From Haematococcus lacustris (taxonomy: Eukaryota; Chlorophyta; Chlorophyceae; Chlamydomonadales; Haematococcaceae), in NCBI GenBank assembly GCA_030144725.1, contig JASKMD010000020.1, forward strand, positions 558,001 through 622,000: DNA of 64,000 bases, given 5' to 3'. Each line of letters starts with the position of its first letter. Within the stretch, counting starts at the first letter, position 1. The position numbers and the translations under genes are program-made. The notes beneath the pieces are model-generated. The model was not told the origin of the DNA, made no database searches, and saw only the letters and a list, made by a program, of their open reading frames with translations. Shown piece by piece: positions 1 through 64,000 of this stretch.

Positions 1-349
1 CATTGGCAACCCCTGACCAACCTGACCTATTGTGGGGCAAGGGTTAGGCAGTTAAACCCACTAACCTCCAATAAGCAGGGGACCTGAACTGGGGATGAAC
101 AGGAGGTCCTGACCCGTGATTAGCGGCACAATGATGTGTGCCGGGCACACTGTCGGTCATGTGATAGGGGGCCAACTCCAGCACACAGGGAAACGCAGGT
201 ACATATGGGCTGTGTGACCTGATATCCGGTTATACTGTCCGGGCCATGTCCTGATCCCCTGGTCCCAGCCCCCCCTTCTAAAGGTGGGGTGACTAACAAT
301 GGCATGAAATACATGCTCCAGGTACAGCTGTACCAGTGCCCAGAATATA
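1..349. other. No gene recognised
   Basis: I see no exon, repeat or RNA gene I can support here. Short open frames on both strands lack splice-bordered coding structure. Confidence 0.4.
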
Positions 350-770
350 TCACTGTGACACAGGCTGCTGGGCCAGGGCCTTGGGTGCTTGGTCCCGCAG
401 CTTCTTGTAGCTCTGGTGAAGGTACTCCCTGCCTAGGGCTGGTGCCCCTTGCTCGGCCTGACCACCTGCACTACTCCACTGGGCATTATGGGGCCTCCCC
501 TGCCCGCTGGAGGTTGAGAGCTGAGTTGCAGTCTCTGTCCACCCATCTGGGGTGGCCTGGTCCAGCTTGGGGCGCCACATGAGGCACTGCACTGGCGCCT
601 CAAACCGCTGGCTTCAGGCTGACCGCAGCAAGCGGTCCTCAACCTGACACGCTCGGGGTTTGCAGCCAGCAGGCCTGGTGGGCTTGCTGCGCTTCAGCAA
701 CTTCTTGCAGGGCTGGGCACGGTTCACATCTGAGCTGACCCGGCTGGTGTGGGACAGACACCTTGCCAGA
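350..770 (-). pseudogene. Fanzor copy A, C-terminal fragment
   Basis: Decayed remnant of a Fanzor (eukaryotic TnpB-like RNA-guided nuclease). Read on the minus strand, residues around 760-700 resemble the stretch after the RuvC-II glutamate (SRVSSDV, then CKKLLKRSKPTRPAGCK). A frame change then leads to the region before the zinc finger (LLRSAWSLKP), and 430-350 gives the C-terminal helix (REYLHQSYKKLRDQAPK), which matches GKEYQQRYKLVNDRLPK of copy H. The RuvC-II motif VDEFRTS is itself lost (SHTSRVSS remains), and RuvC-III is not readable in one frame. A detached 3' end of a related element sits directly upstream (771-1010), apparently inserted next to the degraded RuvC-II site. Not functional. 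Confidence 0.6.
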
Positions 771-1010
771 CCAACAACACTCATTCAACAAGGGACAACA
801 TGTCGGCCTGTGGGTAATCTCACTCCGCTACTAGTTGTAGCATCCTCGGTCGCACCCTTGACGACTGCAAACCCCACGTCCGGTGGCACGTTCCGGGGGC
901 AAACCCCCCGACCACTGGGCTCCTCATCAAAACTAACAGCTTTACGCTTACATGGCTACCAGCCCGTTGCACTAGCAAACACTAGTGAACTAGCTAGGAG
1001 CCCTAGAGTG
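771..1010 (-). mobile_element. Fanzor-family 3' end, 5'-truncated copy
   Basis: This matches, in reverse orientation, the non-coding stretch that follows the stop codon of Fanzor copy H (26335-26551) and copies J and K. It contains the conserved terminal hairpin region (around 771-815), the segment around 841-960 ending in the conserved TTTACGCTTA block, and the CTAG-rich distal part (960-1010). No Fanzor coding sequence is attached at its 5' side, so it is a 5'-truncated insertion or a remnant. Confidence 0.75.
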
Positions 1011-1903
1011 AGCCATGGCTCTAGGGCTCGGGTAGTGATGGAGCTCCACGAGGAAGCTTCATTATTGCTGCAGGTTTATTCATCGCTGCTGCTTTTGGCG
1101 ATACCTGCAAGCACATAGGGCCACGACATATGCTTAGTGTGCGGGGCAAAGGTGTGTTGGACAACAAGTGCGGGGCTGTGTGCTAGGCTGTGTGCGGGGC
1201 AACAAGTGCTAAGTGCGGGGCAACAAGTGCTAAGTGCGGGGCAACAAGTGCTAAGTGCGGGGCAACAAGTGCTAAGTGCGGGGCAACAAGTGCTAAGTGC
1301 GGGGCAACAAGTGCTAAGTGCGGGGCAACAAGTGCTAAGTGCGGGGCAACAAGTGCTAAGTGCGGGGCAACAAGTGCTAAGTGCGGGGCAACAAGTGCTA
1401 AGTGCGGGGCAACAAGTGCTAAGTGCGGGGCAACAAGTGCTAAGTGCGGGGCAACAAGTGCTAAGTGCGGGGCAACAAGTGCTAACTGCGGGGCTAGGGC
1501 AAGGGTCTCACCTTTCAGAGAGGCCTGGCCGTTTGCCATTCTACGGGGCCGTGTACCATTGTTTACGAATTGCGCGGTCACGAATTAGCGCGTCGATCTG
1601 CGAACACAAGCACAAGCAATTGTTGCGGGGCTGCTGCTATAGTGCGGGGCTGCTGCTATAGTGCGGGGCTGCTGCTATAGTGCGGGGCTGCTGCTATAGT
1701 GCGGGGCTGCTGCTATAGTGCGGGGCTTACCTTAACCCGCGGTGGCAGCTTGGGGCCCGAGCAGTAATCAGAGCAGGCCGCCACGCCTGCTCCAACTAAG
1801 ATGGCAATCTGTGGCAAACGGAGCCTTTTCATAGTGTCCGTTGTCACACTGTGCGCTGTCCTTTGACAGCCGTTGCATTTGCTGACGCGTCCTTAGCTGC
1901 TAG
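1011..1903. other. Gene-free stretch holding two minisatellites
   Basis: Apart from the 21-bp array (1197-1487) there is a second array at about 1628-1727, five units of a 19-bp sequence (TGCGGGGCTGCTGCTATAG). Both share the TGCGGGG core, which suggests a common origin. I see no exon here. Confidence 0.6.
1197..1487. repeat. 21-bp minisatellite, about 14 units
   Basis: Near-perfect head-to-tail array of a 21-bp unit (GCGGGGCAACAAGTGCTAAGT). Because 21 is a multiple of three, three frames stay open (a GQQVLSA heptad on plus, an ALVAPHL heptad on minus). That openness is a by-product of unit length, not evidence of a gene. Confidence 0.95.
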
Positions 1904-3250
1904 TTAGCTGCTGACAGTTGAGAACTGCAGGGGAGACCTCAGCGGAGTCATCAGCGGAGACAGCTTACAGTGCGGCGTAGCGGAGCGAGACCATGCATTG
2001 GCTAGAGTTGGGACCACCTTGCCAGGCAGCCTGTCTGTTGGCCTGGCGCTGCTGGGCCTCTCCATCACCTTGCGGTAGGCCTGCAGCACGGCGTTGGGCC
2101 CCCACCCACCCCGCATGCCGATGCCAACGTTGCTCAAGAACACCACCAGCTGCTTGCGTGTCCCCCACCACTGCTAAGACACATCAGCTGCCTCTTCCTT
2201 CAGCTGCATGGCACATAAGACACAAAATGCACATAGTGGTCACACGGGGGGCATTCTTCAGCCTCTGGCCCTGCCTCCCCCCCTCTGCCATTTGCACACC
2301 CACCTTCCCGCAAAGCGATCCAGGACCCTCTGTAGCGCCGCACAGCCTGAGCTTGTGTCCTGCCCGTTGGGGTGCAGGTACTTCTCCCACACTGCATTCC
2401 AGGTGGCCAGGGTGACGGCCACATGCTGCTACATAGCCACCAGGGAGGTGCCTGCTGGGCTGGCTGCTGCCAGGTGCTGCAGTTGGAGCTTGATGTTGTC
2501 ACTCCACCGCGCAGTACTGGGGCGGGCCTGGGTCAAGCCACTGTCATGCAGCTGGCTACTGGTCAGCTTGCACGAGCAGAAGCTGTTCAGTATGCCCTCC
2601 TCATCCCACACTCCCGAGGCTGCGCTTACTACCTGGATGGCGCCAGGGTCCAACCCCATACCCATCTGTGTGGCTCAGCTTGTCAGCCAGGACGCTTGTC
2701 AGCCAGGCCCTTGCCTATGTCAGCTGATGGGCGCTTGCTGCTGCTGCCAGAGGAGCCTGCTGCTGGGCTGCTGCTGCCAGAGGGGTCAGAGGGGTCTGCA
2801 GCTCCCTGGCATTTGGGGAAGGGTGCATGGGTGGTGCACACACACACACACACGGACCCCATCAGTGAGGATGTGCCTATCAAACACAACCCCCTTGCTA
2901 GCCAGCTTTACTTTCGTGAAGACTCTGTTCCAATGCATATAAACGACATCCTTGGCTACAAAGGCTGCATCAGTGGACTTGTCCAGGCCTAGCTCCCTGC
3001 GTAACCCATGCAGGGCCCGGCTATCTAAACTGATGAAATGGGCACTGGCCCAGTCATGGGGGTGAGGATCAAGGGTGGGAGGGAGGCTGGCGCCCTGGGA
3101 CCCTTGCCCCTGCCCTTGCCTCTGCCCTTGGGTAAGGGTGTGGGGTCCTGCCATCTCTCCAGGCACCTGTTTCATGTGGATGGCGCAAACATCCGGCGGT
3201 ACAGCGGACCGACACAGCCTAAGCTGAGGGGAACATCCAAACATGCCAGC
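1904..3250 (-). pseudogene. Fanzor copy B, degraded N-terminal and central part
   Basis: Minus-strand relic. Reading down from 3060: the pre-RuvC region (HFISLDSRALHGLRRELGL, then VKLASKGVVFDRHILTDGV), a low-complexity Ser/Gly linker (SKRPSADIGKGLADKR), the RuvC-I site (GLDPGAIQVVSAASG) near 2650, the helical linker (LHDSGLTQARPSTARWSDNI), and the stretch preceding RuvC-II (FLSNVGIGMRGGWGPNAVLQ, then RLPGKVV) near 2000-2140. The sequence then diverges, so the RuvC-II glutamate and RuvC-III are absent. Several frame changes are needed to follow the homology. A short CA run (2836-2853) lies inside. Copies E and G share the same subfamily features. Confidence 0.7.
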
Positions 3251-3299
3251 TGAAACGTCCACTACCGGACACCCCAGCCCCCTCAGCATCATAGCTGGG

Positions 3300-4169
3300 A
3301 GGCGGATAATGAAGCCCCGAGAAAAAGCCCTCTACAGCTTCCGTCTTGACGAGCGATCATCTGTGTCAAGCCGCCCTCGCTTTTCATGCTTAAGCTCAGC
3401 CACGCTCCTTTTGTTCTACTTTGGTGACTCAGACGTATCGTCATTAGGGTTCGCATGCGAACATGTTGCCTATTGTTTCACGGGCTCCATGCATCATCGC
3501 AAGTGTCGCTGTGCAGTGTAGCAGTTAACACCAAAGTCTGGGGCGGACTCGGCACAGCACACACTGAGCACGCCTTGTGATGCACAGCCGCCCTGTGGCA
3601 CGAGTTTGCTGAAGTACAGGATGGCCATACATAACCAGGACGACTACGACCCATTTGGGTGCCCTTCATAATCACTGTAGCATCTGGAAAGCAAAGCCAA
3701 GCGTTCCAGGCACCATTTCTAAGGTTACCCTGCATGGCCTAGTCCCCGTGTCTGCCCTGCCTGACGTTGGTGTCACAATCTACCTACGAGCACATGCACA
3801 TACCGCACAACTGGTGCCTCTAGCACTGCACAGTCATGCTTCCTACTCTGGCTCCTAGTCTGGCTCTGAATCAGTTGTCCTAATATGGCTATCACACATG
3901 TTGGTCATGTACACCCATGCAGGTAATGAGCACTGTTGACTGATCAAACACATGTTTCATTATGTGGCTGTATAGGGCCTTTCCCTTGGAATGGGCATCT
4001 ACCCCGTAACCTCCTGTCTCACCCAAATGGCCCAGGCCAAGTCATGGTGAGTGGTTGGGGCCAGCTTCATTCACTTCCTGCTACCACCCTCCCTTGTCTT
4101 CACTCGGCCCTCCTTTGCCTCCTCCTGCGTTTCCTCACGTTCCCCGTGCCAACACCCTCACCTGGCTGT
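3300..4169. other. Gene-free spacer downstream of the PH-domain gene
   Basis: Lies between Fanzor copy B and the stop codon of the minus-strand PH-domain gene, so it should include that gene's 3' UTR. I found no convincing exon or repeat. Confidence 0.4.
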
Positions 4170-7100
4170 TCAATCACTGTCCCAGTTTTCCTCCACAAAG
4201 GCAGCGTCTGCCGTCACGCCCGAGTCTGGCTGAGCAGCAAACATGTGGTTCTTGTGCATGCGCACCTGCCCAGACCCAGCCACTTGCCTCAGGTCTTGCA
4301 TCTCGTCGCTGTCTTCAAGCCTGCCCTGCACCTTGACCTGGTTGGGCCCCTTCCTTGGCTGTTGCAAGGCAGCTGGTGGGCTTGGCTGCACTGGTGGGTG
4401 ATGCTGCCGCTGTACACCCGCCCCTTCATCATCATCGCTGTCCCAGCTGCTGCGCATCAGGGGCTGGCCAGAAGCTGCTGCCGCCAACCTATCTAGCTGC
4501 TGTTCTACTCGACTGTGCACCGCCTGAGGCTGCTGTGGTGTCGGAGCCACGGGCCGAGTACGACTGACCGTGCTCCCCATGGCGGAATCCACATCAGCAT
4601 CACGATGTGCCATCTGCTGTGGCTGTGCTGTGCTAGGTTTGGAGATGAGGCCTGAGGTCTTGGCTGAGCCCGCTGTGCGAGGTGTGCTGCTGATTGACCT
4701 GCTAGAGGCGGCAGGAGTGCTGTGCGCCTCACCATCCGAAGAGTCTGCATCCCAGTCCTCCTCCACCCAATTCTCCTCAGACACACCCGCTTGGCTGTGT
4801 GACGGCTGGCTGGCTGGTGGCTGTTGCATTACCCTGGAGGTGGCTGCCCCACTGAGCCCTTGCGTGCTTGTGGAACTGGCCCCTGCACGGGGTCCAGCAC
4901 TGCGGATGCGAGCAGCACCAGCTGCCTCTGGGGACAGTAGGACCACCTGATCAGCAGCAGGAGGTTGTGGGCGTGGCAGGGATCGGCTGAGGCCTGCACC
5001 TGGGCGTGAAACTGTACTGGGCACAGGGGCAGGCTGTGGGGCAGGTGACAGCTCCAAGCGCTCCTCCTGGGCTGCGGAGGGCAGAAGTTTGTGCCGCTCT
5101 GCACTGAAGCGGGAGGAGGCAGCGCTGCCTGGCCGGGACCCATGGCCAACGCCATTGGTGTGGCTGGCTGGCTGATCCAGGGTCAGCACATCCTGGGCAG
5201 GAACAGGAGGAAGAGGGGGACGGCGGGCACCTGTGCCTCCAGCTGAGCTGCTGGCGGGACTGTGTGCTCGCTCCACCCTCACAGCAGCCTCGCTGGCGGC
5301 ATCCTCGGCCAGACCACAGCTGTTGGCACTGTTGACGCTACGCAGGGTGGGTGAGTACTCATCCTGCACCTTGGCTGTCAATGGTTTGAATCGAGGGCTG
5401 TCATATGCCGGAGACGGGCTGTTGGCTGTGACAGTTGCAGCAGCAGCCGCTGCTGTCAGGGCTGGTGCGTTTGGGGCAGGCGGTGGGTGCTGCAGGGGGA
5501 TGTTGAGGCGGGCGGCTCGATCACTGGATCGGCCCGGCTCTGCGGAGCGAGTGCGTACGGGGGAGTCATACCTCTCTGTGTTGCAAGGCAGCGCCTGTGA
5601 GTCTCGCTCGCTGCCTGCATGGAGCAGTAGGACAGCATGGCAGCATGCGTTCACGTAAAATGAGTCACTCTGCTGGGATCTTGGCTGGGCGGTGCATACT
5701 CATGGCATGCCTGGACACATGTGAATGGCTCAGCACCTGAGCTGTGGAAGGGCTGGACCTCCTGCTCTGGGTCGTCTTCGCTCGGCTGGGCTTTGGTCGG
5801 AGTAGACATCATCATGTTGCCCATACGGGGATTGGCCAGTAGAGATCTGCAGGCAGACAGCATTATGGTGACCCCAGCCACTGACAAGACTGATAACCAC
5901 ACACAATGAGCACTGCAAGCAGACCAAAACAAGCAGAGAGACAGCAAGCAGGCCATTTGCTGGCAGCAAGCTGCGCAGAGTGTGCCACAAATTCCAACCT
6001 GGGAGATGGTGGACGTTCAGGTAATTGCAAGCTCTGGCTCTTGGGAGGAGAGATTTGTCTCAGCAAGGGTGCTGCTTTCTGCACAGCCGGCTTTGCAGGT
6101 GCTGCTTTTACCACTGGAGACTCCCCTTCATCACTGTCAGCCTCAATTGTGAAGGCGGTGATGATCTGATTCTGCAAGCAGGAAGTATGATAGTACATGG
6201 AGGTTTAGGATGGCATTAAGAATACAGTGGTTGCTTGTGGGCTAGACATCCCAGTGTAGACAACATGACATGACAAGCGTAAAGCTCTAGTCACTCGATA
6301 TGGGAAAGCTATGATAACATCGCAAGAAGGCAAGCTGTCTGCATTACATCCAAGCAGATAAAGCCAGTGGCAACGAGTCCAGATCACAGATGGCATGCTA
6401 CAACAATAGGCTAAAGCAGATGGTGCACTGCAGGCATGGGCAACGCAGGAGGTTGCGGCATGCTCCCCCCACCACACACAAGCACGGTACTTGGTATTGC
6501 CCCCTGTAAGTCTACTGTACATGTCAAGTCTAGCGCATCGGCTGCACCTGATAGTGGACTGTGGCCTACAGCTGGAATTCACTTAGATGGCCACAGGAAC
6601 ACAGCCAGCCAGTCACTCCCACCTGCCCTAGCTGGCATTGGAGCACAACGGAGTCCCGGGTGCTGAACTAGCTGAGCAGCTGAGCCAAAGTGTTGTGGCG
6701 TTGTGGTGTGAAGTGGAACTGCACGCCATGTCTTGTGGCTCTCCCATCATTACATGCGTCCCACTGGCAGCAGTAATGCCCACAATCTGGATTATACAGG
6801 TAAACTCCCAGGACAACGCTTTGCTGCTTGCCAAAGCCTTGGCCACCCACCCTCTTGACAGGTTCTGGTGTGAAACTACTAGCAGACCGCTGCACTGCTG
6901 ACCCTTGTGCGGCACCTCGTTTAGACCTGTGCCACGCAAAGAAAACCATCTGTTGCTGCTTGTGTTCCAGTATGTGGCTGCTGCGGCAAGCATAAAGAAT
7001 GAGGCACTAGAACCCCAGTATGTCTTCCACTCACAGCACTCTTTCCATGGCGTGGAGCCATTTGTCTGCCTGACCTGGCGACTCCGCAGCCACTCGCAGG

Positions 7101-7541
7101 ACACGCTCAGGGAAGCGCATCTGCAGGCACCGAAATGTCCCATCGCCCTTCGACTCGCTTCCCCGTACGCGCATACCTTGCTCTCCTTCGTCAAATCTCA
7201 CCTCAAGCTTGATTTCGTCTATACGCTTCACCCATTGGCACTCGAGCAAGCTGAAAACCACGATGTTCGCTTCTTTCAGTTCCTTCGGGTCCTTCGCATA
7301 CGCCAAAGTTTCGTCGGTCAGCTCGAACCATCGTTTTTGGTACTTCTTGGCCTGTAGAATGGATGAAGTATCGTGTCAAGCAAGAGTATCACGACCAAGA
7401 CTGCACTGTTGTGTACCAATAGAGACTTGGATTGTGACTTCTTCTTGAGCCACCCCGAAAGAATCATTGACTCGGCGCCAAAGTATCTGGTCGCTGCTTG
7501 CCTGATTAGCTCGCGCAAACTCCCGTCGTCAGCGTTAGCAG
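4170..7541 (-). CDS. PH-domain protein with acidic Trp-containing C-terminus
   Basis: Six exons join with consistent phase: 7541-7417, 7351-7035, 6926-6806, 6171-5999, 5846-5737 and 5614-4170 (about 763 residues). A short 5' exon above 7541 is not identified; the first internal ATG precedes ILSGWLKKK. The N-terminus is a pleckstrin-homology domain: SGWLKKKSQ, then KKYQKRWFELTDETLAYAK, ending with the family's conserved Trp in ADKWLHAMERVL. PH domains bind phosphoinositides or protein partners. The remaining ~600 residues are Ser/Pro/Ala-rich and probably disordered, with acidic Trp clusters near the end (ENWVEEDWDADSSDGE, SSWDSDDDEG, and the last residues EENWDSD). These resemble the W-acidic peptides bound by kinesin light chains, which is only an inference. 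No specific orthologue recognised. It lies tail-side of PEX19 on the same strand with only ~450 bp between. Confidence 0.7.
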
Positions 7542-7990
7542 CTGAAGCAACACGACATGCAAGTCATGGTTAGACTTGCATAACACCATTCATGCGATCT
7601 ATCTCATGAAACCATCTCAGTGAAGGACTTTACTGATCAATCAGGTTACGGGAAAGACGTCGGCAGTTGTGTTCGTTCTAATACATACATCAGCACATAT
7701 TTCCCTACTACTAGGAGATGCGTTATCTGGAAATCGGTACATCACCGTGCAAAGAGCGGAAACAGCCTATGGCGGTAACGTGCTATCTGCAAGCGGGTAA
7801 GTACGACACCACACCCAACAAGCCTGCCCACATTCAAAAGAACAACAGCCTAATCGGGTGCCCATAGCAGAAGACACCAAACTGGCTGAAGCAACTCCTA
7901 GCGACCCAAGGGTGAGGCGGGCACGGCATGCATGTATGCATGTCCCCGCTGTCGTGCTTGATAGTGCTGATCACCTTGCCACCGACGCTG

Positions 7991-10900
7991 CTACATAATG
8001 CAGCACTCTTTCTGCAGCTCTGCTGGCAGGTTTTTCAAGAGCTCCTCAGGCAGCATGTCATCAGGTAGATCCAGGTTTGACAGGTCAATGTTGTCCAGGC
8101 CATGTGGCTCTCCTGCGGTCGTCTCACAGCATGGCATGGAACTGCTGATCCAGGCAGTATGTTTGCTGCCAAGGCCCCCACAGCCGCAATGCTACCCAAC
8201 CATTTGCCGTGTCACACTCACCAGTGTGTCTGCGTTCAAATGACAAACTTGATGTGAAGGTGGTGATGATGGTACTGCTGCTCATGACACAGCCATTACC
8301 TGGCACTTCGTCATCTGCACCAGGCTCAGTGGTTGATGCCTGGGTGCTGCTGCTGATCTCGTCCACGATGGCCTTCGGGGGGTCCCCATGCTGCTGCATC
8401 TGCATGTTGAGCACCATGCACACATGTGTGGCTCATGTGATGCATGGACTGCCATGCCAGCATGCTTTCCAGTAAGGGTGGCAGGAGGGCGCCCACAACA
8501 GCCAACACATCCGCACTGTGTATAGCACGAGCTCAGACAAGAGGTGAGGCTGATGCAGAACAGACGGTCGTACCCAAGGCTGGGCAGACCCCCACCTGTT
8601 GCACTAGCTCCAGCAAGCGCTTAAAGTCCTTTGGTGCAGTCTCGTAATGGCAGCACACTTGCTCAATGGCTTCCAACTGCAGCCTGTACCGCTGCAGCTC
8701 GTGGTCAGGCAGGCTGCCAGAGGCGGCCTGCTCAGCTAGCCACGGCGGGTACTTGTCGCGTATCTCCTGCACCGGGGCCAGGGCTCATGGCTCAAGCGAG
8801 CATGACCTGTAGCGTGTCTGTATCTGTGTTTGTGTCTGTACTGTATCTGTATCTGTATCTGTGTCTGTGTCTGTATCTGTATCTGTATCTGTGTCTGTAT
8901 CTGTATCTGTGTCTGTATCTGTGTCTGTATCTGTGTCTGTATCTGTGTCTGTATCTGTGTCTGTATCTGTGTCTGTGTCTGTATCTGTATCTGTATCTGT
9001 ATCTGTCTCTGTCTCTGTGTCTGTGTGTTTGCCGCAACGCTGACAGGCGGCTGTCATGTAGTGATGATGACAATGACAGGGGTCAGAGGGGGTGCTTGGG
9101 CACATCAGATGTTGCGAGTAGATGACACATGAGCCTGCCCAGTCCACAACCCTTGCCATGGCCTGCCCTTGCCACGAGTAGCCATGCAGGCAATGTGGTG
9201 CTGCATGCACCATGGTGCAGTGCTGGCAGTGGGTGGCGGTGAGCAGGCAGCTGAGCAAGGCAGGGTGTTGGGTGGGCTGGTGACCCTCACCTTCAGGGGC
9301 CCGTACAACACGTCCTTGCTCAGCAGGTTCTGCATGATGAAGTCAACCATGAAGCTGGACTCCTCTCCACCTAGAACCACAGGGCACACACGGCGGGCAG
9401 AAGCCTGGAGCTGAGCAGAGACTTGCCTAGTTTGGCTACTTCCTTGCACACGTTTGCCGAGGTTGCCTAGTTTGGCCACTTCCTTGCAAACACCGCCATA
9501 GTTTCTCTATCACTGCGGCAAGACAAACGATGTTCATATAGTCAAGTAGAGCTTTGAGCGTCCTTGATTAGGGACAGGCTGCTGTACCCTGATCTGCCAG
9601 GGCCTGTACATTGCTACCCATCCCTCCAAGCTTTCAAGAGGGGTAGCCTGGGGCCCAGCAGCACTGCCTGGGGCCTGCAGGGGCTCAGGGCTGGGCTCCC
9701 ATCCGCCCACTATTCATCCATCCATCTCCCTCATCTAACCCCCATTTACTCCCCATTCAACCCCAATTGACCCACATTATCACCCAGTTATCTCCCAGTT
9801 ATCCCCAGTTATCTCCCGTTTACCCGCCATTCATGCTCTCCTCCACCCATCATGTATCCCCACCCGCAAGAGCATCCCTGAAACCCTGCTTGCCAGGTCC
9901 AGTATTGAGGCACACATGTGCAACACACACACCCACACACAGTGCAGCCAGGCACTGTCCAGCAAAGTGGCATAAGCGTCGTTGGGGCACGGTTGCACGT
10001 AGCATTGGTCCACTTGCAGCATTGCAAGCAACAGCGTGCTGCACATCGCCAGATAGGATGAGCCCCCAGGTTCAGCAGAGCACCCCCCCACACACAAACA
10101 CGGTTAAATTGTGCACGGCTGGTGCATGGAGGTCAGCAGCAGCATACCTGCAGCGCCACCAAGCCCGCCCAGCAGCCCTCCGGCACCGCCAAGGCTTCCC
10201 AGCAGGTCTGCAAAAGGAAACCCAGCGCCTCCTGCTGCCGCTCCTGCTGCTCCAGCGCCGCGCCCTGCCCGGCGTCCCCCTGCCCCTCCTGCCCTGGCCC
10301 CTGATCCACTGGCCCCCGCGCCCGCGGCTGCTGTGCCCATCCTGCCCAGCTTCGCCTGCTCCTCCACAGTCTTCTTCGTTTGCTGCATCAGGCCACGCAG
10401 GGCCGAGGACTTGACTGCCTCAGCCTGCATGTCATCTTGTAAAGCCCCGCCTGCCTCTAGGCTGTCATGCCTTGGGGAGCTGCTGGAGGGGCCCTGGTCT
10501 GCCTGGGCCTGCTCGCTCAGCTGTTGGGCCAAAGCCTGCAGGTCCATGCCACCAGGGCCGGACATGTCCTGCAGCAGCAGGTCTGTCAGGCTCTGGAGCT
10601 GGCCCATATCCACGCTGTCATCTGCAGCTGGGCTGTCAGGTGAGTCATCGCCTGCGTGTATGTCGCCATAGGCAATGAGAGGTGGAGGTGAAGGCAAGGG
10701 TGAGGTGGGAGCAGGGGGGGAAAGGGGGAGGGGGAGGGGACGGGGACAGGCTGTTCACGAGCATTCCAGCTGGAAGTATATATACCCTTGACAGGCAAGC
10801 TCTTTCCAGGAGTATGGCAGCTGAGTGACCGCTTGATGTGCCTGTGGGTGTGCCTTTCCCGGGTTAGCACGTCCCCGATGCAAACGTTAGAAGCAGCAAT

Positions 10901-11565
10901 CACAAGCAAGTGTGAGCACAATTGTGAACTCAAGCAAGTTCTATCTCCAAGACCCCTCACCCAGCTTTGCCTCTTGCACCATCTTCAGCAGCTCATCTGC
11001 CAGCTGCTGGATGTTCGCCGGCAGTTTGACTGCTGTATCGCTCACTCGGGCACCTGGGCTAGACCCCACACCTTGCTGGCTGCAAGGTCTCTGTTCGCCT
11101 GCTCCCTGACTGCTGGTATCCTTCACCTCGGGTGCCACTGCCGCAGCAGTGCCCTTCCCCTTAGCTGTTCTGCTGGGCAGCTTGGGCCCAAGGCCAGCTC
11201 CTGACAGCCCACTGGGTTTATGTTTTGCTGGTGCACCTGTTTTGCCCGCTGGCTGGGTAACTGCTTTGGCTGCACTAGCAGCTGCCTCCTGCTGGGCAAA
11301 AGCTGCATCAGGCTTTGCGTGTGTCCCCTCTTGGCCTGATGGCAGGGACCTAAGAGCATGGGGCACACAGAGTGGTCAAGGCCGCTCAGCGTATGCTGTC
11401 CGTGCTGCGGCGGCTCACTGCTGCGGCGCCGAGACTGCGGGAGCGGCCTCAAAATCCGCAAGGGCCTCTGCATTTCACAAAGTCGTTACTGCTGTGTCAT
11501 GTGTCATGTTCGCAGGCCGATGCGTCGATGCACCGACCTTGCAGCAGGTCGTCAAGGTCCGACAT
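7991..11565 (-). CDS. PEX19: PEX19, peroxisomal membrane protein import receptor
   Basis: PEX19 is a cytosolic chaperone and shuttle that binds peroxisomal membrane proteins and docks on PEX3. Eight exons join without a phase error: 11565-11538, 11467-11419, 11349-10961, 10651-10148, 9370-9291, 8766-8596, 8399-8300 and 8112-7991, giving 480 residues. The start MSDLDDLLQ followed by EALADFE matches the family's N-terminal PEX3-binding helix. The C-terminal cargo-binding domain is clear: FIMQNLLSKDVLYGPLK, EIRDKYPPWLAE, then MQQHGDPPKAIVDEI. The last four residues, CCIM, form a CaaX farnesylation box as in animal and yeast PEX19. It is longer than the usual ~300 residues because exons 3 and 4 carry Ala/Gly-rich inserts. 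Intron 5 holds a TCTGTN microsatellite. Confidence 0.93.
8815..9030. repeat. TCTGTR hexanucleotide array in a PEX19 intron
   Basis: About 35 units of TCTGTA/TCTGTG, with a few TCTGTC, inside PEX19 intron 5 (8767-9290). The open frames across it (VSVSVS, TDTDTD, RYRYRH) are repeat translations. Confidence 0.95.
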
Positions 11566-12180
11566 CAGGGCGACACGGCAAAGCGGTGTACTGAAAGCCT
11601 TGCTTGCAGCACAACGGTAAAAAGGGTTGGCGCTGGGGGCGGCTCAACAAGTCCACGAGTGTAGGACTCCCTTGCCACTAGCTCATCAGGAATGCTACAG
11701 TGACTCCGCTTGGGGGCGGCATGGTTCTTCATGGAGCACGCCGCAGTGTTCACCGCTGGTTCCGGCGCCGGTACTGACTGCTTTGGTCAGGGGTAGTGCA
11801 GATCACTCACGAGCTGTAGCTTCTAAGACTGGCTCCTGTACCAGGCAACCTGCACTGCCCCTGACTATTGCCAGCCCACATGGCAAGATGTGATGGCAAG
11901 CTAGAGGTAGTGATGGCAAGCTGACTGGCTGCAGGAATGGGGTAAAGGGTGGATAGAGTGGTCGCTTTAGTGGTAGGGGTGATGGGTGAGAGCCCAGAGA
12001 CGGCGGCGGCCAAGGTCCATAGCATCAAGGGCTGCCATGCAAACTAGGCTCCAGAGGGAAGGAGGGAAGGTAGGGGTGGGGGGGGATGAGGCACCAGAGG
12101 GAGGATTGGTGAATTTGGGTGCCGAGGCTGAGAGGGAGCTATTTTCTAATGGTGAGAGGGGACGCAAGGGCAAGACCAGG
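11566..12180. promoter_or_regulatory. Upstream region of PEX19
   Basis: Contains the 5' UTR and presumably the promoter of minus-strand PEX19. No TATA box or other element stands out. The far end merges into Fanzor fragment C. Confidence 0.3.
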
Positions 12181-12348
12181 GGGTGGTGCGGAACTCATCC
12201 ACAGTCACCACCTTGCCTAGCACCCTGTTTGTTGGCCTGCCGCTGTTGGGCCTCTCCACCACCTTGCGGCAGGCCTGCTGTACAGCCTTGGGCCCCCACC
12301 CATCCCGGGTGCCAATGCCTGCGTTGCCAAAGAACAGTTGCCAAAGAA
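12181..12348 (-). pseudogene. Fanzor copy C, fragment around RuvC-II
   Basis: Minus-strand translation gives FFGNAGIGTRDGWGPKAVQQ, then RKVVERPNSGRPTN and KVVTVDEFRTT. This is the conserved block leading into the RuvC-II glutamate (VDEFRTT retained). Nothing of RuvC-I or RuvC-III is attached: the 5' side runs straight into the GGCGGG array at 12350 and the 3' side stops at about 12181. Confidence 0.75.
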
Positions 12349-12349
12349 C

Positions 12350-12957
12350 AGGGGCGGGGGCGGGGGCGGGGGCGGGGGCGGGGGCGGGGGCGGGGGCGGG
12401 GGCGGGGGCGGGGGCGGGGGCGGGGGCGGGGGCGGGGGCGGGGGCGGGGGCGGGGGCGGGGGCGGGGGCGGGGGCGGGGGCGGGGGCGGGGGCGGGGGCG
12501 GGGGCGGGGGCGGGGGCGGGGGCGGGGGCGGGGGCGGGGGCGGGGGCGGGGGCGGGGGCGGGGGCGGGGGCGGGGGCGGGGGCGGGGGCGGGGGCGGGGG
12601 CGGGGGCGGGGGCGGGGGCGGGGGCGGGGGCGGGGGCGGGGGCGGGGGCGGGGGCGGGGGCGGGGGCGGGGGCGGGGGCGGGGGCGGGGGCGGGGGCGGG
12701 GGCGGGGGCGGGGGCGGGGGCGGGGGCGGGGGCGGGGGCGGGGGCGGGGGCGGGGGCGGGGGCGGGGGCGGGGGCGGGGGCGGGGGCGGGGGCGGGGGCG
12801 GGGGCGGGGGCGGGGGCGGGGGCGGGGGCGGGGGCGGGGGCGGGGGCGGGGGCGGGGGCGGGGGCGGGGGCGGGGGCGGGGGCGGGGGCGGGGGCGGGGG
12901 CGGGGGCGGGGGCGGGGGCGGGGGCGGGGGCGGGGGCGGGGGCGGGGGCGGGGGCGG
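12350..12957. repeat. (GGCGGG)n array, about 101 units
   Basis: An essentially uninterrupted hexamer array of about 608 bp. Every frame stays open (RG, GA and GG repeats), so the long frames across it are artefacts. It has strong G-quadruplex potential on the plus strand and abuts Fanzor fragment C. Confidence 0.98.
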
Positions 12958-13941
12958 TTACCCAGAGCTGCAGACTAGCGTGGGCTTACCATTGATGGGC
13001 TCCTGAAGCGCTCCATGGAGGATCAGCTGCCGGGCTTCCCACATCGGGCTAGCCTTGCGGCCCGGCCGACTTCGATGCAAGCCCCATAAGCCAGCTGTCT
13101 AGACACCATCAAATCAGCCGGCACCAACTGACAGGAATCCTATCCATGTTGATCAATACGACGCCGCATCCCAGGCATGTGCTTTTGACTTTGCGTTCTT
13201 TCACTTTTGCATTCTTGCATTCTCGCATGAAATGAATGAATTTGCATTGCAAGACTTGAATCGGCTGTGCCTGCGGCTGTGTGTCTGCTGTGGTAGTGCG
13301 CTGCCTCTTCTTATAGGAATTGTAGAGGGTTAGGGTGCTGGATGCTGGATCTGGATGCTGGCTATAGGCATATAGGCTATAGGTCAGGGCCTCCCAACTC
13401 TGATGTTTTGGCATGTAAGACCGTTACATGCGACCGATTGCTCCGGGAGCAGGCCGATGTCTTTAGCCCCGCGCGGCATGGCTTAAACGCGGACTCTAGT
13501 TCTGGCAGCAACCTGCAGCTGCTTCGATTGTGGTCGACAGGGTGGTTGGGATCCGCCGGCCACCCTCAAGACATCGCGCAGTGCAGGCGTGTTGTTGGTG
13601 CTCTACGCATAGGCGCTGCTGCCAGCCCGCGAGGTGAGGTGCACGCAGCAGTTGCCACCATTCTCGCGCCAGCACATGTTACCCGACGAACATGTGATGA
13701 TGCAGGAGTGTCCGAGTACACCACAGTACCTGACTATAGGCTATAGGCTATATATAGGCTACCTGTGAAATCATGGTATGCTGGATCTGGGTGCTGGGTG
13801 CTGGGTGCTGGATCTGGATGCTGGCTATAGGCATATAGACTGTAGGTTATAGGCTATATATAGGCTACCTGTTAAATCATGCCAGACAAACAAATTCAAT
13901 GCAGTTAAACAAAACCGATAATTCATAGTATTTGTGATGGC
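12958..13941. other. Spacer with short duplicated AT-rich motifs
   Basis: No gene recognised. Related segments recur at about 13337-13385 and 13776-13840 (GGATCTGGATGCTGGCTATA), and a stretch ending in CTACCTGTGAAATCATG occurs at about 13745-13775 and again, with one change, at about 13851-13881. This lies directly upstream of Fanzor copy D and could be its 5' region; no N-terminal exon of D could be placed here. Confidence 0.4.
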
Positions 13942-15387
13942 TTGACGATGTTGTTTTCTATGGCTCACAAAAATAGACAGCCCAGCCCCAAGCACAGCTT
14001 CGCGCACATCGTGCACACCGACGGAGTCGCCCTCAGCGTGATGTTCCTGCGGCCCAAGCCTGCCGCTCCACCCGCAGACCCGCCGCGGATGGGCAGGCAC
14101 ATGGGCGCAGTCAACCCGCTGGCCCACCTCGACGCGGAGTGGCTGGGCGTGGACCCCGGCAAAACAAACATGGCAACAGTGGCGCACGAGGAGCGCAGCG
14201 CTGCCGGCACAGTGGTGTCCGTGTGGCAGAGATCTCTAACCGCCGGGCAGTACTACCGCGACAGCGGCATCACACGGCAAGCCCAGGCAACCAAGAAGTG
14301 GCTGGCCGAGGTGAAGACGCAGCTCACAGCCCTGTCACAGGTCAGCAGCAAGCCCAGCTCGCTGGCCTCGTACCGGCGGTTCGCCGACACCGTCCTAGCG
14401 ACGTACGACGCCATGTGGGCCGAGGTCTCCAAGCCGCGCTGGGCCAACGCCAAGTTCAGGCTGTTCTGTGGCAAGCAGCGCGTGGTGGCAAGGTTCTGGT
14501 CCAAGGTAAGGCCTATTATTAGTAGGCCTATAAGCTAGGGAGTAGCCAATCAAAGTCGACAAGTTGTTGTTGTTGCTGCTACTGCTAAACCTGACCTTAC
14601 ACATGTGTGCCTTGTGTGTTGTACCATGTGTGGCTGCAGCTCATCAAACAGGCCAAGCAGCGGTGGCCGGACCGTGTCCTGGCACTGGCCTATGGGGCTG
14701 CTTGCTTCAGTGGCAGCGGCAGCATTGGCTGCAGGGGTGTCCCGGTCAGCCAGATGCTGAAGGAGGCGCTGAGGCAGTTCCCAGCAGGGCGAGTGGTGAT
14801 GGTAGATGAGTTCCGCACCAGCCGGGTCAGCTCAGCCTACAGCCACCCCAGTGAGGCCCTCCCTGGGCAGCCCGCCTGCGTCCTTCAGGTGAGAGGGTCA
14901 GTGGGAGAGGGTCAGGGTAGTGCTGGGAGGTGGTGGAGTCAAGGTGGCTGGGTAGGGTCAAGATTGGGAAGGTTAGGAAAAATCTTACAAATGTGCATTG
15001 CCTCATGTGTCCATGCACGTGGCTGCGGCCAGTGTACAGCGAGGCGAAGCGTTCCCAAGTCAGGGGCTTGATGTGCTCAACAAGCAACAACATCAGGTAA
15101 GCAATGGCCTGACATTGCACATGTGCATGGCCGCAACATATCCCACATGAAGTGACACATGACATGGCACATGACTTGACTTCATGCATTTCCCACATCC
15201 ATGTGCAGGTTCTATGACCGGGACGTCTCAGCCGCGCTGTGCAGTCGGCCCAGGCCCACGCCCCACTGAGCTGTGCTACTGGGATGGCCGCCCAGCCATG
15301 CCAAAGCCAGGCCGGCCAGGCCAGGAGTGGGTGTACTTGCGTGACAAGGCCCTGCTGCGTAAGTGGCGGCGCAAGTGGCGGCGATAG
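13942..15387 (+). CDS. Fanzor copy D, TnpB-like RNA-guided nuclease (N-terminus not found)
   Basis: Fanzor proteins are eukaryotic homologues of IS200/IS605 TnpB: RuvC-fold nucleases guided by an RNA encoded at the element's 3' end. Exons: ~13942-14505, 14640-14888, ~15033-15096 and 15209-15387. The borders are clear except the third acceptor, whose phase does not join cleanly to exon 2. All three RuvC motifs are present: WLGVDPGKTNMATV (RuvC-I Asp), VVMVDEFRTSRVSS (RuvC-II Glu) and FYDRDVSAAL (RuvC-III Asp). HIVHTDGVALSVMFLRP before RuvC-I matches FARRVETDGVSLSVHFVRS in copy H, which has ~480 further N-terminal residues; I could not find these here. The zinc-finger region keeps one clear Cys (MCSTSNNIRFYDRD). 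The C-terminus is very basic (LLRKWRRKWRR). It belongs to a different subfamily from copies H, J and K. Possibly intact, possibly truncated. Confidence 0.75.
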
Positions 15388-15809
15388 CCAGCTAAAGCAA
15401 GACAATCCAAGAAACCAAGATACCAAACCCCTCACAAAGGGGATGTGTGTGAGTAAGAGCTATAGAGTAGGGTAGAACTCTTGCTAGTAGTAGCCTGGAG
15501 GCACACACACCAGAAGGCTAAGCTGGAGTGGGCAGTAGGCACACCGTCAGTAGCCTTTACAATAATGATCTCGCAGCCTGTGTTTGATTACAACTCATGC
15601 TTTATTTTGGTGTTGCATGAGGGCTGTAGGGATTAACTTGAGGACTCAATGCTTTCCCATCGCGGTACGGCAGCAATTGCATTTTGGTGTGACTCGATGA
15701 CTAGCATTTGATGTTTTGCGGCGGTGTATTTACATGTAGAGCTGCGCACATTCAGCCTCTTTGCCGCCTGTCTCTTGGCCCCGGCTGGCTCTGGCTAGCT
15801 GCAGCCCGC
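15388..15809. other. Spacer between Fanzor D and ICME
   Basis: Should contain the 3' region of Fanzor D, where a guide RNA would be expected, and the promoter and 5' UTR of ICME. A small hairpin (CCCC-TCACAAA-GGGG) lies near 15427-15441. It lacks the 3' hairpin shared by copies H, J and K. Confidence 0.35.
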
Positions 15810-18800
15810 ATGATGGCTGGGCCTGTTGTCGTAGCCGAGTGCGACGGTCTTGCGACGCTCCAGCATCAGCCGAGGCCTCAACACCAGAAGCATATGCCGG
15901 CACCGACTCCGACCCTCGTGGCCTCGTCCGTCACTAGCATCCCGCAGCCACACAAGGTGTTGCGGAAGTATAGACAGGCAATGTCGTGGGATAGCTTAGG
16001 GCACCTCGCCAAAGCTGCCTTGGCCTCTGCGCCCACCACGCCGTGGTCCGCGGTCAAGTGGGTGTTCGCGCGCGTGACACTGATGCTGCGCTTGACGGGA
16101 GTTTTGCTGAGCTACTTGGGCCTCGGTAGGTGCGCCCGCCTGGTTAGTGTGCCGCTCGCCTGAACTGTTGCCCTGCTGTTAACCCCCGCCCTGACCCTGG
16201 CTGGTGGCAGGGTACCATTGGGCCATTGACTTCTGGCGCTTCGTAGCTTACACCATGCTTCTGCTGCCCGGCTTTTTGCCAATGGTTGTGTTCTACTTCT
16301 TCTCCCCGCGCGTCATTCGTAACGTGGCGTACGGAAGTGGGGTGGGTGGACTCTGGCTCCCGTCTCCTGTCACAGTACAGTAGGAGACAGGGGGCAGGGT
16401 CAAGGGAGGGTCAGAGGAGGGTCAAGGGAGGGTCTAGGGAGGGTCTGGGCAGGGTCAGGGGAGGGTCAGGGGAGGGTCAGGGGAGGGTCAGGGGTGGGTC
16501 AGGCGAGGTAGGGTGCTCCTTCACACCATGGGCCATAATGTCACCTGCATGCATGCAGCCTCGACAAACGCTGGATTGGTACCTACCCAGGCATGGCAAG
16601 CCTTGCCAGCGGTACCCAGTGGTCATCTATGTGACAGGTAAGTTGAACAGGACACCGTGGCGCATTGGTTCTCACATTCTTGATATCTCCATGGTTCCCT
16701 GTTTGAGTCTGGGGAAACCTCCAATCTCAACCTAGGTAGCTGACTCATTCATACCCTCACTTATATCAAGACACTCCTATCCAGCCTCACTGAACCCCTA
16801 CAGTAAGCAAGCGTATAGTTATTCAGGGATGCTTGGTGCAGGACTCTTCCCACCTGCCAATAGCGACTGGGAGCAGCTCTGCGTGTTCCTGGCCAGAAGG
16901 GCCCAGGCTGCAACAACAGCAGCCCAGCAGCAGGCCCCTCTGGCAGCAGCAGCCCAGCAGCAGGCCCCTCTGGCAGCAGCAGCAGCAACACCCACCAGCT
17001 GACATAGGCAAGGCCTGGCTGACAAGCGGGTGATCATGTTTGACCCAGCCACACAGATATGGGTATGGGGCTGGAGCCCGACAGTATCCAGGCAGTCAGC
17101 ACAGCCTCAGGTGTGGGATGAGGAGGGCATACTGCCCAGCTTTACCTGGCTTACCAGGGTTCACAGTAACTCAGGCGACAGTATGAAGATGGAGGACGGC
17201 CTGCATGTCATCTGGTCTCTGGGCCTTATCATGGGTGCCCACAACCCCTAGCCTGCTCCTGCCCTCCTGTCCCTGACCGTAGGGCCCAGGCGACAGCATG
17301 AGGATGTATGAGTATGAGGATGTATGACAGTATGACAAGCATGAGGATGTGTGAGGATGATTGCAACAGCAGGGCCATGAGGCGAGGGTGGCTCTGTCCA
17401 ACTAGTTTGTACGGGTGTATAACGAATTGTGGTTTTCCCCGCAACAGAAAAGGATAAGAAGGTTAATAAGGCTAAGAAGGTTAGACCAGCTCCTGGCTGC
17501 AGGGGGGGCCTGGTCCATTGGTTACAAGGCCTGGGGGGCAATCCTTGCGGAGCGCCTGAGCGCTGCGGGCGCGCTGGTGGCCACCATTGACTATCGCAAC
17601 TTCCCGCAGGTGGGCATGTGGCCTGGGCCAAGGTGGGGTCCAACAGCGGCAGCAGTAGCGGCAGCAGCAGTGGCAGCAGCGGCAGTGGCAACGGCAGTAG
17701 CAGCGGCAGTGGCAGCAGCAGCGCAAGCCAGCAGGTTCCCAATTGCAGAGTAGGCCACATGTCATTGCTTCCCTCACTCCAGCTTTCAGCTCTCAACCCC
17801 GCATGCACACTGCTCGCAGCATGCACCTCGTACTACTGAATCACAGTCATTGCTGCTGAAGTGCAGGGCAATGCTCTGGACATGCTGCAAGATGTGAACA
17901 CAGGCATCAGCTGGATCTGCAGCCAGGTGAAGAGGTGCCACCCAGCAGCACTGCCATGAGGGCAATGGCGCGGATAAAGCATCAACACACTGATGCCACC
18001 CAGCTGCACTGCACTTGTTTAGGGAAAGGCTGGACTGGACAAACGCAGTCAGGGCCTTATTGAAGAGCAATAACCAAAAGTGACTTACCTTTGACTCAAA
18101 TACACCTAGACACTCTGATGACATGACTGACCTTGATCTCCTTACTCCAACAAGGTGCCATCCAGCAGCACTGCCATGAGAGCAATGGCATGGACTAAGT
18201 GTCGCCACATTGCTGTCTGCTGTCTGGAGGTGAGCATCTGGTTCTGCACCCAGCTCTGTCATGTTGCGTCACGGCTGCAGTGTGGCCTGTATGGAGGGGA
18301 CCCTGGCAATGTGGTGCTGGTGGGGCAGAGTGCGGGCGGGCACCTAGCAACCCTGGCCCTCATGCGTCAAGTGAGTGGTGGCCTCCCTGCCACGCTGTTC
18401 TTGGGCCTTTGTATCACCGACAGACTGTGCCACAGCAGTAGGCAGTAGAGGGCTCTCAGCCCAGCACCCTCCGCCATGGGTGTGACGGCTCCAGTTGAAG
18501 TCGTGGTGGTAGCCTGGTGCAGCCTGCGGAGGATAGAGGGACATCGTATGCCAGCAGAGCAATGGAAGGCAGGAGGGCTGAGGAGGGGAGCTGTGTTACC
18601 CTGACAGCATGGGCGTCTGGGAGCGTTGTGACACATGCATGCTCTTGCATCGGCACAGCGCAGTGTGGTGCGCTGGCTTTCAAGCCATCAGCACACGCTG
18701 GGCTTGCGTCACACCACAAGCTCACTCTCAAGATCAATATGCCATGTTTATGCCATTGATTAGTCGCACCCACGACTGCATCCTTGAGGTCCGCCTCGCA

Positions 18801-20743
18801 CCCCAGGCTGCATTAGTAGGGTTCCCTACATGTGCGGCCCTTGGGCATGTGACAGCTGAAGGGCCGCACCTGCAATCAGGAGTGCCAGTTTCAATGAGGC
18901 TGGCTGGCCAAAGCTGGTTTCGCCTGCACTTCCTGCAGCAGCAGGCATAAGCCACCATGGCCTATAGGCCTGCAGCCGCCGCCACACCTTGTACACTACC
19001 GCACTGAGCAATGATTGAATTCTACTGTTGTAAATGTCAGCCTGGTTTGGCTAGAGCTGAGGTCTATGCGGCTTTTCTTTGTAAAAGTGGCTCGAGTAGC
19101 AACACTACTGCAGGGACTAGTCAGCAGGGCAAGCAGGGCAAGTACTTCTGTAGTGGCACTGCAGAGACCTGCTAAGGACAGGGACTAGATTCAGGCTTTT
19201 TAAGATTAAGGGGACTACAGGCACACAGGCCAACGAAACTCATTCAACAAGGAACAACACGTTGGCCTGTGGGTAATTTCACTCCGCTACAATCATATTG
19301 AAGCATACAGCACAGGCTACAGCAGCAACCTACTAAGGGACATCAAGGGACTAGGGGACTGCAAGACGAAGCGCAGGCATACCAGGGGAGTGGGTCAGCT
19401 GACCTAGCACCTGCTGTGTTGCCCTGCACTGCGTGGGCCCTGCAGGCAGAGCGGATGGCCGGTGGCGTGAGCACGGAGCAGGGGTGGCCGGCCTGGGACC
19501 CCACCAATGTGCGCGCCTTCATTTGTGTCAGCGGGGCATACGACATGGCGGGCCTGGCAGACCACCTGCGCAACAGAGGACTGTACCGTGACGTGTTTGC
19601 GCAGGTGTGAGCTGGGCAGCCGTGACGCTGCTGTCACACGGCCTGCAGCACACCAGGTCTAGGGGGCCTTTCCTCACTCCTCACACCTCAGGACCCCTCA
19701 AGGCAAGGGCCTCACTCCTCACACATCAGGACCCCTCAGGGCAAGGGCCTCCCTCCTCAGCAAGTGTTCATGCTCAGTGCTGCGCCGTTACCGCTGCCCA
19801 TGCAACTCCACTGCCCTGCTGTGCCATGCAGGTTCTGGCATGGAGGGGGGCGCCATCCATGGCCCAGCTCTCCCCCTTGCGTGTGGCCCGCAGCTGGGCC
19901 AGTGCTGCCAGCCCCGCTGCGTTTATGCCGTCTGTAATGCTGGTGCATGGCACGGCGGATAAGAGTGTACCATGCAGCCAAGCCAGGGCGCTGCATGAGG
20001 CGTTGGTGCAGGCGGGTGTGGACAGCACTTGCAGGTGGGCTGGGCATGGCTGCGGTGGAGAGGGGCAGGGGCACCTGTGACGTGAAACCCTTGTCCTCCC
20101 ATCCTTACGCCATGCACAGCACGTGGACATAAGGGACTGAAAACCAGGGACTGGCGGCTTGTTCTAACCTGGGAGATTAGCTCTGAAACTAAGCATAGCC
20201 CTAATACAACCCTTAATACAACCCACCATCCTTGCGCTGTGCACAGCAGCTGTAGTCAACAGAGACATCCAGAGACACCCAGAGTTCAGTCTTAGCAAAT
20301 GAGGGTCACACCTGTCCTTCCTTCAGTAGAGGCCTACTTAGAACAGGCGACACGCCTGCCACAAGGCAGACTGCCTTCACTGCTCCCTGGCCTGCATGCA
20401 ACATGCCTGACAGAGGTGCTGGAGGTGCCAGCTGGGGCTGAGCTTGAGCATGTGCTTGGTCTGCCGGTTATGGGAGCTGCAAAGACTCCTTTGTATCCCG
20501 CAGGGCATGGCGTTTTCTTTGCCTGCATGCAGGCTGGTGAAACGTGCCACGCACACCCTGTTCCTGCTGGAAGGCCCAATGCTGGGCGGCAAGGACCCTC
20601 TGATGGAGTTGATGTTGCCTGTCATCTTTGGCCAGCCAAGAGGCCAGGAAGGCAGCGAGGCTGGGCCATTGCTGCCCACCCTGTACCGCCAGCTGTGCCC
20701 GGCTGTGCTGTGCACCTTGGCTGGGCTGGTCTGCCCATTTTGA
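15810..20743 (+). CDS. ICME: Isoprenylcysteine alpha-carbonyl methylesterase (ICME)
   Basis: ICME is an alpha/beta hydrolase that removes the methyl ester from prenylated protein C-termini at ER/Golgi membranes; the Arabidopsis enzyme affects ABA signalling. Nine exons join in phase: 15810-16125, 16211-16341, 16559-16637, 17503-17609, 17867-17926, 18281-18370, 19446-19604, 19832-20034 and 20533-20743, giving 451 residues (an in-frame ATG at 15708 would add 34). An N-terminal membrane segment ([20 protein letters not shown]) is followed by the oxyanion-hole motif [12 protein letters not shown] (~176), nucleophile elbow VGQSAGG (Ser ~248), [10 protein letters not shown] (Asp ~357) and [19 protein letters not shown] (His ~389). 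Length and motif order match plant ICME (~430 residues). Intron 3 carries Fanzor fragment E and a dispersed repeat; intron 6 carries a Fanzor 3' end. Confidence 0.92.
16648..16800 (+). repeat. Dispersed repeat family R2, copy 1 (ICME intron 3)
   Basis: About 150 bp, recognisably similar (roughly three quarters by eye) to 39558-39710, sharing GCATTGGTTCT(C/T)ACATTCTTG and the later CTCAACCTA(G/A)GTAG block. Function unknown. Confidence 0.65.
16895..17165 (+). pseudogene. Fanzor copy E fragment in ICME intron 3
   Basis: Contains the Ser/Gly linker ([20 protein letters not shown]) and then, with frame changes, the RuvC-I neighbourhood ([36 protein letters not shown]). The catalytic Asp position of GLDPG reads Glu (GLEPD). 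Same subfamily as copies B and G. Intronic, non-coding relic. Confidence 0.7.
19229..19305 (-). mobile_element. Detached Fanzor 3' end in ICME intron 6
   Basis: Matches the terminal ~77 bp of the element family (hairpin arms CAGGCCAACG and CGTTGGCCTG flanking the conserved loop, then GGGTAATTTCACTCCGCTAC). A 5'-truncated copy with no coding part. The hairpin arms carry a compensated pair of changes relative to other copies (CAACG/CGTTG against CAACA/TGTTG), which supports selection on pairing. Flanks show only a weak imperfect duplication. Confidence 0.75.
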
Positions 20744-21059
20744 TGTGTGATGTCGTAACAACTAAGGATGCGCTCACGGCGCCGTCGTCGCCCATTGGTG
20801 CCATTTATTCAGATGTTGTGGTTCTGCTGGTAATAATGGTGGTGCTGGTGCTGGCCGTGGAGATGGTGGTGGTGGTGGCGGTGGTGGTAGTGGTGGTGGT
20901 GTCTTCGAGGCCAGCATGGTCCCCGGATGTGGTGATCAATGAGCTGCTAATCATTCTGCATGAAGCACAGCAAGTACATAAACGCTGGTGGGCGTTGCGC
21001 ATGGCCTAAATCATGGCGTGGGCAGAGTTGGCAGCTGCGGCTAACAGGAACGAGCGGAG
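20744..21059. other. ICME 3' region with GGT-rich tract
   Basis: Downstream of the ICME stop. It includes a GGT/GTG-rich stretch (about 20840-20905). No further gene recognised. Confidence 0.35.
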
Positions 21060-21312
21060 CGAGACTTGTCCTACACCAGGCAGGGCAGACACGGGCAGTA
21101 GGCCATGCAGGTATATCATTAAAATGGTGCCTGGGACTCGTAGCCTCGTTTGCTAGGTGCTACAGTGGTGCTGGTGGGCACTGGAATGGGTTGTTGTGCC
21201 GTTTATGAACGGCCATCCTGCACCACTGTCATACTGTAACAGGGTCTTCATGGCAGGCAAGCTGGCCTACAAAGGGTGTGGGATAGATAGGCAGATCCTC
21301 ACTAACAGAGTC
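21060..21312 (+). pseudogene. Fanzor copy F fragment
   Basis: The 3' part encodes VFMAGKLAYKGCGIDRQILT, matching the pre-RuvC block of copy B (VKLASKGVVFDRHILTDGV). The whole ~240 bp is repeated directly at 22552-22790 (copy G start), with the shared block GGCAGGGCAGACACGGGCAG near its 5' end. The TIR element 21383-22551 separates the two. Confidence 0.6.
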
Positions 21313-21382
21313 ACCAGGTACACCTTGCCAAGCCGTCGTTCTGAGGCCTTTAATTGGGCGAAATTTACAGCGTGGCACTAAT

Positions 21383-22551
21383 GGTCACCCCGGCCATTGG
21401 CCATGCCAATCCGTGCCAGGCCTGCGCATCGCACCACGCCCTAGTGGAGGATAGCGAAGGCTATCGCGGTAACTCGCGCGCGCTAAAACTCGCCTTTTAG
21501 ACTGAAGCCTTGTCCCAGTACACCGCCCGCCACCAGGTCGAAACTTGAGATAGCGCAAACAAGCAGCGACCCACCTACAAGAGCAGGGTGGCGAGGCGCT
21601 CCGTGGCGTCCGTAGCAAAGTTCGCACCATGGAGGCAGCCTCGCAGGGCTGGCAGCTCGGTAGGGCTCTGCAGGGTGTATGGAGGTACGGGTTAAGGTAT
21701 GGGTTCCCGCCACAATGGTGGAGACCGCCACAATGGAGGTGTCCGCCACTGCCACTGCCACTACTTACCAGCTTGGCACGTATCGCTTTATGGTGTGCCA
21801 GAGCAGCGCGACGTCGGGGTCCAGGAGGGCTCATCGCAATTTTCGGTATCAACTTCGCGCACAGTGCGAGAAATGTAGCGATGAGGGCGCCCAGCGGCAG
21901 CACAGGGTCCAACCCGTCGGGGAAGCACCCAAGGACGCCGCCAATCACCCCCTGTGATGAGACCGCCCCATGTCACATTAACCCTCTTCAACATGTTGTC
22001 ATTGTATGTACCACACAAGGTGATGGAGCATGCCCGGGGATGCATCCCGGAATGTGGACTCGCCCAGCTATCCGACAGAGGTGGAAGCACGTGGAAAGGA
22101 CCACTGGCCAGAAAGTTAATGGTATTGACAAAAGCCCCGGAATGATGGGGTCTAGGCTTCAGCAGAGTGCACGGTAGCGAATCAAAGTCCACGCACGGTG
22201 CTGCTGACACCTCAGTGAGATGCTCTGCTTGCTTAACGGAAGGGTGAGGCATATCTCGCGCCAGGTGTCAGGAAGGGCCCGGGCCATGAGGGGTCCCGAC
22301 CCAACCCAGGGAATCTTGCGCTTCGACCTGCCACCCACGTACGGTCGCACCCTGTTGAGCCCCAGGCTGCAGCGAGCGAGCATGTTCACAGTCCGCGAGG
22401 ATGGCGGGCGGTGTACTGGGACAAGGCTTCAGTGCAAAACGCGAGTTTTAGCGCGCGTGACTTACCGCGATAGCCTCAGCTACCCTTCACTAGCGCGTGG
22501 TGTGAGCGTCGCGCCTGTCACGGATTGGCATGGCCAATGGCCGGGGTGACC
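21383..22551. mobile_element. 1.17-kb element with ~150-bp terminal inverted repeats
   Basis: The left arm 21383-21533 and the right arm 22402-22551 are inverted copies of each other, close to 87% identical by eye, beginning GGTCACCCCGGCCATTGGCC and ending with its complement. The long arms resemble Mutator-type or foldback elements, but I see no target-site duplication: the left flank ends CACTAAT and the right starts TATATCA. The interior has a minus-strand frame starting near 21948 (MIGGVLGCFPDGLDPVLPLG, then a hydrophobic run), which could be captured host sequence or chance. No transposase seen, so probably non-autonomous. Confidence 0.7.
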
Positions 22552-23411
22552 TATATCAGGCAGGGCAGACACGGGCAGTAGGCCATGCAGATATATCATT
22601 AAAATTGTGCCTGAGACGCTTAGCTTCGCTTGCTAAGTGCCACAGCGGTTCTGGTCACCCGAATGTGTGGTCATCTTGGTCACGAGCTGCCTTCCTATAC
22701 CCTCGGTCATATTGTATCAGGCTCTTCACGCCAGGCAAGCTGGTCTACAAAGGGTGTGGGATAGATAGGCAGATCCTCACTAACCAGGTCCCAGCAGCAG
22801 GCCCCTCTGGCAGCAGCAGCGGCAGCAGCAGCAAGCGCCCATCAGCTGACATAGGCAAAGGCCTGGCTGACAAGCGGGCGTCCCAGCCACACAGATGGGT
22901 ATGGGTTGGACCCCGGCGCCATCCAGGCAGTAAGCGCAGCCTCGGGGCGTGGGATGATATGGCATACAGGACAGCTTGTACATATGCAAGCTGACCAGTG
23001 GCCAGCTGCATGACAGTGGCTTGACCCAGGCCCGCCCCAGCACTGCGCGGTGGAATGACAACATCAAGCTCCAACTGCAGCACCTGGCAGCAGCCAGCCC
23101 AGCAGGCACCTACCTGGTGGCTATGTAGCAGCATGTGGCCGTCACCCTGGCCACCTGGAATGCAGTGTGGGAGGAGTACCTGCACCCCAAGTGAGCAGGA
23201 CAGAAGCTCAGGCTGTACGACGCTACAGAGGGTCCTGGATCGCTTTTCCGGGAAGGTGGGCGTGCAAATGGCAGAGGGGGGGAGGCAGGGCCAGAGGCCA
23301 ACAGACAAGCTGCCTGGCAAAGTGGTGACAGTGGAAAAGTTCCGCACCAGCCGGGTCAGCTTAGCTGTGAGCAGTCCCCAGCCCTGCAAGAGGTTTGACC
23401 ATATCAGGTAA
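22552..23411 (+). pseudogene. Fanzor copy G, degraded
   Basis: Follows the copy B protein through several frames: KLVYKGCGIDRQILTNQV, Ser/Gly linker and KRPSADIGKGLADKR, remnants of RuvC-I, LHDSGLTQARPSTARWNDN, WNAVWEEYLHPK, and a degraded RuvC-II end (PGKVVTVEKFRTSRVS, where the catalytic DE reads EK). In-frame stops interrupt it. RuvC-III is absent: the sequence leaves homology near 23411, just upstream of element H. Confidence 0.75.
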
Positions 23412-23599
23412 CACAGCCCCTAGTTGTTATCATAGATATCAAGGACAATGGCCAGCCAGGAGCAACGTTATGTTCTTAGCTAGCCTTGCTAATGTGACAT
23501 CCCAGCCCATACACCTCACCTTGTTTGCTCCGTATCAGTATCTTACTTGATACCTGCAGTGCCTTGAGGGGCACAGAGTCGTAAGTTTGGGCAAACCAG

Positions 23600-23648
23600 C
23601 CAAACTTAACTCATTCAATATGGAACAACATGTCTGACTGTGGGTAAT
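23600..23648 (-). mobile_element. Older Fanzor 3' end split by element H (left half)
   Basis: Contains the conserved terminal block (ACTCATTCAA, GGAACAACATGT, GTGGGTAAT) in minus orientation. Continuity resumes at 26569-26665 (CTACTG..., then GTTGAAGCGTCCTCGATTGC and later conserved text), so element H interrupted it. Confidence 0.75.
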
Positions 23649-23854
23649 TGGCAATGTATATAGGCAATGTATATAGGCAAGTGCTACTGCTATGCTGTGA
23701 ATTTTATTGCAAGAACTTGGGGTGTTGTAATGGATGGTGTAATGGATTGTGTAATGGATCTCATTTTCGCCCCACTCCGGTTGCCGGCACTCCGGTTGAA
23801 TGGCGACATGATGCCCGCCCTAGCACGCTTGGATGGTGTTGCTAAATCCCTGAG

Positions 23855-26334
23855 ATGCCGCCGAAAAGTAAACGCAAGCGCCCCGTCTCTCCCGCACAGA
23901 GTGCAGCCGGTAAGCCACAAAGCTCGACGGAAGGCTAGTCCCCCCTCCCGACGCGACGCAGTGTGGTCCACGCGACATTCCGCCTCCGCGCATCAAGTTC
24001 TGCGCGTGTGCTGTGCCGTCCCATGTAATGCAGGTGCCAGTGGCAGCGGGCAGCAAGAGGATGAGGGGCAGGGGCAGGGTGAGCAGGAAGTGATCGCAGA
24101 GCGGCGCCAGGTTATCAAGGCAGCCTTTCGCGGCCTTGTGGAGGCAGCGCAGCCTGACCTGAGCCCAGAGGAAGTCGACGCAGTGGTGGCACAGGCCAAC
24201 CAGCGCATGACCATGGGCAGCATGCAGTGTTGCCTGGCAGCGGTCATGTCGCTGAACATGCTGCTCCAGTGCTTCCTAGGTCAGCCCACACCAGGCTTCC
24301 CAGCAGCAGGTCCAGCCCCATGCCCCCCTCCCCAACCTGACCCAGCCTGCCCTCCCTACTCTCACCCCCGCCTCCCCACACGCAGCTCCCCCCGCAGTGC
24401 AGCCCCCCCAGCCCAGCTGCCCCCCCCAGTTCAGTTGGACGTCGAAGACCCCAGCCTGCTGCCACAGATCAAGGCTGCCATGGACCTGCTCACCAATGCA
24501 AGTGTGCAGGAGCACCTGATGCGTGGCCCCCACCACAGCCGCATCAGGCTGCTGCCCGGTGAGGTGGCCGTGTTCGAGCAGCCCAGCAGTGCCTGGCCAG
24601 TTGCCAAGCTTCAGGAGCTGGACCAGGTGCACCTGCAAGGCGACAACAACTCCCTCAATGCCAACGCCACCAAAATCATCACAAGCATCACAGAGTTCTA
24701 CCGTCACCCGCAGCGCTTCATCAGCTTGTGGGCCAAGGCAGTCGGGGTGGTGGGGGGGGGGTTCAGCAAGGAGGCACGAAGGCACTTCCTCCAACTGGTG
24801 CTAGGTAGGCTTGACTACAGCCAGCCAGACCAGGAGCACAAGTGGCGTTTGCCACCCAATAGTGTGCTACGGCAGGATGGGTGGCGGGAAGAGGTAGTCT
24901 GGCACAGGGGGCTGCTGGGGCTGCCGGCTGAGTGGGAGGCGGGAGTAGAGCCGATAGGGAAGGGGGGTGCAGGCTGGCTGCCCATAGAGAACAGGGTGCG
25001 GTACGTCATGTTTCTGAATCGCTGCCTAGAGGCCTGGCAGATAGCCCCCCATGCCCAACCCCATGCCAACAGCCGCCGCCGCCGCACCTGCCCGCGCCCC
25101 TTCACCATGCTCCCTATGGTGGGGGTGCGAGCCAGGCACTTTGTCATCGATGACAGAGTGTTGCGTGGCCTGCTGGCTGACCTGGGTCAGGACACCCTGA
25201 CACGGGCCAGGTTTGAGGCTGACAGCCTGCCCCACTGGCAGCGGTTCATACAGTACAGCCAGCTGCAGAACAGTGGGTGGGACTTTGCCCGTAGGGTGGA
25301 GACGGATGGGGTTAGCCTTAGTGTTCACTTTGTGCGCAGCCAGGCAGTCCATGAGCCAGTGGAGCTGCCCTTCATAGGGCGTGAGCTCACAGCCACGAGC
25401 GACTACAGCCCAGCCACCCACATAGCCGTGGGGGTGGACCCCGGTGTCACCCAGGCCATCAAGGCTGCGCATGCACAGCGGGACCTAGTCACAGGTCAGG
25501 TGGTCAGGCAGTGGGAGTGGGAGCTGACCAAGGGGCAGCTTAAGCATGACAGCGGGCTTACCAAAGCCAAACAGGACACAGCCCGTTGGTCAGCTGCCAT
25601 CCAGCCACAGCTGCAGCAGCTGTCAGATGCCACCCCAGCTGGCACCACCCTGGACGCCCTCCATGCCCACATCCTGGCCCTCAAGGCCACCTGGGCCCAG
25701 GCCCAGCACGGATCCCAGGCCTGACAGGCTTGTGATCGTGGACGAGTTCCGCACCAGCCGCGTCAGCTCCTCTGTGCATGCCCGCCAGCCATGTGAGCTG
25801 CACCTGCCGGCCAACCAGCCTAGGCCCGCAGACTGGGTACCCCCAGCAGGCCAGGTCAACCACCGGCTGTTGCGCCCAGCCTGGAGCGTGCGTCACGCTA
25901 AGTGTGTGCGGGGCCTGAAGTGGTGCCATGAGGTGCCGCCCAACCCCCCTCCCCCTCCCCCTCCCCCAGCCCCCCTTGCTCAGGACCCCCCTGCCCCAGC
26001 CCAGGAGCCACCACCTCCACCTCCCCCTGCCCAGGACCAGCCCCCTGCCCAGCCCCTACCTGGCCCAGTGCCACCACCCCAGGCCCCCCCATGGGGCAGG
26101 TGGCTGGACCGGGACACCAACCCCTGCCTGAACTTCCAACGCATTGGGGAGAGCAAGCAGCGCCCCTTGGAGCTGTGCAGCTGGACTGACCTGAGGGCCC
26201 TGCCCCCCGTTGGCAAGGAGTACCAGCAGCGCTACAAGCTGGTCAATGACCGGCTGCCCAAGGTCAGGCAGAGGCTGCACCGGGCTGCAGAGTACCGGCG
26301 GGGCATTGATGGTCGGGCCCGCAACAATGCGTAG
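23855..26334 (+). pseudogene. Fanzor copy H gene, N-terminus complete, internal deletion before RuvC-II
   Basis: Exon 1 (23855-23909) encodes a basic, nuclear-signal-like start, MPPKSKRKRPVSPAQSAA. A GT...AG intron (23910-24033) joins in phase to exon 2 at 24034 (GASGSGQQEDEGQ). A further optional intron may span about 24279-24430. The long frame continues through TMLPMVGVRARHFVIDDRVL, FARRVETDGVSLSVHF and RuvC-I (IAVGVDPGVTQAIKAA) to a stop at 25724. RuvC-II (VIVDEFRTSRVSSSV) and RuvC-III (WLDRDTNPCLNFQRIG) lie in another frame ending at 26334. By comparison with copy J, the segment between RuvC-I and RuvC-II is deleted at about 25700 and the frame is shifted, so one intact nuclease cannot be made unless an unseen splice bypasses the junction. 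A ~65-residue Pro-rich insert splits the zinc-finger region from RuvC-III. Confidence 0.85.
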
Positions 26335-26551
26335 GCCCTAGTAGTTTGCACTGGCTGGTAGCCATGTAAGCGTAAAGCTGTTAGTTTTGATGATGTGCCC
26401 AGTGGTCAGGGGGTTTGCCCCAGGAACGTGCCATCGACTTGGGGTTTGTGTTCATCAAGGGTGCGACCGAGGATGCTACAACTGGTTTGTAGTAGCTGAG
26501 TGAGATTACCCACAGGCCGACATGTTGTTCCTTGTTGAATGAGTTTTGTTG
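26335..26551 (+). ncRNA. Candidate Fanzor guide RNA / right-end region
   Basis: Non-coding stretch from the stop codon to the element end, conserved in copies J and K and in several detached ends. TnpB and Fanzor guide RNAs (omegaRNA/fRNA) come from exactly this position. It ends in a hairpin whose arms are CAGGCCAACA and TGTTGGCCTG in the best-preserved copy (50309-50352). That this is a guide scaffold is inference; it could equally be the recognition end for mobilisation. Confidence 0.5.
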
Positions 26552-26568
26552 GTCTGACTGTGGGTAAT

Positions 26569-27388
26569 CTACTGGTGTGGGTAAATGGGTAAAAGCTACT
26601 CAAATCAAGTTGAAGCGTCCTCGATTGCACCCTTGATGACTACAAACCCCACACCGGTGGCTCTTTCCCCCTAGACTACTGTGCACCCCATCTGAACTAA
26701 CAGCTTCATGTTTGACAGGCTAACAAACCTCGTGTCCCTCACTAGGGCCTCCATTTGGGTCGGCCCATGAGTGGCCAATAGCGGGACTAACCACATGGTG
26801 TTAAGGGGTATACCCAATGCATCAGTGCATACCACCTAATTCATTGCCTGACCACGAGACCTATAGTGTAGGGTCGGCATGACAAACATGCGTTGGTTGT
26901 GAGCTGATGACAGCATATCTGAGGTATAGGGAAAAATATAGGCGTCCTTATTTTCTCATAATGGGGGCATAATAGGGGCATTATAAGGGGTCAACCGCGC
27001 CGGTCCTCAGAGCTTACAATCGCACGCTTACAAAAACGCGATGGCCTGATGTGACCCTGCAGACGTCGATGGCCTAGCGAGTTGCACGAAATGAATGAAA
27101 GAAATCAATCGCTGCACCATTCCAATGCCAAGCCAAGCATGAAGCCAAGAATGGCAACATCACATGAAGGGCAACATGCCCTGGTGCTGGCACACATAGC
27201 TGCTTATTGGCAGAGAGGAAGGCCATGGCATCAGGGCAGACTCCCTGGGGGACGTATGGCCATGGGGCGGGGGAAGGGTACAGGGGCCGCATGACTAGGG
27301 CCAGGCTGTATTGAACATGGCGCGTTGAAGCCCCCGATAGGAGCGGAGACTGCCTGCGGGCTGTTTAGGACATAGAAGGACATAGCAT
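26569..27388. other. Remnant of older Fanzor 3' end, then gene-free spacer
   Basis: 26569-26665 continues the older 3' end split by element H. From 26666 to 27388 I see no exon, RNA gene or repeat family that I can support. Confidence 0.4.
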
Positions 27389-28332
27389 AGAACATAGCAG
27401 CGGCAGCAGCAGTGGCAACAACGGCAACACTGGCAGCAGCAGAAGCTGCAGCAGCAGCAACAACATCAGCAGCATCAGCAGCAGCAGTGGCTACAGCGGC
27501 AACACCGGCAGCAGCAGCAGCGGTGGCAGCAGCAGCAACTCGCGCGGCAGCAGCAGCAGCAACAACAGCAGGGGCAACAATGGCAACACTGGCAGCAGCA
27601 GAAGCTGCAGCAGCAGCAACAGCATCAGCGGCAGTGGCTACAGCGGCAACACTGGCAGCAGCGACAGCAGCGGCAACACCGGCAGCAGCGGCAACACCGG
27701 CAGCAGCGGCAACACCGGCAGCTGCAGCAGCGGTGGCAGCAGCAGCAGCAGCAGCTCGCGCGGCAGCAGCAGCAATAGCAGCAACAGCAGGGGCAACAAC
27801 GGCAACACTGGCAGCAGCAGAAGCTGCAGCAGCAGCAACAGCATCATCAGCAGCAGCGACAGTGGCTACAGCGGCAACACCGGACGCAGCAGCAGCGGTG
27901 GCAGCAGCAGCAGCAACTCGCGCGGCAGCAGCAGCAGCAGTGGCAGCAGGGGCAACAACGGCAACACTGGCAGCAGCAGAAGCTACAGCAGCAGCAACAG
28001 CATCAGCGGCAGCAGCGGCAGTGGCTACAGCGGCAACACTGGCAGCAGCGACAGCAACGGCAACACCGGCAGCAGCGGCAACACCGGCAGCAGCGGCAAC
28101 ACCGGCAGTTGCAGCAGCGGTGGCAGCAGCAGCAGCAGCAGCTCGCGCGGCAGCAGCAGCAGCAACAGCAGGGGCAACACAGCAACACTAGCAGCAGCAG
28201 AAGCTGCAGCAGCATCAGCAGCAACAGCAGCAAGCGGCAGTGGCTACAGCGGCAACACTGGCAGCAGCGACAGCAGTGGCAACACCGGCGTCAGCAGCAG
28301 CGATGGCAGCAACAGCAGCAGCGGGATTGCAC
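27389..28332. repeat. CAG/GCAACA-rich higher-order repeat
   Basis: Nearly 950 bp of imperfect GCA/GCAACA/GGCAGC repeats with a larger periodicity: the block GGCAACACTGGCAGCAGCAG recurs at about 27426, 27584, 27801 and 27959. The 259-residue Ala/Thr frame starting at 27412 and the poly-Leu and poly-Cys frames on the other strand are repeat translations. Confidence 0.85.
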
Positions 28333-28498
28333 TGGTTGGTGATGCGCAACATGTGATGTGGCATTACACTTGCTCTTGGTGTGCATCTGTGCAATAGAGC
28401 AACATGTAAGCAAGCATCAGCAAATGGTGGCAGAGCAGTGCACGGGACACGTGTTGTGGGCAAGGTGTTGTAATGGTGACAGAGAGCGCAGCACTCAC

Positions 28499-29137
28499 TT
28501 GGCACAAACATGCACATAGCACCACATAGCAGCTTGGGCCTCCTGTAGTAGGCGTCATGGAAATGACGAACGCGCGCATAAAGGGTCTGATGGTAGAGTT
28601 GGGATGAACCTCCAACTGCACGGGTACAGATTACAGCACGTGAGCACATGTTGCAACATGTATTGCAACAGATATAGGCTGCTCAGCATTCCCGCTACTG
28701 CACATGCTACCACGGTGTTGCTGCAACACCGCTCGCATTCTCACCTGCTCGGGTGTTGCGTTTGTCCCCGTAATGGGGAACTTCTTGTCGTTGAACTTAT
28801 AGGTGGACTTAGTTGCAAAGATAGTAGCGTCCTGAGTCGCAAGACCCTCGCGCTGCTGAAGAGCTGTGATTAAGGGATGTGAGAAAGCAAGCCGGCCACC
28901 TTGACCATTGACAACGACCACCTCCTGCGCGTGTGCCGCTGGCATACTTGCATCTGTCGCTACGTTGACATTGGCTATGGGTTGACCATGTGGTAGATGC
29001 GGGCACTGGAGCGAACCGTTTGGGCTGCCAATAGCCAGGGTGGACGCCACGGCTTGCCACAGAGACACGACCAGAACAGGGAGGTGGCATTGGTAACGAG
29101 ATGGCTGAGGCTCGAAGTACGGTGCAGCTTTGGTCAA
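28499..29137 (-). CDS. Candidate two-exon gene of unknown function
   Basis: A frame from below 29137 to 28745 ends at a good donor (CCCGAGCAG|GTGAGA) and can join in phase to 28615-28499, which ends at another donor (TGCCAA|GTGAGT). It includes VVVVNGQGGRLAFSHPLITA, STYKFNDKKFPITGTNATPE and, after the junction, LEVHPNSTIRPFMRAFVISM. There is no ATG at the 5' end; a stop lies just before 29137, so an upstream exon or an acceptor near 29105 is needed. The 3' end is also open. Family not recognised. Confidence 0.3.
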
Positions 29138-29506
29138 TTAGCTCCCAGGTGCCTAACTGTGCTATCTCCCTAGATGTTGCAGGGGCGCCACTGCTCGCTG
29201 CTGCGTCGCTGCCGCATGTGATAGCTGAAGCGGCATGTGATAGCTGACAATTGAGTAGCATTTTCCAACGTGGCTGCCTGGCTGTGCGGCTGTCGGGCTG
29301 TGCGGTTGTGTGGCTGTGCGGCGGTCTCTGTCGACTTGACTGTGGTTGACATCGGTCACACGTCAGTGGCCGCGCAAGTCGTGCAAGCCGCACAAGCTGT
29401 GCAAGCCGCGATGGCGTGCAAAGCAGTCGGGTAGAATAAAGCCCTCAATGGGTTAAGGAATGGCTAGATGAGGCTGTCGGCAAGTCGTGCAAGCCGCTTA
29501 AGCCGA

Positions 29507-29935
29507 GCTACTTATAACTGCCAGGCTGGCGACCGGCAAAACATAATGGTCGAGCGGCAAATGATAATGGTCGAGCGGCAAGTGCACTTTTTGATAATGG
29601 TCGAGCGGCAAAGTGCACTTTTTGATAATGCTCGTGCGGCAAACGAGAGCGTTGGTCCAGCAACTGCGTTGCGAATGCGTTGTTCGTAGTGCTGGTCAAC
29701 GTGGGATAGGGGCGGTCAACGTGGGACGGGTATACAGCTACTACTATTGCTACCTCTACGTTGCTCAAGCGACTCTACGCGATAGCTTAGCGGACGTGCT
29801 ACCTGGCTGGCATGTAACTTATAACTGCCAGGCTGGCGACCGGCAAGACATAATGGTCGAGCGGCAAAGCATAATGGTTGAGCGGCAAAACATAATGGTC
29901 GAGCGGCAAGTGCACTTTTTGATATTGGTCGAGCG
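29507..29935. repeat. Duplicated block with GTCGAGCGGCAA tandem motifs
   Basis: A unit beginning ACTTATAACTGCCAGGCTGG, followed by several ATAATGGTCGAGCGGCAA motifs and AGTGCACTTTTTGAT, occurs at 29507-29650 and again at 29815-29945. No gene seen within 29150-30085. Confidence 0.75.
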
Positions 29936-30085
29936 GCAAGCCCGCTTCTCGCAATACGTTTCGGGGGTGCCTTTGCCTGGCTGTGTCTAGCGGCTGTGTC
30001 TAGTGGTTGCATACAGTGTTGGTCAACGGTGGCGGTTACGGGAATGCGAAACCTCAGATATACCAGATAATCGCCGTTACCTCTC

Positions 30086-30199
30086 GCATTATGCGAACTA
30101 ATGGTCTCGTCCTCGGCTCTGCTACCATACATCCCTCGGCTGCGCCTCGGGATGTATGTCCGCGCCACCTCGGCCTCGTCCATTATTTTCGCATAATGC
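30086..30199. repeat. Long nested inverted repeat 3' of Fanzor I
   Basis: Outer arms GCATTATGCGAACTAATGG and its near-complement CCATTATTTTCGCATAATGC enclose inner arms CATACATCCC and GGGATGTATG with a 13-nt loop. The sequence between outer and inner arms also pairs partly, so a ~50-nt imperfect stem is possible. It lies just downstream of copy I. Confidence 0.75.
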
Positions 30200-30213
30200 T
30201 CTCGGACCGCCAA

Positions 30214-31740
30214 TTATCTACTACTTAAGAAAGGGGGGCACACTACTGCGCCCCAGCAGGCTGCTGCTGCTGTAGCTGGGCCTTGGATGGCTTGTCTCGC
30301 AGCCGCTTGTAGCCTAGGCCTTGGTACTCCTTGCCCTTGGCTGGCAGAGCTGCCTGCTCTGGCCACCAGCACAGCTCCAGTGGGCGCCACCTGCCCAATG
30401 CGCTGCATGTTGAGCGCTGCATTGCAGTCCCTGTCCAGCCACCTGCCTGGCTGTGGTGGGAGCTTGACTTTAGCAGCCTTGCCCTTGGCCTTGCCTTTGC
30501 CCTTCAATGGGCTGGTTGGGCTCAGCGGCCTGCTCAGCCTTGGTGCGCTTGCTGCGCTTGGCTGGCGGGGGAGTGCTGGGTCCTGGCTCTGGGGCTGCTG
30601 GCTGTGTGGCTGCCCGGCTGCTGCATGGGTGCTGTGGGGGCTTGTGGGGGACCACTACTGAGCACCACATCAGGCCCCACACTGGCTGGTCACGCTGCTG
30701 GCTCCAGGCTGGACGCAGCAGGCGGTGTTCCACCTGTCCTGCCGGGGGCTTGCAGTCTGCAGGCCTGGTGGGCTCCTCATGGTCCAGCTCCTCCTCACAG
30801 GGTTGCTGGCCATTCACTGCTGAGCTGACCCGGGTGGTGCGGTGCTCAGCCACTAGCACCACCCTGCCCCGCCGCTGGTCTGAGCCCCTGGGCCTGCACA
30901 CCACCTTGCAGCAGGCACGCAGCACTGCATCAGCTCCCCACCCTCACCCAGCGCCAATGGTAGCTGCACCAAAGAACACTACCAGCTGCTTGGTAAGCCC
31001 ATGGCGCTCCATGGACAACTCAGCCATCTCCTCCTCCAACTGCAGCCATGCACACGAGAAACACACGGTGGCTGGCATGGTGGCATCAGGTTAGGCATGG
31101 CACAGTTAACCACTCTTTCACTTCATGTTGAACCTCTCAGTCCCTTACCCTCCCTCCCACCCACCCTCACCTTCTGGATCGGAGCCAGCCACCGCTGGGT
31201 GGTGCGGCGGGCATTGTTAAGGCCACTGGCCTGCGTCACCTGGCTCTTGGTCAGCTTCCACCAGCGGAGCTGGCCTGGCTCCTGGTCCCTGAGGCTGCAC
31301 TGATTGCCTGTGTGACGCCGGGGTCGATGCCCACCCCAATCTGTGTGGCTGGGTTGAACACGAAGTCACGCTGCTCAGCTATGCGCTTGCCGATGCGGGG
31401 GAGTCCCAGCACATGGGCTGCTACTGCTTCTGCTCTTGGGCGGCTGTTGCTGCTGGCAGCTGGGGGTGGTGGGAAGGAGGGGGGGAAGGGGGCGTGTGTA
31501 GTGCACATTCACGCTGACACCGTTCGTCTCTAATGTCTTCTCAAACTCAACACCACGGTTGGCCAGCTTGCCTGTGGTGAACCATGTGTCCCAGTGCTGG
31601 CTCCTGGCTGGCTCTGTGGTGAAGGCTTATTGTGTCTCCTTGATTAGCCCCAGCTGCTTGCACACCCCATGCGACACCTTGCTGTCCAGCTTGATGAGAA
31701 GTGCATCCCTACCTTGGCCATGGGGGTGAGGGTGAAAGGG
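30214..31740 (-). pseudogene. Fanzor copy I
   Basis: Minus-strand copy readable from the pre-RuvC region to the C-terminus but broken. From 31720: LLIKLDSKVSHGVCKQLGL, then an in-frame stop (KETQ*AFTTE), then TTGKLANRGVEFEKTLETNG, RuvC-I GVGIDPGVTQAISAASG near 31340, a frame change, KSQVTQASGLNNARRTTQRW, WGADAVLRACCKVV, RuvC-II as LVAEHRTTRVSSAV (Glu kept, VDEF changed to VAEH), a zinc-finger-side block (LLRPAWSQQRDQPVWGLMWC), a Lys-rich linker, a frame change and RuvC-III GRWLDRDCNAALNMQRIG. Introns could hide some frame changes, but the internal stop argues for a pseudogene. Its RuvC-III motif is the closest here to the TnpB consensus RDxNAAxN. Confidence 0.75.
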
Positions 31741-32717
31741 GGAGCGCAGGTGAGGATCCGGGGCCCACCCCTACGATCCGGGGCCCACCCCTACCCCTAC
31801 GCTTTGGCTGCCCTGGCGTTGGTGGGGTGGAGGGCTGCTGCCACTGCTCCAGGCACCGGCACACATGCACGCCACGGCGAATGTGGCGGGGCAGGGGCAG
31901 TGTGTCCTAAGATTGTTTGCAAGTAATGCATGCCCTAACCTGCTCGCCACTGCCGACACCGCTGATTAATGCAAGTGCAACCCGTTAATTGAGCTGCAAC
32001 CAGCAATGAGCAGACGACCTCGTCATCCTCACCTCGTGCCTCTCTGACTTCAAGATCCAGGCGCATAAGCTCACAGAGTTCTCCACATGGAGCAGCTGCA
32101 AGTGTCAGCCAGCAAAATCTAGGTGGCAGGCATACTGTACCAAACATTGGTCACTTTCCCCGGCAAATGCCTTACACTCACCCAGATTGTAAGGAGGCAG
32201 GTAAAAGAAACCGCTGTCGTAGGTTCAATACCCGTGTCGTGGGATGGCATTACTTCAGGCTCCTTATATAGCTGCTGGCAACGGTGTAGGGTATGAACAT
32301 GTGCACCGCCTTCAGTCACAATTGTGATATTGGCAACTGCACTCTCCTGGTAGGCTGCCTGCCAATCTTAGTGGCAACAAGGCCCATGTGACGCAAGAGT
32401 CGCATTGGAGTAAACCAGACTGGTATCTACCGAGCGGGGGACCAACCCAGATATGATCTTATAACGGTTACCAACTAGAGCCGTGAGACCAAGTCGGGCA
32501 GCTTACACAGCTTTGGGGGACCTCCTACAGAGCACAGAGTACCGTCGAGTTCACGGTATCAGGTCACTGACCAGGCAAACAGCTACTGCAACCTAGGCAG
32601 CAGCCTCACATTTATGCAGCCTCACTCTACATGGGACATGACCCATAACAAAACCAAAATCACGGCAGCACCTACTGCATGCCCCTATCGAGTTTATACT
32701 GGACAAATGAAAGCTGC
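31741..32717. other. Spacer between Fanzor I and RBCS
   Basis: Should include the RBCS 3' UTR at its right edge. No other gene recognised. A direct duplication CGGGGCCCACCCCTAC (about 31758-31796) is present. Confidence 0.35.
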
Positions 32718-33839
32718 TTATGCCACGGAGCGCTTGCTCAGCTCGCAGTAGTCAGTGGCAGCACGTGGCCGCTGCACCAGAAACGACATGATCTGCACCT
32801 GGCGGACGTTGTCAAAGGCAACCTGCACAACAGCAGCCCAAAATAGAAGAATGGGCAGAGGACAAGGGGATGCCACGCAGGTCATCAGGACCACACAGAA
32901 CATGCAAGTACAGACATGCGTTTGGCAAGCGGATGGGTCACCAGACATACAGGCATGAAGGCGGGAAAGAAACCAGGCATGCATGTGACCAGGCATGTAG
33001 GTCACCAGATGGCAGGCACCCAGGTCTGCAAAAATCAAAGTATGCAGGTAAGGATGCAAGTAATGTTGTCGATACATGCACAGCAGATGCATAGAGTTGC
33101 GATGAGACCAGGGAAATAGCCGGGTTGCCAGGGCCCCTACCATGCGGATGTATGCCTGGGGAAAGGCCTTGGAGGCGCGGCTGATCTCAGTCAGCACGGC
33201 CGAGGGGTCAGTGCAGCCGAACATGGGCAGCTTCCACAGTGTCCAGTACCTGTTGTCGTAGTAGCACTGCGTGGGCAACAGGGAAACGAGACGGGATGCA
33301 TCCAAGGAAATCAAAACTCCTGCCTCGCAGAGTTCGCTGTGCATTGATTGTGATATTAGGCAGTGTAAGCTGCCAGGTAGGACGGCGAGAAGGGCTGAGA
33401 GCTGCAGGCTGGCAGTTCCACTCACGGCGGACACGGAGCCGAAGCGGACAGTGCTGGCATTGCTGACATAGGCCTGGCTGGCGTCAGCGAACTCCAGGCA
33501 GGGAATCCAGCCGTTGCCTACGACGTAGTCGACCTGGCGTGCAATCTGGTCGGAGGTCAAAGGGGGCAGGTACGAGAAGGTCTCATACTGCCTGCGCAGT
33601 AGCAAAGGGGGAGCACAGTTACAACTTGCTGCGGGCTGGAAAAAAAACGGTGGATAAGGTTGCGGCGCTCACTTGTTGTTGATGGGCTGCCAGACCATCA
33701 TCTGGTTAGCACCAGCGGTGGACACCGCGGGGGCGGCCTTCACGCTGGGCTTCAGGGCAGCGCGCACCTGCACGCTGTTGCGTGCAGGGCGGCTGCAGGA
33801 GACTGCAGAGCTGGAGGAGCGGGCTGCGATGGTGGCCAT
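32718..33839 (-). CDS. RBCS: Ribulose-bisphosphate carboxylase small subunit, chloroplast precursor
   Basis: Nuclear-encoded small subunit of RuBisCO, imported into the chloroplast to cap the L8S8 enzyme. Four exons join in phase: 33839-33673, 33591-33426, 33266-33141 and 32822-32718, giving 187 residues (Chlamydomonas RBCS2 is 185). The transit peptide starts [20 protein letters not shown] and the mature chain begins at [20 protein letters not shown]. Diagnostic family blocks follow: [51 protein letters not shown]. The sequence ends LSKRSVA. The intron count and the extended loop region are typical of green algae. The start is supported by the transit peptide. Confidence 0.97.
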
Positions 33840-34239
33840 CTCTGCTAAGTCTCAATGTGTCGTGGCACGTGTGCATTGTTCCTTAAGTTACGTGCTTTTG
33901 GACACTCTAATGACACACTCGCTTTTTCGCAGATTTTCGCAACAAGCCACTGCCCGCGTTAGAAGCCAAGAGCTACGAGCAGCTAGCAGAATCCACAGTC
34001 AAGTTGCGCAGTCGTGTTAGACCTGGAGCGAAACCGGCGAACGAGCGAAACCGGGACTAAGGATAAGAAAAGCGAACAGCGGTTGTGACGTCAAGGCGGT
34101 CCATTGGCTATCTTCGACGCATGCCGTGAAAGCAGGAAAGGGGTTACTGGTCTGCGAGGCCCCGTGAGTCCGATGATGTGTTGATCGATCACGTGTCAGG
34201 GTAGCACTACTCTGATCCCCATGCCCGCTGGTACTGTAT
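33840..34239 (-). promoter_or_regulatory. RBCS upstream region
   Basis: The ~400 bp upstream of the RBCS start should contain its promoter, likely light-responsive by analogy. No TATA box or other site can be assigned with confidence. It abuts the broken GST, whose 3' half is missing. Confidence 0.35.
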
Positions 34240-34790
34240 GACTGGCATCATGGGGTGGAGGGAGGTGTTCTCGCTGGCACCACACCTTGTCGGCCTCAGT
34301 CTTGCCCTCCAGCCCATACTTGCGGCCCAGGTACCTGCCCACATGCGTCAGCCAGCCAAGAGCCAAGTGTCAGCTGACTCTGTCACTACTCTTGCAGCAG
34401 GAGCTCACCCAGTGTGCTTCATGGCGGTGCGCTGGTTGATCTGTTTGCTTAAGAGTAAGTGTGTGTTGTCTGCTGAGTGGACAACCATCCAGGCGCAGGT
34501 AAGTTGTTGTTGTGGGAATTTACCCTCCCTGTGCATTGTACATGTGGATGCCACTGGGAGTATGCTGGCCGTGCTGCTGCTGTTGCTGCCTGCCTATGTC
34601 TTGCTTCCTCTTGGGCCAGCAGCTATTATGGCCCTGGACACAGCAGCCCTTCACTGCCTGGGGTGGGAAGGCACTGCCAGCCTTTACCGGATGATGGTGT
34701 TGCTCTGACACATGTCAAGCTCGCCATCCTTGTAGCGAGGGCACTGGCCGAAGGGGTACAGCGTCTTGTTGGTCTGGTGGCGCACATGCT
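34240..34790 (-). pseudogene. Glutathione S-transferase, N-terminal domain fragment
   Basis: Two exons on the minus strand join in phase. The upstream one ends TLYPFGQCPRYKDGELDMCQ, SNTIIR at 34688; the next begins at 34334 as YLGRKYGLEGKTEADKVWCQ. This is the thioredoxin-fold half of a cytosolic GST of the sigma/mu/pi kind, with the conserved GQCPRxxDGxLxxxQSNxIxRYLGRKYGL pattern. The helical C-terminal domain is absent: homology stops after KVW and the sequence runs into the RBCS promoter. The start of the gene (above 34790) is not clear. Probably a truncated gene left by rearrangement. Confidence 0.6.
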
Positions 34791-34869
34791 GTCTGCCAGG
34801 CTGCTAGTGAAGTCCTGCGCCGACAGCCCGCATACAGCCCGCATAACACAAGTTGCCCTGGTTGCAGGG

Positions 34870-35622
34870 TTGTGAAATTTCATGTATTTCATGAAATTTT
34901 GCACTGAAATCTTTCACGTGCAACAAATGAAAGTTTCACTGCAACAAATGAAATCCCGGTAGCCCCCAGCACCCGGCAGCACGAGTAGAGCCCGATGGCT
35001 GAGGTGGCTCATGTTCGCTGGCCCTTCGCTGGCATTGCCACATCCTTCTACAGCCTAACGCGAAAAGGCATCGCACACAGCCGCAGGCACAGCCGCAGGT
35101 ACAACAGCAGGTGCAGCCGCAGGTGCAACCACAAGCAGCCCGCGCAGCAGTTAGTTCAGAGCGCAATGGAGGACTGTGGTGGAGCAGTGATTCGCGGGAT
35201 TTGCCTTCATTGCGGTGAGGACATTGCGGTGAGGACTTCATTGTGGTGAGACAGCTGGTGCATGACAAGTGTAGCATGTCTACATGTTGGTTCCGTGGCG
35301 TGTCCTTCTTGGAGCCCCAGCCTGTTCTAAACACCTGCGAACACAAGGTCTCAGCGCTATTAATTGGAGAGAACTTGTCAGTGCTTTGACGGTGCATTAC
35401 CTCCGTATCGAGTCCTGGGACATGAAGGGGCGGGTCGTGGCCCATGGCGTGGGTCGCATGGATCACATCCACATTACTGGCTTGCTGCCTTTCCATTCTA
35501 AATAGCCAGCAAAGCCTGTCAGCGCGCCAGCCAGCGACAGACTCACTCCGTTATACAACAAAAAAAACCCAACCAGCGCGCTACAGAGGAGGAGAGCTGC
35601 AGCCTCACGCGTGCTTGCCGCG
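34870..35622. other. Spacer upstream of SPT4
   Basis: Contains an AT-rich palindromic patch (about 34874-34960) with repeated AAATTTCATG and CAACAAATGAAA motifs, a GCAGGTGCAGCCGCAG-type short repeat (35080-35140), and presumably the SPT4 promoter. No exon recognised. Confidence 0.4.
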
Positions 35623-36563
35623 ATGCCCCGCAGACCAGCTGCAGCCCCAGCGCTACATGCGGAGGTGGCCGAATTTGCACACATCAACAAGGCTATGCGA
35701 TGCTGCTTCGTGTGCCGCCTGGTGAAAACAGAGCACCAGGTGGGTGCCGCTCCCAGGCCGGTTCAGCTTCCCTTCAACCCGGTTGCTTACCTTCATGCTT
35801 TAGTCCGTTCTTAGTTCTTGAGTGACGGCTGCGACAACTGCTCTTGGCTGGAAATGAAAGAAGACAGGGACAAAGTGCAAGACTACACAACACCCAGCTT
35901 TTCAGGGTTAGTCCCATGCTATGAAAGCTCCCAGGCCGGTTCAGCGGTGCACACGATGACAGGCCCACACGCATGACCTGCAGACCCCAGCATGCCTAGT
36001 CAGCTGCACAACCTCACTGAATGCCTGTGAGCTGTCCTGGCTCAGCTGAGTGCAGGCTGATCACAGTGATGGACCCTTCCACAAGTTGGGCCACCAAGTG
36101 GTTACACCTGTGTGAGTGAGACTGCAGCCATCATACCCCAACCTGCTACTCTCATGTCACAGGAACCAGCTAGGAGCCAGGTCCCGCCATTCCTGAGTCA
36201 GGTGCCGGCATGCCTCCCAGCCACAGCACTCAAGGCCTGACAATCACGCATGCAGCTGGCAGCGGCGCTCAGCAGCCCAAGACTTAGAAATGACACGGCC
36301 CCATGCTGAAGGTGGACTTTCCTGTGGCCTTGCAGCCAAGCATGCCCCCGGTGCCTACGCGATGGTGGTCAATGATGAACCCCCTGACAGCTTAAGGGTG
36401 AGCAATGCAGTGAGGGTCGCCAGCCTGCCACCCACCCGCCGCTGTTTCTTTGGGTTAGGGTGGTGCAGAGGTGTGCGGCTTGACTGCATGCGAGTACGCC
36501 ATGCCGCATGGCTACAGTAGCTGTCATGCAGCTCATTGCCAGCCAGGTAATGCCCTCGACTAA
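35623..36563 (+). CDS. SPT4: Transcription elongation factor SPT4
   Basis: Spt4 is the small zinc-finger partner of Spt5 in DSIF, which travels with RNA polymerase II and supports processive elongation. Exons: 35623-35739, 35815-35906, 36056-36111, 36336-36397 and probably 36471-36563, about 139 residues. The zinc finger is visible: RCCFVCRLVKTEHQ (Cys28, Cys31) and SDGCDNCSWLEMKEDRDKVQ (Cys45, Cys48). The core continues DYTTPSFSGLITVMDPSTSW, ATKWLHL, then APGAYAMVVNDEPPDSLR, matching Spt4 blocks up to the PGxYA turn. The last exon is uncertain: retaining the preceding intron would give an alternative C-terminus ending at 36520. The N-terminus is ~20 residues longer than in yeast or human Spt4. 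Confidence 0.88.
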
Positions 36564-38995
36564 GCTCCCGCCCTGCCTAAGGCATTAGCCTTGTATGTAA
36601 TGGGCATGCCATGCACAGGTCAGTGCGCATGCACTCCATGTGCATGTTACAAACATGCCATGAACAGGCCGGTGTGACAGCTTAGTCCTTTTGCCAGCCC
36701 TCCCCATCCTGCCACCACAAGGCAATGTCAGTCAGTGGTTTTGCTTTACAGTGCAAGAGCTGCACACTTGTGCTGACACTCTTCCATCATCAGTGGCTTG
36801 ATCCTGCTGGCACGCCACCTGCTCACACTATTGGCAGTAGGCACTGCTCCAGTGTCCGCATGTTCCAGCCTAAGCAGGTCAGGTGACACTCACACAGCTA
36901 TGGCAGCTGCTGCTGGGGCATAGTCCACGAGTAGAGAGCTGCATGCAGCAGGGTGGGGCCATCAGGGCCGTGTGGATAGCACCTTGTGGATAGCAAGGAT
37001 AGCACCTTGTGGATAACTACATGTGGATACCTTATAGATAACAAGGACAGCACCTTGTGGATATGACCTTGTGGGTAGCACTCTTGTGACATCAGTGGCT
37101 TGCTCCTGCTTGCATGCATGCATGCCAACTGCTCACACCTTGTGGGTGGGATGGTGGCTGTGAGCGCACAACAGCATGCCAAGCCAATGTTGAGCTCACT
37201 GGAAAAGGTGGCTGGCCTTATCCCCGGCTGGGTGAAGGAGGGCAGGGAGCTCCTGGCCAGGTTCTCCTCGACAGCCCAGCACACCTTATGCACACACTGT
37301 GGGACAGTGGATGATGCCACTTCATTCCAATCGCGACCGGAATCAGGAGCAGAAGGCCATCTCCACCCATCTTCTTCTCCACCCTTTATGCGCAAAACAG
37401 CTCATACTGCTGTTAGACTGCCTGTTGTAGCCACTGCCTTGCCGTTGGCAGCCGGTCATTTACAACTTAGCAGCAGCCCAGCTGGTACTCCTGGCCTGAT
37501 GGAAGCAGGGGTTGGTGTCCCCAGTCCATCCACCTGACCCATGTGAGGTCCATCCACCTGACCTATGTGAGAGATGGAGGTGGGGGCACAGGGCCCGAGA
37601 AGGGTCTGGGTTAGGGAAAGGGAAGGGAAGGGGAGCGGCGTGGGCCAGCACTGGCAAATCCCGATGGCCATGGGAACCCAGCTGAGGGCGGCATCACTGG
37701 CTGCCACCTGGGCCGGGTCAGCCAAATCGACAATTGAAGCATGGTACCATGGGGGTGACGTTGGGTTCATTGTGGGGGTCCACTGAGGGTGCATCCCCCC
37801 TAGCCCACAGCCGCTGCCACAGACCTGGGCTACTGCCTGGGTTGTAAGCATGCGCATGTGCATGCTGACTTGTGCGCACATGTGACACCTTACGGAGCAC
37901 CTCCTTGCCTTAGGGTGGGGCAACTGAGGAAAGGATCTCTGGTACACCCCGGCAGCTTGCTTCTTCCACATGACAACACAACAGCTGATTGTTGCGTTAG
38001 TGCCGGGTACACTGGTGGGTGGGATGGACGCACACCTTGCATGCCCTGCTCAGCTGCCGCCACCCTTCCTTGTCTTACAGTGAACCTTGATTGCATGGGG
38101 AACATGGAGGCCATGGCTGAGGTCAATCGATTATGATCCCATGGGGAACATGGAGGCCATGGGGTAAGCCATGCGGCTGAGGCCAAGCAGCCACTGCCTT
38201 AGCGTAGGGCTCAACTAGCCTTATCGCACCCCTGGGCAGCCATGCCTACTCCTGCCACAGTGAGGAGGCTGGTTGGGTGGTTGCCCACAGCAGCCTCAGG
38301 AACCCAGTGCTTAAAGCCTTCGGCTGAGCTCGTGGGTCAGCTGCAGGGGTGGGTGGTGGTGCACTGCCACTACGAGTGCATGTGCATCATCACACACCCT
38401 GCAGCTGACCCCATGGGCACTCATCCCAAGGGCCCACCGCTGCGTGAGGAGCGTCCCCAGTGGCAGCCCCTAATCAGGCATAGGCCAACCACACTGGCCG
38501 GCCGGCCGGCCGGCTGGCTGGCTGGCTGGCTGGTTGGCTGATTGGCACACTGGCTGGCTGGCAGTCTGGCTGTCGAAAGATAAGCTCCAGGGGCAGGCCC
38601 TGGCAGGTGGCAGGTGCACATCCTCAGCAGGGGTGCAAGCATCCTTGTAATCGGAGCAGCACTGCAGTGTGTCAGGCTAGAGTGGGAGGTCAGCACATGC
38701 ATCCCATCAAGCATGTCATGCTGCATGGCGCCTAGCTTGCATGAGGTTTGGGCGGCATGGGGTCCCGCATGTCATCCTGCTGTGACCCTGCCCCCCTGCC
38801 TGCCTGCACCTGCACCTGCTGCTGCTGCAGTCCTTGCTCGAAGACCGCAACATCAAGGTGGCGCACTTGCAGCAGCATCTGTGACGTGACGGTTGCAAGG
38901 AGCCCTTCTGGCCTGGCCTGCCAGCACGCCTATGCCTTGCCAAGGCAGACACATTACTGACTGGATGGCATCATCAAGTTTCACCGGGCTAGCTT

Positions 38996-39380
38996 GGCGA
39001 TAGCCTGGGCTTATCCACCAGGGCGTTGGCTGGTGCAGCTATGCCGCTGCACTATGCCCACCATGGTGTCCCTGACCTTGTGGCCCTGGGAGGCTTGGGC
39101 GGGGGCACAGTGGCTCAGGTGGTAAGAGGAGCACATGGTGCAGCGGCAGCATTGGTGGCAGAGCAGAGGCAATGGGTTTAACGGGCAAGTTCCGAGTTCT
39201 GGATGGTGCAGCGGCAGCTGACATTGGTGGCAGAGCAGAGGCAATGGGTTGAGCGGGCAAGTTCCCTGGCTGGGCCATTACTAAGACTGGACACAGCCGC
39301 CTGTTGTACACATGTCTCCCTGGTTTGCGCTGCTGCTCCAGCCCCTCGTTACATGTTAAAGTGGCTAGCATGTATTGCTG
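38996..39380. repeat. Dispersed repeat family R1, copy 1
   Basis: Shares two blocks with 61069-61300: the CACCAGGGCGTTGG segment, and the CCCTGGCTGGGCCATTAC segment with ACTGGACACAGC and CAGCC(A/C)CTCGTT. The second block also occurs at 55429-55508. Unit structure and boundaries unclear. Confidence 0.7.
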
Positions 39381-39557
39381 TCTGTCACACATGGTGTGTG
39401 TGAGGCAGCTAGTAGGCATGGCAGCAGCAGCAGCAGCAGCGACCGGGAGTGGGATGAGCTACGGAATAAGGTGAGCCTGCAGTATGCCTCGTAGTGACGA
39501 TGGCATAGTCACACCCTCCCCCCTGAAGCCTGGTTCAAGCCAAGCCGAAAACTGTAA

Positions 39558-39710
39558 TGGGACACGGAGGTGCATTGGTTCTTACATTCTTGATATCCGC
39601 TGATTCACTACTTGCGTACCGGGGAAGGCCCAGAACTCAACCTAAGTAGTTGAGTCAGCCTTATCCTCACTCTTATCCGAGCACGTGGATCAGCCCTACT
39701 GATCCCTTGC
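39558..39710 (+). repeat. Dispersed repeat family R2, copy 2
   Basis: Same orientation as the ICME intron 3 copy (16648-16800), preserving the order of blocks over ~150 bp. Confidence 0.65.
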
Positions 39711-42492
39711 ATCCTCCCCCACTACAAGAATATCTGTCCCCCAGACATTGCCTACCCACAGCTCAACCATGCAAACTGAAAGCAAACGCATGTCGGGTTG
39801 TGGTGTGAATAGATATGCAAAACAAGGAAGTCAAATTGAAAGTCGGTGGCAAAGGCAAAGGAAGTGAGGGTGTGTTCAGCCAGGAGACTAGCACCTACAT
39901 GTAGCCAATACCGGAGAGTATTGATGCTTGGCACACGGCACACACATGAGAGTGACAAGGAATGCACATAGGAAGTGCGGGTTGTACTTGGAAATCAGCC
40001 CAAAGGTAAGCACCTACATGCAGCTGGAAGCGGGACACGGATGTGCGGTCAAGTAACCCCTCCAGACCGAGCATATCTACCCATTCAGTCAACTTATACA
40101 GGACCCATCCCATATTTATAAGGTTCCCAAATAGACATCTCTATGTCAGGCCGCCCCAACATGGGGTTAGTAATGTTCATGCAACTACTCTCTGAATACC
40201 GCATCGTTTTCAATAGCGTTTGTCACATTGGCAGCCACGGTTTAGTCCGCGTAATCTGACCATCAGCGCTAGCCATTGGATTCTTTGCTCGCGTACTGCC
40301 ACATGTGCCCGCGAACAATTCACAGCGGCGAGACGGGTCTCCTTGGCACGGTGAGCCACATTGCTGTGACCCCATCTACCTAGCGTAGTGAGCTGGTTCT
40401 TCACAAATGGAATGTCCGGCCAACACCCATCGCGATGCCTGCCGGGCGTGCAGGGCGCCTAGACGGGGTGAATGAAACATATAATCGTACTCGCTTCCGC
40501 CGAATAACACATTTGGGTCGGCGCACACTAAGGTATCACCGGCTTATATCCCCCCCTTCTCCACTGTGTCCTCCACTGTGTTGCACCCGCTGCACCCACA
40601 AGAAAATGGCCCCATTGGCGCATCTAGTGAAACAAACCGCACAACAAACAGCCCAGGCCTCGTTCAGTTTGACAGCTTCAAAGTTACATCATGTTCACTA
40701 GGCAGGTTCTAGGCCTATTTTCACTAGGCAGGTTCTAGGCCGATTTTTAAGAGCATAATTTTTAAGAGCATAAAAAGCAGGCTATTAACTATTATAACGC
40801 ATGAAAACGGAACTAATATAGATCTAATATAGATTGACGCACCCTAGACATCTCTATGTCCATGTAGTAAATAGTATAGACTAGAGATAGTAAATAGTGT
40901 AGACTAGTCGACTATTTCGTCACCAAATCAGCTCGTTTCAGTCGCAACGGGGCGTACATTAGCTCGCCAGACACGTCGTGCTAGTCTTAAGAGCAGTCAG
41001 TATCAGTTGCAATTATGTTGATCTGCCCACTTCCTTATCGACGAACTCCGATGGCTGCAGCTGCTGGCCCATCGGGCGGCGCGCAGCCAAAGAGGAAGCT
41101 GCAAGCTGAGGAAGCTAGAATTGCAGACAAAGCTTCAAGATAGCATCTACAGCAAGCGCTTCTCATTTCAGGTCTATGAGCGTTGGGTTATTGTGGCCAG
41201 TCCTATAGCTGCGTGAACATGTCTACCACGAACACAAGTGCAAGCCAAAGCGACAGCGTGCGGACACGACACCAGATGGACCAGCAGCAGCAGCAGCCGC
41301 AGAGCTGCCTTTCCAGCAATTCGCGTGCTGGAATGGTACGGCGACTCAACACTCGACTTTGACTCTATATACATGTGAATGTTGAGTGCAACAATGATGA
41401 CAACGAGTCTTCCCGTTGAAACTGCTAATAGCTCTGCAGTCGCCTAGGACAAGGTGTTTTTTGCATGGAGCGACTAGACTATCTCTATTCTAGTCGAATA
41501 TAGTACTATTTCGACTAGTACTATATCTAGTCTATTTATAGTCTATTTTGCGAACCTTACATATTTAACGCATCCCATTTATACCAAGCCGTCCCATTCC
41601 GTAAACCATTCTTTCACAGCTTGGTCTTGGTGATGCTGCGTACTCCTGTGCCGGACGACACAACGACACAAGGCTGGAGGCACGTCTCTTGCCCAGGTCT
41701 ACATAACAAACATTACACGGTGCAGCGAGCACGAAAAACACCCCGCGGGGTCATGGGCCGTGGGCAACTGCCAACTCATCAAACCATGATTGATAATAAA
41801 ACCTGATGAACATGACTTCTGACGGTTGCTCTCCGTTGCAAGTGGCAGCCGTGCAGTGTGATAGCTTACCTACGCAGTGCATTCCCTCTGATCTCATGCA
41901 ATGTTTGCAGCCAAATTTTTATCACAGCACGCGTTCCCTGTCTTCCATGCGTTCCTCTTCTTCTTCGTGATCTCCGTTTTCTTGGCCATGCCTCGAGCCA
42001 AGCCACTATAGCTCTTTTGGTGACAAACACCTCAGGCCAAGTCTTGTCAAGACCGGTCTGCACCGCTGCCTCTATCAGACGTGGACCCACTTGACAGCCC
42101 CCCTCGCGCCATGCAAACAGGGGCACATGCTGCCCAGTGCCGCCGCCTTGCTCTCTTCCTCGACCCTGCCTGGGCAGATCTGCTGATGGAGGGGAGGCCC
42201 CAGCCTGGCCCCAAGGCGGTGCAGGGCAGCAGCAGAGGCCGCTGGCTGCGCTGGGGTTGTTGAACATGGGGGTGCAGCAGCACCCACCCACTGCAGCAGT
42301 GAGGCATGAGCCTGCTGGGCCATATCAACCGCTATCAGCAACCGCCACCCCAAGGAATCAAACTCTGGCCGCCTGGTAAAAGGCAGCCACCAGTTCCTGT
42401 GCCAGGCACAAGGCAGCCCCTGGGCCACCGCCGGGGGGGAGGATGCAGGCAGGCCAGGGACCGGCTGCTATGTGCAGGGGGGAGGGGAGGGG

Positions 42493-49906
<7,414 letters not shown>

Positions 49907-50296
49907 GAATCATTCGCAGCGTGAGCAACACAGTTTCATCGCAATTGTGCGATGTTTCGCGCATGCTCGTTAGAAACTGTGATAAAGATGTTAGGCTCCA
50001 AGGGGTTGGGCCGCACAACTCCTGCCCCACATTGAGGAAACAAAGCCGCCACAGCTTGCATAGCAGCAGTTACGCCGTACTTGTGATGGACAAGGCCAAA
50101 CCCCTAGGGGTGGGTTTGCCTTGCAAGTCATGTTTAGGCTGTGAGTGATCACCATCATGGCCCGGACCTCCTGGACTCTTCAGGCTGGAGATGGTGCCAA
50201 AGCTGCCGGACAAGGACAGGGAGTTTCCTGGCTCACTGCCCATCCGATGCCCAGCAACAGCAGGATCGTGTGTCACATCGTATGCCTTGTTCCAAA
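49907..50296. promoter_or_regulatory. Upstream region of the pseudokinase gene
   Basis: Presumed promoter and 5' UTR side of the minus-strand pseudokinase. No specific element recognised. Confidence 0.3.
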
Positions 50297-50310
50297 CTGT
50301 GTCATATCAG

Positions 50311-50392
50311 GCCAACAAAACTCATTCAACAAGGAACAACATGTTGGCCTGTGGGTAATCTCACTCAGCTACTACAAACAAGTTGTAGCATC
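50311..50392 (-). mobile_element. 82-bp detached Fanzor 3' end with 14-bp target-site duplication
   Basis: The flanks are an exact direct repeat, CTGTGTCATATCAG (50297-50310 and 50393-50406). The insert is the terminal 82 bp of the Fanzor 3' region in minus orientation, so it is a 5'-truncated copy that keeps the 3' end. The hairpin arms CAGGCCAACA and TGTTGGCCTG are perfect here, using CAG from the target. Confidence 0.88.
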
Positions 50393-50406
50393 CTGTGTCA
50401 TATCAG

Positions 50407-51764
50407 TCGTGTATGTGGTTCACATCACTGGCTAGCAGCCCCAGCTGGGACAGGCAGCAGTGCACGGGATGGGACATGCAGCCTCGGGAACACTGCAGTG
50501 GACGTGGCAGCTTTGGGGACATGAATGCTCGTGTCGAATTAAAAGAGGGGGTAACAATTTTAAAGCTCAACTTTCAATGTGGTGTAGTCATCAGCCACAT
50601 GTCCTCCATACCACCATGCAACTCATTACTCCCAAGCCTGGCAAGAGTCTGCCACCAACATTACTCTGTTGTGATGGTCACGGGGGGCTTTCCAACATCC
50701 AACAAGAACAACTACATCATCAACAGTGACATCAATGAGTGAGTGAATGATGATGGTGATGATGATGATGATCAATGAGTGAGGAGAAGCTGGGGTCAAG
50801 GACACGGGTGCGGGTGTGAGATGTGTCAAGCAGACAAGCAGAACGTGTCAAGCAGTGAAGGGACAGGAAGTCGCAGCACTGCGCCTCTACTCAGGTCTTT
50901 CAACAACACAGACTGCCCCATAAGCTTGCAATGGCAGCCGACCATGGCACATGCATATGTCCAGTCACATGCAAATGGCCTTATGATGTCATTCAGTTGA
51001 CATTTGATCAATAGTGCCACTGCCCGGACTCCCTCTGCCCTCACTCGTGTAGCTGACTTGAGGCTGCACTTTTAACTGCTCCAACGGCTCATACCTCCCC
51101 ATACCGTACATGCCCCTCACCCCTAGCCTCTGTAGTCTCCCACTGCACACACCACAAGGTTCTGCTAATGTTGATCACTGCACGCTATCTCTGCGTGATT
51201 GCTTGCTTGAAGAGGCATGTGCAACACATGCAAGCTAATACCAAGCACTGGCACCCACTCCTTCATCCCCAACCACATGCAAGCAATACCCTTGTCTTCA
51301 CTTTGACATTTGCTGGACATCATGCTTGCATGCAATATTGACTATCACCAGTGTGTGCGGCAAAAACCAGGTGCCTGGAAACCATTATCCGGTCATCAAC
51401 TAATCATCAGCTGCTCCCAGCACTGCCCCAACACCCCACACCCACCAATACTCCCACCATACCCATCGACACCACCACCACTGCCCCCCACACCCCGCGT
51501 TTCTGCCCTACTCTCCTACTCCTCTCCCGCTACCATCTTCCATCCTATATGGCCGTCCTAACCCCACTGCTGGCACTGCTTGCATGCAGTAATGAGTACA
51601 ATCGGTTCGTGCCTAAAACCAGGTGCCTGAAATCATTTGTCCGATCATCAATGGTTACTGCCAGCAGTGCCCACTGCCCTGCTCTCCTCACTGATTTATC
51701 TCACTAATTTACCTCACTGATTTACCTCACTGATCTACCTCACTGATCTACCTCACTGAAGCAC
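50407..51764. other. Spacer downstream of the MFS gene
   Basis: Contains (ATG)n/(GAT)n runs near 50747-50772, a short tandem of ACCTCACTGATCT/TTT units at 51700-51757 next to the MFS stop codon, and two related segments (51357-51410 and 51614-51660, sharing AAAACCAGGTGCCTG). No gene recognised. Confidence 0.4.
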
Positions 51765-54700
51765 CTACTGTCCCTTGCGGCCCAGCAGCTGATGGTGGGC
51801 TGCCGGCACCAACAAGGACAGGCCCCACAGGCCCGCCACCACAGCAGCACAGGCCGTCCAGGTGGTGGACCAGCCTAGGTGGGCGTCTAGCATCAGGCCC
51901 CCAATCAAGCCGCCAGCACCACAGCCCAGGCCCCCCATCACTGCAGAGCTCAACCCCTGGGGTGCAGCAGCAGCGAGAACAGCCACAGCAGCAGCAGCAG
52001 CAGGCCCCACCCATTATGACTTGGTGGGAAGCAAGGGCAGTGTGGCAGAATCGTGTGGCAAGTGGGGCTCAGGGAGCTGACAGTCAGTGCAGTGGCAGAC
52101 GTATCTGGCGAACATGTCCGGGGCGAGAGATGTGGGGTATGATATAGACCCATATAGCCCCCTCGTGTCAGGGCCTGAAGTGGCGCGTTCAGGGGCCTTG
52201 CATCTCTCGTAGGCCCCCCTCGTCTAGGGGGGTTATAGGCCCTGTAGCCCCCACGCTCAAGGGCGGGGAGTGCCGACCATAACTCACCTTGGGCATTGGC
52301 ACCCAGCGCCAGCAACCTCACCTTAGCCGTCAGCATGCACTAGACATCAGGGCCCACTACGCGGCTAGGCCTTGGGCCTTCCAAGTCCAGGTGCAGGTCA
52401 TGCAGCAAGGCTCGTGGTGCAAGGCATGCAGGCAAGGCTGCCCCTCCTGACCTGCATGGTGGCCGTCAGCCCTGAGGGAGCCAGGCGCTTGCTCTGCACC
52501 GTCACCGCTGAACAGGCTATGGCCAGGGTCAGACCCTGCAATGGCAGCATGCACAGCACGGCACAGCACACATGGCAAGCAAGTGGTGGGTCTGGGACTT
52601 GGGTGCGAGGGTGAGGCATGGGGGTGGCTTTTCCCTAGACACATGCACACACACACACACCCTGCAGCCAAGCCCTGTAGCCAAGCCCTGTGGTACTGCA
52701 CGCTGTGAGCTGTGCGGGTCTGGCATCACATCTGGCATCTGCCAATGAATCCATAGACCTGTCCTAATCAACGCCACTAATGTCACGAGACACCTCTGCA
52801 CGTCTTTCACGTTTTCACCTAGCTCTGCTCAGTGTGTCAACCAAGACACCCCTCCCATGACACCCACTCCACCAACAACTCTCGCCACTACTACATCGGC
52901 CAGCCGCTACATCAGCATACATTGCATGCGTGCCAGCACAGCAATTGTAAAGCAGTCTCGCCCTCTGTGGCCAAGCACTCAAATGCTGATGGGCTGGTGG
53001 TGTTGCATGGCTGATGTGCATGGCTCATCGGCATCAGCAGTGGCAGCCGCCAGAAGCGAGGCTGGGTTGAGGGGATGGGGAGGGATGAGAGATGAGGGAT
53101 GAGGTGTGAGCCACACCTGAAGATGGCTGCGCCCAGCTGATGGTGGCTGTGTGACTTGTCCGTGTAGCACATGTGGGTTAGGGGAGAGGTAGGGGGACCC
53201 ACCTGCAGCAGCTCGATGGGGAGCAGGGCCCAAGCCGAGGCTTCAGGCAGCAGTGGCACCGCGCCATACAGCACCAGCCGCACCACCTGCAATGACCAGG
53301 GCATGGCTTTGCTGCTCTATGTCTTCACCATGGACCAAAGACAGCTGGCATCCATAACAGACATCCAGCCACGGGTGGCTCAAGGCTGGTAACGCTGCTC
53401 GCCACCCATCTGACCGCATGTTGCTTGGCACTGCCGACTGCCCTGCCGACTGCCCTGTCAGCTACCCTGCCGGCTACCCTGCCAACTGCCCTGCCTGCTG
53501 CCCGCCAACTGCCCTGCCAACTGCCGAGCTAGCCGCCACCCACCATCGCCCCAAGGGCCAGATTCATCATGGCTGCTGGGTCCATCACCGCCATGACCCG
53601 GTCCTGCAGGTAGAAGATGGGAGTCTCGGATGCACAGTCTGTGCTGCAGCAGCACAAGGCAGCAGGCAGGGAGAGAAGATGGGGCGTGGCAGCAGTGCCA
53701 AGCTGTCATTCGCATCATCATTACGTGGCTTTTTTCTATTGTCAGCGTGCTGCTGCTGCAACAAATATCTACAGCTATACTCGCATGTGACAGTGCCAGG
53801 TGGTGGTGCGATGTGGTGGCAACAGGCTGTGCGGTATGATGTGCAATCGTGTTTGACAGCAGCAGCATGAGTGCAGCAGCACAATGCAGCAACGGCAGTG
53901 CGACAGCGCAGCTGCAGTGCTACAGTTCAGCAGCACCAGTGCAGCAGCAGCAGCAGCAAGAGCAGCAGCAGTTCAGCAGGCTGTGTGGTGCACAATCTTC
54001 GTGAAACTGCAGCAGGAGCAGCAGGAGTAGCATTGCAGCAGGAGCAGCGGCGGCATTGCAGCAGCAGCAACAGGAGCAGCGGGAGCAGCGGCGGCATTGC
54101 AGCAGCAGCAACAGGAACAGCAGTGTAAAGTGTGTCGCAGAAGAGATGTGACAGCAGGTCAGGAAGGGGTCTCACAACAGCAGCATTCCCATCAGCGCAG
54201 TACTGGCGTCCAGCTCCCGGGCGTAGAGGAACAGGTACGTGCCGATCAGCCCAGCTCCCAGGCCGCTGGCCAGGCATTGCAGCAGCAGCTGCCAGACCTG
54301 CGCACTGCCCAGCAGCTGGCCCATCCCCTCTGCAAAGCCCACGCTGGCGCTGCTGCCCTCAGGGCCTGCTGCACGGCTTGCCTCATCAGGCAACACTGCT
54401 GCACTGCTTGCCTCGTCAGGCAACGAGCCTGGCTGCCTGGGGGACAGGGCGACAGCCTGAGCCTCCTTAGCTGCAGGGCGGCGCCTGGTCACGCCCAATG
54501 TCACTTTTCCTGCTGCTCCTTCCTTCACAGCGCCTGCTGCTACCATAGCCTGCTCACCCCTGTCTACTGGGGTTTCAATCAGTGTGTGGGATGTGTGAGA
54601 TATGTTGGATGTGTGAGGTGTAGGCTGGGTGCTGCTGGCTGATGAGCCTGGTGCTGCCCATCCCACTTCTGGCATTGGCAGGGTGGCAGGACCACCACTC

Positions 54701-56721
54701 CCACCCACGCCAGAACCACCACTGCCGCCCCCTGTGCTGCGGCTGGCACCATGCTGAGTGTCTGGCTGACTCAGCATGGCACTGGTGGAGCAGCCCTGCA
54801 GCTGGTGTGTGGCTTCCAGCCTCGGCAAGGGGCTTGAGGGAGGCTGGTTGACTTCAGCTGGTTGGTTTGGTTTCAGCACCCAAGGTTGTTGTCTGTCATT
54901 CAAGGCAGTGTGTGAGGCAGCTGGTAGGCGTGTGGTGGTGGGCGGGGCCAGAGCTCCGATGGTAAGGGTGGCAGGGATGGCTAGGAGGGCAAAGCCGGTG
55001 AAGCCTGCGGCCATGCCGTGACGCTCTACCAGCCAACCTGCCAAGGGGGCCAGGCCGCCCCAGGCCATGGAGCCCCACACCCTCTGACGGCCCCAGTCCG
55101 ACTCCTACAGCAGCATCAGCAGTGGCAGCAGCAGCCTCAGCAGCAGCAGCGATATGATGGCGGCAGCAGCTTTACTATGATGTTGGCGACACCACTTGCA
55201 TCGCGACAGCAGCTACCATTGTCAGCAGTTCGCTGCAGTGATGGCTTCTCTGCGTCATGCTGCTCACCTGCTTGCACCGCTGCATGATCATGGCGTCTGC
55301 CATGGGGCCCACCGGAGCCAACAGCAGGTCAGCGGCCAGCAGCAGTACGGCCACCTGGGAGGTACGGCAGGCTGTGCAGTCTTGATGTGCAGTTAGACAC
55401 TGGAGTAGTGCTAGTCATCACACTGAGGACCATTACCAAGACTGGACACAGCGGCCTGTTGCAAACCTGTCTGCCTAGAGCTGCTATTCCAGCCACTCGT
55501 TTCATGAGGTAAGCGTGAGGTTGATGTGTCAAAGCAGTAGGTGGGCTGGGTAGTGGCCGGGGTGCTGCTAGCACGCCGCATGTTGCTTGAGCCAGACAGG
55601 CATCCCTGTTTGATGATGCTGGTAGATAGGCACCGCGGGTTCACTCAACTGTGCACCCCTGCCATTGGCTGCACCCATGATACACTCCGACCTGCTGGGC
55701 TGGGCTGGTACAGGCAGGGCAGGTACAAGCAAACTTCCGAGGGCAAAAGACTGAAAGTGAAACTAAAGCAACGTGTGGCTGTGACGTGTGACTAAGGAGG
55801 AGAGAGGTAAGGGGTAGTAGCAAAAGGAGGAGCGTTGCTGTTGGGTTAGGGTTAAAAATGCTGTTGTGCTGTTGTGCTGTCAGGCCAACAATGGGAGGGT
55901 CGGGCAACGGAGGGGCAGTGGATGAGGATCTCACCTGGACGAAACCACCAGGCAGCCCCATCATCAGTCGCATCAGGCAGGACAGCCCAAAGCATACCAG
56001 GAGCATGGCTGCATGGCAGGGCGGCATGTCATTGATAGGATTGAAAGGCGGTGATAGCCAACTGCATCCAATGCGTGGATTGGTGGCAGGAGCAGTGGTA
56101 GGTAGGTTACAATCACATGCACATCAGTTGCACAAGGGATATGATGTGGATGTTGTCATCGGAGGCTTTGGATTGCATTACTGCAGTGGCTGCCAAGTCA
56201 GGGCGGACCACTGCGTACACACACCTCTATGACAACCCCATCGATCGGCAAGGGCAGGGCCAGCCATGGAGCTGACCATGCTCATCCATGGTCTCAGAGC
56301 ACAGAGTAGTCCGACCATCTGCGCATTTGCTCCCAGGTCAGAAAGGTACAATGTCATGTACCTGCAGACCAAGATGTCAAGAAAACATTGGGAGCGATAC
56401 ACAGATGATGAAAGTGTGCGAGTGATGCCCAGTTCAGGGAGGAGGTGGGCGATTCGTGAGTGGAAGGGTGAAACTCACGGAAATAAGAACACGGCCGCCC
56501 CACATGTAGTGGCATAGTAGGCCTGCACAAATATCGGGATGGTCCTGGTTAGTCGGGTCGGACCAAGGTTGAGCATTCATGACTGACAAGCCTGGTCAAC
56601 CCGGTTGACCAGTAATGGAGGCTGCGGAAGACACCTTTGCCAGCAACATGAACGCGTCTTCAGATGAGCGCTGCTCAGCGATACGTGGGAAGTAAAGAAG
56701 TGCTCGGCTCAAACGGTCCAT
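51765..56721 (-). CDS. MFS_1-like membrane transporter
   Basis: Ten exons join in phase: 56721-56635, 56522-56479, 56361-56225, 56008-55935, 55354-55268, 55104-54176, 53643-53544, 53286-53203, 52535-52452 and 51956-51765, giving 605 residues. The start MDRLSRALLYFPRIAEQRSS is the first in-frame ATG. Transmembrane blocks follow the MFS_1-like pattern: LLAKAYYATTCGAAVFLFPY, LYLSDLGANAQMVGLLCALR, ADLLLAPVGPMADAMIMQRC, GRQRVWGSMAWGGLAPLAGW, then TPIFYLQDRVMAVMDPAAMM, ELLQGLTLAIACSAVTVQSK, RLAPSGLTATMQ, GLGCGAGGLIGGLMLD. The DRWG loop after the second pair of helices is typical of the superfamily. A long Ser/Thr-rich cytoplasmic insert in exon 6 (~200 residues) separates the two halves. Substrate unknown. 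Intron 4 carries dispersed repeat R1; intron 7 carries short CCCTGCC tandem repeats. Confidence 0.85.
55429..55508. repeat. Dispersed repeat family R1, copy 2 (MFS intron)
   Basis: Near-identical to 61197-61275 (ACCAAGACTGGACACAGCGG, then CAAACCTGTCTGCCT and CCAGCCACTCGTTTCATG), inside the MFS intron 55355-55934. Confidence 0.8.
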
Positions 56722-57383
56722 CCGGCCGCGGAATGGCTGCATTTCGTTACTACGCTGTAGCATTGCACTGCTATGTAAACTCCTTCTCCACTGCTGCGTC
56801 CCATCAGTGCGCAGTAACCCAACGCGGCGGTTGAGGAACCGGCAGCGCGGGCCATAGCGTTGTAGCTGTAGGGAGAGCGCCAGCTTGACTTTGTAAGGTT
56901 GTAAGGTAACGAGGGGGGGTTAGCAAGGGGGGGAGCACAACTCCGGCTCACTAGCTCGAGTAATTAGGCAGCTGCGTGGTGTGGTGCGGGTAGCAATGCA
57001 GGTAGCGATGCGTTGGTCTTAAGAAGGGACAGGGGCAGAGCTGAGGGCAGAGCTGAGGGAAAAATGATTGCGTTATAAATGTGTATTGTACACTTTCTCT
57101 AACATGCGCCTAGGGCAGCCACTTCGCTGTCGGCCAGATGGTTAGCTGCCCGCGATAGCTGCGTTAATGACTGACACCACCCAACCTGCTTTGAGGCGCA
57201 GCCTTGTGTCTGTGGCTCCTGTTTTGGTGCACCACGGTGGGAGATGCTGATGCTCCCTAGACCCTGGCCCTGGCCCACTTTCCCACCCCATTAGGAGGGC
57301 CCATTAGCAACAGCACCAGAACAGCAGAGCAGCCATGGTGCAGGGGTAGTTTGGCCGTCGTTAAGGAGCTGTCAGCCGCTTGG
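56722..57383. other. Upstream region of the MFS gene and spacer
   Basis: Presumed MFS promoter and 5' UTR at the left edge. No other gene or repeat family recognised. Confidence 0.35.
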
Positions 57384-57429
57384 CTGATTTGCACCACTTT
57401 GCAATACTTAACTAAGTGGTGCAAATCAG
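57384..57429. repeat. Perfect 16-bp inverted repeat at the 3' edge of Fanzor J
   Basis: CTGATTTGCACCACTT and AAGTGGTGCAAATCAG with a 14-nt spacer, immediately next to the element end. A diverged half (CTGATTTGTACCACTT) sits next to copy K at about 60199-60214, so both copies landed in, or were duplicated with, related flanking DNA. Confidence 0.85.
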
Positions 57430-58440
57430 GCCAACAAAACTCATTCAACAAGGAACAACATGTTGGGCTGTGGGTAATCTCACTCAGCTACTACAAACCA
57501 GTTGTGGTAGCCTCGATCGCACCCTAGATGGACACAAACCCCAAGTCGATGGCACGTTCCTGGGGCAAACCCCCTGACCACTGGGCACCTCATCAAAACT
57601 AACAGCTTTACGCTTATATGGCTAACAGCCTGTGCAAACTACTAGGGCCTACGCATTGTTGCGGGCCCGACCATCAATGCCCCGCCGGTACTCTGCAGCC
57701 CGGTGCAGCCTCTGCCTGACCTTGGGCAGCCGGTCATTGACCAGCTTGTAGCGCTGCTGGTACTCCTTGCCAACGGGGGGCAGGGCCCTCAGGTCAGTCC
57801 AGCTGCACAGCTCCAAGGGGCGCTGCTTGCTCTCCCCAATGCGTTGGAAGTTCAGGCAGGGGTTGGTGTCCCGGTCCAGCCACCTGCCCCATGGGGGGGC
57901 CTGGGGTGGTGGCACTGGGCCAGGTAGGGGCTGGGCAGGGGGCTGGTCCTGGGCAGGGGGAGGTGGAGGTGGTGGCTCCTGGGCTGGGGCAGGGGGGTCC
58001 TGAGCAAGGGGGGCTGGGGGAGGGGGAGGGGGAGGGGGGTTGGGCGGCACCTCATGGCACCATTTCAGGCCCCGCACACACTTAGCGTGACGCACGCTCC
58101 AGGCTGGGCGCAACAGCCGGTGGTTGACCTGGCCTGCTGGGGGTACCCAGTCTGCGGGCCTAGGGCGGTCATCTGGCAGGTGCAGCTCACAAGGCTGGCG
58201 GGCATGCACAGAGGAGCTGACACGGGTGGTGCGGAACTCATCCACGATCACAAGCCTGTCAAGCCTGGGATCCGTGCTGGGCCTGCTGGGCTGCTCCACC
58301 ACCTTGCGAAACCCCGCCCGCACCGCCCCTGCCTTCCACCCACCCTGGCTGAAGTTGCCCGCTCCCAGGAACACCGCCACTCCCCTCTCCTGGTGGTAGT
58401 GTTGGCGTGACACCCACTTCATCCCATTCACCACCTGCAG
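57430..58440 (-). pseudogene. Fanzor copy J, C-terminal exon plus 3' region
   Basis: One long exon begins at a good acceptor (CCTGCAG|GTGGTGAATGGGATG, about 58434) and runs to a stop at 57649. It encodes QHYHQERGVAVFLGAGNFSQ, then RKVVEQPSRPSTDPRLDRLV, RuvC-II IVDEFRTTRVSSSV, HRLLRPAWSVRHAKCVRGLK (zinc-finger side), a Pro-rich insert, and RuvC-III WLDRDTNPCLNFQRIGESKQ. It is nearly identical to the end of copy H but keeps the segment H has lost. The conserved 3' region follows (57648-57430). Exons carrying the N-terminus and RuvC-I are missing: directly upstream of the acceptor is the AGGTC satellite. So this copy is 5'-truncated or was interrupted by satellite growth in its intron. Confidence 0.8.
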
Positions 58441-58466
58441 GTCAGGGTCAGGCTCAGGCTCAGGCT

Positions 58467-60177
58467 CGGTCAGGTCAGGTCAGGTCAGGTCAGGTCAGGT
58501 CAGGTCAGGTCAGGTCAGGTCAGGTCAGGTCAGGTCAGGTCAGGTCAGGTCAGGTCAGGTCAGGTCAGGTCAGGTCAGGTCAGGTCAGGTCAGGTCAGGT
58601 CAGGTCAGGTCAGGTCAGGTCAGGTCAGGTCAGGTCAGGTCAGGTCAGGTCAGGTCAGGTCAGGTCAGGTCAGGTCAGGTCAGGTCAGGTCAGGTCAGGT
58701 CAGGTCAGGTCAGGTCAGGTCAGGTCAGGTCAGGTCAGGTCAGGTCAGGTCAGGTCAGGTCAGGTCAGGTCAGGTCAGGTCAGGTCAGGTCAGGTCAGGT
58801 CAGGTCAGGTCAGGTCAGGTCAGGTCAGGTCAGGTCAGGTCAGGTCAGGTCAGGTCAGGTCAGGTCAGGTCAGGTCAGGTCAGGTCAGGTCAGGTCAGGT
58901 CAGGTCAGGTCAGGTCAGGTCAGGTCAGGTCAGGTCAGGTCAGGTCAGGTCAGGTCAGGTCAGGTCAGGTCAGGTCAGGTCAGGTCAGGTCAGGTCAGGT
59001 CAGGTCAGGTCAGGTCAGGTCAGGTCAGGTCAGGTCAGGTCAGGTCAGGTCAGGTCAGGTCAGGTCAGGTCAGGTCAGGTCAGGTCAGGTCAGGTCAGGT
59101 CAGGTCAGGTCAGGTCAGGTCAGGTCAGGTCAGGTCAGGTCAGGTCAGGTCAGGTCAGGTCAGGTCAGGTCAGGTCAGGTCAGGTCAGGTCAGGTCAGGT
59201 CAGGTCAGGTCAGGTCAGGTCAGGTCAGGTCAGGTCAGGTCAGGTCAGGTCAGGTCAGGTCAGGTCAGGTCAGGTCAGGTCAGGTCAGGTCAGGTCAGGT
59301 CAGGTCAGGTCAGGTCAGGTCAGGTCAGGTCAGGTCAGGTCAGGTCAGGTCAGGTCAGGTCAGGTCAGGTCAGGTCAGGTCAGGTCAGGTCAGGTCAGGT
59401 CAGGTCAGGTCAGGTCAGGTCAGGTCAGGTCAGGTCAGGTCAGGTCAGGTCAGGTCAGGTCAGGTCAGGTCAGGTCAGGTCAGGTCAGGTCAGGTCAGGT
59501 CAGGTCAGGTCAGGTCAGGTCAGGTCAGGTCAGGTCAGGTCAGGTCAGGTCAGGTCAGGTCAGGTCAGGTCAGGTCAGGTCAGGTCAGGTCAGGTCAGGT
59601 CAGGTCAGGTCAGGTCAGGTCAGGTCAGGTCAGGTCAGGTCAGGTCAGGTCAGGTCAGGTCAGGTCAGGTCAGGTCAGGTCAGGTCAGGTCAGGTCAGGT
59701 CAGGTCAGGTCAGGTCAGGTCAGGTCAGGTCAGGTCAGGTCAGGTCAGGTCAGGTCAGGTCAGGTCAGGTCAGGTCAGGTCAGGTCAGGTCAGGTCAGGT
59801 CAGGTCAGGTCAGGTCAGGTCAGGTCAGGTCAGGTCAGGTCAGGTCAGGTCAGGTCAGGTCAGGTCAGGTCAGGTCAGGTCAGGTCAGGTCAGGTCAGGT
59901 CAGGTCAGGTCAGGTCAGGTCAGGTCAGGTCAGGTCAGGTCAGGTCAGGTCAGGTCAGGTCAGGTCAGGTCAGGTCAGGTCAGGTCAGGTCAGGTCAGGT
60001 CAGGTCAGGTCAGGTCAGGTCAGGTCAGGTCAGGTCAGGTCAGGTCAGGTCAGGTCAGGTCAGGTCAGGTCAGGTCAGGTCAGGTCAGGTCAGGTCAGGT
60101 CAGGTCAGGTCAGGTCAGGTCAGGTCAGGTCAGGTCAGGTCAGGTCAGGTCAGGTCAGGTCAGGTCAGGTCAGGTCA
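58467..60177. repeat. (CAGGT)n satellite, about 342 units
   Basis: About 1.7 kb of essentially perfect 5-bp units between Fanzor copies J and K. Five does not divide evenly into codons, so a 15-bp SGQVR-type frame repeats without a stop and produces a 593-residue artefact. On the minus strand (ACCTG)n supplies the pyrimidine-rich sequence before the acceptor of the copy J exon. Confidence 0.98.
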
Positions 60178-60234
60178 TACCTTCTTAGGCCGCTTGGCTG
60201 ATTTGTACCACTTAGTTGCAATTGGCCCTCATCT

Positions 60235-60858
60235 GGCCAACAAAACTCATTCAACAAGGAACAACATGTTGGGCTGTGGGTAATCTCACTCCGCTACAAT
60301 CATATTGAAGCATCCTCGGTCGCACCCTTGATGACCACAACCCCCACACCGATGGCACGTTCCAGGGGCAAACCCCCTGACCACTGGGCACCTCATCAAA
60401 ACTAACAGCTTGAATGCTTGTAAGGCTAACAGCCTGTGCAAACTACTAGGGCCTACGCATTGTTGCGGGCCCGACCATCAATGCCCCGCCGGTACTCTGC
60501 AGCCCGGTGCAGCCTCTGCCTGACCTTGGGCAGCCGGTCATTGACCAGCTTGTAGCGCTGCTGGTACTCCTTGCCAACGGGGGGCAGGGCCCTCAGGTCA
60601 GTCCAGCTGCACAGCTCCAAGGGGCGCTGCTTGCTCTCCCCAATGCGTTGGAAGTTCAGGCAGGGGTTGGTGTCCCGGTCCAGCCACCTGCCCCATGGGG
60701 GGGCCTGGGGTGGTGGCACTGGGCCAGGTAGGGGCTGGGCAGGGGGCTGGTCCTGGGCAGGGGGAGGTGGAGGTGGTGGCTCCTGGGCTGGGGCAGGGGG
60801 GTCCTGAGCAAGGGGGGCTGGGGGAGGGGGAGGGGGAGGGGGGTTGGGCGGCACCTGG
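60235..60858 (-). pseudogene. Fanzor copy K, 3' fragment
   Basis: Essentially identical to the last ~400 bp of the J exon (Pro-rich insert, RuvC-III WLDRDTNPCLNFQRIG, C-terminal helix, stop at 60453) plus the conserved 3' region (60452-60235). It is cut off upstream within the Pro-rich insert at about 60856. The extra upstream reading (MLVQRAGSHIPAQ) comes from a neighbouring sequence related to the distal 3' region. Non-functional. Confidence 0.85.
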
Positions 60859-60867
60859 GCGGGTATA

Positions 60868-60948
60868 TGGCTACCAGCCCGTTGCACTAGCAAAAACTAG
60901 TGAACTAGCTAGGAGCCCTAGCAAACACTAGTGAACTAGCTAGGAGCC
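60868..60948 (-). repeat. CTAG-rich distal Fanzor 3'-region fragment, tandemly duplicated
   Basis: TATGGCTACCAGCCCGTTGC followed by two copies of an AACTAGTGAACTAGCTAGGAGCC-like segment matches 950-1005. A partial element end without hairpin. Confidence 0.65.
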
Positions 60949-60953
60949 CCCTA

Positions 60954-61056
60954 CAGACGGCATGAATGCAGCGGGGCTGGCAGCACTGGCCCAGCTGCGG
61001 GCCACACGTAAGGGGGAGAGCCCCCAATCAGGCCGCCAGCACCACAGCCCAGGCCC
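60954..61056. other. Mosaic of ICME exon 8 and last MFS exon fragments
   Basis: 60954-61020 is the reverse complement of 19868-19934 (ICME exon 8) with about three mismatches. It is joined directly to 61020-61055, which matches 51898-51933 (last MFS exon) with about one mismatch. Neither piece is translatable as its parent here. Repeat R1 follows at 61069. Confidence 0.8.
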
Positions 61057-61068
61057 TCATCAGCCATG

Positions 61069-61300
61069 ATATAGCCTGGGGCTAGCCACCAGGGCGTTGG
61101 TTGGTACAGCTATGTTGCTGCACCACCCCCCCGGTAGTGTTGCTGGGCTTCTGGCCCTGGAAAGCCCTTGTGGCCTTCAAGGTTCCCTGGCTGGGCCATT
61201 ACCAAGACTGGACACAGCGGCCTGTTGCAAACCTGTCTGCCTGGATTGCAATGCTATCCCAGCCACTCGTTTCATGCCAAACTGGCTAGCATGTATGTTG
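61069..61300. repeat. Dispersed repeat family R1, copy 3
   Basis: The most complete copy: CACCAGGGCGTTGG block, CTGGCCCTGG block and the ACCAAGACTGGACACAGCGG block in the same order as 38996-39380. Confidence 0.75.
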
Positions 61301-62781
61301 AACAGGGTAGTTGTTCTGCTGCTCCAGCCATGGTGCCATATCGCCACACAGATTTGACAGGCACGCACCGAACGGTTCTGTACTTTGTTTATTTCAATTT
61401 GTTATTCCTATCCGAATGTATTTGATAAGCAACCCCTGATTAGTACAGGCCCTGTTCCCAAGTTTTATTTTTCTCATTTGCTCGGATTCTCTGCGGTTGG
61501 GGCAGTTGAGACCAACCGCCTCCGCTCGCCCGGCCTGCGCCTGCCTGCCTGCACTTGCCTGCCTGGCTGAAAGCAGCGAGGACAGTACCTACCCGCACCT
61601 CCAGCAGCGGAGACGCACAGCAGAATGCTTGCTGGTTTCTTGCTGGTTTGCTGGTCTTGCCGCATTGCTTTGCCCGCTTTGCGGAGAATGATAGTCCAGC
61701 TGTCTGACTTGCGAGTCTGACTTGCAGCCTGACTTGCACGGTTGCACCGCAGCTCGCACTTTGCGCACTTGCACTTGCGATGCTTACCAGCATCACCCCC
61801 GCCATTACCCCCGCAGTCTTACTTTTACAGGTGTGCAGGAGAATCGTATGGGGTCAGACCGTATGGGGTCAGCCTTACCAGCCATGGATGCATCACACCC
61901 TTACCTGCCACAACACTTAAACACAACCAGCTGGGCCTGCCCTGTGTCGCGAGGCTGAGGGCTGCCAGGGCCTTGGGCTGCTCCAGCAGCGGGTCCATCC
62001 CCCGAGTGCCAGATTCTCCCAGCACAACCGCCGAACCCCCCAGCATTTCAAATTTGCTAGACCTATTTCTCAATTTTAGAAAAGAGGGTCAGCAAATTCG
62101 AAATGCTCGGCGGTTGGGTCCGACGGTTGGGTTGCCACGGGTCATCCATTTGCGCTGCTGAGACGCCCCCCCAGCATCTACAGGGGTGCAGGAGAATCGT
62201 ATGGGGTCAGACCGCGCATCGCGCCAGCCAGTTTGGCACACGGCCAAAAAGTGCAGCGGTTGAGAGCAAATGGAGCATTTGAATTGCTCAAAACTTGGGA
62301 ACAGGGCCCCAGTGTTGTGAAAATTTCAGATTTTCATTCAGAATTTCAATGAAAATTTTATCTGAAAAATCTGAACGTATTCACTGCAAATCTGAAAGTG
62401 CCGGGTGCTGCCCCCGGGCCTATCCGCGAACGGGCTCGTAATTCAAATTTTCTTTGATTTTCTAGTTCGGTAGTGGTTGCGCCAACCGCCTGCGCCTGCG
62501 CCTGCGCCTTTGCTACTACCAACCCATCTGCCGGGCCCTGCTGGATACTGATAGCAGCGACGATGAGCGCCAGCGGCAGCAAGACGATTCCGACGCTGAC
62601 GCTGACAGGCTTCGAGGGCAGAATGGCGACTTTCTTCTTTACCTGCAGTTGTACGAACTCGAAGGGAGAGCTGAGTGAGTATGGGGGCGCCCGCCATTTC
62701 GCAGGCCCCTTGCCTGCCGCAACCCCGCATCTTGCACACAGTTGCGTGAGGATGACCTTACTCTGCCCTATGTGCCCACAG
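61301..62781. other. Gene-poor stretch with dispersed repeat family R3
   Basis: Repeat R3 (GAGAATCGTATGGGGTCAGA, CGGCCAAAAAG, AGCGGTTG) occurs at 61826-61870 and 62177-62260, and again at 63920-63998 near the window end. An AT-rich tract full of AAATTTCAGATTTTCATT-type motifs lies at 62300-62400. No gene supported. Confidence 0.45.
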
Positions 62782-62840
62782 TGATCATGGCATGCTTTAT
62801 CTTGCACAACATTCCTGAGCAGCGTGCTGAGCCACTTGGT
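62782..62840 (+). pseudogene. Possible PIF/Harbinger transposase C-terminal fragment
   Basis: After an acceptor-like GTGCCCACAG, the frame reads VIMACFILHNIPEQRAE. This resembles the ACCxLHNI signature near the C-terminus of HARBI1/PIF-type (DDE_Tnp_4) transposases. No other part of such a transposase is visible nearby, so this rests on one short motif. Confidence 0.35.
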
Positions 62841-63405
62841 GCCATTCGGTGCCTTGGAGCCACCCCCCTTGCAACGCTTGCAATGCTGACATGAAAGTTA
62901 ACAGACAACCACGATCTCAAGCCATTAAGACAAGCCATAGTCCAAGCCCCTATGAACAGTCACGTTGGGCATCCCTCTACACACAAGCGGAAACAACTAG
63001 CATGCTTCAAGTTGGTTGCAATGTGCTCCAAGCTTCCTTGCATGCTGAGGCTTGCATGCATCCGACACTGACTGCCTTGACACCGCCAGCCGCAGGTGTG
63101 TAGTCGGCCATCCCCAGAGCCAGCTTGACAATGGTTGCCTGTCATGCAAGTACACCTCACAATCACGCAAGTACACATCATTATTACAGGTTGCTTGCCA
63201 GCAGCAGCGCCAGCAGCAGCCCCAGCAGCAGCGCCATCCTCCTCCTCATTGTCCTCATCGTCCCTGCGCATGCAATGGGGTATGCAATGGGGCAGACGCA
63301 AGTAAATGTTGTATGTTAATGGTGCACACACCTGTGTGTATCTACCTCAATGTATGTACCACCTACCTGCTAGTCCTGGCGTTGTCCTTGCTCTGTGGAA
63401 ACTGG

Positions 63406-63738
63406 GAGGTGGTGGTTCGCCCCGTTGCAAAAGTCTGTGGAGGGTATGGGGCTGCGCGAGGTGTCTCAGGACTTGCTACTTGCGTCCAGAGCACCTGCGC
63501 CTGCCGACCCGCCAGAGGCTGCGGTGTCTGCTGTGCGAACGACGGCGCCGCTAGTGTTGACTGCTGCATCTGCTGCATCTGCTGCGCTTGCATCTGCTGT
63601 TTCTGCTGCACCACGACTTGCAGGCACCGCTGCTGGAGAAGGCGCATCTGCTCCAACGTCAGCGTCGTGGGCTGAATCCCTGTAGCTAATAGGGACGCCG
63701 CTGCCAGGGCATTCGCCTCCACCAGCAGACCCTAGCAC
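63406..63738 (-). CDS. Candidate Gln-rich exon of unknown gene
   Basis: The minus-strand frame NALAAASLLATGIQPTTLTL, then EQMRLLQQRCLQVVVQQKQQ and a QMQ repeat, looks protein-like and ends at a donor-like CCTCCCAG|TTTCC or at a stop at 63363. There is no ATG at its 5' end and a TAG-ending acceptor-like sequence precedes it, so an upstream exon probably lies outside or near the window end. An acidic exon (DDEDNEEEDGAAAGAAAGAA, about 63265-63190) may belong to the same gene. Family not recognised. Confidence 0.3.
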
Positions 63739-64000
63739 CGAGCGAAGCCGACCACGTGTGTGTGTGTGAAAGAGATTATTTTCAATTTACTCCTTTTTCT
63801 CGGCGGGGGAAACCAGGCCGAGAAAAAGCAGAAAATTTGAAAGTTATCTGTGCCGAGTGAGGACCCTAAACGTCGACCATTTGCAGCGCTGAACCACTCC
63901 CCGGGCTGTTGTTATAGCACAATAGAATCCTTCGGGGTCAGACCAGTTAGAGCTGCAGCCAGTCGTGCGGGCGGCCAAAAAGCGTAGCGGTTGGGGCGAA

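Follow-up and report, generated by a model that had tools for sequence, protein, structure and literature searches.

Fanzors are eukaryotic RNA-guided nucleases, and the way in which they move bears on what they are for. The locus described here, from the green alga Haematococcus lacustris, raises the question of how a gene of this kind is copied from place to place: it carries a Fanzor-like element bordered on both sides by the same short sequence. The window, i.e. the whole stretch of DNA analysed, comprises 64,000 nucleotides of contig JASKMD010000020.1 (positions 558,001 to 622,000, forward strand). A first-pass annotation had described an exact 16-17 bp repeat at both borders of the element, and flanks that become continuous, as part of an older Fanzor 3' end, once the element is removed. 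Both descriptions are borne out. The 17-mer GTCTGACTGTGGGTAAT is found exactly at 23632-23648 and at 26552-26568, and when the flanks are brought together around a single copy of this repeat, they form a continuous older 3' module of the same family. As this older module lies on the minus strand, the focal element is nested in it in inverted orientation. The features of the insertion are as follows:

23632-23648, plus strand: 5' copy of the target duplication, GTCTG followed by ACTGTGGGTAAT, by exact match
23649-26556, plus strand: focal element, whose 3' end at the CTG of 26554-26556 is common to nearly all copies seen
26552-26568, plus strand: 3' copy of the target duplication, overlapping the 3' terminus of the element by its first 5 nt
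23597-23648, minus strand: end of the older 3' module, interrupted by the insertion, 85% identical to the tail
26569-26740, minus strand: remainder of the older 3' module, across the insertion

The first five nucleotides of the 17-mer, GTCTG, coincide with the 3' terminus of the focal element, and the unambiguous flank is thus only the 12 nt of ACTGTGGGTAAT; counted by the CTG convention used for the family, the focal duplication is 15 bp. A search with the 17-mer at up to three mismatches gave 8 matches, where 0.11 were expected, and the six matches other than the border pair all fall in family tails, among them the tail of the focal element itself, at 26505. Pieces of this locus, flanks included, are found again 2-3 Mb away on the contig, rearranged by inversions and deletions (loci L033, L002 and L035), with L033 corresponding to the 5' flank and element and L002 to the 3' flank. 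The possibility that the repeat pair belongs to a longer segmental duplication, which had been named as a potential refutation, is therefore right in that the locus is partly duplicated on its contig, but such a duplication copies the whole locus and does not generate the repeat pair. A long CAG/GCA-rich repeat lies at 27352-28190, downstream of the older copy. Scans of the window with Rfam at the gathering threshold and for tRNAs gave no match.

The coding part of the element is organized as follows:

23855-23909, plus strand: predicted exon 1 of the Fanzor-like gene, starting with ATG, from gene model P0004 and reading of the sequence
23910-24033, plus strand: predicted intron 1 (GTAAG...GCAG), kept in the genomic copies examined
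24034-25694, plus strand: predicted exon 2, Fanzor-like coding sequence up to the missing piece, with RuvC-I as VGVDPGV
25695-25707, plus strand: internal-deletion junction with a frame shift, where the late intron and the codons matching P0003 residues 572-657 are absent
25708-26334, plus strand: 3' part of the coding sequence, with VDEFRTS (taken as RuvC-II) and LDRDTN (RuvC-III)

Although the element had been called complete, it is not so in coding terms: 86 codons are gone, the frame changes between 25694 and 25708, and the frame of exon 2 ends at a stop codon at 25722-25724. Another copy, L027, has about 630 bp where the focal copy is deleted. The four best matches of the focal protein among H. 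lacustris records are 87-94% identical to it. The motif order D...[TS][TS]...RD, given as the definition of Fanzor and TnpB proteins in the relevant part of PMC3627910, is present in the sequence as GVDPGV, VDEFRT[ST]RV and LDRDTN. The homology to TnpB/Cas12f was reached via relatives, with the focal query leading to P0108 (1e-62) and this in turn to P0135, which matches the TnpB/Cas12f TNB domain (Pfam entry: PF07282) at 27.6 bits (cut-off 26.3). The focal protein family itself gave no Fanzor or TnpB match in Pfam and no relevant match in PDB, and a structure prediction for the protein was unusable (mean pLDDT 33.7). At the position expected for the first cysteine pair of the C4 zinc finger the protein has SSSV in place of CxxC; this SSSV is nearly invariant (at least 90%) across 11 aligned relatives, with only scattered cysteines further on. 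Since the first zinc-finger cysteine pair is absent, we name the protein Fanzor-like rather than a canonical Fanzor.

The copies of this family are unified by their 3' end. Across 30 loci similar to the last 234 bases of the element, nearly all copies end alike at ...GAGTTTTGTTGGYCTG and diverge beyond this point, and comparison of the same 30 loci revealed no homopolymer or simple-repeat tail there. The last three bases are CTG in 42 of 43 full tails and CTA in the other one. A 30-base tail pattern, allowed up to 2 mismatches, occurs 2,125 times (1,085 + 1,040) in the 308-Mb assembly, and the reversed pattern, used as a control, does not occur at all. The conserved 3' region and two further copies in the window are:

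26350-26556, plus strand: conserved 207-bp 3' module, present in Fanzor and in non-coding copies
26513-26556, plus strand: terminal hairpin predicted by folding, CAGGCCAACA ... TGTTGGYCTG, flush with the 3' end
767-2014, minus strand: tail copy of the family 2 type, with a duplication of CTG + 8 nt
50308-50392, minus strand: 85-bp 5'-truncated copy, flanked by a duplication of CTG + 11 nt (ATATGACACAG)

The hairpin, obtained by folding the tail consensus as well as the focal 207-nt module, is predicted to have a 10-bp stem. In an alignment of 40 sequences of the module, 0 of 41 predicted pairs were changed on both sides, and covariation thus supports the fold neither way. The module is likely to be a cis signal for copying, and possibly also serves as the guide-RNA scaffold. 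Non-coding copies, which we call family 2, keep the 207-bp module and, by gene-model match, the first exons of the Fanzor transcript. On their 5' side these copies match gene model P0031 over up to residues 1-63, and the model fuses this stretch to a Fanzor body. From this sequence match we take family 2 to be an internally deleted Fanzor derivative, and P0031 may be mis-annotated.

In contrast to this uniform 3' end, the 5' ends are ragged. Longer copies begin at differing points or bear copy-specific sequence ahead of the shared body, and the nested L019 copy is 42 bp long. Measured back from the 3' end, the start of the 5' duplication copy lies at a distance of anywhere from 56 to 2,920 bp, a spread that target-primed reverse transcription would lead one to expect. 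A target duplication was detected at 24 of 53 distinct 3' ends and at 4 of 405 shifted-flank controls, in a search extending up to 3.2 kb upstream and giving weight to a preceding CTG. When the flank alone was used, within 1.5 kb, at least 10 exact nucleotides recurred at 17 of 52 ends versus 2 of 391 controls, and the extension of the duplication by CTG, which is unselected in this search, was seen in 18 of 21 real cases versus 1 of 21 in the control. Ends with the same surrounding 50-60 bases were counted once throughout, and the controls used the same flanks shifted. The remaining 29 of the 53 ends gave no duplication, and for some of these the 5' boundary lies beyond the stretch examined. 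Further tail copies, 20 in number and picked by position among 100 listed exact tail matches as a set without a control, yielded five more duplications within 1.2 kb; the pooled count is 28 of 73 ends. The duplication consists of CTG plus 7-14 nt, which amounts to 10-16 nt with the CTG included, and to 17 in the nested L019 copy. Duplications in the family are therefore variable rather than of one constant short length.

The duplicated bases are preceded by a sharply defined motif. G-N-CTG is present at 25 of the 25 sites used, these being the 28 duplications less three: L019 and L048, which sit inside other tails, and L006, whose last bases are CTA. The first pair of the motif is GC at 15 sites, GT at 5, GA at 3 and GG at 2 (background of GC 0.10, p 1.8e-9). 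The focal site, GTCTG, fits the motif and stands outside the 25 sites, its end having been removed as identical to L001. In L019 and L048 the insertion point of the truncated copy is precisely another copy's 3' end; as the end of the element recreates the GNCTG target, tandem nesting is possible.

Elements of LINE/SINE pairs, which are mobilized by target-primed reverse transcription, have a fixed 3' end, a short terminal match to the target, target duplications of variable length, 5' truncation, and a 3' module that is also carried by non-coding derivatives. All these features are present in the Haematococcus family, which differs from such pairs in keeping its introns, in having no poly-A or repeat tail, and in that a LINE with its tail was not found (abundant LINE, 12 loci). 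The shared 3' end, the 5' truncation, the variable duplications and a fixed cut motif to which the final three bases of the element correspond are together what target-primed reverse transcription predicts. Hence, the reading that we favour, with confidence about evenly divided for and against, is that the family multiplies through target-primed reverse transcription of its unspliced RNA by an enzyme supplied in trans. Transcription would proceed through the gene to the hairpin and give an RNA ending in CUG. The bottom strand would then be nicked at the GNCTG motif seen at the insertion sites, and the freed 3' end would pair with the terminal CUG. Reverse transcription from the 3' end would often halt early, giving rise to the observed 5' truncation, and a second nick 7-14 nt further would produce the observed duplication. 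With an unspliced template the introns would stay, as they do in the copies examined.

Taken by themselves, the duplications are no proof of an RNA intermediate. Several observations speak against target-primed reverse transcription: introns are retained, in contrast to ordinary LINE retrocopies, there is no homopolymer or simple-repeat tail, 29 of the 53 ends and one pair of loci (L035/L002) are without a duplication, no reverse transcriptase with the tail was found among the elements searched, the genome has Helitron replication genes, and a near-identical anatomy has been read in print as rolling-circle transposition. Retained introns are compatible with a DNA intermediate and also with a reverse transcriptase able to copy unspliced RNA. 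A precedent for the latter might be the Penelope-like elements, which are reported in part of a study of Adineta vaga (PMC3846280) to keep introns and to move intron-containing genes. Judged against that part of the study, the Haematococcus family resembles these elements in intron retention, target duplications, 5' truncation and proposed action in trans, and differs in that LTR-like terminal repeats are absent among the repeats listed in the focal element.

The main rival to target-primed reverse transcription, and a serious one even if we hold it to be somewhat improbable, is one-ended rolling-circle transposition of the Helitron2 type. Here a HUH enzyme would act at the fixed 3' end, and copying would run past or stop short of the 5' end; the duplications would arise by a staggered join, which is left unexplained. 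The same anatomy has been published for another green alga. In the portion of Bao and Jurka (2013; PMC3627910) that concerns Chlamydomonas, Fanzor1 families with 5' truncation and 7-19 bp duplications are read as one-ended Helitron2 elements, on the grounds that in ends and target they are similar to real Helitrons. The first-pass annotation credited known Fanzor carriers with short duplications or none, which is wrong in view of the 7-19 bp reported there. As described in the same portion, the C. reinhardtii families CRe-1, CRe-2 and CRe-3 share with the Haematococcus family a multi-exon Fanzor gene, a fixed 3' end, frequent 5' truncation, internal deletions, and variable duplications (7-19 bp in CRe) beside a fixed short target motif. 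They differ in the motif itself, which is TTTT in the CRe families and GNCTG here; in Haematococcus, moreover, copies with a near-intact 5' end carry duplications too, and the tails number about two thousand. The Haematococcus repeat family is real and a variant of the published kind.

Several features agree with the rolling-circle reading. A DNA intermediate would account for the kept introns, the predicted hairpin flush with the 3' end corresponds to the 3' hairpin expected of Helitron2, and Helitron replication genes are present in the genome, with 18 matches of which 7 are strong. The seven strong RepHel loci are L073-L079, and three that share a contig have an identity of about 99.8% or more across 3.45 kb. 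The family tail was found in one of ten loci with Helitron matches (L080, a Fanzor copy beside Rep sequence); this counts only weakly against the rolling-circle reading, as the stretches stop short of the Helitron ends. The 2013 reading also leaves the target duplications unexplained, and the same part of PMC3627910 notes that transposons of such an enzyme class normally create none.

A further point concerns the copies that retain their 5' end. In Chlamydomonas, copies reaching the consensus 5' end are without duplications, so an intact 5' end with a duplication is contrary to the Helitron2 pattern. In Haematococcus the focal copy and L032 (the latter internally deleted) combine a near-intact 5' end with a duplication. 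Two further cases of this kind, each pieced together from two loci that contain one end apiece, are L047/L017, with a duplication of GCTATGTA (8 nt) + CTG, and L034/L003, with one of AAGTTCCAGG (10 nt) + CTG that lies 229 bp before the shared 5' start. As the flank of L034/L003 is the same as that of L032, the two perhaps represent one insertion that was later duplicated. L035/L002, with a 5' end near full length and no duplication, conforms to the Helitron2 pattern.

A classical LINE-type retroposition in trans of spliced, processed mRNA would likewise account for the duplications, the truncation and the shared 3' end, and we consider it very unlikely. For Fanzor intron 1 there are 34 unspliced records, of which the focal copy supplies two (the window and L031), and 0 spliced ones; the late Fanzor intron is unspliced in 7 and spliced in 0, and intron 1 of family 2 unspliced in 14 versus 0 spliced, all three judged at the 5' splice site. 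This sample is biased, since the loci were chosen through similarity to intron-containing queries. Eight apparently spliced matches for family-2 intron 2 proved to be unspliced sequence aligned with mismatches. Intronless copies, which had been predicted, were therefore not seen in the loci examined for these three introns, and the retention of introns argues against the copying of spliced mRNA. The internal deletions were considered as splicing products and rejected as such, with GT-AG borders, at best placement, at 0 of 17 junctions (the junction of L034 is also that of L047, and L032, L040 and L050 fit poorly). The late intron consists of a GACCT repeat array (L027, 150-960) that differs in length among copies.

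The abundant LINE of the genome ends in CATCATC, a 3' end different from that of the family, and within the 12 loci examined is without the family tail, contrary to the expectation of a LINE with the same tail. Searching 80 element loci with probes from one LINE and two LTR elements revealed LINE sequence in two, namely L049, upstream of the Fanzor 5' end, and L096, over 29 residues; the remaining matches were to the Fanzor portions of the probes. The reverse transcriptase located beside Fanzor sequence in gene models P0010 and P0088 was considered as a partner and discarded: it is part of the abundant LINE, with its other 3' end, and the adjacency is taken as that of chance neighbours. This LINE (L061-L072) is very abundant, with listed copies 93-100% identical to a 180-residue query among the 150 scored of 1,395 candidates, and with many ORFs near 1,180 aa. 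The genome as a whole contains 4,540 RVT_1 candidates and nine weak endonuclease matches. The original proposal of target-primed reverse transcription by a LINE-type enzyme thus stands as regards variable duplications, truncation and a single 3' end, but it is unlikely that a LINE worked on spliced mRNA, given the lack, in the loci examined, of intronless copies, of the tail on the abundant LINE, and of GT-AG junctions.

A DNA transposon moving by cut and paste, with inverted termini and repeats that flank it by chance, or a segmental duplication, might be suggested by the 52-nt inverted match between 23597-23648 and 26505-26556 and by the partial duplication of the locus, and can be dismissed as hardly credible, as the inverted match is to the older nested copy and is no element terminus, and the variation in duplication length and in 5' end refutes both.

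With some 2,000 tails, a sharp GNCTG motif and duplications on near-intact-5' copies, this family makes the notion of an RNA-copied guide-RNA nuclease gene testable. Among the titles listed for the literature on Fanzor, Helitron2 and LINEs, represented mostly by titles and the openings of abstracts, none claims a retrotransposed Fanzor. An uncharacterized Fanzor-coding repeat is given in part of PMC12633428 as the most abundant repeat in Auxenochlorella. The Fanzor 'ghost' loci, described in a section of Saito et al. (2023; PMC10432273) as bounded by inverted repeats, are comparable to family 2 in that the latter retains an end and the presumed guide-RNA region, and differ from it in that family 2 has the shared 3' end only. 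A more speculative extension, which we think doubtful, is that GNCTG-primed insertion would abut the guide-RNA scaffold to a new flank, so that each copy would gain a guide against its own empty allele beside a GNCTG motif; these elements would then be self-programming homing retroposons of volvocalean algae that keep their introns.

The window also contains other Fanzor-like remnants, falling into two protein groups, at 400-750, 2012-3082, 30282-31906, 57427-58437 and 60237-60856 on the minus strand and at 13996-14508 and 22883-23393 on the plus strand. These were recovered by tblastn with P0003 and P0129, the ends of those at 57427-58437 and 60237-60856 being set separately.
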